Shown here: positions 1 through 52,795 of the stretch, one piece after another
Position numbering within the stretch: position 1 is the stretch's first letter
How the letters are laid out: each line of letters opens with the position of its first letter
From: an uncultured Clostridia bacterium
GTDB taxonomy: Bacteria; Bacillota_I; Bacilli_A; RF39; UBA660
Assembly (NCBI GenBank): GCA_945871105.1
Contig: CAMBUO010000008.1
Coordinates: 1 to 52,795, forward strand
Reading direction: 5' to 3'
Length of the DNA stretch: 52,795 bases
Program-made: the position numbers and the translations under genes
Notes under the pieces: model-generated
Databases searched by the model: none
What the model was told of the DNA's origin: nothing
Seen by the model: only the letters and a program-made list of their open reading frames with translations

Positions 1-70
1 TTGTTTAAAATAAAAACTACCAAGATAATTTATATTATTATTTTGGTAGTTTATTTAGATTTTATAAGTA

Positions 71-523
71 TTATTTTAATTCTTCTATCATTAAGTTTTT
101 AATATAATCAATATCCGTAAAAAATAAGTTCAGTCCACTAGATTTTAAAGATAACATGTACTCAAAATCATCTATAATTTCTTTTTCAACTGCAGATGAT
201 ATTTTTATAAATTTACCATCAATTGTATGTCTACTTTGAATATATTTTTCTAATGTCGGAAAAGCATTTTGAATTAAAATAGCTATTTTTTTTATTAATA
301 TTGTTTTGCAAGTTCCGTATTTCTTTTCTTTTTTATCAATAATAGTTTTATATTTTTCAATTTTAGTACTTAAAGGAATAAACCTTAATATATCATCATC
401 TTTTATAGCTAAGTAAGATGGTCTGGAATGACCATTTTCATGATTTATCATTAAACCTTTATTATTGATTCTATCAAAAAATTCATCTTTGATATGATAT
501 AAATATCCAGTCTGTACTTTCAC
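71..523 (-). CDS. Type III toxin-antitoxin endoribonuclease toxin, ToxN/CptN-like
   Basis: A 150-aa protein resembling CptN/ToxN toxins, which cut RNA and are held inactive by a repeat RNA antitoxin. Visible family features are RPSYLAI near residue 33, FIPLSTKIEKYK near 50, LIQNAFPTLEKYI near 80 and a HTIDG motif near 100. I start it at GTG 523, because AGGAG (532-536) lies 8 nt upstream; the ATG at 553 has no ribosome site and abuts a terminator. Upstream on the same strand are a promoter, two 49-50-nt repeats and a terminator, the standard type III order. The family is assigned from remembered sequence patterns; activity is inferred. Confidence 0.85.
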   Translation of the reverse strand: MKVQTGYLYHIKDEFFDRINNKGLMINHENGHSRPSYLAIKDDDILRFIPLSTKIEKYKTIIDKKEKKYGTCKTILIKKIAILIQNAFPTLEKYIQSRHTIDGKFIKISSAVEKEIIDDFEYMLSLKSSGLNLFFTDIDYIKNLMIEELK

Positions 524-554
524 GTTATCAACTCCTGTACATACTTCTATCATA

Positions 555-591
555 AAATAAAAGAAAACTCCATTATATTAACAGAGTTTTC
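555..591 (-). terminator. Terminator between antitoxin RNA repeats and toxin gene
   Basis: An 8-bp inverted repeat, GAAAACTC/GAGTTTTC (584-591 with 563-570), is followed on the minus strand by TTTTATTTTA. In type III systems a leaky terminator here sets the ratio of antitoxin RNA to toxin mRNA. It lies immediately before the toxin ribosome site. Confidence 0.85.
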
Positions 592-724
592 AAACATTTA
601 CAACCGAGATCATTTATTGCTCGCGCCACTCGGAAGCGATTAACATTTCACGACTAGGATCATTTATTGCTCGCACCACCTAGAAGCGATTAACATTTAC
701 ATATTAAGGCACCTTTTCAAATTC
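592..724 (-). ncRNA. Type III antitoxin RNA (tandem repeats)
   Basis: Two full repeats and a partial third with periods of 49 and 50 nt; the shared ACATTT segments begin at 594, 643 and 693. Each unit holds a conserved core (ATCATTTATTGCTCGC) flanked by a 5-nt inverted repeat that differs between units while keeping its pairing: CCGAG/CTCGG in one, CTAGG/CCTAG in the other. Such covariation supports a folded RNA. Type III antitoxins are processed into pseudoknotted units by their toxin. The position, repeat number and downstream terminator all fit; the pseudoknot itself is inferred. Confidence 0.83.
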
Positions 725-730
725 AATAAT

Positions 731-759
731 AATATACTATATTTTATGATAAAAGTCAA
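731..759 (-). promoter_or_regulatory. Sigma-A-type promoter of the type III TA locus
   Basis: On the minus strand TTGACT (754-759) and TATATT (731-736) are separated by 17 nt. Transcription would start near 724, just ahead of the antitoxin repeats. Confidence 0.75.
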
Positions 760-868
760 TCTTATATCATAAAATTCGCAAATTTTCATTAGCATTAATA
801 TTATATGAAGTTATTAGCTTTTTAAACATAATATTAATATAAATTTCAATTATTACATAAAATTAATT

Positions 869-1601
869 ATGAATAAGATATTGCTTTCTTTTATATTAAC
901 TAGTATAGCAGGTTTATCAACTATTCTTGGTTATTTTATTATTTACATAAAAGGTAATAAAAATAAAATTATTTCTAGCCATTGCTAGTGGAGTAATGTT
1001 AACTATTTCTGTAACTGATCTTATACCATAATCTTTTACTTATTTAAAAGATTATAATTTCTTTTTTAGATTATTATTAATTACCTTTTCTTTTATTTTA
1101 GGAATATTTTTATCATATTATATTTCTTTAAAAGTAGAAAAAGAACATACTAATTCTTTAAAAAAAATAGGAATAATTTCGATGTTAGCTATTATTTTAC
1201 ATAATATACCAGAAGGAATTATTACTTTTATGGTAACAGGAATCAATTTAAATTTAGGTATTAAATTAGTAATTGCTATTAGTTTACATAATATACCAGA
1301 AGGTATAAGTATTGCTATTCCACTTTTTTATGCAACTAAAAAGAAATTAAAAACTTTTCTCATGGTTTTAATTTCCGGTTTAAGTGAAATATTAGGAGCA
1401 ATTCTTTCTTATTTATTTTTAAGTAAATTCATGAATAACTTTTTAATAGGTAATATCTTTAGTTTAATAGCAGGTATCATGATAAATATTAGTTTAACGG
1501 AAATATTACCGGAAACTTTTAAATATCAAGAAAATAAATATTTATATTTAGGATTTAGTTTAGGAGTAATAATAATGATTATAAGTCATTTTATTCTTTA
1601 A
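869..1601 (+). pseudogene. ZIP-family metal transporter, frameshifted and with a nonsense codon
   Basis: The 3' part encodes the ZIP core with two HNIPEG motifs, the metal-binding signature of ZupT/ZIP zinc and iron importers, and several membrane segments. The 5' part starts at ATG 869 but ends in TAG after about 39 codons. A frame change in the A-rich stretch near 960-980 leads into LAIASGVMLTISVTDLIP, then a TAA at 1029-1031 where the family has Glu. Two independent lesions argue for decay rather than a sequencing slip. The 3' end overlaps the convergent yigZ-like gene by 4 nt. A fragment restarting at 1182 could be translated but would lack the first helices. Confidence 0.8.
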
Positions 1602-2164
1602 AAATAATTTTCTTCTAATAATTCATAATTAATATTTAAATTATTTAATTTAGTTAAAATATCTTTATTAACAAGTAAATAATAAATTATATTATTACTA
1701 TAAATTATATTTATAATATTATCTTTATTAAGAAAAGATAATTTTTTTTGATCATTATAGTCTAAGATAATTTTAATTTTATATTTAAGTTCTAAAGGTA
1801 CTAAATTAGTCTTTTTAAGACATAAACTACAACTATTAGAATAGGCTCTTATTAAACCACCACTTCCTAATTTAATACCCCCAAAATAACGAATAACAAT
1901 ACAGATAACATGATTTAAATTATTTTTTTTTAAAACTTCTAAAATAGGTAATCCGGCTGTACCAGATGGTTCATTATCATCGTCAAATTTAATATTATTA
2001 TCAAGAATATAAGCATAACAAATATGAGTTGCATCTTTATATTCTTTTTTTAAATTAATTAAATAATTATTAATATCTTCTTTAGAATGTATTTTATATA
2101 AATAAGTAATAAATCTTGATTTATTAATAATTAATTCATTTATACAATTATTTTCTATTATCAT
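1598..2164 (-). CDS. yigZ: YigZ/IMPACT family protein
   Basis: A 188-aa protein of the UPF0029/IMPACT family. The conserved block DDNEPSGTAGLPIL (about residues 61-74) and VIRYFGGIKLGSGGLIRAY (about 91-109) are the family signature. The bacterial role is unclear; eukaryotic IMPACT modulates the Gcn2 kinase. It starts at ATG 2164 with AAAGGAA upstream. The C-terminal domain is weakly conserved, as usual. It is convergent with the ZIP pseudogene, with no space for a separate terminator. Confidence 0.88.
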   Translation of the reverse strand: MIIENNCINELIINKSRFITYLYKIHSKEDINNYLINLKKEYKDATHICYAYILDNNIKFDDDNEPSGTAGLPILEVLKKNNLNHVICIVIRYFGGIKLGSGGLIRAYSNSCSLCLKKTNLVPLELKYKIKIILDYNDQKKLSFLNKDNIINIIYSNNIIYYLLVNKDILTKLNNLNINYELLEENYF

Positions 2165-2323
2165 AATAAGTTCCTTTTCTATATTATAACTTAATTTAGA
2201 AAATTTGTAAAAATAATTAATTTAATGATTATTAAATGTAAAATATGTCAAATAAATTTAATAAATTATGTATAATTATTTATTTTTATAGATAAAAGAT
2301 ATTCAATTCTTAAAATTTAGCTT

Positions 2324-2352
2324 TTGACATCTATTTATTAGTCTGTTATATT
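2324..2352 (+). promoter_or_regulatory. recA promoter
   Basis: TTGACA (2324-2329), a 17-nt spacer and TATATT (2347-2352) form a near-consensus sigma-A promoter about 100 nt before recA. The leader holds inverted repeats (AAGTAAT/ATTACTT and TGATAAG/CTTATCA, about 2373-2418). I do not see the usual Firmicutes LexA box, so the control of this recA is open. Confidence 0.65.
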
Positions 2353-2452
2353 TGATTTGTCCATGGAAGTTTATTGATAAGTAATAGTCAAATTACTTGA
2401 TTATTTAAGCTTATCAAGTTACAATTAAATTAGTTAAGATATGAGGAGGATT

Positions 2453-3469
2453 ATGGAAAAAAATAAAGAAGTTGATAAAGCATTAGAAAGTGTTTTAGCT
2501 GATTTGGAGAAACAATTTGGAAAAGGAGCTGTAATGAGACTTGGAGATAATCATCATGCTAAAGTAGAAGTAGTTTCAAGTGGATCACTAGCTTTAGATA
2601 TTGCTCTTGGAGCAGGTGGTTATCCTAAAGGAAGAATAATTGAAATATTTGGGCCGGAATCAAGTGGTAAAACAACATTTGCTTTACATGCAATAGCTGA
2701 AGTGCAAAAATTAGGAGGAAGAGCGGCTTTTATTGATGCTGAACATGCCTTAGATCCTGTTTATGCTAAAAATTTAGGTGTTGATATTAATAATTTATTA
2801 TTGGCTCAACCAGATACCGGAGAACAAGCCTTAGAAATATGTGAAGCTTTAGTTAGAAGTGATGCTATTAGTATTGTAGTAATCGATTCTGTTGCTGCTC
2901 TTGTTCCTCAAGCAGAAATTGATGGAGAAATGGGAGATTCTCATGTTGGTTTACAGGCTAGATTAATGAGCCAAGCTTTAAGAAAATTATCTGGAACGAT
3001 TAATAAAACCAAAACAATTGCTATCTTTATCAATCAATTAAGAGAAAAAGTAGGGGTTATGTTTGGAAATCCTGAAACAACTCCAGGAGGAAGAGCTTTA
3101 AAATTTTATGCTTCGATTAGATTAGATGTTAGAAAATCCGAGGCTATTAAAATAGGTGATAGTATAGCAGGAAATAAAACTAATATTAAAGTTGTTAAAA
3201 ATAAAATAGCTCCTCCATTTAGAACAGCAACGGTTGATATCATGTATGGAGAAGGAGTTAGTAAAGAAGGCGAAATAATTGATCTAGGAGTAGATACAGG
3301 AGTCATCGAAAAATCTGGTTCTTGGTTTGCTTATAAAGGAGAAAAATTAGGTCAAGGAAAAGAAAACGTTAAAGTACTTCTAAAAACTAATAAAAAATTA
3401 GCTGAAGAAATAGAAAAACAAATAAGAGAATTCTATAATATAAACGATACTAATAATAAAGATAAATAA
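2453..3469 (+). CDS. recA: Recombinase RecA
   Basis: A 338-aa RecA, the strand-exchange ATPase of homologous recombination and SOS co-protease. Visible are Walker [10 protein letters not shown] (about 67-75), the [11 protein letters not shown] Walker B region, loop L1/L2 residues ([20 protein letters not shown]) and the lysine-rich tail. The start is ATG 2453: the earlier in-frame ATG at 2441 overlaps the ribosome site GAGGAGG itself. It is followed by cotE on the same strand after 63 nt. Length and motifs are complete. Confidence 0.98.
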
Positions 3470-3532
3470 TTAAATCTTAATAAATAGTATTCAAAACATA
3501 AATTCTTGCATAAATTAAATTGAGGAGGATTT

Positions 3533-4063
3533 ATGTCTAGTTATAGAGAAATTGTTACGAAAGCTGTTTTAGGAAAAGGTAAAAAAATATTTAATCATAG
3601 TCATTTTGTAAATGTTAATAATACCCCTAGTAATGTACTTGGTTGTTGGGTTATTAATCATAATTTTAAAGGTAATAAAGAAGGATCAGTTATTACAGTT
3701 ACAGGTAGTTATGATATAAATATTTGGTATTCTTATGATAATGATACAAAAACTGATGTTGTAAAAGAAACCTTTAATTATAAAGAAAATGTTAATATTC
3801 GTGAAAAAGAAGGTGTTGATTACTCTGATGCTTCTATTATTGTTCGTTCTTTAAAAGATCCTACTTGTCGTGAAGTAAAAATTGATGGTAATAAAATCAA
3901 TTATAAAGTAGAAGAAGAACTTGGAATTGAATTAATAGGTGATACTAAAGTAAAAATATTAGCCGATGATAATATGGATGATTGGGAAGAAATTGTAGAT
4001 GAATCCGATGCTATGAAAGAAATAGATGAAACGGTTGATGAAGATTATTTAGATAAAAAATAA
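3533..4063 (+). CDS. cotE: Outer spore coat morphogenetic protein CotE
   Basis: A 176-aa protein closely following CotE, which organises the outer coat on the forespore surface. Characteristic stretches are YREIVTKAVLGKGKK at the N-terminus, LGCWVINH near residue 42, YDINIWYSYDNDTKT near 61 and SIIVRSLKDPTC near 103, with the acidic C-terminal tail typical of the family. It has the strong ribosome site GAGGAGG. Its presence is good evidence for endospore formation in a Bacilli lineage. The tail (MDDWEEIVDESDAMKE) is longer than I recall for Bacillus. Confidence 0.93.
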   Translation: MSSYREIVTKAVLGKGKKIFNHSHFVNVNNTPSNVLGCWVINHNFKGNKEGSVITVTGSYDINIWYSYDNDTKTDVVKETFNYKENVNIREKEGVDYSDASIIVRSLKDPTCREVKIDGNKINYKVEEELGIELIGDTKVKILADDNMDDWEEIVDESDAMKEIDETVDEDYLDKK

Positions 4064-4088
4064 TATAAGAAATTTATATTATTTTTTT
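4059..4088. terminator. Bidirectional terminator between cotE and a membrane-protein gene
   Basis: The 10-bp stem AATAATATAA/TTATATTATT (4059-4068 with 4074-4083) has A-runs on the left and T-runs on the right, so it can end both convergent transcripts. Confidence 0.8.
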
Positions 4089-4464
4089 AATTAAAAGCTA
4101 TTTCTACATCAAGGTTTTCATCATTAATAGCAATAGTTAAAAAGATAATACCACTTATTAAAACTAAGAAAGATCCTAAAAAAGACATATAAGTTAATAC
4201 TTTCTTTTTATTAGTATCATTTAACTTTAATTTTTTTATATCATCATAACTTGATTTAGCAAAGTAATAATAAATTATTATTAAAATAGTAAAAATAAGA
4301 ATCAGTAAATTTTGATATTCTTTTCTACTTTTTTCATCTTGGTTAATTAGAAAGTTTTTTTCTTTACTATTAGCATACCAACTTAAAATAATAATAAAGA
4401 TATAAATTACCCAGATATAATTTTCTATTTTAATATCATTTAGTTTATCTAATCTATCTTCCAT
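4087..4464 (-). CDS. Small membrane protein of unknown function
   Basis: A 125-aa protein I do not recognise. It has three hydrophobic segments (about residues 16-32, 52-70 and 92-113) separated by charged, lysine-rich stretches, as in a small integral membrane protein. No Shine-Dalgarno is evident before ATG 4464, so the start is uncertain. It is transcribed toward cotE and shares its terminator. No function is proposed. Confidence 0.6.
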   Translation of the reverse strand: MEDRLDKLNDIKIENYIWVIYIFIIILSWYANSKEKNFLINQDEKSRKEYQNLLILIFTILIIIYYYFAKSSYDDIKKLKLNDTNKKKVLTYMSFLGSFLVLISGIIFLTIAINDENLDVEIAFN

Positions 4465-4499
4465 ATTATATGATATTAAATTAAGATATTTATTATTTA

Positions 4500-4526
4500 T
4501 AGAAAAAGCAGATTTTATTATCTGCT
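4500..4526 (-). terminator. Minus-strand terminator after the ABC remnant
   Basis: Stem AGCAGAT/ATCTGCT (4520-4526 with 4507-4513) followed on the minus strand by a T-run (TTTTCT). It directly abuts the stop codon of the remnant. Confidence 0.75.
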
Positions 4527-4745
4527 TACTTAACTTTTTCTAAATCATATATTTTATCAACCATTTGACATACATTAGGGGAATGGGTAACAATTATTAC
4601 ACATTTATCATCTTCATGAGCTAGTTTTTGAAAAATATCTAAGATTTCTTTTTCCGTTATTTTATCTAAATTACCCGCTGGTTTATCAGCAATTATCTAT
4701 AAGATAAACTTATAGCAATAGCAACTCTCTGTTATATAGAATATT
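4526..4745 (-). pseudogene. Remnant of an ABC transporter ATP-binding protein
   Basis: The minus strand encodes pieces of an ABC ATPase C-terminal half: QRVAIAIS after the signature region, then a frame break, then ADKPAGNLDKITEKEIL (Walker B/D-loop area; EPTGNLD in intact LolD/MacB-type proteins) and CVIIVTHSPNV with the H-loop histidine, ending at TAA 4526-4528. Walker A and most of the gene are absent and an in-frame TAA precedes QRVAIA. This is a degraded fragment, probably of a LolD-like exporter ATPase. Confidence 0.8.
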
Positions 4746-4789
4746 TGTTGTTTTAAGACAACCGATAGGAAAATTTTTTGAAGAACAAT

Positions 4790-4827
4790 AAAAAATATGC
4801 TTATTCAATAAAAGAGCATATTTTTTT
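4790..4827. terminator. Bidirectional terminator downstream of the broken yafQ
   Basis: AAAAAATATGC (4790-4800) pairs with GCATATTTTTT (4816-4826), giving a strong hairpin with T-runs on either strand. It ends the relB/yafQ transcript and separates it from the ABC remnant. Confidence 0.75.
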
Positions 4828-4847
4828 AACTTAAAACATCATTTTGA

Positions 4848-5127
4848 TTAAAATAAATCACTATGTGATCCGGTTTCAATTAAAAATAATATTAATTCAT
4901 CATAGTTTTTCTTATATACCAATAACCAATCTGGTTCTATATGACATTCTCTGCAATTTTGAAAACGTAAATTATTTACAAGTGAATGATCTCTGTTTTT
5001 TAAATCTAATTTTTCATCATTTGCTAGTTTATTTACAATTTCAGTTAATTTTGATAAATCCTTATTTTTTTTTTAGATTTTTAAGTTCTTTTTTAAAAGC
5101 TGAGGTCATTATTATTTCGTATTTCAT
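4848..5127 (-). pseudogene. YafQ-like RelE-family mRNA interferase, frameshifted at an A10 tract
   Basis: The start codon overlaps the relB stop (TAATG), the usual antitoxin-toxin coupling. Reading begins MKYEIIMTSAFKKELKNLKKK and then hits TAA just after a run of ten A (5064-5073 as T on the plus strand). Removing one A restores a 92-aa YafQ, the exact size of E. coli YafQ, ending with VEPDW-like IEPDWLLVYK and the catalytic-site tail TGSHSDLF. Only the homopolymer disrupts it. This may be real inactivation, a slippery or phase-variable tract, or an assembly error. Confidence 0.82.
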
Positions 5128-5411
5128 TAATCAATATCCTTTAAAGCTTCATCAAAATTTTTATATTTCTTAGCTTCGATTTTACCTTCTTCAATAGCTT
5201 CAACTTCTTCTATAGCACTGAGTAATCTAGCATTTGGAGCTTCCATTGATGGTATAAAAGGAATGCTTTGTTCTCTAACACTTTGAGATAGAAACATATT
5301 AAGGGCAACACTTGTATTCATTCCAAGACTCTTAAATAATTTATCAGCTTCTTTTTTTAAATTTTTATCTACTCTAAAACTCATGTTTATTGCATTAGAA
5401 ATATTATTCAT
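5127..5411 (-). CDS. RelB/DinJ-family antitoxin
   Basis: A 94-aa antitoxin. The N-terminal ribbon-helix-helix (MSFRVDKNLKKEADKLFKSL, then NTSVALNMFLSQ) is typical of RelB/DinJ, which dimerises, binds its own operator and neutralises a YafQ-type toxin through its C-terminal part. GGAG lies 7 nt before ATG 5411. Its toxin gene overlaps by one base and is frameshifted, so it may now be an orphan antitoxin. Confidence 0.9.
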   Translation of the reverse strand: MNNISNAINMSFRVDKNLKKEADKLFKSLGMNTSVALNMFLSQSVREQSIPFIPSMEAPNARLLSAIEEVEAIEEGKIEAKKYKNFDEALKDID

Positions 5412-5434
5412 TATATCATCTCCAATCTATAGGA

Positions 5435-5490
5435 ATTATATCATATCTACATCAATTAGTCAATATATCTTCAATATATTGTCAATATTA
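5435..5490 (-). promoter_or_regulatory. relB promoter and repeat-rich putative operator
   Basis: On the minus strand TTGACT (5458-5463) and TATAAT (5435-5440) are 17 nt apart. Over and upstream of the -35 lie three similar CAATAT-containing repeats spaced about 10-11 nt (5460-5490), a pattern fitting cooperative binding by a ribbon-helix-helix dimer. RelB autoregulation is family knowledge; binding here is inferred. Confidence 0.6.
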
Positions 5491-5532
5491 TTTTATGTTA
5501 TTTGTTTTATTTTATGCATATAAATATTAATA

Positions 5533-5556
5533 AAAAAACGAACTCTTAAAAGTTCG
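5533..5556 (-). terminator. Terminator after the tRNA pair
   Basis: CGAACT/AGTTCG hairpin just downstream of tRNA-Leu on the minus strand, followed by a T7 run. Confidence 0.8.
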
Positions 5557-5571
5557 ATATATGCATAAGAT

Positions 5572-5654
5572 TGGTGCGGGTAACAGGAATCGAACCTGCA
5601 CTCCGAAGAACTAGTTCCTAAGACTAGCGCGTCTGCCAGTTCCGCCATACCCGC
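5572..5654 (-). tRNA. tRNA-Leu (anticodon TAG)
   Basis: Full cloverleaf with long variable arm, acceptor GCGGGTA/TACCCGC, anticodon loop CTTAGGA and encoded CCA. It is the second gene of a two-tRNA minus-strand unit. Confidence 0.95.
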
Positions 5655-5667
5655 AAAAAAACAAAAA

Positions 5668-5744
5668 TGGTGGACCCTATAGGACTCGAACCTATGACCG
5701 CCCGGTTATGAGCCGGATGCTCTAACCAACTGAGCTAAGGGTCC
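5668..5744 (-). tRNA. tRNA with CAT anticodon (tRNA-Ile2 or elongator tRNA-Met)
   Basis: Acceptor GGACCCT/AGGGTCC, anticodon loop CTCATAA and encoded CCA. The body (GGACC start, CTCATAA loop) resembles lysidine-modified tRNA-Ile2 of Bacilli more than elongator Met. The initiator tRNA is at 24074. The identity would be decided by TilS determinants. Confidence 0.85.
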
Positions 5745-5775
5745 ATTTCACATTTGCTAATTTATAATACCATAA

Positions 5776-6351
5776 TTAATTTATTAAATCAATATCTTTT
5801 TGTAAAAAAATGTTACCTAAATTTTTTAAAGCTTTTTGACGAGGACTAATTTTATTCTTTTCAGGGATAGTCATATCGGATAAAAATTTATCTTGATAAA
5901 GAAAAATACTATCAAATCCAAATCCCATATTTATTTGTTCTCTATAAGCAATTGTTCCTTTTAAAACAGATTCACTTGTTTCCAGATGTTTCCCATCATA
6001 AAAAGCAAAAGCCGAAACAAATTGACAATTTCGATTCTCTTTATCTTTCATCATATTAAGAAGAGCTTGATTTTTTTCAGAATCGGTTTTCTTTTCGCCT
6101 AAAAAACGATTAGTTAAAACGCCAGGGAAACCATTTAAAACTTCTATTTCTAAACCACTATCTTCAGCTAAAGTAGGTATTTTGGTTTTTTCATAAATAG
6201 TTTTAGCTTTAATAATAGCATTTTCTAAAAAAGTTTTACCATTTTCATCTACTTCAATTTTTTCATTTAAATCTTTTAAAGATAAAACTTTAGTCTTTAA
6301 GATATCTTCTACTTCTTTAACTTTACCTAAATTAGTAGTTGCAAATAACAT
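5776..6351 (-). CDS. rdgB: XTP/dITP diphosphatase, RdgB/HAM1 family
   Basis: A 191-aa house-cleaning enzyme that hydrolyses deaminated purine triphosphates (XTP, dITP, ITP) to monophosphates. It begins with the family substrate-loop signature FATTNLGKVKEV and has EDSGLEIEVLNGFPGV (near 62-77, catalytic acidic residues), GFGFDSIF (near 148) and SPRQKALKNL at the C-terminus. The ribosome site is GGTGAT before ATG 6351. It is divergent from murD across about 90 nt. Confidence 0.95.
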   Translation of the reverse strand: MLFATTNLGKVKEVEDILKTKVLSLKDLNEKIEVDENGKTFLENAIIKAKTIYEKTKIPTLAEDSGLEIEVLNGFPGVLTNRFLGEKKTDSEKNQALLNMMKDKENRNCQFVSAFAFYDGKHLETSESVLKGTIAYREQINMGFGFDSIFLYQDKFLSDMTIPEKNKISPRQKALKNLGNIFLQKDIDLIN

Positions 6352-6443
6352 AATATCACCAAAAACATTATAAGTTAAATTAATTTTATAGTCAACTTAT
6401 TTACTTTTAACTTAATAAATAATATAATTAACTTGGTGAGAAT

Positions 6444-7787
6444 ATGTTTCAAAATAAAAAAATATTAGTTTTAGGAGCAGCTAGAAGTGGAACAGCTTGT
6501 TGCTTTAAATTAATCAAATTAAATAATGAAGTAGTCTTAAATGATTCTAAAGAAGAAAGTAAATTAGATAGTGAAAAAATAAAAGAATTAAAAGAATTGG
6601 GAGTAAAATGTGTTTTTGGTTCGCATCCTGATGAATTATTAGATGAAACTTTTGATTATGTTATTAAAAATCCTGGGATTAGAAATGATCATAAATATGT
6701 TTTAAAAGCTAATGAATTAAATATTCCAGTTATTAATGAAGTAGAGTTTGCCTATCACTTATTACCTAAAGTAAAATTAATTGCTATTACAGGTACTAAT
6801 GGTAAAACAACAACAACGACATTAACCTATAATATTTTGAAAAATTATTATGGAGAAAGAGTTAAATTAGCTGGTAATATTGGTTATCCTTTAACTAGTA
6901 TTCTTGATTCAATTAAAGAAAATGATATTTTAGTTATGGAAATATCTTGCCAACAATTAGCTAATTTAGATAAATTTAAACCTGATATAGCTCTTTTAAC
7001 TAATTTAAGTCCAGCTCATATTGATTTTTTTGGTGATTATGCTACTTATAAAAAAGTTAAAGCAAAGTTATTTAAAAATCAAACTAAAGATGATATAGCT
7101 ATTATTAATGAAGATAATTTAGATAGTTTAGAAGAAACGAAGAATATTTTAAGTCAGAAACTTTATTTTTCTTTAGAAAAGAAAACTGATGCTTGTTATT
7201 TAAATAATGATTTAATTTATCAAGATGAAATTATTATGAATCGAGATCAGATGTTTTTAAAAGGAAATCACAATGTTAGTAATGCTTTAGGAGCTATTAC
7301 TATTGCTAAGATATTAAATGTTCCTAGTAAAAATATTAGGGAAGTTTTAGAAAGTTTTCGGGGTGTTGAACATCGTTTAGAATTAGTTGATATTGTTAAT
7401 GATCGTAAATTTTATAATGATACCGAGGCTACTAATATTAAATGTACGCAAATAGCTTTATCTGCTTTTAAAGAACCAATTATTTTATTTTTAGGTGGAC
7501 TAGAAAGAGGTCAAAAATTTGAAGATTTAACGCCATATATGCAAAATGTTAAATTAATTTTGGGAATAGGAGAATGTCGAGAAAGAGTTTTCGAATATGG
7601 TAATAGTTTAGGTATTAAAACTATTATTCATGAACATTTAAAAGATGCTTTTAAAGATGCATATAGTAATTCTTTGGAAAATGATGTTATTCTTTTAAGT
7701 CCGGCTTCAGCTTCATGGGATCAATATAAAGAATGTGAGGAAAGGGGAGCAGAATTTAAAAAATTGGTAGGTGATTTAAAGAAATGA
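6444..7787 (+). CDS. murD: UDP-N-acetylmuramoylalanine--D-glutamate ligase
   Basis: A 447-aa Mur ligase that adds D-glutamate to UDP-MurNAc-L-alanine in cytoplasmic peptidoglycan synthesis. The N-terminal Rossmann region ([10 protein letters not shown]) is followed by the ATP loop GTNGKTTTT (about 117-125), [16 protein letters not shown], the central HN motif ([11 protein letters not shown]) and C-terminal [17 protein letters not shown], which separates MurD from MurC/E/F. GGTGAG precedes the ATG. The TGA stop overlaps the next gene's ATG (ATGA), indicating translational coupling. Confidence 0.97.
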
Positions 7788-8029
7788 AAGTATTAAAAAA
7801 TCGTATTTATAAGCATTTTAAAGGAGATTATTATTTAGTAATTGATATTGCTATTCATTCAGAAACTGGAGAAGAGTTAGTTGTTTATAGACAATTATAT
7901 GGTGATGGTTCTTTATATGCTAGACCAAAAGAGTTATTCACATCCCTTGTGGATAAAAATAAATATCCTGAAGTAAAACAAAAATATCGTTTTGAACTTC
8001 AAGAGATTGAAAGTAAAAATAAACAATAG
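7784..8029 (+). CDS. DUF1653 family protein
   Basis: An 81-aa protein with the DUF1653 pattern: [29 protein letters not shown] in pieces, then [13 protein letters not shown]. It is a small single-domain protein, often found alone in Firmicutes, with no established role. It overlaps murD by 4 nt and lies 9 nt before enolase, so it probably shares their transcript. Confidence 0.85.
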
Positions 8030-9276
<1,247 letters not shown>

Positions 9277-9305
9277 AATTTTCCTTATTTTTTTTCTATT
9301 TCTGA

Positions 9306-9334
9306 TTGTAAAAATTTTTTTCTTGTGGTACTAT
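9306..9334 (+). promoter_or_regulatory. Extended -10 promoter of the TasA/SipW operon
   Basis: TTGTAA (9306-9311), a 17-nt spacer and TACTAT (9329-9334) preceded by TGG (extended -10). The same GTGGTACTAT block occurs before the DGR target gene at 50222-50231. Confidence 0.65.
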
Positions 9335-9355
9335 ATTAATATACGGAGGTCTAGC

Positions 9356-10066
9356 ATGAATGATGATAAAAAGAAAGAAATAGATGAAAAAGTAACAGAA
9401 TACTATGTTGAAGAAAATGAACGAAAATATCCATCTTTTATTGTTTTACTTTTATTAACAACCTTTGCTGTTATAGCTGCTTTAGGTTTATCTTTTTCAA
9501 CAATTACTTTATTAGAAGGAAATCAAACTATTAATACTTTAATTTCGCGTATTAAAGGAGAAAATGATGATAAAGAACGTTATATAGTTACTTATGTTGA
9601 AAACACGGGACCATATAAAGATAAAGGAATATATTTAATTAATCAATTTCCAACTAGTGATAGTAAGGGTAAACTTTTTGAAGGAGAAAACTATGTTTTT
9701 CATTTTTCACTTTTATTAGGATCAAAAACTAAAGATGTTTATTATGAGTTAACAGCTGTTCCTAATAGTGATAATACTTTAAATCCTAAATATGTTAAAT
9801 TGTATTTAGAAAAAAATGGGGAGGGAGTTAATTTTTCATATAATCCTAATAATAAGGTAAAAGTATTTACCGATTATAAAGATAGTGACTATGAAGAAAC
9901 TGAAGGTAAAGTAATATATCAAGATTATATTACTGAAGCTGATGTTAAAAATAAAAAAATTGATTTTGTATTGCGTATGTGGATAAGTGAAGATGCTAAA
10001 GTAGATGAAGATTTCATGAATAAAACTTTTGGTGTTAAAATAAATACATATGCTAAAACTAAATAG
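9356..10066 (+). CDS. Membrane-anchored TasA/camelysin-like surface protein
   Basis: A 236-aa protein with a charged cytoplasmic N-terminus, one membrane segment (about residues 27-47, FIVLLLLTTFAVIAALGL) and a soluble, lysine-rich domain. Its end, VLRMWISEDAKVDED then FGVKINTYA, resembles TasA/CalY-like matrix proteins and the start of the protein at 37366. The start is ATG 9356, 6 nt after CGGAGG; an earlier in-frame ATG at 9323 lies within the promoter. The signal peptidase gene follows after 7 nt, as in sipW-tasA loci. Homology is inferred from pattern only. Confidence 0.6.
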   Translation: MNDDKKKEIDEKVTEYYVEENERKYPSFIVLLLLTTFAVIAALGLSFSTITLLEGNQTINTLISRIKGENDDKERYIVTYVENTGPYKDKGIYLINQFPTSDSKGKLFEGENYVFHFSLLLGSKTKDVYYELTAVPNSDNTLNPKYVKLYLEKNGEGVNFSYNPNNKVKVFTDYKDSDYEETEGKVIYQDYITEADVKNKKIDFVLRMWISEDAKVDEDFMNKTFGVKINTYAKTK

Positions 10067-10073
10067 GTGAAAT

Positions 10074-10691
10074 ATGGAAAATGTAATGGAAAATAAAACA
10101 ATTTGGCAAAAAATTAAATGGTGGTTTAATTTTATTACTAGTATTATTATGAATTCTATAATAGTTATTTTAGTTTTAATAGGATTTTTATTTCTAGCTT
10201 ATTATATTGATGTTACTAAAAATGTTAATACAGGTCATTGGCAACCACCTTTATTTGGAGCTTATGTAATAGTTTCTCCTAGTATGGAACCAACAATTCA
10301 TGTTCAAGATGCAATTTTAATCAAAAGAACCGATGATTTAAAAATTGGTGATATTTGTACCTATTATTCTACTAATCCAAAGTATCCTGGCAAAATGATT
10401 ACCCATCGAATAGTTGGTACTAATCTTAATGAAAAAGGTGAAAAAGTTTATGTTTTTAAAGGTGATAATAACTATTCAAGTGATGAGATGGCTGTTTCTT
10501 TAGATCAAATTTATGGTAAAGTTATCATGAAAATACCAAAGATTGGTTATATTCAATATTTTCTATCTCAAGCTTATGGTTGGATTATAGCAATAGTTGT
10601 TCCATGTGTTGGTATTATTACATTTGATATTATGAAATTAATTAGGAATACAACTGTAAAAAAGAGAAAGAGGTATGATTATGAAAAATAA
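10074..10691 (+). CDS. sipW: Signal peptidase I, SipW (ER-type Ser/His)
   Basis: A 205-aa membrane-bound signal peptidase. One N-terminal membrane segment (about 25-45) precedes the catalytic serine in VSPSMEPT (Ser70), and ITHRIVG supplies His111 where ordinary bacterial type I enzymes have lysine; that Ser/His pair marks the SipW/ER subgroup, which processes TasA-like proteins. KGDNN and a second membrane helix (about 173-192) follow. It stands between two TasA-like genes and overlaps the next by 11 nt, so the neighbours are its likely substrates. Confidence 0.9.
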   Translation: MENVMENKTIWQKIKWWFNFITSIIMNSIIVILVLIGFLFLAYYIDVTKNVNTGHWQPPLFGAYVIVSPSMEPTIHVQDAILIKRTDDLKIGDICTYYSTNPKYPGKMITHRIVGTNLNEKGEKVYVFKGDNNYSSDEMAVSLDQIYGKVIMKIPKIGYIQYFLSQAYGWIIAIVVPCVGIITFDIMKLIRNTTVKKRKRYDYEK

Positions 10692-11232
10692 AGTTTTATT
10701 AATATGTGGATCATTACTATTATTGCTTTTTATTGTTCTTGGAACTTATACTTGGTATTTATTCTTTCTAAGAACAACTGGTGAATATTCAATTGTTACT
10801 GGAGAAGGAACTAAAACAGGTGATATTGTTTTAATTGACAATGGTAATAGTATTTACGAAACAGATGCTTCTGATGTTTCAGATGAAGATGTAAATAATG
10901 TTTTACCATATAAATTTAAAATAATTAATCAAGGAAATGATTTACAAGAATATACTTTATATTTAGAAGATCTACCAGTTAATAGTATTAATGATGGTTG
11001 TACAAATCAAACTTTATTAAAAAGAGAACAATTAAAATATCAATTAATTGTCAATAGTAAAGTAATAAAAGAAGATTATTTATCAAATATCAAAGATAAT
11101 ATTTTAGATACAAGAAGTGTAAATGGAAAAGATGCGAATGCCTATGAACTTCGTATTTATATCCATGATGAAGCTGAAGATTGGTATGGTAAGCATTATC
11201 ATTATCGTGTTGTTTTAAAGAAAACTAACTAA
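10681..11232 (+). CDS. Exported TasA-like protein, function unknown
   Basis: A 183-aa protein with an N-terminal hydrophobic segment (about residues 5-25) and an extracellular part that looks like a beta-rich TasA/camelysin-type domain (PYKFKIINQGNDLQEYTLYL). I start it at ATG 10681, about 7 nt after AGAGGT; the ATG at 10675 is too close to that site. It overlaps sipW by 11 nt, so it is co-translated with its likely processing peptidase. The final HYHYRVVLK fits the terminal strand of the fold. The family is tentative. Confidence 0.55.
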   Translation: MKNKVLLICGSLLLLLFIVLGTYTWYLFFLRTTGEYSIVTGEGTKTGDIVLIDNGNSIYETDASDVSDEDVNNVLPYKFKIINQGNDLQEYTLYLEDLPVNSINDGCTNQTLLKREQLKYQLIVNSKVIKEDYLSNIKDNILDTRSVNGKDANAYELRIYIHDEAEDWYGKHYHYRVVLKKTN

Positions 11233-11240
11233 GGAGGAAT

Positions 11241-11912
11241 ATGAAAAAATTTATTACAGATTATTTAAATATAATTATTTATTGTATTTTAGGATTAGTA
11301 TTAATGATAGCAAGTTTTTATTTATTTATAAACTATTATCATTCAGAAGAAGTAAAAACCACTATTTATGTTTCAGATACTGATGCTAAATATTTAAATT
11401 ATAAACAAAACTTAGAAACACTTGACAATAATTTAACAAAATATAAAAACTCAACAAACAAAGATAAATCAAAAGATACTTTATATAATAAATTATATAC
11501 TTGTAGTCATATTTTAAAAGATACAGGAACTTTTTATCAAGTTATACCTAATCAATTTTATACTAATTATGATATTTATCAATTAGGATCAAAATTTCAA
11601 ACAGATATTTTAAATATTTGTTATGCTTCTCATCTAAGTTATTTAACAACTAATGAAGTTGATGAAAATTTACAAATAGTAGGATCTTTTTTAAAGAATG
11701 ATGTTAATATCTTATCTAATCAAATAAAATTTGCTATGGAAGAAATTCAAAATAATAGTAGTTATTACTTTTCAACTAATGTATCATCATCAACTATTCG
11801 TAATAGTTTAAGCTCTGATTATACTATAATTGCTAATTCATATATCGAATTTGCTAATATATTAATTAATATTTCTAATACTTTAACTGAAGGAGGTAAT
11901 AACAATGACTAA
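11241..11912 (+). CDS. Single-pass membrane protein of unknown function
   Basis: A 223-aa protein with one N-terminal membrane segment (about residues 10-31) and a long, mostly polar, probably helical extracellular portion rich in Asn, Ser and Tyr. AAGGAGG precedes the ATG and it follows the TasA-like gene by 8 nt, so it is in the same operon. No family is recognised. It may be an assembly or anchoring partner for the neighbouring exported proteins, but this rests on position alone. Confidence 0.5.
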   Translation: MKKFITDYLNIIIYCILGLVLMIASFYLFINYYHSEEVKTTIYVSDTDAKYLNYKQNLETLDNNLTKYKNSTNKDKSKDTLYNKLYTCSHILKDTGTFYQVIPNQFYTNYDIYQLGSKFQTDILNICYASHLSYLTTNEVDENLQIVGSFLKNDVNILSNQIKFAMEEIQNNSSYYFSTNVSSSTIRNSLSSDYTIIANSYIEFANILINISNTLTEGGNNND

Positions 11913-12381
11913 AATATTAAATAAATTAATTTATATTTTAAAAAATATATTATTACCACTTACTTTTATAGCAACTATTTATATAACTGTTTTTATGTTT
12001 AAAAGATTAGAAAAAGATATATTTGGAGCTAATTTATTTGAATTTTTAAAAGTAGTTATACCATTTATAATTTTATTAATACTTATTTTAGTTAATTCAT
12101 TCTTAAATATTAAAACAGTTAAAGATAATATTTTTTATAATCTAACTTCTTTTATAGTATTAATAACTATTAGTATTTTCTGTTATAGAGCTTTATTGGA
12201 TCAAAATATGTTTTTATGGCATAAATATGGATATAATATTAATTTTAATTATTTTTCTGATCAAATAGCTTCTATTCAAGTAATGTTATATGGTTTATCT
12301 TTAGCTAATATTTTATTAATTATAAAAGATAAATTAAGTGTTGATAAAAAAGTGAATAAAAAAGTAATAAGTGAAACATGA
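11905..12381 (+). CDS. Multi-pass membrane protein of unknown function
   Basis: A 158-aa protein with four probable membrane helices (about 12-30, 43-62, 74-92 and 118-136). It overlaps the gene before it by 8 nt and has GGAGG upstream, so the two are translated together. I do not recognise a family. With the preceding single-pass protein it may form a membrane pair in the TasA/SipW operon. Confidence 0.5.
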   Translation: MTKILNKLIYILKNILLPLTFIATIYITVFMFKRLEKDIFGANLFEFLKVVIPFIILLILILVNSFLNIKTVKDNIFYNLTSFIVLITISIFCYRALLDQNMFLWHKYGYNINFNYFSDQIASIQVMLYGLSLANILLIIKDKLSVDKKVNKKVISET

Positions 12382-12397
12382 TATCTTTGGTGATATT

Positions 12398-12985
12398 ATG
12401 TTTTATTTTATAATTAAATGTTTAGTTTATTTAATGATTATTGCTTTTAGTTATTATTATTTTAATAAAAAACCAATAACTATTCTAGAAATATTAATAT
12501 TATTATTTATTTTAAATATTTGTCTTTTTAGTTTATATCATAATACTAATTTAATAATTACTTTATTATTAGTTATTTTAACTATAATAGTTTATTATTT
12601 AACTAAATTTTTAGAATCTAAAAAAGAAATTAAAGAAGAAAATATATTAATTAATCGAGGTATTATTAATTTTCAGGGTTTATTAAAAGAAAATATTACT
12701 TATGATAATTTATTATTAAGTTTAAAAAAAGAAGGAATAAGTAATCCTTGTTTAGTTGATTATTGTATTAAAAAAGGGCAAGATTTAATTATTTTACCGA
12801 AGAATAGTTTAGGTACTTATCCTATTAGTTTAATAATTGATGGGAAGGTCTTAAAAGATAATTTATTTAGTATTAATAAATCAATTGATTGGTTAAATAA
12901 AAAAATTAAAGATAATAATTTATCTTTAATTAATATTAACTATGCTTATTATAAGAATAAGAATGTTTATTTTATAACTGATTAA
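12398..12985 (+). CDS. DUF421/YetF-like membrane protein
   Basis: A 195-aa protein with three membrane helices in the first 85 residues and a C-terminal domain like YetF/DUF421: NRGIINFQGLLKENITYDNLL, then GISNPCLVDYCIKKGQDLIILPK and a second IIDGKV unit. YetF proteins are membrane proteins of poorly known function, often present in spore formers. The start is ATG 12398 with TGGTGA just upstream; the longer in-frame start at 12371 lacks a site. Its end overlaps the convergent pnp gene by 14 nt. Confidence 0.7.
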   Translation: MFYFIIKCLVYLMIIAFSYYYFNKKPITILEILILLFILNICLFSLYHNTNLIITLLLVILTIIVYYLTKFLESKKEIKEENILINRGIINFQGLLKENITYDNLLLSLKKEGISNPCLVDYCIKKGQDLIILPKNSLGTYPISLIIDGKVLKDNLFSINKSIDWLNKKIKDNNLSLININYAYYKNKNVYFITD

Positions 12986-13790
12986 TAGTAGTTACTAATT
13001 CTTTAATAACTTGTTTAAAGTTATTTTCACATTTTTTAGCTGTTTCTTTAACATCTTCATGAGTTAAAACTTCATTTTTAACTCCTGCTGCCATATTAGT
13101 AATACAAGTAATACCAATTGTTTTTAAACCAGAATGTCTAGCTACAACTGCTTCAGGGACAGTTGACATACCAACAGCATCAGCACCAAGGGTTCTTAAA
13201 GCTCTAATTTCTGCTGGAGTTTCATAAGTAGGACCTTTCATATAAGCATAAACCCCAGTTAAGCATTTACCAGTAATTTTTTCCATTATAGGTTTTAAAA
13301 GTTCAATATAAGCTTTATCATAAACATTAGACATATCAATAAATCTTTCCCCAAATTCATCTAAATTAGGCCCTCTTAAAACACTTTCCGCAAAGAAACT
13401 TAATTGATCTTCAATAATCATTAAATCACCTTTTTCAAAGTTAAGATTAATTCCTCCAGCTGCATTAGTTAAAATTAAAGTTTCTACCCCAAGTAATTTA
13501 AAGATTCGAATAGGATAAGTAGTCATTTTTAAATCATAACCTTCGTAATAATGAAATCTTCCATTCATGGCAATAACAGGAACATTATTTAAAGATCCAA
13601 AAATAAGTTCTCCTTTATGACCAGCTACTGTTGAAATAGGAAAATTAGGAATATCTTTATAAGAAATAATCGTTTTATTTTCTATTTCCTCGGCTAGACT
13701 TCCAAGTCCTGATCCTAAAACAATAGCAATTTTAGGAATATCTTTAACTTTACTTTTAATAAAATCAACTGTTTCGAAAAATTCTTTCAT
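12972..13790 (-). CDS. Purine-nucleoside phosphorylase
   Basis: A 272-aa enzyme of the PNP/MTAP trimeric family that splits purine nucleosides with phosphate for base salvage. Signatures: IVLGSGLGSLAEE (phosphate loop), GHKGELIFG, GRFHYYEGY, ILTNAAGGIN, MKGPTYETPAEIR and ADAVGMSTVPE. The start is ATG 13788-13790, placed 4 nt after GGAGGT; the in-frame upstream codons have no such support. This is the guanosine/inosine-type (PunA/PupG) rather than the hexameric DeoD form. Confidence 0.95.
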   Translation of the reverse strand: MKEFFETVDFIKSKVKDIPKIAIVLGSGLGSLAEEIENKTIISYKDIPNFPISTVAGHKGELIFGSLNNVPVIAMNGRFHYYEGYDLKMTTYPIRIFKLLGVETLILTNAAGGINLNFEKGDLMIIEDQLSFFAESVLRGPNLDEFGERFIDMSNVYDKAYIELLKPIMEKITGKCLTGVYAYMKGPTYETPAEIRALRTLGADAVGMSTVPEAVVARHSGLKTIGITCITNMAAGVKNEVLTHEDVKETAKKCENNFKQVIKELVTTINQL

Positions 13791-13928
13791 AATACCTCCA
13801 TTAATAAAACTATAACATATTATGAAAAGAAAAAAAAGCATAATTTAAGTTATTTCTCGACAAAACCATGGTTATTAGATATGATTTAATCACAGTTTTT
13901 TAAAGATCATTTATTTTATGGAGGTAAA

Positions 13929-15938
13929 ATGAATGAATTAAGAGAATTAGAAAATTCTTACTTAACCAAAACTCTTAATTTACTTGATCAAAGGATTCAA
14001 GAATTAGGAGGTAATCTTGAAATTGAAAACATCAAAATTAATGAATTTCAAAAATTTATTTTTAGTGAAATAGGAAATATGGATAAATATGAAATTCAAA
14101 GTAATTTATTAGCTAGTGATATGGAATTAAATGAATTTGAACGTAAGGCTAAATATTTAAAAAAATTACTCCGTATTAAAGATAATCCTTATTTTGGACG
14201 AATTGACTTTGAATCAGATAAGAATTATCAAGTTTATGTTGGTATTACTTATTTAACTAATGAGGAAAATGAAAACTTAATTTATGATTGGCGTAGTCCG
14301 ATTGCATCTTTATTTTATCAAAATGATTTAGGTAATACTTCGTATCTTGCTCCTAGTGGAAAGATAGAAGGTAATTTAACTTTAAAAAGACAATATGTTA
14401 TTAAAAATCGTGAATTATTACAAATAATTGATAATTCTTTAAATATCACTGATGATTTGTTACAACAAGTTTTAGCTACTAATTCTAGTGATAAAATGAA
14501 AAATATTGTTAATACCATTCAAGAAGAACAAAATGATATTATTCGTAATTTAAGTGATAAAAACTTAATCGTAGAAGGAATAGCTGGATCTGGTAAAACT
14601 AGTGTTGCCTTACATAGAATTGCCTATCTTTTATATCAAATAACTAATTTACAAAGTGCAAATATTTTAATCTTTTCTCCTAATGATTTATTCTCAAAGT
14701 ATATTTCTAACGTTTTACCAGAATTAGGAGAAGATAATACTAAAGAAACTACTTTTTCTGATTTTCAAAGTACTTATTTAAAAGAATATAAACAAGTTGA
14801 AAGTTTTCCTAACTTTATTGCAAGATTTTATCAACAAAAAGATTTTAACAAAGATTTAGTTAAAATAAAACAAAGTGATTTAATGATTAAATTATTAGAA
14901 AACTATGTGTTGGATTTAAGTAATTCACTTAAATTTTTAGAAGATTATCAAGATAAATTAATTTATTATTCCAGGTCATCTTTAAATGAATTATTAAAAA
15001 GATATGAAAAATTAACTATTATAAAAAGATTTGAAAGTATCTCCGAATATATTTGTTTACAAAATGATCTTAGTTATAAAAAACTAGGTAAAAGTATTTT
15101 TAATAAATTAATTAGTCTTACAAATTTTAATAAAGATATTAAAGTTATTTATACTAATTTTTATAAAAGTAAAATATTTCAAAGTATTTATCCTTTAACT
15201 GATTTAGAAATAAAAGAATTTGTTAATAAAAAAGAAATTAATTATGAAGATAGTCTATTAATGATTTATTTAAAAGGTTTAATAAATGAATTTCCTTATA
15301 GTAATTTAATTAAAGAAATCGTTATTGATGAAGCTCAAGATTATAATTTAATGCAATATATTATCTTAAAAAATATCTTTAAAAAAGCTTCTTTTACTAT
15401 TTTAGGTGATGTTAATCAAACTATTAATCCTTATTATCATTATAAAAGTTTAAATGATATTAATAAAGTAATTGGAGCCAAATATTTAAGATTAACCAAA
15501 ACTTATCGTTCTAGTAAAGAAATAATTGAATATGCTAATAGAATATTAAATTTAAATCATGTTGTAGCTATTCGAAAAAATATAGCAAAACCAGTTATAG
15601 AAAGAGAAACGGAAGATCTTAATTATCTTGTTAAAGATTTAGAATATGGTCTTAATTCTTATAAGAGAATTGCTATTATTACGAAAACTGATTCAGAAAC
15701 AAATAAATTATATAATTATTTAAAAGATAAATTTAATATTTCGAATATGTTAGATAGTTCTTCAATAAAAAATCCTAATTTAGTTATTATTCCTACTTAT
15801 TTAGCTAAAGGTTTAGAATTTGATTTTGTTATTATTTATACAGATTTAGTTAATAAATATACAAGTTTTGAAAAATATTTATTTTATGTAGCTGTTACTA
15901 GATGTCAACATGAATTAATTGTTTATAATCAGTTATAA
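13929..15938 (+). CDS. helD: UvrD-like helicase of the HelD family
   Basis: A 669-aa superfamily 1 ATPase. The N-terminal coiled region and YFGRIDFE...YVGITYL...DWRSPIASLFY block are typical of HelD, which binds RNA polymerase and frees stalled complexes. Walker A GIAGSGKTS is at about 216-224, followed by motif Ia, IVIDEAQDYN (Walker B), GDVNQTINP, LTKTYRSSKEI and the C-terminal VAVTRCQHEL. GGAGG lies before ATG 13929. It is a free-standing gene with its own weak promoter (TCGACA-17-TATGAT, 13858-13886). Confidence 0.85.
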   Translation: MNELRELENSYLTKTLNLLDQRIQELGGNLEIENIKINEFQKFIFSEIGNMDKYEIQSNLLASDMELNEFERKAKYLKKLLRIKDNPYFGRIDFESDKNYQVYVGITYLTNEENENLIYDWRSPIASLFYQNDLGNTSYLAPSGKIEGNLTLKRQYVIKNRELLQIIDNSLNITDDLLQQVLATNSSDKMKNIVNTIQEEQNDIIRNLSDKNLIVEGIAGSGKTSVALHRIAYLLYQITNLQSANILIFSPNDLFSKYISNVLPELGEDNTKETTFSDFQSTYLKEYKQVESFPNFIARFYQQKDFNKDLVKIKQSDLMIKLLENYVLDLSNSLKFLEDYQDKLIYYSRSSLNELLKRYEKLTIIKRFESISEYICLQNDLSYKKLGKSIFNKLISLTNFNKDIKVIYTNFYKSKIFQSIYPLTDLEIKEFVNKKEINYEDSLLMIYLKGLINEFPYSNLIKEIVIDEAQDYNLMQYIILKNIFKKASFTILGDVNQTINPYYHYKSLNDINKVIGAKYLRLTKTYRSSKEIIEYANRILNLNHVVAIRKNIAKPVIERETEDLNYLVKDLEYGLNSYKRIAIITKTDSETNKLYNYLKDKFNISNMLDSSSIKNPNLVIIPTYLAKGLEFDFVIIYTDLVNKYTSFEKYLFYVAVTRCQHELIVYNQL

Positions 15939-15976
15939 TTTTTTTAATTCTAAATATAATGAATTAGGAGGATTCT

Positions 15977-16495
15977 ATGATTAATAAACAAGGTATTTGG
16001 TTTTTAACTTTAACTAGTTTGGCTCTTGTTTTAAGTGTTTATTATATTACAATGCCAAATGAATTATTATTAACTAATAATAGTAATTTTAACACGGAAA
16101 ATAATACCGTGGATACCGTTAGTAATGAAACTGTAACGATTAAAGATTCAGAGTTAATAACTAGTATGCGGGTAGAACTTGATAATGAAAGAACGACTTT
16201 AATGAATGAATTACAAGGTAAATTAAGTGATAAAAACTTAACAGTTGATGAAAAGAATGAAGTTTATGAAGATTTACGTTATTTATCGAATATTGCCTCT
16301 TTAGAAGAAACTTTAGAAAGAAAGATTAAAGATGAATTTAAATTAAATAGTTTTGTTAAAATAGATGGTGATATTGTAGAAGTTACTATTTCAGCTTCTA
16401 ATCATGATAAAACATTAGTTGTTAATATTATGAAAAGTTTACAAGAAGAGTTTACTGAAAAAAAATATATTTCAATTAGTTTTAAAGATAATTAG
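15977..16495 (+). CDS. spoIIIAH: Stage III sporulation protein AH
   Basis: A 172-aa SpoIIIAH-like protein: an N-terminal membrane anchor beginning MINKQGIWFLTLTSLALVL then VYYITMP, a low-complexity linker, and a C-terminal domain of the YscJ/FliF ring fold. SpoIIIAH in the mother cell pairs with SpoIIQ in the forespore to form the feeding-tube channel. In Bacillus it ends the spoIIIA operon; here no other spoIIIA gene is next to it. Ribosome site TAGGAGG. It precedes gerE and gerM, forming a small sporulation group. Confidence 0.85.
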   Translation: MINKQGIWFLTLTSLALVLSVYYITMPNELLLTNNSNFNTENNTVDTVSNETVTIKDSELITSMRVELDNERTTLMNELQGKLSDKNLTVDEKNEVYEDLRYLSNIASLEETLERKIKDEFKLNSFVKIDGDIVEVTISASNHDKTLVVNIMKSLQEEFTEKKYISISFKDN

Positions 16496-16540
16496 CCAAT
16501 TTAAAAAACCTGCATATACTATATTAGTTATGAGGGGTTT

Positions 16541-16744
16541 ATGAAAAATATATTAACAATAAGAGAAAAAGAGGTATTTAATTTATTAATTCAAAATAAA
16601 ACGACGAAAGAAATAGCTAGTTATTTAAAAATATCTGAAAAAACTGTTCGTAATCATATCTCAAATGCTATGCAAAAATTAGGTGTTAAAGGTCGTGCAG
16701 CAGCTGTTGTTGAACTTTTAAAATTAAATGAAATATCACTTTAA
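16541..16744 (+). CDS. gerE: LuxR-type sporulation regulator GerE
   Basis: A 67-aa protein consisting only of a LuxR/FixJ helix-turn-helix: LTIREKEVFNLL, TTKEIASYLKISEKTVRNHISNAM in two parts, LGVKGRAAAV. Free-standing proteins of this size in spore formers are GerE, the last mother-cell regulator, which tunes sigma-K coat genes. The ribosome site is GAGGGG. The neighbours spoIIIAH and gerM support the assignment over a generic LuxR protein. Confidence 0.85.
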   Translation: MKNILTIREKEVFNLLIQNKTTKEIASYLKISEKTVRNHISNAMQKLGVKGRAAAVVELLKLNEISL

Positions 16745-16769
16745 ACGTACTAAATAAGTACGTTTTTTC
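16744..16769 (+). terminator. gerE terminator
   Basis: Perfect 8-bp stem AACGTACT/AGTACGTT (16744-16751 with 16757-16764), loop AAATA, followed by a T-run. Confidence 0.85.
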
Positions 16770-16790
16770 ATATCTTTAAATAGGTGAATT

Positions 16791-17705
16791 ATGTTAAGAA
16801 AAAAAGCTTTAAAAAGAATAAGTTTAACAACTTTAGTTTTATTTATTATGTTAGTAACGTTTTCTTTTGATATGTTAAATCAAGATAAAAATACTAATTT
16901 AGATGAAGTTGAATATGTTAGTAATTTAAATACAACCCATATCTATTTATTAAATAAAGATAATTATTTAGTTAAAGTTGATATTTTAATAAACCCTGAA
17001 GAAGTTTCTAAACAAGCTTTAGAAATTTTAAAAAATTTATATACCAGTAATAAAAAATATAATAATTTAAAAGGATTAATACCAAGTAATACTAAAATAA
17101 ATAAAATAGATTATGTTAATAATACTTTAATAATTGATTTTTCAAGTGATTTATTAAAAGTAAATAAAGATTTAGAAGAAAAAGTAATTGAGAGTATTGT
17201 TTATAGTTTATTAGAAATAAATGGGGTTAATAATATTCAAATTAAAATAGATGGGAAAATTGTTAATAAATTAGAAAAAAGTAATATTACTTTACCAGAT
17301 ATATTGGATAATTCTCTTGGTATTAATAAAACCTTTGCTATTAATAGTTTAAAAGATATTCAAAGTGTTGTTTTATATTATGTTTTTAATAATGATAATA
17401 GTGATTACTATGTTCCGGTTACTAAATATATTAATAGTCGGGAAGATAAAGTTAAAATAATAATAGATTCTTTAAAAGGTAGTTTTACTTCCAGTACTAA
17501 TTTAAAAAGTTATTTAAATTATAAAGATATTAAAGATTATAGCTTAGATAATGATATTTTAACGATTACATTTAATTCTTTAAATGATGAAAACTTAGAA
17601 AGTGTTACTTATACTTTAGCTTGTAGTGTTTTTGATTCAACAGATATAAAAAAAGTTATCTTTGAAGTAAAAGATAAAATAATAGCTGTTAGATTAAATA
17701 ATTAA
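16791..17705 (+). CDS. gerM: GerM-like sporulation/germination lipoprotein-type protein (two GerMN domains)
   Basis: A 304-aa protein with an N-terminal hydrophobic segment (about 9-27) and two GerMN domains (about 45-155 and 185-300). The domain pattern recurs twice: a vertical YLLNKDNYLVKVDIL/YVFNNDNSDYYVPVT strand pair, then TKINKIDYVNNTLIIDFS/IKDYSLDNDILTITFN. GerM acts in spore cortex synthesis and engulfment. Unlike Bacillus GerM no lipobox cysteine is visible. It directly follows gerE, as in Bacillus. Its end overlaps the convergent radical SAM gene by 4 nt. Confidence 0.85.
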   Translation: MLRKKALKRISLTTLVLFIMLVTFSFDMLNQDKNTNLDEVEYVSNLNTTHIYLLNKDNYLVKVDILINPEEVSKQALEILKNLYTSNKKYNNLKGLIPSNTKINKIDYVNNTLIIDFSSDLLKVNKDLEEKVIESIVYSLLEINGVNNIQIKIDGKIVNKLEKSNITLPDILDNSLGINKTFAINSLKDIQSVVLYYVFNNDNSDYYVPVTKYINSREDKVKIIIDSLKGSFTSSTNLKSYLNYKDIKDYSLDNDILTITFNSLNDENLESVTYTLACSVFDSTDIKKVIFEVKDKIIAVRLNN

Positions 17706-18598
17706 GATTTATTGACTCCTTCTAAATTAAAGTCAGGAATATATTTTTTAGAATTAGTATCTTCTAATTGACAATAACAATTACTAATACCTAAGTTAAT
17801 GGCATAATCAATTACTTCATCATAATCTTCTTTTTTAATATTTTGTCTTAATTCTTGATAAGGCAAGTTATCCATAATAGTATATTGATTCATTAAACTT
17901 AGATAAATATTATCTTGATAAGTTTCATATAAATATTTAAGAATTTTTTTCGTATCTTCTTTTAAACCTGGTAACATTAAGTGTCTAACAATGACTCCTT
18001 TTTGAATATTTCCTTTTTTAAATTGACATTTTCCTACTTGTTGATACATTTCTTTAATAACTTCTTTAGTTACTTCTTGATAATTATAAGCTTTCGAGTA
18101 TTTAATAGCATATTTATTATCAAAGTATTTAAAATCAGGTAAATAAACATCAATTAAACCATTTAACATTTTAATAGTATTAAGATTTTCATAACTTGAA
18201 GTATTATAAATAATTGGTATAGTAAGTCCTTGTTTTTTAGCTAGTTTTAAAGCTTTAATAATACCAATAACATGAGGAGTAGGGGTTACTAAGTTAATAT
18301 TGATAGCACCTTTTTCTTGAAGTTCTAACATTATTTCAGCTAATCTTTTAATAGTAATATCTTGACCATAATTATTCTTAGAAATTAGATTATTTTGACA
18401 AAAAACACACCCCATATTACAACCAGAAAAGAAAATAGTTCCCGATCCTTTTCTATTTGAGATACATGGTTCTTCAAAATAAGTTAAGGTAGCTTTACTA
18501 ATTCTTATTTTATTACTTTGTTTACAATAACCTTTTTCTTGATAACGATTAACTAAACAATTTCTTGGACATAAATTACATTTTTTTAATATATTCAT
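17702..18598 (-). CDS. Radical SAM protein, PFL-activase-like
   Basis: A 298-aa radical SAM enzyme. The cluster motif CNMGCVFC (Cys60, Cys64, Cys67) follows GSGTIFFSG, and the N-terminus has further cysteines (7, 10, 14, 25) that could hold a second metal site. VTPTPHV and LPDFKYF recall the family of pyruvate-formate-lyase-activating-like proteins of unknown substrate. I prefer ATG 18598, with GTGAT upstream, to the GTG at 18607. The end abuts gerM convergently. Substrate unknown. Confidence 0.82.
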   Translation of the reverse strand: MNILKKCNLCPRNCLVNRYQEKGYCKQSNKIRISKATLTYFEEPCISNRKGSGTIFFSGCNMGCVFCQNNLISKNNYGQDITIKRLAEIMLELQEKGAININLVTPTPHVIGIIKALKLAKKQGLTIPIIYNTSSYENLNTIKMLNGLIDVYLPDFKYFDNKYAIKYSKAYNYQEVTKEVIKEMYQQVGKCQFKKGNIQKGVIVRHLMLPGLKEDTKKILKYLYETYQDNIYLSLMNQYTIMDNLPYQELRQNIKKEDYDEVIDYAINLGISNCYCQLEDTNSKKYIPDFNLEGVNKS

Positions 18599-18689
18599 AT
18601 AAATCACGTGGTTATTATATTACAAAAAAGAAAAAAAATATATAACTTTTAAAAAAAATATGATATATTTAGGAAGTGGAGATGATAGT

Positions 18690-19988
18690 ATGAAATATTA
18701 TTTAATAGGTATTAAAGGATCAGGAATGAGTGCTTTAGCTTCTTTACTACATGATTTAGGAAATACGGTAGTTGGTTATGATGATAGCTTAGAAGAAAAG
18801 TTTACTATGCAAGGATTAAATAAAAGAGGAATCAAAGTTTACCATGATGATAGTTTTATTCCTGATGATGATTTTTTAGTTTGTTATTCCAATGCTGTTT
18901 CTAAGAGTCATAAAGAAATTAAAAGAATGCAAGAATATAATTTAGAAATGATTAGATATCAAGATTTAATTGGTAGTTTAACCAAGAAATACGATACTAT
19001 TTCCGTTAGTGGAACTCATGGTAAAACTACAACTACTTTAATGATTTCTAGTATCTTAGATGAATATTTAGGAGTTAATTACTTTGTCGGTGATGGAAGA
19101 GGTCATGGCAATAAAGAAAATAAATTATTTATTTTAGAATCATGTGAATATAATAAGCACTTTTTAAGTTATTATCCGAAAACTTTAATTATTACAAATA
19201 TTGATTTAGAACATACTGAGTGTTATAAAGATATAAATGATATTATTGATAACTTTAATATTTTAGCAAATCGGAGTGATAATTTAATTCTTTGTGGTGA
19301 TGATGATAATATTTTAAAAATAAAAACCAATAATTTAAAATATTATTATGGCTTTCATGATAACAATGATTTAATAGCTAAAAACTTAGAATTAACCAGT
19401 ACTTATTCAAAATTTGATGTTTATTATAAAAATGAATATTTTGATACATATAAGTTACAAGTATTTGGTAAACATATGATTTTAGATGCTTTGGCTTGTA
19501 TTATGACTTGTATTTTATATCAAGTTCCTAAAGAATTAATTAAAGAAAAATTAGAAATATTTCAAGGTGCAACAAGAAGATTTAATGAAACTAAGATCAA
19601 GAATACTATTATAATTGATGATTATGCCCATCATCCAACCGAAATAAAAACTGTTCTTGATAGTGCTAAACAAAAATATCCAAATAAAAAGATAATTGCT
19701 GTTTTTTTACCTAATACTTATTCCAGAACCAAAGATTTCTTAAATGATTTTATAAAAGTTCTAAATGAATTTGATTATAGTTTTGTTATGGATATTAAAT
19801 GTGATCGAGAAGATCCTAAAGATTATCCAGGTATATCAAGTGATTCAATTATAAATAAATTAAATCATGGAAACAAGCTAAGCAAAGAAACTATTAATTT
19901 ACTAAATAAGTACCAAAATGAAGTAATTTGTTTCATGAGCTGTGCTAATATTACACCAATAATCGAAGAATTTAAAAAACAATTATAA
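18690..19988 (+). CDS. murC: UDP-N-acetylmuramate--L-alanine ligase
   Basis: A 432-aa Mur ligase adding L-alanine to UDP-MurNAc. The N-terminus GIKGSGMSALASLL is the MurC-type nucleotide fold; the ATP loop SGTHGKTTTT is at about 107-116; further motifs are ESCEYNKHFLSYYP, ITNIDLEHTECY and IIDDYAHHPTEI, the last typical of MurC. I start at ATG 18690, 8 nt after GGAG; the ATG at 18660 has no site. The DIKCDRED segment differs from the usual AREDP but lies at the same place. Gene runs divergently from the radical SAM gene. Confidence 0.95.
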   Translation: MKYYLIGIKGSGMSALASLLHDLGNTVVGYDDSLEEKFTMQGLNKRGIKVYHDDSFIPDDDFLVCYSNAVSKSHKEIKRMQEYNLEMIRYQDLIGSLTKKYDTISVSGTHGKTTTTLMISSILDEYLGVNYFVGDGRGHGNKENKLFILESCEYNKHFLSYYPKTLIITNIDLEHTECYKDINDIIDNFNILANRSDNLILCGDDDNILKIKTNNLKYYYGFHDNNDLIAKNLELTSTYSKFDVYYKNEYFDTYKLQVFGKHMILDALACIMTCILYQVPKELIKEKLEIFQGATRRFNETKIKNTIIIDDYAHHPTEIKTVLDSAKQKYPNKKIIAVFLPNTYSRTKDFLNDFIKVLNEFDYSFVMDIKCDREDPKDYPGISSDSIINKLNHGNKLSKETINLLNKYQNEVICFMSCANITPIIEEFKKQL

Positions 19989-20035
19989 TAAAATAAACGA
20001 AAAAAAATATTAACATATAATACCATGGTGATTAT

Positions 20036-20485
20036 ATGAAAATAGAAGTAACGGATGAAAAAACAATTTTATACTTAGAAAATTATTATTTTAAAACCAA
20101 AGATAAAGAAAACTTAACAAAAGAAATAAAAGATATATTTATAAAATTAATAAAATATTATAAATTTAATTTTAGTGGTATCTATGAAGTAAATATCTTT
20201 GAAAATAATAAATATGGAACAATTCTCGAAATAATTAAAAAAGATGAATTACTATTTTCAAGAGATTTAATTGATATTAAAGTAAAAATAAAAAAATATA
20301 GTCATCTTTATTTAAAAACCAAAGATTACTTTGTATTTAAAGATTATAAAGATATTTATTATCAAGATAATAATTATTATATAGATATAAAAAGTATCGA
20401 TAATTATTTAAAAGTAATAGAATCTTGTGAACTAATATATAATCAAAAAGATAATTATTTAACTAAGATGTTATTAATTAAATAA
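20036..20485 (+). CDS. Hypothetical protein
   Basis: A 149-aa protein rich in Lys, Tyr, Asp and Ile with no membrane segment and no motif I recognise. GGTGATT precedes the ATG. It follows murC by 47 nt and overlaps the convergent hydrolase by 8 nt. Alternating charged and aromatic residues (YLENYYFKTKDKENLTKEI) suggest a small alpha-beta protein. Confidence 0.6.
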   Translation: MKIEVTDEKTILYLENYYFKTKDKENLTKEIKDIFIKLIKYYKFNFSGIYEVNIFENNKYGTILEIIKKDELLFSRDLIDIKVKIKKYSHLYLKTKDYFVFKDYKDIYYQDNNYYIDIKSIDNYLKVIESCELIYNQKDNYLTKMLLIK

Positions 20486-21245
20486 TATCTTTTTTTAAAT
20501 ATTCAAATATTATTCGAGAAACTAAATATTTCTTTTCTAAATAAGGAAAATGATAAGTATTATCTATTTTAATTAAAACCGAGTTTTTAATTAATTTATT
20601 AATTTTAATTCCATCTTTATAAGGAGTTATATTATCATATTCACCCCAGATAATAAGAGTTTCTAATTTAATTTTGGAAAATTCTTTGGTTAAATCAACT
20701 TTAACAATATTTTGAAAAGTCTCTTGCATATTTTTAGCTAATTCTTTATAGTCAGATGAAGCAAACCTAGAAAATAAGTAATTTAAATATTTATGTTTAT
20801 AAGGTTTAGGAATAATTAATTTGCATAATTTTAATAATTTATATAATTTAGTTTTGAAAAATAATTTAAGATTAAATTTTGGTTTTATACCAGCTATATC
20901 AATTAATAATAGTTTTTTTATTTTTAAATCATAGTTATTAAGTAAACTAATAATTCTTCCTCCAAAGGAATGACCAATTAAAATAGGATTAGTTATATTT
21001 AAAGAGTTAATAAATTCATAAATTAAATCAGCATAGTCATAAATAGTTAAAGATTTATTAGGTAGTGTTGAATTACCAAAACCAGGATAATCAAGAATAT
21101 AAATAGTAAAATAATCTTTTAAGTAGTTAATTAAATAATCAAAGGTTTTTCTAGTATTACCCCAACCAGGTAATATAACAATAGTTTGTTCTTTGGTACC
21201 ATATTTTTCATAATAGAGATTAATATTATTGATATTTAAATACAT
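20478..21245 (-). CDS. Alpha/beta hydrolase
   Basis: A 255-aa hydrolase-fold protein. The nucleophile elbow GHSFGG places Ser93, with the oxyanion-hole VILPGWGN near 22-30, LDYPGFGNS near 51-59, the acid in IWGEYDNITP (near 216) and the histidine in YHFPYLEK (near 239). The triad looks complete, so it is probably an active esterase or related enzyme, substrate unknown. The start at ATG 21245 follows GGTGAT directly; longer in-frame sequence upstream has no site. Confidence 0.85.
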   Translation of the reverse strand: MYLNINNINLYYEKYGTKEQTIVILPGWGNTRKTFDYLINYLKDYFTIYILDYPGFGNSTLPNKSLTIYDYADLIYEFINSLNITNPILIGHSFGGRIISLLNNYDLKIKKLLLIDIAGIKPKFNLKLFFKTKLYKLLKLCKLIIPKPYKHKYLNYLFSRFASSDYKELAKNMQETFQNIVKVDLTKEFSKIKLETLIIWGEYDNITPYKDGIKINKLIKNSVLIKIDNTYHFPYLEKKYLVSRIIFEYLKKDII

Positions 21246-21338
21246 ATAATCACCACTATAGTATATGATTAATAAAATAAAAGGTATTTTCAATTATAAA
21301 TAAGTATGATAGAATGAAATAGTAGAAGGATAGGTAGT

Positions 21339-21863
21339 ATGCGTAAAGATAAAAAGGACTGGTTAAAAGATAATTTTAGTTATTTAGTTTTAATATTTTT
21401 ATTTGGATCATTAGTAGGATTTATATATGAAGAATTATTTTATTTAATTGTTGATAAGAAAATAGTTTATCAAGGTTTTTTATATGGACCTTATTTACCT
21501 ATATATGGATGGGGATGTTTAGGACTATTAAGTTTAAAAAAAGTAAAGAAGCATCCTAGTTTAGTGTTTTTATTAGCTATTTTAATAACCGGTATTTTAG
21601 AATATATATCAGGTTTTATGTTACTTAAAATATTTAATCGTACTTGGTGGGATTATACAGGATTATTTTTAAATATTGATGGTTTTGTTTGTTTAAGATC
21701 GGTTATTACTTTTGGTATAGGAGCTTTATTATTAATTTATATCTTTGAACCTCTTATTATTAAGTTTTGGAAAAAGAAACCAAAGTTAGTTAGAGTTATA
21801 GTTATTTCATTTTTAATTATTTTTATAATTGATAATATTTTAACTTTTTTATTTCGTTATTAA
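21339..21863 (+). CDS. CmpB-type (putative ABC-transporter type IV) membrane protein
   Basis: A 174-aa protein with five likely membrane helices. The pattern GFIYEELFY, GFLYGPYLPIYGWGCLG, LEYISGF, TWWDYT, NIDGFVCLRS matches the PF06541-type family of Firmicutes membrane proteins (labelled CmpB or ABC-transporter type IV). Despite the label there is no ATPase partner here and transport is unproven. It has AGGT upstream and stands alone between divergent and downstream promoters. Confidence 0.75.
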   Translation: MRKDKKDWLKDNFSYLVLIFLFGSLVGFIYEELFYLIVDKKIVYQGFLYGPYLPIYGWGCLGLLSLKKVKKHPSLVFLLAILITGILEYISGFMLLKIFNRTWWDYTGLFLNIDGFVCLRSVITFGIGALLLIYIFEPLIIKFWKKKPKLVRVIVISFLIIFIIDNILTFLFRY

Positions 21864-21864
21864 A

Positions 21865-21893
21865 TTGACAAAAGGTAAAAAATATAATATAGT
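21865..21893 (+). promoter_or_regulatory. Promoter of the TtcA-like gene
   Basis: Consensus TTGACA (21865-21870), 17 nt, TATAGT (21888-21893), 22 nt before the start codon. Confidence 0.75.
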
Positions 21894-21914
21894 TTAGAAC
21901 TTGAAAGGGATTTT

Positions 21915-22724
21915 ATGAAAAACGAAGATATAATTAAAAGTATAACGAAAAAATATAAAAAAGAAATTTGGTCAAGATTTAATAAGGCAATTAAAGAATT
22001 TAAATTAATTGAAGAAAATGATAAAATTATGGTTTGTATTAGTGGTGGAAAAGATTCGATGTTACTTGCTAAGTGTTTTGAAGAATTAAAACGTCATAGT
22101 TATTATCATTTTGATTTAGAATATGTTGTGATGAATCCGGGTTATAAACAAGAAAATCTGGCTTTATTAAAAAGTAATTTAGAAAAACTTAATATTGAAG
22201 CTACTATTTTTGATAGTGATATCTTTGCTGTTTGTGATAAAATTTCAAAAGAAAATCCCTGTTATTTATGTGCTAGGATGAGAAGAGGTTGGTTATATAG
22301 TAAAGCAAAAGAGTTAGGATGTAATAAAATAGCTTTAGGTCATCATTTTGATGATGTTATTGAAACAATTATGTTAAATATTTTATATGCTGGGGAATAT
22401 AAAACGATGATGCCTAAATTAAAAAGTACTAATTTTGAAGGATTAGAGTTAATTAGACCATTTTATTATGTTCATGAAAGTGATATTAAAGATTGGGTTA
22501 AATATTTAGATTTAAAATTTTTAAATTGTGCTTGTTCAGTTACTGATGGAAGTGTTGAAAGTAAACGAAAAGAAGTAAAAGAGTTAATAAAAACTTTAAA
22601 AAAAGTTAATCCTAATGTTGACATTCATATTTTAAGAAGTAGTTTTAATGTTAATTTAGATAGTATTATTGGCTATAAAGATAATGGGGAAGAATATTCT
22701 TTCTTAGATGATTATGGCAAATAA
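21915..22724 (+). CDS. PP-loop ATPase, TtcA-like tRNA thiolase
   Basis: A 269-aa adenylating enzyme. SGGKDS (about 43-48) is the PP-loop; CYLC (Cys116 and Cys119) and a later CAC near 207-209 are the cysteines that in TtcA hold a 4Fe-4S cluster for 2-thiolation of C32 in tRNA. GHHFDDVIETIMLNILYAGE is a TtcA-type block. Firmicutes relatives are annotated as TtcA-like, so the exact tRNA position modified is not certain. Preceded by its own promoter. Confidence 0.87.
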   Translation: MKNEDIIKSITKKYKKEIWSRFNKAIKEFKLIEENDKIMVCISGGKDSMLLAKCFEELKRHSYYHFDLEYVVMNPGYKQENLALLKSNLEKLNIEATIFDSDIFAVCDKISKENPCYLCARMRRGWLYSKAKELGCNKIALGHHFDDVIETIMLNILYAGEYKTMMPKLKSTNFEGLELIRPFYYVHESDIKDWVKYLDLKFLNCACSVTDGSVESKRKEVKELIKTLKKVNPNVDIHILRSSFNVNLDSIIGYKDNGEEYSFLDDYGK

Positions 22725-22746
22725 GTGTCAATTAAGTCAAATTGGC

Positions 22747-22775
22747 TTGATTAATTAATAGATATTTGCTAAAAT
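22747..22775 (+). promoter_or_regulatory. Promoter of the S1-domain gene
   Basis: TTGATT (22747-22752), 17 nt, TAAAAT (22770-22775) with TGC ahead as an extended -10. Confidence 0.65.
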
Positions 22776-22801
22776 AGTTATGTTTTATCGGTGAGGTTCC
22801 T

Positions 22802-23152
22802 ATGAGTAAATATTTCAAAAATGAAGTAGTTGAAGGGTGTGTAACAGGAATTGAAAAGTATGGAATTTTTGTAACCCTTGATGAATATTATAGTGGTCTT
22901 ATACATATATCTGAAATATCGGATAACTTTGTTCGTGATATTAATAAATTTGTTAATATTGGGGAAACTATTAAAGTTAAAGTTTTAGATACTGATGATG
23001 AAACATTTCATGTTAAATTAAGTATTAAAAATCTTGATTATCGTTTAAATAAGAAAAGAGAAACATATATTCAAGAGACAGAACATGGTTTTAATACTTT
23101 AAAAAAAGAGTTGCCTATTTGGATTGAAGATAAAAAAAGCAAAAAAAACTAA
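22802..23152 (+). CDS. S1 RNA-binding domain protein, CvfD/YugI-like
   Basis: A 116-aa protein with one S1 domain in the first 75 residues: VEGCVTGIEKYGIFVTLD, GLIHISEIS, VNIGETIKVKVLD, KLSIKNL. Its basic C-terminal tail fits CvfD/YugI (general stress protein 13), small ribosome- or RNA-associated regulators in Bacilli. Ribosome site GTGAGG. It lies just before the tRNA cluster, which has its own promoter. Confidence 0.82.
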   Translation: MSKYFKNEVVEGCVTGIEKYGIFVTLDEYYSGLIHISEISDNFVRDINKFVNIGETIKVKVLDTDDETFHVKLSIKNLDYRLNKKRETYIQETEHGFNTLKKELPIWIEDKKSKKN

Positions 23153-23171
23153 AAAACATTGTATTTTTTTA

Positions 23172-23200
23172 TTGACAACCTCAAAAGAAAATGTTATAGT
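23172..23200 (+). promoter_or_regulatory. Promoter of the 12-gene tRNA cluster
   Basis: TTGACA (23172-23177), exactly 17 nt, TATAGT (23195-23200): the strongest promoter-like sequence in the window, 22 nt before the first tRNA. Confidence 0.85.
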
Positions 23201-23222
23201 TATTGATGTCTTATCGAGAAAC

Positions 23223-23299
23223 GGGTGATTAGCTCAGTTGGTTAGAGCATCTGCCTTACAAGCAGGGGGTCATAGGTTCGAGTCCTATATCGCCCACCA
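23223..23299 (+). tRNA. tRNA-Val (anticodon TAC)
   Basis: Acceptor GGGTGAT/ATCGCCC, anticodon loop CTTACAA, TTCGAGTC T-loop, encoded CCA. First gene of the cluster. Confidence 0.96.
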
Positions 23300-23306
23300 T
23301 TATTAT

Positions 23307-23382
23307 GCCGAAATAGCTCAATTGGTAGAGCAATTGATTTGTAATCAATAGGTTACGGGTTCGATTCCTGTTTTCGGCACCA
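23307..23382 (+). tRNA. tRNA-Thr (anticodon TGT)
   Basis: Acceptor GCCGAAA with TTTCGGC, anticodon loop TTTGTAA, encoded CCA. Separated from tRNA-Val by 7 nt. Confidence 0.96.
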
Positions 23383-23385
23383 GTT

Positions 23386-23698
23386 GGAGAGATAGCGAAG
23401 TGGCTAAACGCGACAGACTGTAAGGTATTGAAGATAAATATCTTCTAAAAACTTGCACCTCAAAGTAGAAATATTTTGAGTGGACATCGCTAATTCGGGG
23501 AACCCTTCCAGGTTATGCTGATGGCAATCCCGAGCTAGATAGTAATATCGAGTGTAGAGACTTTATACGATGTACCTATGGGAAACTATGGTAAAGAGAA
23601 AGTCCAGACTACAAACAAACTTGTTTGGTAACGAAAGTTATAGTAGTATGAAATCTGTTCCTTCGGGTTCGATGGTTCGAATCCATCTCTCTCCACCA
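23386..23698 (+). tRNA. tRNA-Tyr (anticodon GTA), interrupted by a group I intron
   Basis: Exon 1 (23386-23421) carries acceptor GGAGAGA, the D-arm and the anticodon arm as far as GACTGT. Exon 2 (23651-23698) begins AAATCTGTT and contains the long variable arm (CCTTCGGG), TTCGAAT T-loop, TCTCTCC and CCA. Joined, the anticodon region is GACTGTAAATCTG, a standard tRNA-Tyr. The break lies between U35 and A36 of the GUA anticodon, so the tRNA is non-functional unless spliced. No second tRNA-Tyr is visible in the window. Confidence 0.95.
23422..23650 (+). ncRNA. Group I self-splicing intron in tRNA-Tyr
   Basis: A 229-nt insertion with group I core elements in order: a P2-like hairpin GAAGAT/ATCTTC, the P element AATTCGGGGAACCC (about 23491), a J/P6 region with GGCAATCCCGAGC, the R element GTGTAGAGACTTTATACG (about 23553) and the S element AAAGAGAAAGTCC (about 23593). 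These closely recall the small IC3 introns of bacterial tRNA genes such as Azoarcus tRNA-Ile. The exon before it ends in U and the intron ends in G, as the class requires. No ORF or homing endonuclease fits inside. The P1 guide pairing is not obvious to me by eye. Confidence 0.92.
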
Positions 23699-23704
23699 CG
23701 TTAT

Positions 23705-23779
23705 TGCCTCGTAGCCAAGTGGTAAGGCACGAGACTTTGACTCTCGCATGCGCTAGTTCGAATCTAGCCGAGGCAACCA
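23705..23779 (+). tRNA. tRNA-Gln (anticodon TTG)
   Basis: Acceptor TGCCTCG/CGAGGCA, anticodon loop CTTTGAC, encoded CCA. Confidence 0.95.
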
Positions 23780-23788
23780 ATCATTTAT

Positions 23789-23864
23789 GTCCCGTTAGCT
23801 CAGTAGGTAGAGCATTTGACTTTTAATCAAAGGGTCGTGAGTTCGAATCTCGCACGGGACACCA
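23789..23864 (+). tRNA. tRNA-Lys (anticodon TTT)
   Basis: Acceptor GTCCCGT/ACGGGAC, anticodon loop CTTTTAA, encoded CCA. Confidence 0.96.
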
Positions 23865-23873
23865 TTTATATGT

Positions 23874-23962
23874 GCCTGAGTGGCGGAATAGGTAGACGCA
23901 CAGGACTTAAAATCCTGCGAGCATCAAAACTCGTGTCGGTTCAAGTCCGACCTTAGGCACCA
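23874..23962 (+). tRNA. tRNA-Leu (anticodon TAA)
   Basis: Class II tRNA with long variable arm; acceptor GCCTGAG/CTTAGGC, anticodon loop CTTAAAA, encoded CCA. This is the isoacceptor that carries a group I intron in cyanobacteria; here it is uninterrupted. Confidence 0.95.
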
Positions 23963-23969
23963 TTTTTTT

Positions 23970-24062
23970 GGAGGAATACCCAAGTCCGGTTGAAGGGATC
24001 GGTCTTGAAAACCGAGAGGTCGTGCAAGCGGCGCAGGGGTTCGAATCCCTTTTCCTCCGCCA
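23970..24062 (+). tRNA. tRNA-Ser (anticodon TGA)
   Basis: Class II tRNA with long variable arm; acceptor GGAGGAA/TTCCTCC, anticodon loop CTTGAAA, discriminator G, encoded CCA. Confidence 0.95.
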
Positions 24063-24073
24063 ATATTTTTTAT

Positions 24074-24150
<77 letters not shown>

Positions 24151-24154
24151 AAAT

Positions 24155-24230
24155 GGTCTCGTAGTGCAGTGGTTACCACGTCTGCCTGTCACGCAGAAGA
24201 TCGCGGGTCCGATCCCCGTCGAGACCGCCA
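24155..24230 (+). tRNA. tRNA-Asp (anticodon GTC)
   Basis: Acceptor GGTCTCG/CGAGACC, anticodon loop CTGTCAC, discriminator G, encoded CCA. Confidence 0.96.
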
Positions 24231-24239
24231 TTTTTATTT

Positions 24240-24315
24240 GGCTCTGTAGCTCAGTCGGTAGAGCAAGGGACTGAAAATCCCTGTGTCGGTGGTTCGATTC
24301 CACTCGGAGCCACCA
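24240..24315 (+). tRNA. tRNA-Phe (anticodon GAA)
   Basis: Acceptor GGCTCTG/CGGAGCC with one G-U pair, anticodon loop CTGAAAA, encoded CCA. Confidence 0.96.
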
Positions 24316-24328
24316 TTTGTTATTGTTT

Positions 24329-24405
24329 GCGCTCATAGCTCAATTGGATAGAGCGTTTGGCTACGGACCAAAAGGTTATGGGTTCGACTCCTATTGGGCG
24401 CACCA
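24329..24405 (+). tRNA. tRNA-Arg (anticodon ACG)
   Basis: Acceptor GCGCTCA/TGGGCGC with a wobble pair, anticodon loop CTACGGA; A34 would be edited to inosine by TadA. CCA is encoded. Confidence 0.95.
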
Positions 24406-24415
24406 TTTTATAGTT

Positions 24416-24492
24416 CGGGAAGTGGCTCAATTTGGTAGAGCACTTGGTTTGGGACCAAGGGGTTGCAGGTTCAAATCCTGTCTTCCCGACCA
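24416..24492 (+). tRNA. tRNA-Pro (anticodon TGG)
   Basis: Acceptor CGGGAAG/CTTCCCG, anticodon loop TTTGGGA, encoded CCA. Last gene of the cluster. Confidence 0.96.
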
Positions 24493-24502
24493 TTTATGTA
24501 AT

Positions 24503-24528
24503 TACTCTTGTTTTTCAAGAGTTTTTTT
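24503..24528 (+). terminator. Terminator of the tRNA cluster
   Basis: ACTCTTG pairs with CAAGAGT across a T-rich loop, followed by seven T. Confidence 0.9.
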
Positions 24529-24617
24529 AATGTTTTAATACTAATATTGAATAATAGTAAAATGACTATTTTTTTTTCTAAATATTTTGTATAATATTTC
24601 TGTTAGGAAGTGATAAT

Positions 24618-25952
24618 GTGGAAAAAGATGCTTTAGAACTTTGTCCTTTAGATGGGCGTTATAAAGATATACAAGAATTACTAGCTCCTTATTTTTCGGA
24701 ATATGCTTATTTTAAAAATCGAGTTTTAGTAGAAATAAACTGGTTAATTTATCTAATTGAAAAAAATATTATACCGTTTAACGATATAAATACTTTAAAA
24801 ACTATTTATGAACAATATGATATGCAAGCTTATTTAAAAATTAAAGATTGGGAAAATATCACGAAACATGATGTTAAAGCTGTTGAGTATTATATAGACG
24901 ATGTATTAAAAGAAAAAAATATGTCTGATTTAATTCCCTTTGTGCATATTGGTTTAACTAGTGAAGATATTAATAATACATCTTATGCTTTAATGATAAA
25001 AGATTTTTTAAATAATACTTATTTTCCTTATATCAAGGATTTTCTTACTTATTTAAAAAAAATTAGCACTAAATATAAAAACATTCCTATGCTTGCTCAT
25101 ACTCATGGTCAACCTGCAACACCTACTACTATTGGTAAAGAATTTAAAATTTATGTTTATCGTCTTGAAGAAGAATTAAAAAAATTAAAACAAGTAAAAA
25201 TTAAAGCAAAATTTAATGGAGCAACTGGTAATTATAGTGCTTTTAACTTTGCTTATCCAGATATTAATTCTATTTTATTTTCCAAAGAATTTATTGAAAA
25301 AAAACTAAATCTAACTTTTAATCCTTTAACAACTCAGATTGAAAATCATGATTATATAGTTACTATTTTAGATTTTATAAGACATATAAATAATATTGTT
25401 TTAGATTTAAATCTTGATATGTGGTTATATATTAGTAAATCTTATTTTAAGTTAGAAGTAGTTAAAAATGAAGTAGGTAGTAGTACTATGCCTCATAAAG
25501 TAAATCCAATTAATTTTGAAAATAGTGAAGCTAATTTAGAAATAGCTAATGGTTTATTAGTTACTCTAAGTAATAAATTACCTAAGTCAAGAATGCAACG
25601 CGATCTATCTGATTCTTCTACTTTACGTAATCTTGGAGTGTCTTTTGGTTATTCAATTCAAGGAATGAAAGAAACTCTTAAAGGTTTAAAAAAGATAACT
25701 ATTAATAAAGAAATTTTAACTAAAGAGTTAGAAAATGAATGGGAAATCTTAGCTGAACCTATTCAAACTATCTTAAGAAAATATGGTATTCCTGATGCTT
25801 ATAATAAATTAAAAGATTTAACTAGAGGTAAAAAAGTAACTAAAGAAATAATACATGACTACATAAAAGAATTAAATATTTCAAGAGAAGATAAAGAAAG
25901 ATTATTAAATTTAACTCCTCTAAATTATATAGGATTAGCCAACAAAATATAA
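24618..25952 (+). CDS. purB: Adenylosuccinate lyase
   Basis: A 444-aa lyase of the fumarase/aspartase superfamily, acting twice in purine synthesis (SAICAR to AICAR, adenylosuccinate to AMP). The opening LCPLDGRYKDIQELL, THGQPATPTT and the flexible signature loop GSSTMPHKVNPINFENSEAN (near residue 290) identify the E. coli-like PurB type rather than the shorter B. subtilis form. It begins with GTG at 24618, with GGAAGTGA upstream. It is monocistronic with its own terminator; no purine riboswitch is visible. Confidence 0.95.
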   Translation: MEKDALELCPLDGRYKDIQELLAPYFSEYAYFKNRVLVEINWLIYLIEKNIIPFNDINTLKTIYEQYDMQAYLKIKDWENITKHDVKAVEYYIDDVLKEKNMSDLIPFVHIGLTSEDINNTSYALMIKDFLNNTYFPYIKDFLTYLKKISTKYKNIPMLAHTHGQPATPTTIGKEFKIYVYRLEEELKKLKQVKIKAKFNGATGNYSAFNFAYPDINSILFSKEFIEKKLNLTFNPLTTQIENHDYIVTILDFIRHINNIVLDLNLDMWLYISKSYFKLEVVKNEVGSSTMPHKVNPINFENSEANLEIANGLLVTLSNKLPKSRMQRDLSDSSTLRNLGVSFGYSIQGMKETLKGLKKITINKEILTKELENEWEILAEPIQTILRKYGIPDAYNKLKDLTRGKKVTKEIIHDYIKELNISREDKERLLNLTPLNYIGLANKI

Positions 25953-25954
25953 AA

Positions 25955-25997
25955 AAATAGCCTTGATTCTAAGAGAATACAAGGTTATTTTTAAATT
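25955..25997. terminator. Terminator between purB and the XRE regulator gene
   Basis: ATAGCCTTG pairs with CAAGGTTAT (G-U allowed), with A-runs on the left and T-runs on the right, so it may serve both convergent genes. Confidence 0.8.
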
Positions 25998-26446
25998 TTT
26001 ACTAACTCTTTATTTCTATCACATATTTTATCAACTGATAAATTAAAATTAAGAGCTAAATTATAAATAAAGACAGTTAAAACTAAAGTTTTCCCTTTTT
26101 CATAAGAACTAATAGTTGATTGCGAGGTATTAATAACTTTAGCTAATTCTTTTTGAGTTAATTGATATTTTTTTCTAACTAATTTTATATTTTTACCAAT
26201 AATATTCTTGTTAATTTCTTGATTATATATATTATTATTAAAATTATTTTGATTACTTAAGTTTAAAACATAATCCATGGTTACTTTAAAATATTTGCAA
26301 AAATCGTTTAAATGAATAAGAGGAATCACTTGTTCACCTGTTTCCCATCTAGCATAAGTTGATTTACTTACATGTAAAATTTTAGCAACTTCACGTTGAG
26401 AAAGTTCTTTTTTCTCACGAATTATTGCTAATCTTGAAAAATCCAT
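25991..26446 (-). CDS. XRE-family regulator with two helix-turn-helix domains
   Basis: A 151-aa protein made of two Cro/C1-type HTH domains in tandem: ELSQREVAKILHVSKSTYAR (about 15-34) with WETGEQVIP, and QLTQKELAKVINTSQSTISS (about 95-114) with YEKGKTL. A polar Asn-rich linker joins them. One chain could bind two operator half-sites. It is divergent from the small gene at 26543, which it may control together with itself. No ligand domain is present. Confidence 0.85.
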   Translation of the reverse strand: MDFSRLAIIREKKELSQREVAKILHVSKSTYARWETGEQVIPLIHLNDFCKYFKVTMDYVLNLSNQNNFNNNIYNQEINKNIIGKNIKLVRKKYQLTQKELAKVINTSQSTISSYEKGKTLVLTVFIYNLALNFNLSVDKICDRNKELVKI

Positions 26447-26542
26447 ATTTTACCACCAATATAATTTTCTCATTATATTTAAAAAAAATATAAATTTGCC
26501 CCTCAAATACGATTTTGTGATATAATGGTATTAGGTGTTATG

Positions 26543-26818
26543 ATGAAAAAGAAAAAAGATTATATAGATATTGATAATCCTATGAAAGATTTATCAGCTT
26601 TTACAAATAATCAAGAGTTTTGTATAAACTTTTTTATTAGACAATTATTATATTATAAAAAAGTTTATGATACGGTTAAAAATTATCGTCCTTTTCGTAT
26701 TTTTAAAAAGAAATATCAAGAATGGGAAGTATTAGTTAAAGAGTTAGAACAAAATATTGCTGAAACTGAAAATAAATTATTAAAATATACAAATGATTTC
26801 GATAAACAACAATTATAA
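26543..26818 (+). CDS. Hypothetical protein, possible coiled coil
   Basis: A 91-aa protein, lysine-rich at both ends, with a C-terminal heptad-like stretch (EWEVLVKELEQNIAETENKLL) suggesting a coiled coil. TATAAT at 26521-26526 is its probable -10. Two adjacent ATGs (26540, 26543) follow AGGTG; I choose 26543 for better spacing. No family recognised. Confidence 0.6.
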   Translation: MKKKKDYIDIDNPMKDLSAFTNNQEFCINFFIRQLLYYKKVYDTVKNYRPFRIFKKKYQEWEVLVKELEQNIAETENKLLKYTNDFDKQQL

Positions 26819-26882
26819 TTGTTTTAAACTTAAAATTTCTTTACTTTTTAATAATTAATGTTAAAATGTAATTGGAGGTTAT

Positions 26883-27689
26883 ATGGAAAAAGTTATAGAT
26901 AAAATATTAGAGGGTAGTATTGATTTAGTTTTTAGGATAATACTTGCTATTTTAGTTATTGTTATTGGTTCTAAATTAATAAAAGTACTTGTTAAGAAAA
27001 TTAAAAATGGAAAATTATTTCAAAAAATTGAAAAAAGTTCCCAAACATTTATTAGTAGTTGTTTAAGTATAGTTTTAAAAATAATTATATTTATTATAGC
27101 TATTACTATTTTAGGTATTCCAACGACAACTATTGTTACTATCGTTGGATCAGCTGGACTTGCTTTAGGACTTGCTTTACAAGGTGGTCTTAGTAATATT
27201 GCTGGTGGTTTGATGATTATGATTTTTAAACCATTTAAAGTAGGAGATTTTATTGATACACATGCGGATACTGGTACGGTTAAAGAAATTAATATTTTTA
27301 ATACAGTTTTAGTAACTCCTGATAATAAAGTAGTTGTTTTACCAAATGGAACATTATCTAATTCTACAATTGTTAATTATAATACAATGAAAATTAGAAG
27401 ATTAGATTTAAATATTTCAACATCATATCAAGATGATATAACTAAAGTAAAACAAGTTTTAGAAAATATTATAAAAGAAAATGAAAATATTTTAAAAGAT
27501 AAAGATATTTTAGTTGCTTTAAATGATCAAGCAAGTGATGCTTTAGTTTATCTAGTTCAAGTTTGGGTTAAATGTGAAGATTATTTAAAAACTAAACATC
27601 AATTACTAGAAAAAATTAAAACCACGTTTGATAAAGAAGGTATTAGTATTCCTTATAAGCAATTAGATGTTCATGTTATTAATAATTAA
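26883..27689 (+). CDS. mscS: Small-conductance mechanosensitive channel, MscS family
   Basis: A 268-aa membrane channel that opens under tension to release solutes. Three membrane helices occupy residues 15-110; the pore helix is visible as GSAGLALGLALQGGLSNIAGG split by glycine/alanine packing, followed by the beta domain signature GDFIDTHADTGTVKEINIFNT and VVLPNG. GGAGG precedes the ATG. It is close to E. coli MscS in length, and has its own terminator. Confidence 0.93.
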   Translation: MEKVIDKILEGSIDLVFRIILAILVIVIGSKLIKVLVKKIKNGKLFQKIEKSSQTFISSCLSIVLKIIIFIIAITILGIPTTTIVTIVGSAGLALGLALQGGLSNIAGGLMIMIFKPFKVGDFIDTHADTGTVKEINIFNTVLVTPDNKVVVLPNGTLSNSTIVNYNTMKIRRLDLNISTSYQDDITKVKQVLENIIKENENILKDKDILVALNDQASDALVYLVQVWVKCEDYLKTKHQLLEKIKTTFDKEGISIPYKQLDVHVINN

Positions 27690-27715
27690 AGGTAGTTAAA
27701 CTATCTTTTTTATTT
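27688..27715 (+). terminator. mscS terminator
   Basis: AAAGGTAG pairs with CTATCTTT (one G-U), loop TTAAA, then T-run. Confidence 0.75.
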
Positions 27716-27784
27716 AGTTTACTTGTCAAATTATTTACAATCGATTACTTAAATGTTATACTCTTTGTGATAGGAGAAATAGAT

Positions 27785-28927
27785 ATGGGAATATTTAGTA
27801 ATATAAAAAAATTATTTAAAAAAGAAAATGAAGAAAGAGAAGAACAAAATCTTAGGAAAGATAATAATATTCAAGAAGAATTAGAAGAAGAAAAGAATAT
27901 TCAAGATAGTTTTAAGGAAGAAAAAAAAGAACAAGAAGATAATTCTCCCCCTGAAATAATTAAACAAGATAATTTAGAAGAAACGAAAGAAGAATTTCAA
28001 GAAAAAGTTAAATTATATGATAAAGGTCTTAGTAAATCAAGAGATAATTTTGTTAATAAATTAATTAATTTAAATAATAAAACAAAAAAAATAACTGATG
28101 AATATTTTGAAGAACTTGAAGATATTTTAATTATGGCGGATATTGGAGTTAATACAGTTTTATCTTTTATTGAAAGATTAAAGAAACGAGTTAAATCAGA
28201 GAACATCACTGATTTAGATTATTTAAAAGAAGTTATTGTTGATGAATTATTTATTATTTATGTTGATAATTCTATTCTAACTAATAAACTTAAGTTCAAT
28301 GAATCTGGACCAACAGTTATTTTATTTGTTGGAGTTAATGGGGTTGGAAAAACAACAACTATTGGTAAAATTGCTAGTCAGTTAAAAAATAAAGGTAAGA
28401 AAGTTTTAATGGTAGCTGGAGATACATTTAGAGCTGGTGCTATCGAGCAATTAGAAGAATGGAGTAAAAGAGTAGATTGTGCTTTTGTAAAGGGATTAGA
28501 AGGAAGTGATCCTTCAAGTGTTATCTATGATGGAATTAAAAAAGCCAAAGATGAAAAATATGATGTTATTTTAATTGATACAGCCGGACGTTTACAAAAT
28601 AAAGTTAATTTAATGAAAGAACTTGAAAAAATGAATAAAGTTATTAATTCTTTAATTGAAGGTGCCCCTCAAGAAACACTTTTAGTAATCGATGCAACTA
28701 CTGGTCAAAATGGTATAAGCCAAGCTAAATCATTTAAAGAAATAACTGATATTACCGGTATTGTTTTAACTAAATTAGATGGAACTGCTAAAGGAGGAAT
28801 CGTTTTAGCTATTAAAGAAGAATTAGATATTCCAGTTAAATATATAGGTCTTGGAGAAGGCATAAATGATTTAGAAACATTTGATATTGAAAAATATATC
28901 TATGGTCTATTTAAGGATATGATGTAA
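27785..28927 (+). CDS. ftsY: Signal recognition particle receptor FtsY
   Basis: A 380-aa SRP GTPase docking ribosome-nascent chains at the membrane. An acidic A-domain (residues 1-75, many Glu/Lys) precedes the N-domain and the G-domain: GVNGVGKTT (183-191), DTFRAGAIEQL, DTAGR, TKLDGTAKGG and GLGEGINDLETF. The start ATG 27785 lies 8 nt after AGGAG. The stop codon overlaps the next start (TAATG). A promoter-like region lies 27740-27775. Confidence 0.97.
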   Translation: MGIFSNIKKLFKKENEEREEQNLRKDNNIQEELEEEKNIQDSFKEEKKEQEDNSPPEIIKQDNLEETKEEFQEKVKLYDKGLSKSRDNFVNKLINLNNKTKKITDEYFEELEDILIMADIGVNTVLSFIERLKKRVKSENITDLDYLKEVIVDELFIIYVDNSILTNKLKFNESGPTVILFVGVNGVGKTTTIGKIASQLKNKGKKVLMVAGDTFRAGAIEQLEEWSKRVDCAFVKGLEGSDPSSVIYDGIKKAKDEKYDVILIDTAGRLQNKVNLMKELEKMNKVINSLIEGAPQETLLVIDATTGQNGISQAKSFKEITDITGIVLTKLDGTAKGGIVLAIKEELDIPVKYIGLGEGINDLETFDIEKYIYGLFKDMM

Positions 28928-29220
28928 TGGAAAAATTAGTTTATTTAAATAATCTATATGATTTATATGGAATATTATTAACTGAGAAACAACAAACTTA
29001 TTTTGAGGAATATTATTTTAATAATTTATCTTATGGAGAAATAAGTGAAAAATATAATATTAGTCGTAATGCATGTTTTAAACAATTAAAAATAATTGAA
29101 GATAAATTATTTGATTATGAAAAAAAATTAAAATTATACTATAAAAAAGAAAAAATAAATGCTATAATTAATATGATAGATGATAAGAAAATAAAAGAAA
29201 AATTAGAAAACTTATTATAG
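28927..29220 (+). CDS. ylxM: YlxM/p13-like DNA-binding protein
   Basis: A 97-aa UPF0122 protein: LYDLYGILLTEKQQTYFEEYYFNNLSYGEISEKYNISRNACF, in parts, is the sigma-70 region 4-like HTH of YlxM. In most Firmicutes ylxM lies between ftsY and ffh and can modulate SRP GTPase activity. Here it overlaps ftsY by one base, but ffh does not follow; a HerA-like gene does. Confidence 0.9.
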   Translation: MEKLVYLNNLYDLYGILLTEKQQTYFEEYYFNNLSYGEISEKYNISRNACFKQLKIIEDKLFDYEKKLKLYYKKEKINAIINMIDDKKIKEKLENLL

Positions 29221-29228
29221 GAGGATAT

Positions 29229-30983
29229 ATGTTTGAAGGGATTGTTTATATAAGTGATCATGGTGCTCATGTTAAGGTAAAAGAAGGAAGTATTAGAACT
29301 AATATGATTAATCAACATTTAGTTTTTGTTGATAATAATAGACAAATAGTATCAGAAGTTGAATATGTTCATGATAATATTATTGAAACAAGATTTATTG
29401 GGGAAATAGTTAATAATAATTTTCAAGGTGGTATTATTTCGAAACCTAGTATCAATGCTAGTATTCGTTTATTAGATGAAAATGAAATGACGATGATAAC
29501 AGGAAATAATGAATTTGGTAATATGACCATTGGTTGTAGTCCTTTTTATAATAATAAACCAGTTTATATGAGTATTAATAATTTATTTAGTAATCATTTA
29601 ACTATTTTAGGTAACTCTGGATCAGGTAAAAGTTATGGAACAACCAAATTATTACAAACTTTATTTAAAACGCCTAATTTTTATCCATATAAAGCTACTT
29701 TAATAATCTTTGATAATAATGGAGAATATATTTCTGCTTTTAATAATTTAAATCAAATAAATCCTAATTATCATTTTAAAGTTATTACAACTAGTAATAC
29801 GAATAGCTTTGAAAAATTAAGAATACCAACTTGGTTATTAAATATTGATGATTTAGCTTTACTTTTAAGACTTGAAAAAGTTAGTCAATTAACCCTTCTT
29901 GAAAGAATGATTAAATTAGCAAGAATTTTCTCTTTAAATGATGAAATTAGTTATCGTTATAAAAATCATATTTTAGCTAAAGCTATGTTATCTATTTTTT
30001 ATTCTAATAAATTACCAAATACTAAACGAAATGATATTTTTGATTTGTTTAATACTTGTACTACCAAAGAATTTAATATGGAAGCTGATGTTGAAGGAGC
30101 AGGATATACTAGAAAATTCAGAGAATGTTTTAATGTCGATAGTCAAGGAAATTTTACGGAAAGTATTTTGGTATCCAAATATATAGCTTCATTTGTTGAT
30201 CCGTCCTTAGATAATTATGAACCAACTACTTATAATAAATACAATTTAGAAGATTTAGAAAAAGCTTTAAACTTTACTTTAATAAGTGAAAATTGGTTAA
30301 ATAACGATAAAACTTATGGTGATAGTATAGCTGTTAAAGTTAAATTACATTCTTTAATCATTAGTGAAAATAGAAAATTCTTTGAATATGATAATTTTAT
30401 TGGGGTTGAACAATTTTTATCTAGTTTAGTTATTAATAATGGTCAAAAATATCAAATTTTAAATATAAATTTAGAAGATATCGATGATAGTATAGCAAAA
30501 GTAATTACAAAGATTTTTTCAAGAATAATATTTGAATACACCAAAGCTTTACAAAATAGAGCAACAATTCCTTTTAATTTAATCGTTGAAGAAGCTCATC
30601 GTTATATAAAAAGCGGGGAAGATATTGATTTAATTGGTTATAATATATTTGATCGTATTGCTAAAGAAGGTCGTAAATATGGAGTATTATTAACATTAAT
30701 TTCCCAAAGACCAGTTGAATTATCAGAAACAGTTATGTCACAATGTGCTAATTTCTTAATTTTTAAAACAACACATCCAAGAGATATAGAATATATAGGT
30801 AAAATGGTACCAAATATAACTGAAGAAATTGTTGAAAAACAAAAAGCTTTACAACCAGGTTATTGTCTATGTTTTGGATCAGCTTTTAAAGTACCTTTAA
30901 TTACCAAAGTAGATTTACCAAATCCCGTACCAGAAAGTGCTAACTGTAATGTTATAAAAACTTGGACTATTAATCAAGGATAG
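29229..30983 (+). CDS. HerA-like DUF87 ATPase
   Basis: A 584-aa FtsK/HerA superfamily ATPase. The first about 90 residues form a HAS-barrel-like domain; Walker A LGNSGSGKSYG is at about 127-137; Walker B NLIVEEAH (near 452) and the arginine-finger region SQRPVEL follow, with FIFKTTHPRD late. HerA proteins form hexameric DNA pumps, paired with NurA in archaea. No NurA or Sir2-type effector gene is adjacent; instead it precedes a degenerate ABC protein by 8 nt. AGGAGG start site. Confidence 0.82.
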   Translation: MFEGIVYISDHGAHVKVKEGSIRTNMINQHLVFVDNNRQIVSEVEYVHDNIIETRFIGEIVNNNFQGGIISKPSINASIRLLDENEMTMITGNNEFGNMTIGCSPFYNNKPVYMSINNLFSNHLTILGNSGSGKSYGTTKLLQTLFKTPNFYPYKATLIIFDNNGEYISAFNNLNQINPNYHFKVITTSNTNSFEKLRIPTWLLNIDDLALLLRLEKVSQLTLLERMIKLARIFSLNDEISYRYKNHILAKAMLSIFYSNKLPNTKRNDIFDLFNTCTTKEFNMEADVEGAGYTRKFRECFNVDSQGNFTESILVSKYIASFVDPSLDNYEPTTYNKYNLEDLEKALNFTLISENWLNNDKTYGDSIAVKVKLHSLIISENRKFFEYDNFIGVEQFLSSLVINNGQKYQILNINLEDIDDSIAKVITKIFSRIIFEYTKALQNRATIPFNLIVEEAHRYIKSGEDIDLIGYNIFDRIAKEGRKYGVLLTLISQRPVELSETVMSQCANFLIFKTTHPRDIEYIGKMVPNITEEIVEKQKALQPGYCLCFGSAFKVPLITKVDLPNPVPESANCNVIKTWTINQG

Positions 30984-30991
30984 GTGATATT

Positions 30992-32677
30992 TTGACAAAA
31001 GAAGAAAATAGAAAGGTTTTATTAAAAAATAAAAGATGGTTCTTATTTAAATTTCTTGCAAGTTTATTTATAAGAACTTTTCTTTTAATTATACCTCTTT
31101 ATTATAGTTATTTAATTGATGAATTAACGAAAGGTAATTATAATGCTGCTTATCAAATGTTAATTATGTTTTTTGTCTTTACAATTCTTTATCGAATAAC
31201 AGAAGTAATTAATCAAATAAGTTATTATAAATTATATTCTAATTTATATAAAACTTATTTAGATTTAGGATTTTCTAAAACTTGTAATAATTCTTTATAT
31301 AGTTTATCAAGATTTAGTTTATCAGAGTATAGTAATATTATGAGTGAAGACTTTGAAACTTTAAGTGATTATTATACAACTTTAGTTATTCGCGTAGTTG
31401 AAATATTAGAAGCTATTTATATTATTATTTATTTCTTTACTATTAACGTTTTAATAGGTTATTTAACCTTATTAATATCTTTAATTATTCTCTTTATTCT
31501 ATTATTCTTTAATCCTAAGATAGCTAAAACTAATCAAGAAAGAAAAAATAGACATGATAAAAGAATTAGTTTATTTCAAGAATTATTATTATCAGTTAGG
31601 GAAATAAAAGGATTTAATATTTTTAATGTTGCTCATGAAAGAACTAAAAATACGGTTGATGACTATGTAAAATGGAATAATAAATTAAATATAGATAAAT
31701 ATAATTTAAAACAATTATCTTTAGGTTTAATTGATGTATTTCAGTTTATTGGTTTATTAATTGGTATTAAAATGATTATAAGTGGTAATATGACTATCGG
31801 GGTTTTAACAATTATTTATAGTTATTATACTAAATTAAGTAATTTATTTTTATCAATTATTACTTTATTTGAAAGTAGAATCAATGTAAAAGTAGCAAGA
31901 ATTAGAATTCATAAGTTATTTCAATATGCAATGGTTAATTATACTAATGAAGTAGTAAAAGCAGATATTAAAGGTAAGATTACTTTTCAAAATGTTTTAT
32001 ATGGTAATAAACAAGATCCTATTTTAAATGATGTTTCTTTTGTTATTAAACCCAATACTTTTAATATTATAACTGGTTTATCAGGATCAGGAAAAACAGG
32101 AATACTTGATTTATTACTTCGTTATAATAGACAACATCAAGGAACTATTTTAATAGATGAAGAAAATATTAGTAATATTTCAAGTGATAAACTTAGTAAG
32201 ATAGTTAGTGCTGTTCGAAAAAATCCAACTTTTTTTAATATAAGTATTAAAGATAATTTAAGTATCTTTGATTCTAACTTTGAAAATATTATATATTTTT
32301 GTAAATTATTTGGTATTCATGATTATATAATGGGTCTTGAAAATGGATACGATACAATTCTTTTAAATGATGCAACGAATATTAATAGTGATGTTAAATA
32401 TGTATTAGCAATTATTCGAGTATTTTTGAAAAAAACTAAGATTATGTTATTCGATGAGGTATTTGATTATTTAAGTAAAGATATAAGTACTAATATTTTA
32501 GACTTTTTAAAAAATTTAAAAAATGAAAATACTATTATTGTTATTACGAAAAATAAAAATATTCTTAAAGATGAAGTAGTTAATCAAATAATATTATTAG
32601 ATAATAATAAAGTAATAGGTATAGGTTTATATGACGATTTAAAAGATGATAATAAAAAAATATTTAATAATATGTAA
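30992..32677 (+). CDS. ABC half-transporter with degenerate nucleotide-binding domain
   Basis: A 561-aa exporter-type protein: five to six membrane helices in residues 15-300, then an ATPase domain. Walker A GLSGSGKTG (about 361) and Walker B KIMLFDE (about 483) are intact, but the segment before Walker B reads NINSDVKYVLAIIRVFL where active proteins have LSGGQ, and the H-loop histidine is replaced (VITKNKN). It probably needs an active partner or has a non-transport role. It starts with TTG after GGTGATATT and is coupled to the HerA-like gene. Confidence 0.8.
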   Translation: MTKEENRKVLLKNKRWFLFKFLASLFIRTFLLIIPLYYSYLIDELTKGNYNAAYQMLIMFFVFTILYRITEVINQISYYKLYSNLYKTYLDLGFSKTCNNSLYSLSRFSLSEYSNIMSEDFETLSDYYTTLVIRVVEILEAIYIIIYFFTINVLIGYLTLLISLIILFILLFFNPKIAKTNQERKNRHDKRISLFQELLLSVREIKGFNIFNVAHERTKNTVDDYVKWNNKLNIDKYNLKQLSLGLIDVFQFIGLLIGIKMIISGNMTIGVLTIIYSYYTKLSNLFLSIITLFESRINVKVARIRIHKLFQYAMVNYTNEVVKADIKGKITFQNVLYGNKQDPILNDVSFVIKPNTFNIITGLSGSGKTGILDLLLRYNRQHQGTILIDEENISNISSDKLSKIVSAVRKNPTFFNISIKDNLSIFDSNFENIIYFCKLFGIHDYIMGLENGYDTILLNDATNINSDVKYVLAIIRVFLKKTKIMLFDEVFDYLSKDISTNILDFLKNLKNENTIIVITKNKNILKDEVVNQIILLDNNKVIGIGLYDDLKDDNKKIFNNM

Positions 32678-32763
32678 CAAATGTTTGAAGTGAAATACCA
32701 CAAATGTTTGAAGTGAAACACCACAAATGTTTGAAGTAAAAAACCACAAATGTTTGAAATGAA
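32677..32763 (+). repeat. Four 23-nt tandem repeats upstream of an ATPase gene
   Basis: Copies start at 32677, 32700, 32723 and 32746 with consensus ACAAATGTTTGAAGTGAAA then NACC; the fourth is diverged and runs into the -35 box (32765). The period is exactly 23 and no frame stays open, so it is not coding. Placement suggests an operator array, or a repeat RNA. Confidence 0.85.
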
Positions 32764-32764
32764 C

Positions 32765-32793
32765 TTGATTATTTCTTTATATTAGTATATAAT
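32765..32793 (+). promoter_or_regulatory. Promoter of the AAA/DUF4143 gene
   Basis: TTGATT (32765-32770), 17 nt, TATAAT (32788-32793). Expected transcription start is near 32800, which makes the in-frame ATG at 32800 unusable and supports the start at 32815. Confidence 0.75.
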
Positions 32794-32814
32794 TTATAGA
32801 TGAAAGGATTTACT

Positions 32815-34083
32815 ATGAAATATATAAATAGAATTGTTGACGATGAAATAAATAATAAATTAAATATAACTGGTGCATTATTAATAAGAGGACCAAAATG
32901 GTGTGGAAAAACGACAAGTGCTAAGAGGGTTGCTAAAAGTATTTTGGAAATGCAAAATCCAGATTTACAAGATAATTATTTAGAATTAGCTAATGTAAAA
33001 CCTTCTTTATTACTTAAAGGTGATAAGCCAAGATTAATTGACGAATGGCAATTAGCACCAAAGCTTTGGAATGCTGTTAGATATTCGGTTGATAATATAA
33101 ATTTACCTGGTCAGTATATTTTAACTGGATCATCTACTCCTGTTGAAGATGACACTTTGCATAGTGGTGTAGGGAGATTTTCTTTTATTAATATGAAATC
33201 TATGACACTATATGAATCAGGCGATTCAAATGGTAAGATATCTTTAAAGGATATTTTAGATGGTAAAAGAGATATTGATGGAATTAAAACAGATTTAACA
33301 TACGAAAGAATAGCTTATTTAGTTTGTCGAGGAGGATGGCCTAGTTCTTTAAATTTAAATGAAAATATGGCTTTAGAAATTTCTAAAAATTATATTGATG
33401 TCTTGGTTGAATCAGATATTTCTAAAATTGATGGTGTTAAAAGAGATCCAGCACTAGCTAGAACTATATTAAAAGCATATGCAAGACAGGTCTCAACAAT
33501 AGATTCTGATCAATCATTATTTGATGATGTTAAGAATAATTATGCATTTATTTCTGATAAAACAATAATTGAATATTTAAAAATTTTAAAAAGACTTTAT
33601 ATAATTGAGGAGATTGAAGCATGGAATCCTAATATAAGATCTAAAACAGCAATTAGAACCTCACCTAAAAAGAGTATGATTGATCCTAGTCTAGCAACAA
33701 GTGTTTTAGGTGTTAGTCCTCAAGAACTAATATATGATGTAAGAACTTTTGGTTTATTATTTGAAAATTTAGTATCAAGAGATTTAAGTGTTTATGCTAG
33801 AAGTATAGGGGGAACTTTGAATCATTATCGTGACAGATATGGATTAGAATGCGATAATGTTGTTCATTTTTCAAATGGTAAATATGCCTTGATAGAAGTT
33901 AAACTAGGGGGAAATAAAATTCAAGAAGCAGAAGAACATTTGAATCATTTAGAAACTTTAATTAAAGAAAGTAATACTAAAATTCCTGAGCCATCGTTTA
34001 AAATGATTATAACAGGAACAGATATGGCTTATACAACCGAAACTGGTGTTTTAGTAGTTCCAATAGGTTGTTTAAAAAATTAA
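32815..34083 (+). CDS. ATP-binding protein, AAA_14/DUF4143 family
   Basis: A 422-aa protein of the common prokaryotic AAA-DUF4143 family. Walker A RGPKWCGKTTSA is at about 25-36, Walker B-like PRLIDEWQLAP follows, then sensor TGSSTP, and a C-terminal restriction-nuclease-like part (LFENLVSRDLSVYA, then YALIEVKLGG with an E-x-K pattern). The family is frequent in accessory DNA and its function is unproven, with a possible toxin or mobile-element link. I start at ATG 32815, after AAAGGA. The codon usage is less A/T-biased than its neighbours, hinting at transfer. Confidence 0.85.
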   Translation: MKYINRIVDDEINNKLNITGALLIRGPKWCGKTTSAKRVAKSILEMQNPDLQDNYLELANVKPSLLLKGDKPRLIDEWQLAPKLWNAVRYSVDNINLPGQYILTGSSTPVEDDTLHSGVGRFSFINMKSMTLYESGDSNGKISLKDILDGKRDIDGIKTDLTYERIAYLVCRGGWPSSLNLNENMALEISKNYIDVLVESDISKIDGVKRDPALARTILKAYARQVSTIDSDQSLFDDVKNNYAFISDKTIIEYLKILKRLYIIEEIEAWNPNIRSKTAIRTSPKKSMIDPSLATSVLGVSPQELIYDVRTFGLLFENLVSRDLSVYARSIGGTLNHYRDRYGLECDNVVHFSNGKYALIEVKLGGNKIQEAEEHLNHLETLIKESNTKIPEPSFKMIITGTDMAYTTETGVLVVPIGCLKN

Positions 34084-34090
34084 AAAAAAC

Positions 34091-34119
34091 TTGCTAATAT
34101 TGAAAATATTTGATATTCT
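34091..34119 (+). promoter_or_regulatory. Promoter of the TasA-like/pilin-like pair
   Basis: TTGCTA (34091-34096), 17 nt, TATTCT (34114-34119) with TGA ahead (extended -10). Confidence 0.6.
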
Positions 34120-34145
34120 ATTATTGAATAATAGGAGATGATGTT

Positions 34146-34688
34146 ATGGAAGAAAATAACAATAATAAAAAAAGAATTATCTTTTTAGTTTTAACATTAA
34201 TCATGTGTTTAGGTTTAACTTTAGGTGCTATTTATTTTATGTATACTAAAAAAGATACTAGAACTAATAATATTGAATCTGGTTTAATTTCTATTGATTT
34301 TATAGAGGGATCAGGAAAAATTAATTTAGTTAATACTTTACCAGTTATTGATGAAGTAGGTTTAGGAAATGCTCCTTATGAATTTACAGTTACTAACACT
34401 AGTAGTGTACCTATTAATGCTAAAATACAATTAGATATAGCTCCTTCAACAACTATTCCTTTAGGGGCAGTTCGTTATGCTTTTTATGTAAATGATGAAT
34501 TATTAACAAAAAGCAATTTAGGATCTTTAGTAGATAATACTTTATATACTTATCCTAATATGGCTGTCAATGAAACAGCTAATTGTAAATTAGTTTTCTG
34601 GGTAGACTATTATTATACAGAAAGTGCTAAAACATTTTTAGCTAAAGTTAAAGTAACTGGAGAAAGTATTGATATAATTGTTGAATAG
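34146..34688 (+). CDS. TasA/camelysin-like exported protein
   Basis: A 180-aa protein with a lysine-rich start, one membrane or signal segment (about 10-31), then SGLISIDFIEGSGKINL and a beta-rich domain (APYEFTVTNTSSVPINAKIQL in two parts) resembling TasA/CalY-type matrix proteins. AGGAG precedes the ATG. It is followed after 7 nt by a pilin-like protein, suggesting a joint surface structure. It has no signal peptidase beside it; the SipW at 10074 could serve. Family tentative. Confidence 0.6.
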   Translation: MEENNNNKKRIIFLVLTLIMCLGLTLGAIYFMYTKKDTRTNNIESGLISIDFIEGSGKINLVNTLPVIDEVGLGNAPYEFTVTNTSSVPINAKIQLDIAPSTTIPLGAVRYAFYVNDELLTKSNLGSLVDNTLYTYPNMAVNETANCKLVFWVDYYYTESAKTFLAKVKVTGESIDIIVE

Positions 34689-34695
34689 AGGATTT

Positions 34696-35166
34696 ATGAA
34701 TAAAAAAGCTTTTACAACGGTTGAAATGATTTTAACTATTCTTTTAGTAGTTGTTATTATGGCAACTATTACCAGTGTAACTTTAGTTTATCGAGATAAA
34801 TCCGAATATGAAGAAAGTGTTACCGAAATAGAAAATTATAAAAACACTTTAACAAAGATTATCTATGATGATATTTTAGATGAAACTAATCCTGTAACAA
34901 GTATAATAGAAAATGGTAATACTTACACTTTAGTAAGAGCAACTAATCCTATAACTTTAGAAATTATTAATGATCCAAGTAATAATAAAATAGGAATAAA
35001 ATATGATTCTGTTAATTATCTTGTTCCTGGATGTGATAAAGGTTTAGTTAGCTTTGAAGGAGTAGATTTAACTAATACGAGTGGTATTTATAATATGAAT
35101 ATAAATTTTTCATCTCGTAAATATGAAAAAATGTTAACCATTCATTTTATTATTTTAAATACTTAA
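34696..35166 (+). CDS. Type IV pilin-like prepilin
   Basis: A 156-aa protein beginning MNKKAFTTVEMILTILLVVV: a short basic leader, then F-T-T-V-E with Glu at +5 and a long hydrophobic helix, the class III signal processed by prepilin peptidase (here after Ala rather than Gly). The globular part has paired-strand features and one cysteine. The start is ATG 34696 with GAGGA upstream. No assembly ATPase or prepilin peptidase is in the window. It overlaps the convergent ylbJ by 12 nt. Confidence 0.78.
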   Translation: MNKKAFTTVEMILTILLVVVIMATITSVTLVYRDKSEYEESVTEIENYKNTLTKIIYDDILDETNPVTSIIENGNTYTLVRATNPITLEIINDPSNNKIGIKYDSVNYLVPGCDKGLVSFEGVDLTNTSGIYNMNINFSSRKYEKMLTIHFIILNT

Positions 35167-36081
35167 AACTAAATAAACCAAACTAAAACTAATTAATCCA
35201 TGAAATATTCTAGCTAATAAATAGTTAGAATATTTTAAATTATAATCTTTTAAAATACTAAATACTTGCATATGAATACTAATACCTCCAAATGATAAAA
35301 AGAAAGTAATAATCGATGCTTTTAAAATAATATTAATATTACTACTAGCAATATAATAAATTCCCTGAGTCATTTCTAGTAATCCACAGATAATATTTAA
35401 AATAAAAGAATTAATTTTTAAATTAGTTTTTAAAATACTAGTAATTAACATGAAAAAAGTAATAATACCAAATAATAGTAATAATATTTTAATTGTTTTA
35501 TAAATAGAATTAGTTAAACAATTAACAAATGATTCTTTATCTTTTTTTAAAATAATAATACTTTCTAAATTAACATAATAATTACGATAAAAGAAACCAA
35601 TAATTATATTAGTTATATAATGCATAACTAAAATTAATAAACCAATTTTCTTATTATGTAAAAAGTTAATACCTATACTTTCTATTATAAATAAAGGATT
35701 AGAAAAATGAGTAAATGTTAATAACTTATTAGCTTCTTTTATATTTATAGTTTTATTATCTAACATCATTTTAATATATTTACTATTACTAGGAAATCCA
35801 CTTATAATTGATAAAAGAAATATAAAACTAGTTTCTTTTTTCATTTTAAATACTTTTTCCATGAATTTACCAAATAATTTACTTAGATAATAAAAACCAT
35901 TATAATTAGCTAATAAATCTGTAATAATATAAATAGGAAATAAAGTAGGAACAATGTTATAAAACCAGATATAACTACTTTGATAAATAGTATTAATAAT
36001 AATACTAGAATGATTAAATATTTCTAATAAAAAGAAAAGAATAAGTAAACAAATTAATAAATTATTATATTTTTTATTCAT
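35155..36081 (-). CDS. ylbJ: Sporulation integral membrane protein YlbJ-like
   Basis: A 308-aa polytopic protein (about eight helices). The stretches NIVPTLFPIYIITDLL, SIISGFPSNSKYIK and LLTFTHFSNPLFII follow YlbJ, a nucleoside-recognition-domain membrane protein needed for full spore resistance in Bacillus. AAGGA precedes the ATG. It is divergent from ylbL, its neighbour in Bacillus too, which supports the call. Confidence 0.85.
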   Translation of the reverse strand: MNKKYNNLLICLLILFFLLEIFNHSSIIINTIYQSSYIWFYNIVPTLFPIYIITDLLANYNGFYYLSKLFGKFMEKVFKMKKETSFIFLLSIISGFPSNSKYIKMMLDNKTINIKEANKLLTFTHFSNPLFIIESIGINFLHNKKIGLLILVMHYITNIIIGFFYRNYYVNLESIIILKKDKESFVNCLTNSIYKTIKILLLLFGIITFFMLITSILKTNLKINSFILNIICGLLEMTQGIYYIASSNINIILKASIITFFLSFGGISIHMQVFSILKDYNLKYSNYLLARIFHGLISFSLVYLVLSI

Positions 36082-36120
36082 AAAAATCCTTGTTTTTGTT
36101 ATAATTAAGTAGGTGATAAT

Positions 36121-37125
36121 ATGTTTAATAAAATATATGAAAATATAAAAACTTTTATTAAAGAAAATTATAAAACTTTACTTCTTTATTTAATTCTTTT
36201 AATTATTTGTACTTATCGTTTACCTTTTTATATTTATACTGGAGGAGGAACTATTGATTTAGAAAAAAGAATTGATTTAAAAGGTAATGAAAAAGGTTCT
36301 TATAATTTAGCTTATGTTAAACAAATTTATGCAACTATTCCAACTTATTTATTAAGTTTTATTATGGATAAGTGGGATGTTGTTAAAGTATCAGATTTAC
36401 AAATTGATAATGAAGAAGATGTTAAAGATATTGATAACAGGGAAAAATTGTATTTAGAAGAAGCTAATAATCATGCTATTTTAAATGCTTATAAATTAGC
36501 TGGTAAAACGATTAATATGAAAGAATCTAGTTATAAAGTTATTTATGTTAATAAAGATAGTGATACCAATATTTTAGTATGTGATAAATTAGTAAGTGTT
36601 AATGGAGTAAAAATAACTAATAATTTAGAGTATAAAAAATATTTACAAACTTTAGATGTTGGAACTAGATTAGAAATTAAAGTAGAAAGAAATGATAAAG
36701 AAATTGATTGTTATGCAATTTTAAAAGAAATAGAAGGAGAAAAAATAATAGGTTTATATTTAGTTAATATTTATGATTATGAATTAGATCCTCCAATTAA
36801 TTTAAAGTTTAAATGGAATGAATCAGGTTCTAGTGGTGGTTTTATGTTATCTTTAGCGATTTATGATAGACTTGTTGATGATGATTTAACGAAAGGAAGA
36901 AAAATAGTTGGAACAGGAACTATTGATGCTAATGGTAATGTTGGTGAAATAGGTGGAGTAAAATATAAAGTATTAGGTGCAAGTAAAGAAAAAGCTGATA
37001 TATTCTTCTGTCCTAAAGAAAACTACGAAGAAGCTATTAATACTAAAAATAAATATAATTTAAAACTAAAAATAGTTAAAGTAGAAACTTTAGAAGAAGC
37101 TATAAATTATTTAAAAAATAACTAA
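36121..37125 (+). CDS. ylbL: YlbL/SepM-like PDZ and Lon-type protease
   Basis: A 334-aa membrane-anchored S16 protease. One N-terminal helix (about 19-38) and the typical YTGGGTIDL lead into a PDZ domain (about 125-200) and a Lon proteolytic domain with ESGSSGGFMLSL (nucleophile Ser238) and GEIGGVKYKV (Lys281), the Ser/Lys dyad. SepM in streptococci trims a peptide pheromone; YlbL substrates are less clear. GGTGAT ribosome site. Confidence 0.93.
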   Translation: MFNKIYENIKTFIKENYKTLLLYLILLIICTYRLPFYIYTGGGTIDLEKRIDLKGNEKGSYNLAYVKQIYATIPTYLLSFIMDKWDVVKVSDLQIDNEEDVKDIDNREKLYLEEANNHAILNAYKLAGKTINMKESSYKVIYVNKDSDTNILVCDKLVSVNGVKITNNLEYKKYLQTLDVGTRLEIKVERNDKEIDCYAILKEIEGEKIIGLYLVNIYDYELDPPINLKFKWNESGSSGGFMLSLAIYDRLVDDDLTKGRKIVGTGTIDANGNVGEIGGVKYKVLGASKEKADIFFCPKENYEEAINTKNKYNLKLKIVKVETLEEAINYLKNN

Positions 37126-37133
37126 AAAACAAC

Positions 37134-37162
37134 TTGAAAATAATTAAAAAAAATGATAACAT
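37134..37162 (+). promoter_or_regulatory. Promoter of the LRR gene leader
   Basis: TTGAAA (37134-37139), 17 nt, TAACAT (37157-37162) with TGA ahead. It would give a leader RNA of about 195 nt before the LRR start codon. Confidence 0.65.
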
Positions 37163-37194
37163 CATATTGTAAAAAAGTAAAAGGAGTGAAGAGT

Positions 37195-37296
37195 ATGATT
37201 AATAAAAATAGATTAAATTTACTTGACACATATTTGACATGGGGGGGGGTAGTAATATCTTCTAAACCCATATCAAATAAGCTTTTACTAGGTTAA
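37195..37296 (+). CDS. Leader peptide with a G9 tract
   Basis: A 33-codon ORF with AAGGAG 8 nt upstream. Codons 16-19 run through nine consecutive G (37241-37249). With nine G it reads MINKNRLNLLDTYLTWGG then VVISSKPISNKLLLG, stopping at TAA 37294-37296. With ten G it would stop at 37263-37265; with eight, at once (TAG). The present stop overlaps the 5' base of a terminator hairpin (37295-37343). The protein itself resembles nothing I know; the arrangement suggests a regulatory leader. Translation is inferred from the ribosome site. Confidence 0.6.
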   Translation: MINKNRLNLLDTYLTWGGVVISSKPISNKLLLG

Positions 37297-37343
37297 AACA
37301 TGGTTAAGGCAGTTAATAAACTGTATTTTAGTCGTGTTTTTTT
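37295..37343 (+). terminator. Terminator (putative attenuator) upstream of the LRR gene
   Basis: The lower stem 37295-37309 pairs with 37326-37340 (15 pairs, five of them G-U); after a 2-nt bulge an upper stem CAGTT/AACTG closes on loop AATA; T7 (37337-37343) follows. It lies 22 nt before the LRR start codon, so read-through must be controlled for the gene to be expressed from the upstream promoter. Confidence 0.7.
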
Positions 37344-37365
37344 GATTATAGAAGGAGGATAAAAG

Positions 37366-39456
37366 ATGAATCAAAAAAACAAAATTATATTTTTATCTAG
37401 TCTAATAATAGGAGTATTAACTTTAACACTAGGAGTAACATTTGCTATATTTACCTTTAATAAAACTAGTACTAATTCTAAGCTTATAGTAGGAGATATT
37501 TATATGCATTATAATGAAACTAATCAAATAACAATAGAAAATGCTATGCCAAGTGATACTTACAATAGTACTAACTATTTTGAATTTACAGTAGATGGAA
37601 AAAATACTACAACCAATAAAGATATTTGGTATGAAATAGTATTATCATATGGAGATAATCATCCAACAAGAACAACCAGGATAAGAGATGATTTATTAAA
37701 ATTTAGATTAGTTGAAACAAAAGATGGAGTAGAAACAACTGTTATTGATAACAAATCTTATAGTGATCTAAATAATCATAGAATCTGGGTAGATACCATT
37801 AATAAAAATACGACAGAAGATGTAGTACATACTTATAGACTATATATGTGGATAAGTAATGCCACAAAAATAGGAAATATAGATCAAGACTATACCATGG
37901 AAGAGTGGAATGATGTATTTGCAAGTATTAAAGTAAATGTAACAGGAGATTTTAATGAAAAAGAATTACCTATTGAAATTACCCCAGAAAGTTGTTTTAC
38001 TTATCAAGAAATAGAAGGTGGAGTTGAAATAACTAATTATGATGCATCTTGTGGAACAGATGTTGTTATACCTGATACTATCAATGGTTTAGATGTTTTA
38101 AGTATTACTGCTTTTCAAATGGAAGTTGCAGATTCGATGGTGACATTCGATGGTTTTTCTAGAAAAAACTTAACATCTGTAATTCTTCCTAGTAATCTAG
38201 TAACCATCAAAAATGGAGCTTTTTCTTCTAATCAATTAACAAGTATAGCAATACCAGATAGTGTAACAACAATAGGAGAGGGTGCTTTTTCTTCTAATCA
38301 ATTAACAAGTGTAACAATACCAGACAGTGTAACTTATTTATCAGGATTTTCTGAAAACAAATTAACAAACATAGTAATACCAGATAGTGTAACAACAATA
38401 GGAGAGGGTGCTTTTAATAATAATCAATTAACAAGTGTTGTAATACCAAATAGTGTAACAACAATAGGAGAGCGTGCTTTTAGTGGTAATCAATTAACAA
38501 GTGTAACAATACCAGATAGTGTAACATATTTATCAGGATTTGATGGTAATAATTTAACAAGTGTAACAATACCAGATAGTGTAACAACAATAGGAAATTA
38601 TGCTTTTAATAATAATCAATTAATAAGTATTGTAATACCAAATAGTGTAACAACAATAGGAGAGCGTGCTTTTAGTGTTAATCAATTAACAAGTGTAACA
38701 ATAGGAAATAGTGTAACAACAATAGGAAATAGTGCTTTTTATAGTAATCAATTAACAAGTGTAACAATACCAGATAGTGTAACTTATTTATCAGGATTTA
38801 ATGAAAACAAATTAACAAGTGTAACAATAGGAAATAGTGTAACAACAATAGGAAATTATGCTTTTCAACATAATCAATTAACAAGTGTAACAATACCAGA
38901 TAGTGTAACAACAATAGAAAATTCTGCTTTTTATAGTAATCAATTAACAAGTGTAACAATAGGAAATAGTGTAACAACAATAGGAAATAGTGCTTTTTAT
39001 AGTAATCAATTAACAAGTGTAACAATACCAAATAGTGTAACAAAAATAGGAGATTCTGCTTTTTCTTCTAATCAATTAACAAGTGTAACAATACCAGATA
39101 GTGTAACATATTTATCAGGATTTGATGGTAATAATTTAACAAGTGTAACAATACCAGATAGTGTAACAACAATAGGAGATTCTGCCTTTTCTTATAATCA
39201 ATTAACAAGTGTAACAATAGGAAGTGGTATTCAATATATAGGAAATCTTGTATTTGAAAAATCTTCATTTATGTCGAGTAGTAATCCTAATTTAAGTAGT
39301 ATAACTATAAATAAAAGTTGCTCTGATATTAAAAATATTCCTAGATCTAGTACAGATAGTACTAAATATTATCCTTGGTTATCATATGGTAGTCCTTATA
39401 CAGCTAAGGGTGTAACTATTTATGGAACTGGTTCAGAAGTATGTGATAGTTATTAA
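37366..39456 (+). CDS. BspA-like leucine-rich-repeat surface protein
   Basis: A 696-aa protein: an N-terminal signal or membrane helix (about 8-28), a TasA-like region ([14 protein letters not shown], then [14 protein letters not shown], to about 205), and about 17 BspA/TpLRR-type repeats (about 260-625) built on [20 protein letters not shown]. Shorter units with YLSGF alternate with them. The C-terminus (about 640-696) is non-repetitive, with two cysteines. BspA proteins mediate adhesion in host-associated bacteria. GGAGGA precedes the ATG. The terminator and G-tract leader upstream suggest on/off expression. Confidence 0.9.
38210..39215 (+). repeat. Near-identical 69-nt and 60-nt DNA repeats in the LRR gene
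   Basis: Units such as AATCAATTAACAAGTGTAAC and AATAGTGTAACAACAATAGG recur almost unchanged throughout, at DNA as well as protein level, with 20-nt or longer perfect matches in many copies. This low divergence indicates recent expansion or gene conversion and predicts length variation by recombination. Confidence 0.85.
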
Positions 39457-39466
39457 AGTATTAAAA

Positions 39467-39508
39467 ATTAAGTAATTTGGTTAACTTAAAAACTAAATTA
39501 CTTTTTTT
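39467..39508 (+). terminator. LRR gene terminator
   Basis: AAGTAATTT pairs with AAATTACTT, followed by a T-run, just after the LRR stop codon. Confidence 0.8.
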
Positions 39509-39582
39509 ATCCTGAAAAATAACTAAAAATCCTTGTTATTTTTTTTATTTAAGTGTAATATATTAATAGGTGAAATGAAGTT

Positions 39583-40011
39583 ATGAATTTAATTATTTTT
39601 TATGATCATTCTAAAGATATTTTAAATATAGTAAATAAATATAAAAATGTTTATAATGCATCTGTTTATGAAATTAAAACTAATGAATTAGTAACTTTAA
39701 AAGATAAAATTGCTAGTTCTTATTTTAATAAACCTATTAATGTGTTTAGATGTAATCTTAATTTGTTAAATTATGAAAATATTATTTTAATATCACCTTT
39801 ATGGTTTAATAAAATACCTGGTCCAGTTATTAAATTTTTGGAAGAACAAACTGGTAAAATTAATAATATTATTTATTTACTTTATAATTATAATAAGGAA
39901 GATAAACCACAGGAGTTTGATAAATTAGATAAAATTTTAAATTTAAGGAGAGAGAAATCTTATTTTGTTAGTTTAGATAAAAAAGAAATTCATGTTCGTG
40001 TTTATCAATAG
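39583..40011 (+). CDS. Flavodoxin-like protein
   Basis: A 142-aa protein with a flavodoxin/NAD(P)H-quinone-reductase-like fold: MNLIIFYDHSKDI at the FMN-phosphate loop position, ENIILISPLWFNKIPGPVIKFL near 63-84 (the WFNKIPGP block resembles WW/PLWW loops in FMN reductases), then a third strand IIYLLYN. The usual T/S-rich phosphate loop is weak, so cofactor binding is uncertain. The stop TAG runs into the G7 tract before the next gene. Confidence 0.65.
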   Translation: MNLIIFYDHSKDILNIVNKYKNVYNASVYEIKTNELVTLKDKIASSYFNKPINVFRCNLNLLNYENIILISPLWFNKIPGPVIKFLEEQTGKINNIIYLLYNYNKEDKPQEFDKLDKILNLRREKSYFVSLDKKEIHVRVYQ

Positions 40012-40017
40012 GGGGGG
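40011..40017 (+). promoter_or_regulatory. G7 tract at the ribosome-binding region
   Basis: Seven consecutive G precede AAGT and the ATG at 40022. The tract forms the purine-rich ribosome site itself, so changes in its length would change the site or its spacing. Confidence 0.6.
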
Positions 40018-40021
40018 AAGT

Positions 40022-40648
40022 ATGAAAAGAAAAGTTTTTTTGATAATTCTTGTTTTTTTAATTAATATTTTATGGGTTAATGCAATTGGTGTTACTAATA
40101 AATTAAGTGAGAAATATAATATTGTTATTAATACTAAAAATCCTAATAAAAACAATAATAATCCTAATATAATTGATGATTTAGATGTTTTATTAAATGC
40201 TGATTTAACTTATGAAGGAGAGAATGCTGATATAATTGCTAAAAAAATTGATCAAAATTTAAAAGATGAAATGCAAGGGTATGGTACTTTAATTAGTAAA
40301 TATGCTATTAGTAATGATATTAATCCTTATTTAATTGCTAGTATGATAATTGAAACTACTAATTGTGATTTAAAATGTAGTGTTCTGGTTAAACAATGTA
40401 ATAATGTTTATGAAGCTTTATATAATAAAGATAGTATTAATCAAACTTCTTGTTTTGGTGGTAATTATCAAAAATTTAGTAGTCTTGATGATTCTATTAA
40501 AAGTTTTATTAAGTTTGTTAAAACTAATTTTTATGATAAAGATTTAAAAACGGCTAATAGTATAGCCAGTAGTTATAATAAAGATGTTCGATGGATCTTT
40601 GTTGTTAATCAAAATATAAATAAAATAAAAAATTCTAGTCTTGATTGA
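40022..40648 (+). CDS. Secreted lysozyme-like/glucosaminidase-like protein (tentative)
   Basis: A 208-aa exported protein with a signal peptide (KRKVFLIILVFLINILWVNA). The second half, ISKYAISNDINPYLIASMIIETTNC, then CFGGNYQKFSSLDDSIKSFIKF and late NKDVRWIFVVNQNINKIK, has the lysozyme-like helical pattern with a candidate Glu (near 112) in the position of muramidase or glucosaminidase catalytic residues. Four cysteines could form disulfides. The start ATG 40022 is right after the G7 tract; it ends with TGA. The enzymatic role is inferred. Confidence 0.6.
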   Translation: MKRKVFLIILVFLINILWVNAIGVTNKLSEKYNIVINTKNPNKNNNNPNIIDDLDVLLNADLTYEGENADIIAKKIDQNLKDEMQGYGTLISKYAISNDINPYLIASMIIETTNCDLKCSVLVKQCNNVYEALYNKDSINQTSCFGGNYQKFSSLDDSIKSFIKFVKTNFYDKDLKTANSIASSYNKDVRWIFVVNQNINKIKNSSLD

Positions 40649-40657
40649 TTAGAATTT

Positions 40658-41371
40658 TTAATTTAATTTAAAAGTATTACTTAAGTTAGGAAAATAATCT
40701 ATTCTTTTCATACCTTCACTTAAAGAAAAATCTTTATAAATATATAAATCATTTTTTTTATCAATAAATAAACTTAAATTATCTAAAGTTACCGTTTTAT
40801 ATTCTAATATATTTAAGTAATCACTGAAAGTAATATTTTGATCTACTAAATCATTTTCTATTTCATAATTATAATATTTGTTTAATTCTGTTAAAACTTT
40901 GGTATTTACTTGATTAATAGTTAAATTATATTTATTTAATAATTCTTGATTAGTTATTATTTGATTAGTATCTGTATTAATATTATAAGTTTTATATTCA
41001 ATATTAGCTAATTCATTTTCTGTTTCATAACTAATATAAACAATTAAAGATAAGATATTATCATTTAAAGATATATCATAACTCATATAACCATTTTGAT
41101 AACAAACTCTTAGAAGAGAATTTTCTAATATATCTTTATTTATAGAATCATATAAAGTATTTGATACTCTAAAATAAGGAATTTGGTTTTCTTTTAAAAT
41201 TTGTTTATCACAAGGAATATTTATATTAATGTCATCAGGGGTTAAAGTTTTAACATAAGTACTAATTAATACTTTATTATTTGGGGTAAAAATATTTAAA
41301 ATTATTTGGGTAGCTATAACAATAACAGCAATAATTATTAAAATTATAATTGTTTTTTTCTTATCTTTCAT
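40658..41371 (-). CDS. Membrane-anchored protein, DUF3298-like (tentative)
   Basis: A 237-aa protein with one N-terminal helix (about 8-28) and an extracellular domain. The segments SLIVYISYETENELANIEYKTYNINTDTNQIITNQELL, in parts, recall the DUF3298/RsiV-like fold, in which YxTYNxD and the following helix are conserved. RsiV is a lysozyme-sensing anti-sigma factor, but no sigma factor gene is beside this one. AGGAGG precedes the ATG. It lies 8 nt downstream of the M15 peptidase gene and is probably co-transcribed with it. Confidence 0.6.
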   Translation of the reverse strand: MKDKKKTIIILIIIAVIVIATQIILNIFTPNNKVLISTYVKTLTPDDININIPCDKQILKENQIPYFRVSNTLYDSINKDILENSLLRVCYQNGYMSYDISLNDNILSLIVYISYETENELANIEYKTYNINTDTNQIITNQELLNKYNLTINQVNTKVLTELNKYYNYEIENDLVDQNITFSDYLNILEYKTVTLDNLSLFIDKKNDLYIYKDFSLSEGMKRIDYFPNLSNTFKLN

Positions 41372-41378
41372 AGTCCTC

Positions 41379-42362
41379 CTAATAAGTTTTTTTATTTAAT
41401 GGTTCAATGTGCCAATCTTCTTTATATTTAGCATTTAAAAGTGGAAAATTAAGTCCATACTTAGGTGCATTTTCATGAGCCCATTTCATACCTGGACAAT
41501 TACTATAACTTCGGTTATTTCCACATTTTTGGGTAGCATTTTTATAGAAAGCACTAACATCGGAAGCAATTCCCCAACCATGTCTAGAATTACCTGGTTT
41601 AGCTGCTCTTCCTGGAGTTGAACGATATTTTTCATAAGTTGCTACTTGTTGGCTGTAAGTTCTACAACCTTGGGTACTATAATCAATATTATAACCAGCT
41701 TGAATAGCCGCTTGTTTCAAAGCTTGTAAGCGATTCCAAAATTCATTATGATAACCATAAGGATTATTAAAAGAGCCATTAGGAGTTTTACAACCTTTAC
41801 CGGAAGCACCACTTGGAAAATAGAAAACACCATTTTGAACATAGACACCACCATTTTGTTTATTCATATTAGTTGTATTTCCATTATATGATCCAGATAC
41901 ATTATTTTCTTTTCCTTTTTCTTCTTGTTCTTTAAATTTGGCTTGAACATTAGCATAATTAAGAAGATTTTTCTTTCTTTCTTCTTCCTCTTTATTACTA
42001 AGTGCTAAAGCTTGTTTTTCTTTTAATTGCGTTATTAAAGTAGGATTAGCTTCTTTATAACAAGTAGCAAAATCATTTGTATAATCACTTGTATCAATAC
42101 TAGCAGCATTTAAAATACTAAGTAATAAATTAATCATCGTTGGAACTAAAAAAACAATGATACAAGCCATAATTTTATTACTAGATTTTTTAATAATGCT
42201 TTCTTTTTCATTTGCTCCTGTTAACATATTTTTGTAAAAATCTAATGAAATAGTAATTATTAATATAATAGGCGTTACAAACCTAACTAAATTTAAAAAA
42301 ACTTTTAAAAAGTAAATTACTTGGACAATTCCTGGTTGTTCACAGAAAAGTATTTGAAACAT
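41379..42362 (-). CDS. Membrane-anchored M15 (VanY-type) carboxypeptidase with TrbC-like N-terminus
   Basis: A 327-aa protein. The first 90 residues have three membrane helices in a layout like TrbC/VirB2-type membrane subunits. A Lys/Glu-rich helical linker (about 100-155) leads to a D,D-carboxypeptidase domain (about 172-325): STQGCRTYSQQ, SRHGWGIASDV (His261, Asp268) and EDWHIEP (His318) supply the zinc ligands and catalytic Glu. It would trim peptidoglycan stem peptides outside the membrane. GGTGAT ribosome site. Confidence 0.85.
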   Translation of the reverse strand: MFQILFCEQPGIVQVIYFLKVFLNLVRFVTPIILIITISLDFYKNMLTGANEKESIIKKSSNKIMACIIVFLVPTMINLLLSILNAASIDTSDYTNDFATCYKEANPTLITQLKEKQALALSNKEEEERKKNLLNYANVQAKFKEQEEKGKENNVSGSYNGNTTNMNKQNGGVYVQNGVFYFPSGASGKGCKTPNGSFNNPYGYHNEFWNRLQALKQAAIQAGYNIDYSTQGCRTYSQQVATYEKYRSTPGRAAKPGNSRHGWGIASDVSAFYKNATQKCGNNRSYSNCPGMKWAHENAPKYGLNFPLLNAKYKEDWHIEPLNKKTY

Positions 42363-42466
42363 ATTATCACCAAAGAAAATTTTATCAAAATTATATTAGT
42401 TAGTCAATTTAACTTTTAATTTTTCTGTTTTTTTGTTATAATCTTGTTGTTGATTGGAGGGATTAC

Positions 42467-43777
42467 ATGAAACTTAAAACGGTTGCTTTAGTAGGTAAAC
42501 CAAATGTTGGAAAATCTACTTTATTTAATAAATTAGCCAAAGCTAAAATATCGATTATTGAAGATACACCAGGAGTAACCAGAGATCGCATTTACACAGA
42601 AGTTAGTTATAGAGATTATAAATTTAATTTAATTGATACGGGTGGCATTGATTTAAGTGAGGGTGTTTTTAATAATTTAATTGAAATTCAAGTTAATATT
42701 GCTATTTTTGAAGCTGATGTTATTGTTTTAGTTGTTGATTCGAAAGAAAGCATTAGTGCAAATGATAAATATTTAGCTAATATGTTACATAAAAGTGGAA
42801 AAAGAGTTATCGTTGCTTTTAATAAAATAGATAATAAAGAAAGTGAACTTCATAAATTTGATTACTATGAATTAGGATTTTCTGAGTTTGTAGAAATTAG
42901 TGCCGAACATAGTCGAGGTATTAATGATTTATTAGATTTAATTGTAAAAGATTTTCCAAAGTATGAAAATATTGATGATTCAAGAATTAAATTCTCTTTA
43001 ATTGGAAGACCAAATGTTGGTAAAAGTAGTTTAGTAAATGCTATTTTAGGAAGTGATAAATTAATTGTTTCCGATGTAGCAGGAACCACCAGAGATGCCG
43101 TTGATACTATTTTTAAATATAATGGAGAAGAATATGTTATTATCGATACAGCAGGTATTAGAAAACAAGGAAAAATCTATGAAAATATTGAAAAATATAG
43201 TTTATTAAGAAGTTTAAAAGCCATTGATAGATCAGATGTATGTTTACTTGTTATTGATTATTTAGATGGGATTAAAGAACATGATAAACATATAGCATCT
43301 TATGCTTTAGAAAAAGGAAAAGGCATTGTTATCATTGTTAATAAATATGATGAAAACAATGAAGAAAAGAAAAAAGAATTTACCAAATTAATTCGAACTG
43401 AATTTCAATTTTTACCTTATGCTAATATTGTTTTTGTTTCAGCTTTAAATAAAAAAAGAATAAATTTAATTATGCCTGAAGTTTTAAAAGCTTATGAATC
43501 AACGACTAGAAGAATCCAAACAAGTGTTTTAAATGAAATAATAAATGAAGCTTATAATTTAAATTTACCACCTTCCTATAAAGGAAAAAGATTAAAAATT
43601 TATTATGTTGCTTGTGAAGATATAAAACCTCCAAAATTTGTTTTCTATGTTAATAATAAAAACTTAGTACATTTTTCATATTATCGTTATTTAGAAAATA
43701 AATTAAGAGAAAATATTGAATTAACAGGAACACCAATTATATTAAAGTTTAAAAACAGGAGTAATGATGATAATTAA
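42467..43777 (+). CDS. der: Ribosome-assembly GTPase Der (EngA)
   Basis: A 436-aa protein with two GTPase domains and a C-terminal KH-like domain, acting in 50S subunit assembly. G1 motifs are GKPNVGKS (10-17) and GRPNVGKS (about 180-187), each followed by TPGVTRDR or AGTTRDA and DTGG or DTAGI; NKID and NKYD are the G4 motifs. C-terminal PPKFVFYVNN is typical of Der. TGGAGGG precedes the ATG. The next ORF overlaps its end. Confidence 0.97.
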   Translation: MKLKTVALVGKPNVGKSTLFNKLAKAKISIIEDTPGVTRDRIYTEVSYRDYKFNLIDTGGIDLSEGVFNNLIEIQVNIAIFEADVIVLVVDSKESISANDKYLANMLHKSGKRVIVAFNKIDNKESELHKFDYYELGFSEFVEISAEHSRGINDLLDLIVKDFPKYENIDDSRIKFSLIGRPNVGKSSLVNAILGSDKLIVSDVAGTTRDAVDTIFKYNGEEYVIIDTAGIRKQGKIYENIEKYSLLRSLKAIDRSDVCLLVIDYLDGIKEHDKHIASYALEKGKGIVIIVNKYDENNEEKKKEFTKLIRTEFQFLPYANIVFVSALNKKRINLIMPEVLKAYESTTRRIQTSVLNEIINEAYNLNLPPSYKGKRLKIYYVACEDIKPPKFVFYVNNKNLVHFSYYRYLENKLRENIELTGTPIILKFKNRSNDDN

Positions 43778-43970
43778 AAATGATTTTTTTAAAGAAAATA
43801 ATAATTATTTGATGCAAGAAAAAGAAGGATTAAATAAAGCTATTAAAAAATTAGATGATCGTTTTAAAAAAGAGGAAATTGATAGAGAAAAATTTTTAAA
43901 ACAAAATCAAGAATTTGCTAAAAAACAAATGGAACTTAATAAAAGGATAGAGAAATTAAATAGAAAATAA
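43767..43970 (+). CDS. Small coiled-coil protein of unknown function
   Basis: A 67-aa, highly charged, probably fully helical protein (KEGLNKAIKKLDDRFKKEEI, then KQMELNKRIEKLNRK). It overlaps der by 11 nt, with CAGGAG at 43756-43761 upstream; ATG 43764 is an alternative start. Its size and position suggest co-expression with der and spoVIF. No family recognised. Confidence 0.6.
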   Translation: MIIKNDFFKENNNYLMQEKEGLNKAIKKLDDRFKKEEIDREKFLKQNQEFAKKQMELNKRIEKLNRK

Positions 43971-44000
43971 ATTATTTTCATATAATATAGGGGAGGTTAT

Positions 44001-44237
44001 ATGAAAGATAGTTTATTTAAAAATGTTGAGAAGAAAACTAATATTAATAAAGATACAATTATGTCTTTAGCTAAGAAGTTACAAAGTAGTAATTTTAAAG
44101 ATGAAAAGGTTTTAAATGAAGTAATTGATGAATTATCTAGTTTAACAGGTAAAAACATCGATGATTCAAAAAGAGATAAAATAATTAAAGCTATTAAAAA
44201 TGATAAAGTACCGAATGATATTGAAAATAAATGGTAG
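44001..44237 (+). CDS. spoVIF: Stage VI sporulation protein F
   Basis: A 78-aa protein matching SpoVIF: FKNVEKKTNINKDTIMSLAKKL, then FKDEKVLNEVIDELSSLTGK and DKIIKAIKNDKVPNDIE. In Bacillus SpoVIF helps coat assembly and supports GerE stability under sigma-K control; gerE is at 16541 here. GGGGAGG start site. It is followed within 6 nt by the lipid kinase gene. Assigned from sequence pattern; moderately confident because it is small. Confidence 0.78.
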   Translation: MKDSLFKNVEKKTNINKDTIMSLAKKLQSSNFKDEKVLNEVIDELSSLTGKNIDDSKRDKIIKAIKNDKVPNDIENKW

Positions 44238-44243
44238 GTGACT

Positions 44244-45161
44244 ATGAAAAAGTGTGTTGTTATTATTAATCCTAAAAGTGGAGATTCTAAAGGTATAAGA
44301 GAAGTAAAAAAGATTGAAACTATTATTGAAAATTATAATTATGATGTTAAGATTATTTTAACAAAATATCGAGGTCATGCTAAAGAAATTATGAAAAATT
44401 TAGATAATGATATTGATTTAGTTATATCTGTTGGTGGGGATGGAACTTTTTCTGAGGTGATGAATGGTAATTTAGAAAGAAATAAAAGAATTGTTTTAGC
44501 TCATTTACCAGTAGGAACGACGAATGATATAGGTCATATGTATGGTCTTGGTAATAATTTATATACTAATTTAAAATTAATTCTTGAAGGTACGATTAAA
44601 AAAGTTGATGTTGGATTAATTAATAATCATGCTTTTACATATGTTGCCTCTTATGGTAAATTTATGGATATTCCATATAAAACACCACAAGAGTTAAAGA
44701 AAAGATTAGGTTATATAGCATATATCTTGGAAGTTGTGAAAAGAATTTTTCATCATATACCTAAGTATAAAATTAATTTTTATATAAATGGGGAAAAACA
44801 TACCGGTAAATATACTTTTATTATTATTTCTAATGCTAATAGGATAGCTGGTATTAATAATTTTTATAATGATATTAAATTAGATGATGATAAATTAGAA
44901 GTAATGTTTTGTAGTTTAAATAAAAAAATTGATATTTTAAAAGCTTTTTATACTTTGAAAACAAGTGATGTTAAATATATATCAGGTATTGAAATATATG
45001 AAGTTAATCATTTGAAAATAGAATTTTTAGATAAAGTTAAATCTTGGTGTACGGATGGGGAAGAATTTGAAGGTTTAAGTAATATTTATGAAGTAGATTT
45101 AGAAAATGAGATAGAGATGTTAATTCCTAATAAAAATATTGAAAAATTATTCTTAAACTAG
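44244..45161 (+). CDS. Diacylglycerol kinase-family lipid kinase
   Basis: A 305-aa DAGK-catalytic-domain protein. INPKSGDSKG opens the nucleotide fold, SVGGDGTFSEVMNG (about 62-75) is the hallmark, LPVGTTNDI follows, and TDGE occurs in the late active-site region (KSWCTDGEEF). It is of the YegS/DgkB/BmrU group that phosphorylates lipid alcohols such as diacylglycerol. The start is ATG 44244 with AGGTGA upstream. Confidence 0.9.
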   Translation: MKKCVVIINPKSGDSKGIREVKKIETIIENYNYDVKIILTKYRGHAKEIMKNLDNDIDLVISVGGDGTFSEVMNGNLERNKRIVLAHLPVGTTNDIGHMYGLGNNLYTNLKLILEGTIKKVDVGLINNHAFTYVASYGKFMDIPYKTPQELKKRLGYIAYILEVVKRIFHHIPKYKINFYINGEKHTGKYTFIIISNANRIAGINNFYNDIKLDDDKLEVMFCSLNKKIDILKAFYTLKTSDVKYISGIEIYEVNHLKIEFLDKVKSWCTDGEEFEGLSNIYEVDLENEIEMLIPNKNIEKLFLN

Positions 45162-45228
45162 TTGAAAAAAATATAGTTGAAAAAATACTAAATATGTGAT
45201 AGTATATAGGTAGAAATGAGGGGATTGT

Positions 45229-47253
45229 ATGTATACTGATTATGTTGATGAAAATGAATCAAATGATCAAAATGACTACTATGATGATGATAATAATAGT
45301 AGTAGCAGTAATGATAACAAGGATAAAATTAAAAAAATTGCTTTCATTGCTATTATCTTTTGTGTTCTATTAATAATTATTGTTTTAGTTGCTAAGGGAT
45401 GTTCTAATAGTAATAATAAAGATAGAAATCACGATTATTCTGGCACAGCAGCCATTGTTATTAGTCATAAAAATTTAACTTTAGAAGTAGGAGAACAAGT
45501 AAATTTAAATGCTGATGTTTTGAACACTAAAGAAGCAAATCCAGTTGTTATTTGGATGTCTGATGATACAGAAATAGCTGATGTTACGGATGATGGTGTA
45601 GTAACGGCTAATAAAGAAGGTAGTACTATCATTAGGGCTAGTTACGGTGATATTCAAGAAGAATGTTCAATTGTTGTAACTTCTAACGCTTCCGAAATTC
45701 AAAGTATTAAAATTGTTCAAGGTAATTTCACCCTTAAAAAAGGTGAAGGGACACTACTTCAAATTGAAACTTCACCAGAAAATGCTAAAACTGAAAATTT
45801 AATCTATTCGACTGATGATAGTTCAGTTGCAACAGTTAGTGATATAGGATACGTTAATGGTATTGATGTTGGGACAACAACTATTACAGTCAAAACAGCT
45901 TCAGGTTTAAGCACCAGTGCTACAGTTACAGTAACAGGAACGGGATCAACTAGTATTGAACCTACTAGTATTCAAATATATGGTTTATCTAAAGAATTGG
46001 TTGTAGGTGGAACAGCTGAGGTTATATTTGATATTTTTCCAACTAATGCAACTAATAAAAATGTTACTTGGTCAAGTAGTGATCCAAGTATTGCCTCTGT
46101 AAATGCTAATAATGTAATTACTGGTCATAAAGCTGGAACTTGCACAATTACTGCTAGTACAGCTAATAATATTACCGCTAGATATGATGTTACTGTTCAT
46201 TCTTCAAATATTGCTGTTACTGGTGTAACAGTTACTAACGGCGATACTTATAATATGAAAGTTGGGTATGTAAAAAGAATTCAATATTCGGTAGAACCAA
46301 GTAATGCTACTAACCAAAAAGTTAAATTTTCTTCTAGTAATCCAAGTGTAGCTGCTGTTGATGATAATGGATTAGTTGCTGCTAATAAAGAGGGAAATGC
46401 TATCATTACTTTAACAACTGAAGATGGTAATAAAACAGCTATTATTAGTGTTGTTGTTACATCAAGTTCGGGTTCTCCAACATCCGATTCTCCATCTGAT
46501 TCATCAGGTGGTTCAACAGGTGGAGAATCAGGTGGTTCAACAGGTGGTTCAACAGGTGGAAGTGGTTCTGATGGCTCAGGCACATCATCTTGTCTTGCAA
46601 ATAGTATGATTACAGTTACTAATAATCAAAAATCTGATGGTGCTGTAGTTTCTTCTATATCATTTGCTAATGCTTCACCTTATACGAATAGTTCTAAGGC
46701 GGCTTCAATTGAGGTTGTTCAGTTATCTGATTGTGCTTCTTCGTATAAGTATAAGACTTATTATGGAACTACCCAAAATAATGTATCAACTCAAGTTATG
46801 AGTGGTATAATTACTAAAACCGGTTTTTCTATTAATTTTTTCAAATCTGGTGATACTTCTGATGGTTATTATAAAACTGTAATAACGGCAACAGATAATA
46901 AAACAGGAGCAACTTTAACGAAAACTTACTATGCTATAGTAAAATTTGGTTCGTCAGTTTCTTCTGATCCAAAAATTAGTTTATCTCAAGATAGTTTTAC
47001 AGCGTCAGCATCGACTGCAAGAGTAACAGTAACTGCAACTTCTAATTATGGTTTAACTAGCATACGATATTGTAAATCAAATTTACAAACTGGTTGCCCC
47101 CCAGATACACCAAAAACTCTTAACAATAACGCAACATATAAAGAAACATTAACTTTTACAGGTGTTAAGGTAGGATATAGTGTATGTGCTGTAGCTTATA
47201 ATAATAAGGGAAATGTATCAGATAAAGTATGTATTTTAATTAATAGGCATTAA
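45229..47253 (+). CDS. Membrane-anchored surface protein with Ig-like (Big_2) repeats
   Basis: A 674-aa protein with an acidic Asn/Ser-rich cytoplasmic start, one membrane helix (about 37-58, IAFIAIIFCVLLIIIVLVA), then four bacterial Ig-like group 2 domains (about 70-155, 160-240, 245-325 and 328-410), each ending in a VTVT-like strand and carrying ASVNANNVITGHKAGTCTI-type units. A Ser/Gly/Thr linker (about 415-455) leads to a distinct cysteine-containing C-terminal part with two beta domains. It is probably an adhesin or wall-spanning protein. GAGGGG precedes the ATG. Confidence 0.85.
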   Translation: MYTDYVDENESNDQNDYYDDDNNSSSSNDNKDKIKKIAFIAIIFCVLLIIIVLVAKGCSNSNNKDRNHDYSGTAAIVISHKNLTLEVGEQVNLNADVLNTKEANPVVIWMSDDTEIADVTDDGVVTANKEGSTIIRASYGDIQEECSIVVTSNASEIQSIKIVQGNFTLKKGEGTLLQIETSPENAKTENLIYSTDDSSVATVSDIGYVNGIDVGTTTITVKTASGLSTSATVTVTGTGSTSIEPTSIQIYGLSKELVVGGTAEVIFDIFPTNATNKNVTWSSSDPSIASVNANNVITGHKAGTCTITASTANNITARYDVTVHSSNIAVTGVTVTNGDTYNMKVGYVKRIQYSVEPSNATNQKVKFSSSNPSVAAVDDNGLVAANKEGNAIITLTTEDGNKTAIISVVVTSSSGSPTSDSPSDSSGGSTGGESGGSTGGSTGGSGSDGSGTSSCLANSMITVTNNQKSDGAVVSSISFANASPYTNSSKAASIEVVQLSDCASSYKYKTYYGTTQNNVSTQVMSGIITKTGFSINFFKSGDTSDGYYKTVITATDNKTGATLTKTYYAIVKFGSSVSSDPKISLSQDSFTASASTARVTVTATSNYGLTSIRYCKSNLQTGCPPDTPKTLNNNATYKETLTFTGVKVGYSVCAVAYNNKGNVSDKVCILINRH

Positions 47254-47270
47254 AGTGTCTATTTTTTTAT
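47243..47270 (+). terminator. Terminator after the Ig-like protein gene
   Basis: An eight-pair stem (AATAGGCA with TGTCTATT, one G-U) around the stop codon region, followed by T7. Confidence 0.7.
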
Positions 47271-47362
47271 GAAATTTTGATGAAAAAAATGAAATTACTT
47301 GCATATAATGAATAAGCACTTTATAATATAATTGTTAAAAGAGATATAAAGAAAGGAGTTAT

Positions 47363-49921
47363 ATGTTAAAATTAAAAAATGTTACAAAAATTTATCGTTT
47401 AGACAATTCTTCCGCTGTAAAAGCTTTAGATAATATTTCTATTGATTTTCGTGAATCAGAATTTGTTTCTATTTTAGGACCAAGTGGATGTGGAAAAACT
47501 ACACTTTTAAATATTATAGGTGGTTTAGATCATTATACAGAAGGTGATTTATTAATAAATGGTAAATCAACCAAAAAATTTAAAGATAATGATTGGGATA
47601 GTTATCGTAATCATCAAATTGGATTTATTTTTCAAAGTTATAATTTAATTCCCCATCAAACAGTTTTGGCTAATGTAGAACTTGCTTTAACGTTAGCTGG
47701 TGTTAGTAAATCCGAAAGAAGAAAAAAAGCGATTGAAGCTTTAAAAAAGGTTGGTTTAGGTGATCAATTATCCAAAAAACCTAATCAAATGAGTGGTGGA
47801 CAAACACAAAGAGTAGCAATAGCAAGAGCTTTAGTTAGTAATCCAGATATTTTACTTGCTGATGAACCAACAGGGGCACTAGATACTAAAACTAGTATTC
47901 AGATTATGGATTTACTTAAAGAAATAAGTAAAGATAAGCTAGTCATTATGGTTACTCATAATCCAGAATTAGCTAAAAAGTATTCTACAAGAATAATAAA
48001 ATTATTAGATGGAAAAATTACAGATGATTCTAATCCGTATGATAGTAAAGAGATTAAAGATAGTTCTAAGTATAAATCAGGAAAAACCAATATGTCTTTC
48101 TTAACAGCCTTATCTTTAAGTTTAAATAATTTATTGACCAAAAAAGGAAGAACTATTTTAACAGCTTTTGCTGGATCAATTGGTATTATAGGTATTGCTT
48201 TAATATTATCATTATCTAATGGTATGCAAAATTACATAAATCGAGTAGAGGAAGATACTCTAGCAAGTTATCCAATAACCTTACAAGAAAAAACAATGGA
48301 TACAGGAGAATTATTAAGTGCAGCTTCTGAAAATATTAATAAAGAACAAAAAAAAGATGACAATCTAATTCATTCTCAAAATATAACTAGCGATATGTTA
48401 TCTTTAATGGGAAGTGGAGCCAAAACTAATAATTTATATGAATTTAATAAATATTTAAAGAATAATCAAGATAAATTTTCACCTTATGTAAATGCAATTC
48501 AATATTCCTATAACTTAGATTTAAATATTTATAAAAATACTGATAAAGGTTATACAAAAGTTAATCCTAGTCAAATTTATAAAGAATTAGGTGTTCAAGA
48601 AATGGCTGATAATATGACAAGTATGTTTTCAAATAGTATGTCTTCTTTTAGTGCTTTTAATGAATTATTAGATAATAAAGATTTAATGAAAGAACAATAT
48701 GATATTTTAGCTGGAACTATGCCTATTAATTATGATGAAGTAGTATTAATGGTTGATAAAAATAATTGTATTACGGATTATTCTTTATATTCAATAGGTT
48801 TATTAGATCAACAAGAATTAATTAATAAATATCGAGCTATTCTAAAAGGAGAAAAAGTAGAAGAATTAGAAGAAATAACTTATACTTATGATGAATTATT
48901 AGATATTAAATTTAAAGTTTTATTAAATACTGATTATTATGTGAAACAAGGTAATTTATGGATTGATAAAAGTAATGATGAAACTTTTATGAAATCAAAA
49001 TTAGAAAATGCCTTAGAATTAAAAGTAGTAGGTATTATAAAACCAAAAGAAGATACTATTTCAAGTAGTACCTATGGAGGTATTTATTATACATCAGATT
49101 TAACTAAATATGTTATTAATAAAATAAATGAAAGTGAAATTGCTAAAGAACAATTAAATAATCAAAATATTAATGTTTTTACTAATAAAGAATTTACAAC
49201 GGAAGAATTTAATATTAATAGTTTAAGTAATCAAGAAAAAGCTTATTTAGCTACTTTAAGTCAAGAACAATTAGCTGAATTGTTAAAAAATTATCAAAAT
49301 AATGCATCAGCAACTTATGAAAATAATTTAACAAAATTAGGAATTGTTGATTTAGAACATCCTAGTACGATTAATATTTATGCAAAAGATTTTGATTCAA
49401 AAGAAATATTAAGTGATTTAATTAGTGAGTATAATAAAGATGCTAAAGAAGAAGATAAAATTACTTATACGGATTTAATTCAAGTAATGATGAGTGGCGT
49501 ATCTAATATTATTAATATTATTAGTTATGCTTTAATGAGCTTTGTTAGTATATCTTTAGTTGTAAGTTCTATTATGATTGGTATTATTACTTATATTAGT
49601 GTTCTTGAAAGAACGAAAGAAATAGGAATACTAAGAGCTGTTGGAGCTAGTAAAAAAGATATATCAAGAGTATTTAATGCTGAAACTTTAATAATTGGTT
49701 TAACAGCTGGAATCTTAGGAATAATGATAACTTTATTATTAAATATTCCTATTAATATAGTTATAAAATCTTTAACAAGAGTTTCTAATATTTCTAGTTT
49801 ACCTTTAATTGGTGGTATCATATTAGTATTTATTAGTGTATTCTTAACTATTATCGCTGGATTAATACCATCAAGAATGGCTAGTAAAAAAGATCCAGTT
49901 GAAGCTTTAAGAGTTGAATAA
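47363..49921 (+). CDS. ABC transporter: ATPase fused to FtsX/MacB-type permease
   Basis: An 852-aa fusion. Residues 1-230 are a LolD/MacB-type ATPase with GPSGCGKTT (39-47), signature MSGGQTQR, Walker B LLADEPTGALD and the H-loop MVTHNPE. A membrane helix near 265-290, a large extracytoplasmic MacB-like domain (about 290-690) and three C-terminal helices with the FtsX motif (ERTKEIGILRAVGASKKDIS, near 750) complete it. Such one-chain exporters in Firmicutes act in peptide, bacitracin or lipoprotein mechanotransmission. Two copies would form the dimer. The ribosome site is AAAGGAG. Confidence 0.92.
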   Translation: MLKLKNVTKIYRLDNSSAVKALDNISIDFRESEFVSILGPSGCGKTTLLNIIGGLDHYTEGDLLINGKSTKKFKDNDWDSYRNHQIGFIFQSYNLIPHQTVLANVELALTLAGVSKSERRKKAIEALKKVGLGDQLSKKPNQMSGGQTQRVAIARALVSNPDILLADEPTGALDTKTSIQIMDLLKEISKDKLVIMVTHNPELAKKYSTRIIKLLDGKITDDSNPYDSKEIKDSSKYKSGKTNMSFLTALSLSLNNLLTKKGRTILTAFAGSIGIIGIALILSLSNGMQNYINRVEEDTLASYPITLQEKTMDTGELLSAASENINKEQKKDDNLIHSQNITSDMLSLMGSGAKTNNLYEFNKYLKNNQDKFSPYVNAIQYSYNLDLNIYKNTDKGYTKVNPSQIYKELGVQEMADNMTSMFSNSMSSFSAFNELLDNKDLMKEQYDILAGTMPINYDEVVLMVDKNNCITDYSLYSIGLLDQQELINKYRAILKGEKVEELEEITYTYDELLDIKFKVLLNTDYYVKQGNLWIDKSNDETFMKSKLENALELKVVGIIKPKEDTISSSTYGGIYYTSDLTKYVINKINESEIAKEQLNNQNINVFTNKEFTTEEFNINSLSNQEKAYLATLSQEQLAELLKNYQNNASATYENNLTKLGIVDLEHPSTINIYAKDFDSKEILSDLISEYNKDAKEEDKITYTDLIQVMMSGVSNIINIISYALMSFVSISLVVSSIMIGIITYISVLERTKEIGILRAVGASKKDISRVFNAETLIIGLTAGILGIMITLLLNIPINIVIKSLTRVSNISSLPLIGGIILVFISVFLTIIAGLIPSRMASKKDPVEALRVE

Positions 49922-49932
49922 ATTACTTAAAG

Positions 49933-49972
49933 AAACTGAGTAAAAATAAATAATTCTTATTCAGTTTTTTTT
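49933..49972 (+). terminator. Terminator after the ABC-FtsX fusion gene
   Basis: AACTGAGTAA-type arm pairs with TTATTCAGTT, followed by eight T. Confidence 0.75.
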
Positions 49973-50202
49973 ATTTATAAAAATAAAAAAATGTTTTGTT
50001 ATAGAAATAAGTCATAAAATTTTAATAGAAAATTAATATCCATCTTATTAAAATATAATTGTAATTAATCTTAATCTCATTTATTTCTAGAAAGATTATT
50101 AGTTTTTCTATTATTTCTTGATAAATTAAGTTATTAAGAGTATGTAACTATTTATAGGACTTAAATAGGTATCACTCTTTTTTACTGAAATTTCTTTTTT
50201 TC
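49973..50202. other. Non-coding spacer before the DGR target gene
   Basis: About 230 nt of very AT-rich sequence with no supported ORF or RNA fold. It ends in the target-gene promoter. Confidence 0.5.
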
Positions 50203-50231
50203 TTGATTAATTAAAAAAAACGTGGTACTAT
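50203..50231 (+). promoter_or_regulatory. Promoter of the DGR target gene
   Basis: TTGATT (50203-50208), 17 nt, TACTAT (50226-50231) preceded by TGG. The GTGGTACTAT block equals that of the TasA/SipW operon promoter (9325-9334). Confidence 0.7.
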
Positions 50232-50257
50232 TTTAGTATAAAGAATAGGAGAAGAAT

Positions 50258-52096
50258 ATGCTAAACAAAGAAATAAAATTAAATAAATATTTAATAATCT
50301 TTTTATTACTAGTTTATGTAATAACCATAGGTTTATATACTTCTTATGCATATTACGAAGTAAGTGTTATAAAAAATGGGGTAGTAGTAATTAAAACAGC
50401 AACCATTGATATAACAACAAATATAGTTGATCAAGAAAATAATACATTCACTATTCCTACTAATTCTAATATCACAGTTACAGTTAATTTAACAACCGAA
50501 TTAACAAATGAAATAGGTTATAAAATGTATTATGAAGTAATATCAGGTGTTTCAACTTTTAATGCTACATCAACTACCACTTTTACAAATGATATTGTAG
50601 AAGCTAACATGACTTCCTCAACCCAATTGCAATTTACTTTTACTAATCTAGGTTCTAATGATATAACCATTAAACTAGGTACCAAAGGAGGACTAGCTAA
50701 TTATCCAATTCCTTTAGATGAAGGATTAGAATTAAAAGTAAATACTACTTTAAGCGTACCAATTAAAAATGCAATCATTGAAAGTGTTAATAATCCAAGT
50801 GATTCATCATGCAAAACTAAAGTCGAAGAAGATGGAATAACTTACATTTCAGGTACCAAAGATTGTATTAATTTCAACTATGTCTGGTATTCTGGAAAAC
50901 TATGGAGAATAACAGCAATTAATCCCGATGGAACCATGAAAATGATAACAGATGATGCAATAACAAATATATCCTATGGAAGCAATGTAAATTTCTATAC
51001 TGATAATGAAAATAAATCCTATATGTATCAATGGTTAAATGAAGACTTTTTAGATACTTTATATAACTATGAAAATATTATTGTTACAGATAGTAAATGG
51101 AATAGTATGACAACCTCAAGTATTTCAACCAAAATAACGGAAGGAGCCGAAGGAGTAACAACAACTACTTCTCCAGTAGGTTTATTAAGTAGTTATGAAT
51201 ACTATATGAGTTATAAAGTGAATGGTACTGACTCTTCATCATATAAATCAGGTTATTTAAATATAGGCTATTATTGGTGGCTTTTGAATCCACATAATAC
51301 CTCGGACGTCTGGCACGTCGTCAACGTCGGTGGCGACAACAGTAGTGGTCCGGATTTTACGTATGGCGGCCGTCCATCTATTAATCTAAAATCCGGAATC
51401 CAATTATCCGGAGGATCAGGGACAAAAACTGATCCTTATACGATAGCAGGAGATAAAGAAGAAGTAACAGCTGGAACAACATTATTAAATACAAGAAGTA
51501 GTGGCGAGTATGTAAAATTTAATAATGAATTATATCGAATAGTAAGTATAGAAAATTACATAACCAAAATAAATAAAAATGATTATGTAAGGGATGCAAG
51601 TAATAATGTGTTAAGAAAAATGTATTCAACGAGCGAAACATATGGAGGAGGAACTAGTGATGATTATTGGGATTATTATTTGAATAATACCTGGTATAAT
51701 GCCCTTGATTCTGCTTCTCAAAATATGATATTAGAAAGTACATATTATATAGGAACAGTTGATTATGGTGGAAGTTATAAAGCAGCAATCTGTCAGGCAG
51801 TTAGTAATACAGTAACAGTGAAAGATTGTGAAAAGACAAGTAGCACCTGGACAGGAAAAGTAGGCTTACCAAGATATGGAGAAATGTTTGCAAGTCAACA
51901 AGAAAGTGGATATTCATCATCAAGTGATATGTGGTTAATGAATCCGCGCGCCTGGTACGTCGACAGCTACGGTCGCGGCGGCCGCAATGGTCCGTCCGCT
52001 CACTTCGAGGGTCGTCCATCTATTAATCTAAAATCTAGTATCAAAATAACTGGTGGAAAGGGAACAAAAGATAACCCATTTGAAGTAAGTGAATAA
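50258..52096 (+). CDS. DGR target: membrane-anchored surface protein with two variable repeats
   Basis: A 612-aa protein: N-terminal membrane helix (about 10-30), a TasA-like beta region (to about 180), then two tandem modules with a C-type-lectin-like layout. Module 1 (about 185-400) contains VWYSGKLWRI and ends WWLLNPHNTSDVWHVV...GGRPSINLKS; module 2 (about 405-612) contains ELYRIVSIENY and ends DMWLMNPRAWYVDS...EGRPSINLKS. Each variable segment (residues 348-372 and 562-586) lies just before GRPSINLK, as in DGR-diversified lectin folds. Both segments are much more GC-rich than the rest. The ribosome site is AGGAGAAG. Confidence 0.88.
   Translation: MLNKEIKLNKYLIIFLLLVYVITIGLYTSYAYYEVSVIKNGVVVIKTATIDITTNIVDQENNTFTIPTNSNITVTVNLTTELTNEIGYKMYYEVISGVSTFNATSTTTFTNDIVEANMTSSTQLQFTFTNLGSNDITIKLGTKGGLANYPIPLDEGLELKVNTTLSVPIKNAIIESVNNPSDSSCKTKVEEDGITYISGTKDCINFNYVWYSGKLWRITAINPDGTMKMITDDAITNISYGSNVNFYTDNENKSYMYQWLNEDFLDTLYNYENIIVTDSKWNSMTTSSISTKITEGAEGVTTTTSPVGLLSSYEYYMSYKVNGTDSSSYKSGYLNIGYYWWLLNPHNTSDVWHVVNVGGDNSSGPDFTYGGRPSINLKSGIQLSGGSGTKTDPYTIAGDKEEVTAGTTLLNTRSSGEYVKFNNELYRIVSIENYITKINKNDYVRDASNNVLRKMYSTSETYGGGTSDDYWDYYLNNTWYNALDSASQNMILESTYYIGTVDYGGSYKAAICQAVSNTVTVKDCEKTSSTWTGKVGLPRYGEMFASQQESGYSSSSDMWLMNPRAWYVDSYGRGGRNGPSAHFEGRPSINLKSSIKITGGKGTKDNPFEVSE
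51299..51373 (+). repeat. DGR variable repeat 1 (VR1)
   Basis: 75 nt aligned without gaps to the template-like repeat at 52245-52319. By hand count 18 differences: 12 of the 22 template A positions differ, against 6 of 53 non-A positions. It encodes residues 348-372. Immediately after it is CCATCTATTAATCTAAAATC, shared with VR2 but absent after the template. Confidence 0.88.
51941..52015 (+). repeat. DGR variable repeat 2 (VR2)
   Basis: 75 nt aligned without gaps to the template-like repeat. By hand count 17 of 22 template A positions differ against 14 of 53 non-A positions. It encodes residues 562-586. It is the most GC-rich stretch in the window (GGTCGCGGCGGCCGCAATGG region). Confidence 0.85.
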
Positions 52097-52118
52097 TTAT
52101 GTGTTTCTTTGCTACTTT

Positions 52119-52142
52119 CTTTTATAAAGAAAGCAGTTTATT
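52119..52142 (+). terminator. Weak terminator-like hairpin after the DGR target
   Basis: CTTTCTT pairs with AAGAAAG around 52119-52138, flanked by further partial pairing, then TTTATTT. It may separate the target mRNA from the template RNA. Confidence 0.5.
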
Positions 52143-52194
52143 TAATTAATCTATGTCAAATATGTGTAAAATGCAAATATTTTTATAATTAGTA

Positions 52195-52226
52195 TGCTAC
52201 AATCGTTTTGTTGATTTATAAATCAA
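52195..52226 (+). promoter_or_regulatory. Possible template-RNA promoter and 16-nt palindrome
   Basis: TACAAT (52198-52203) preceded by TGC forms an extended -10; the -35 is weak. Then the perfect palindrome TTGATTTATAAATCAA (52211-52226) lies just before the template repeat, near the expected 5' end of a template RNA. Confidence 0.5.
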
Positions 52227-52244
52227 TAGGTGAATAGTGAAACG

Positions 52245-52319
52245 ACCTCGAACGTCTGGCTCGTCTTCAACAACGGTAACGGCAACAACAATAGTCCGAC
52301 TAATACGAATGGCGGTCGT
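52245..52319 (+). repeat. DGR template repeat (TR) candidate
   Basis: A non-coding copy of the two variable repeats, about 150 nt after the target stop codon. Read in the VR frame it has nine AAC/AAT codons, several consecutive (AACGGCAACAACAAT region), where the VRs have diverse codons; such Asn codons are what adenine-specific mutagenesis works on. The 3' end GGCGGTCGT matches VR1 nearly and VR2 partly, then sequence diverges (TAGAGC). A few aligned codons (CTC, TTC, ACT) differ without a template A, so it may be an evolved or secondary template. Confidence 0.82.
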
Positions 52320-52492
52320 TAGAGCTTATAAAGACTCATTGATTAGGTTAATACTTAGTCATAAAAGATTATAAACAGCTATTTTCCTTGTTATTATAAC
52401 GAAAATAATAAATGGAGATGTCTTGATTGTATTATATGAAAAAGACTAGATACTCGCATTAATTCTTAAAGAAATATAAATGGTATATATTT

Positions 52493-52522
52493 CTTGCAAT
52501 ATATCTTTTGATATATTGCAAG
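52493..52522. other. Perfect 13-bp inverted repeat between TR and the accessory gene
   Basis: CTTGCAATATATC (52493-52505), loop TTTT, GATATATTGCAAG (52510-52522). It lacks a T-tail and carries AAGGAG at its 3' edge. DGRs often carry a hairpin near TR or VR ends; this could instead control translation of what follows. Confidence 0.7.
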
Positions 52523-52550
52523 GAGTATATATGTAAAAAGGAGTGTTAAC

Positions 52551-52598
52551 ATGAGCGTAAATAAAATGTCAAATGGGGGAGGGGTATATAAACTTTAA
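52551..52598 (+). CDS. Short ORF with G-tract, possible leader or 5' end of frameshifted msl
   Basis: AAAGGAG lies 7 nt upstream of ATG 52551. It reads MSVNKMSNGGGVYKL and stops. The codons for GGG run through G5-A-G4 (52575-52584). Losing one base there would fuse it to the downstream reading frame. Either a leader peptide or the displaced start of the next gene. Confidence 0.5.
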   Translation: MSVNKMSNGGGVYKL

Positions 52599-52795
52599 AC
52601 CATATGGTTTATTTTATATACTAGAATCTGAAAATGCTAATTTAATATCCTATTTATTTGATATTAAATTAAAAAGAACACTTGCTTATATACCAAAAGA
52701 TAAAATAGATAAAATATTAGTTATTCTTGATAAATTAAATATTAATTATAATTATTTAAATACTTATCATGAATTTATTAATAATAAATATGCAT
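52573..52795 (+). CDS. MutS-like N-terminal domain protein (MSL-type DGR accessory candidate), partial at window edge
   Basis: An open frame of 74 codons running off the right edge. YGLFYILESENANLISYLFD, then IKLKR, then IPKDKIDKILVILDKLNI parallels MutS domain I (GDFYELFYDDAKRAS, LDISLTKR, IPYHAVENYLAKLV). MutS-like (MSL) genes are a reported accessory type in some DGRs. ATG 52573 has no ribosome site; the proper one serves ATG 52551 in another frame, so a one-base change in the G-tract or translational coupling is implied. The similarity was found by eye and is moderate. Confidence 0.6.
   Translation, partial: MGEGYINFKPYGLFYILESENANLISYLFDIKLKRTLAYIPKDKIDKILVILDKLNINYNYLNTYHEFINNKYA

What the first reader, a model, noticed from the sequence alone, without database searches (positions are those of the whole stretch)
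71..759. Complete type III toxin-antitoxin locus
Promoter, two 49-50-nt RNA repeats with compensatory arm changes (CCGAG/CTCGG versus CTAGG/CCTAG), a terminator, then a CptN/ToxN-like toxin with a GTG start. All parts are intact. Such systems can act in phage defence.
Basis: partly seen in the sequence, partly recalled or inferred. Interest (0 to 1): 0.8.

Follow-up and report, generated by a model that had tools for sequence, protein, structure and literature searches.

The report
CptIN RNA-antitoxin locus, damaged toxin
This is a known kind of bacterial self-poisoning switch, a CptIN locus in which a small folded RNA blocks an RNA-cutting toxin; the RNA half looks intact, but the toxin carries two unusual changes that may have disarmed it.

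Summary
On the minus strand there is a promoter (TTGACT-17-TATATT), two 50-nt tandem RNA repeats (698-599), a strong terminator (591-563) and a GTG-started toxin gene (523-71). The repeats form the CptI pseudoknot: stem 1 is constant, and three of five stem-2 pairs are swapped on both sides between the two copies. The toxin passes NCBIfam CptIN (128.9 bits, cut-off 90), matches solved CptN (4rmo), and its predicted fold is closest to 4rmo. [quoted passage not shown]

One reader claim fails. "All parts intact" is doubtful: the toxin has W47->R at a position that is W in all 101 other relatives aligned, and a private 5-residue deletion that shortens the hairpin carrying E. rectale CptN's adenine-contacting residues. 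Low dN/dS (0.06) makes the lesions recent or tolerated. The genome holds a second CptIN without these lesions and one toxin-less repeat. Across the family 27 of 68 repeat arrays have no detectable toxin, while no intact toxin clearly lacks an array: toxins are lost first. A phage-defence role is unproven.

The parts
731..759 (-). sigma-70-type promoter of cptI (TTGACT, 17 nt, TATATT)
   Evidence: an equivalent promoter lies at the same distance in nearly all toxin-associated relatives
649..698 (-). CptI repeat 1; predicted processed monomer 697-648 (50 nt). Pseudoknot: S1 UCGC/GCGA, S2 CUAGG/CCUAG
   Evidence: cut position by homology to CptI_Er (PMC4627078), inferred
599..648 (-). CptI repeat 2; predicted processed monomer 647-599 (49 nt). 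S1 UCGC/GCGA, S2 CCGAG/CUCGG (three pairs changed on both sides relative to repeat 1)
563..591 (-). intrinsic terminator between antitoxin and toxin (13-bp stem, U-rich tail)
71..523 (-). cptN toxin gene, GTG start, 150 aa, with W47->R and a 5-residue deletion after A81
14..52 (+). inverted repeat (AAACTACCAAGATAA...TTATTTTGGTAGTTT) downstream of cptN, likely bidirectional terminator; the same element follows the second cptN of this genome, and a diverged version follows that of G006

Best explanation
This is a chromosomal CptIN-family type III toxin-antitoxin locus. The promoter drives an RNA of two repeats, each folding into an H-type pseudoknot; the terminator stops most transcripts, and read-through makes the CptN endoribonuclease. 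CptN would cut the RNA at A^AAUGUU, just before each repeat, and be held inactive in a complex with the 49-50-nt pieces (shown for E. rectale CptIN, inferred here). In this copy the toxin has probably lost or weakened its activity recently (W47->R and a 5-residue deletion) while the RNA half is unchanged: an early step of a toxin-first decay also seen in other genomes of the family.
For: Family: NF047359 128.9 bits, 4rmo 1.9e-13, Foldseek 4rmo TM 0.79/0.77, best hit. RNA: two-stem pseudoknot with 93.5% paired cells and 112 double-changed cells over 71 distinct repeats, far above shuffles and slid controls; three compensatory pairs within the window. L2 loop AAUAAAUG matches the functional A-minor-twist loop of CptI_Er, AUAUAAAUG (PMC4627078). 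Lesions: W in 101 of 101 other aligned relatives and in 4rmo, R only here; the five deleted columns are filled in the other full-length relatives; predicted hairpin shortened from strands 75-80/83-88 (lesion-free paralogue) to 75-77/81-83. Toxin-first loss: 27 of 68 arrays have no toxin match and several more have truncated or interrupted ones, while toxins lacking an array are cut by contig ends, are decayed fragments, or have a weak array.
Against: No expression or toxicity data. dN/dS against the closest relative used (L027) is 0.06, so the protein stayed constrained until recently; the changed toxin could still work. The catalytic Ser-Ser/Thr-Lys residues (S52, T53, K54) are present, and the E. 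rectale adenine-contact residues Asp81/Ser85 are not strictly conserved in this clade. The lesions lie within 400 nt of a contig end and cannot be checked against reads.
Confidence: 0.7

Rival explanations
1. A fully working CptIN locus: the W47->R change and the shortened hairpin are tolerated or have been retuned to this antitoxin, and the toxin is active.
For: Open frame, catalytic residues kept, dN/dS 0.06 against L027, confident predicted fold (pLDDT 86.9) with 4rmo as best match.
Against: Both changes are private among about 100 relatives; the W precedes the catalytic strand and is W in distant E. rectale too. The model is less confident and less close to 4rmo than that of the lesion-free paralogue.
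Confidence: 0.25
2. The lesions are assembly or sequencing errors at a contig edge in a genome assembled from a mixed population, where two CptIN versions were interleaved.
For: The window starts at a contig end; 55-nt exact repeats shared with the end region of contig C5 suggest an unresolved assembly graph.
Against: A clean in-frame 15-nt deletion and a single T->A change with all else conserved are not typical of misassembly; neither occurs in the C5 copy.
Confidence: 0.05
3. A ToxIN or TenpIN locus, or a chance tandem repeat beside an unrelated gene.
For: Same gene order and distant fold similarity to AbiQ (4glk).
Against: CptIN model far above cut-off, ToxN Pfam model silent, repeats 49-50 nt rather than about 35 nt; covariation excludes chance.
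Confidence: 0.02

Closest known systems
CptIN_Er of Eubacterium rectale (PDB 4RMO; PMC4627078)
   Same: Gene order, two repeats, H-type pseudoknot with short L1 and A-rich L2 containing AUAAAUG, homologous toxin with a Ser-Ser/Thr-Lys(Arg) active-site motif.
   Different: About 30% toxin identity in the structural alignment; 49-50 nt rather than 45 nt units; His where Er has Tyr104; window toxin lacks five hairpin residues around Er Asp81-Ser85 and has Arg for the conserved Trp46.
CptIN loci of uncultured gut Bacilli (e.g. L027/L052, L053, L025/L054)
   Same: 81-86% toxin identity for the closest, near-identical repeats with the same pair of stem-2 sequences.
   Different: Their toxins lack the W->R change and the deletion; no ZIP gene was found in their fetched flanks.
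ToxIN / AbiQ
   Same: Type III logic and distant toxin fold.
   Different: Different toxin family and shorter repeats; anti-phage activity shown for some ToxIN and AbiQ, not for CptIN (PMC5086642).
Pseudo-ToxI repeats of phage PhiTE (PMC3475682)
   Same: Antitoxin repeats without a toxin, as in the orphan CptI arrays seen here.
   Different: Phage-borne escape device; the orphan arrays here are in bacterial genomes and untested.

Membership tests
CptIN (type III toxin-antitoxin) | Toxin matches the CptN family | tested here: met
   NF047359 128.9 bits, cut-off 90; 4rmo 1.9e-13; Foldseek best hit 4rmo
CptIN (type III toxin-antitoxin) | Tandem RNA repeats upstream of the toxin, separated by an intrinsic terminator, one promoter | tested here: met
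   same layout in relatives
CptIN (type III toxin-antitoxin) | Each repeat forms an H-type pseudoknot | tested here: met
   covariation of both stems over 71 distinct repeats; minimum-energy folding of single repeats is no better than shuffles, and it cannot show pseudoknots
CptIN (type III toxin-antitoxin) | Intact ribonuclease active site | tested here: inconclusive
   S52, T53, K54 present; hairpin columns of Er Asp81-Ser85 deleted and Trp46 equivalent replaced
CptIN (type III toxin-antitoxin) | Toxin processes and is neutralised by its cognate RNA | not testable with these tools
   needs kill/rescue assay and RNA sequencing
ToxIN | ToxN_toxin PF13958 match | tested here: not met
   no match in the whole genome nor for the toxin; the controls also rang nowhere, so the negative is weak
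Anti-phage defence system | Protects against phage | not testable with these tools
   PADLOC silent; published CptIN tests negative (PMC4627078, PMC5086642)

The most novel reading that the evidence does not exclude
In these gut Bacilli, CptI repeat arrays are kept without a toxin because they protect the cell against CptN encoded by incoming copies (an RNA anti-addiction device), and the window locus is a toxin in the act of being disarmed while its RNA is retained.
Probability: 0.15. Interest if true: 0.6.

Novelty: new member of a known kind. Interest (0 to 1): 0.35.

Why it matters
It places CptIN loci widely in uncultured gut Bacilli, with enough sequence diversity (71 distinct repeats in one alignment) to test the pseudoknot by covariation. 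It also gives a testable case of how an addicted cell gets rid of a toxin-antitoxin module: toxin first, RNA later, with toxin-less arrays left behind.

Tried and rejected
Pfam ToxN: no match, but the control also rang nowhere, so this is weak. Pfam and PADLOC name no family for the toxin. Rfam has no matching RNA family at gathering or relaxed thresholds. Single-sequence folding of the repeats is no better than shuffles (z -0.86 and -0.04); covariation was used instead. Starting at the upstream ATG (553) was rejected: it sits at the terminator U-tract and relatives start at the GTG column. A new toxin family behind the orphan arrays was considered and not supported: downstream genes differ from array to array. 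Phage origin: no match in the phage collection, one viral contig with CptIN, two repeat-pattern scans returned only that contig, and one distant plasmid match in Megamonas.

Full report
What is there. On the minus strand of the window's first 760 bases lie, in order, a sigma-70-type promoter (TTGACT, 17 nt, TATATT), two tandem 50-nt repeats (698-649 and 648-599), an intrinsic terminator (591-563; 13-bp stem, z = -6.75) and an open reading frame of 150 codons from GTG (523-71) with AGGAG upstream. The GTG aligns with the start column of the relatives (M in 88, L in 5, V in 4, I in 1), so the longer ATG ORF of the mechanical list is unlikely.

Family. NCBIfam's CptIN model scores 128.9 bits (cut-off 90). 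The best solved relative is CptN of Eubacterium rectale, 4rmo (1.9e-13), which is also the best fold match of the predicted structure (TM 0.79/0.77), followed by MazF-type toxins and AbiQ. Pfam's ToxN model is silent, though it rang in none of the control genomes.

The RNA. Between the two window repeats there are nine differences. Six of them make three double compensatory changes in stem 2 (U-A to C-G, A-U to G-C, G-C to A-U), and stem 1 is unchanged. Random placement of nine substitutions gave such an outcome 2 times in 400,000. A covariance model built from 13 seed repeats found 89 repeats in 47 sources and 191 in 81 more; the sources overlap in part. On 71 distinct repeats both stems are supported (93.5% of cells paired, 112 cells changed on both sides, against 34 in shuffles and at most 29 when partners are slid). 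The alignment was fitted to stem 2 of the model, so its counts lean that way; stem 1 was not part of the model. The L2 loop AAUAAAUG corresponds to the CptI_Er loop A27-G35 (AUAUAAAUG), whose kink nucleotide and A29 are needed for antitoxicity (PMC4627078). By homology to the CptI_Er boundaries, cuts at A^AAUGUU would release 50- and 49-nt monomers; this is inferred.

The toxin is not plainly intact. Among the aligned relatives, window position 47 (Er Trp46) is W in all 101 others and R only here. The window alone among the 95 full-length toxins lacks five core residues; the gap falls on the hairpin that in E. rectale carries Asp81 and Ser85, described as specifying the scissile adenine (PMC4627078). 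In predicted structures the hairpin shrinks from strands 75-80/83-88 in the lesion-free paralogue to 75-77/81-83 in the window protein, and mean pLDDT is 86.9 against 91.3. Two cautions: Er Asp81 and Ser85 are not strictly conserved in this clade, and dN/dS against the closest relative used is 0.06. The lesions are therefore recent, or tolerated. I put about 70% on a damaged or weakened toxin.

Genome context. The same genome has a second CptIN at the end of contig C5, without these lesions and with a TTG start, and one single repeat without a toxin on contig C10. Exact 55-nt stretches link the window's start and its 873-819 region to the C5 locus, and part of the ZIP-transporter pseudogene beside the window's locus is repeated behind the C5 toxin. 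Genome G006, of another genus, has a similar arrangement (ZIP gene, cptIN, same kind of terminator, repeated ZIP start). The two loci are therefore either neighbours in tandem or two strain versions of one site; the assembly cannot tell. The genes near the locus are housekeeping (recA, cotE, Ham1, a Mur ligase, enolase), not a prophage.

Family-wide pattern. 37 of 193 same-family genomes match CptN and 48 have repeats. Of 68 repeat arrays, 27 have no CptN match within 450 nt and several others have truncated or interrupted toxins. A few of the 27 end at contig edges (G169, G092:C93), and L144 and L149 keep only the ends of a toxin gene. The toxins without an array are cut by contig ends, are fragments, or (G143:C15:43328) have a weak array. 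The orphan repeats keep stem 2 as well as toxin-linked ones (96.1% against 96.0% of cells paired), although the model that found them favours intact stems, and their promoters are on average weaker (mean 9.6 against 10.4 of 12). This fits the expected order of decay of an addiction module. Active retention as protection against incoming CptN is possible but not shown; phage PhiTE's pseudo-ToxI repeats are a precedent for toxin-less antitoxin RNA (PMC3475682).

Function. CptIN_Er stabilises a plasmid in E. coli but did not protect against over 200 coliphages, and no anti-phage activity had been reported for the two CptIN systems tested. Phage defence by this locus is therefore unsupported, not excluded.

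Verdict. A genuine, new member of a known family; the added value is the probably damaged toxin and the toxin-first decay pattern.

Noticed in passing
window 869-1601: ZIP-family zinc transporter reading frame broken by a frameshift near 963 and a stop at about 1029; its C-terminal part matches Pfam Zip (80.1 bits). Part of it is repeated behind the second cptN of the genome.
   Followed up: partly
L034 1501-1592 (G000:C10:31645-31736): Single CptI repeat with terminator and no toxin, behind an apparent second copy of the ppdK 3' end with a gene in between.
   Followed up: partly
L139-L162 (G007, G012, G021, G024, G027, G034, G079, G107, G136, G162, G173 and others): CptI arrays without an intact toxin, mostly followed by unrelated genes (e.g. 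similar hydrolase-like genes in L139 and L159); several keep strong promoters.
   Followed up: partly
19 of 87 toxin loci with over 500 nt upstream (e.g. L001, L003, L006, L008, L020): The 3' end of a gene resembling pyruvate phosphate dikinase lies within 1.4 kb upstream of cptIN, suggesting a preferred insertion site.
   Followed up: partly
L055, L118, L114, L007 flanks: Exact direct repeats of 39-375 nt between the upstream and downstream flanks of cptIN.
   Followed up: no
L132 5001-5480 (IMGVR_UViG_3300011008_002676): The only viral contig with CptIN; nearby genes have few phage-family matches (one weak terminase-like stretch), so its viral nature is uncertain.
   Followed up: partly
L161 (G011:C8), genes behind the orphan repeat: Behind an orphan CptI repeat lie two genes that resemble an AbiE-type pair by eye (not tested by profile).
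   Followed up: no
window 23223-24492: Cluster of eleven tRNA genes.
   Followed up: no
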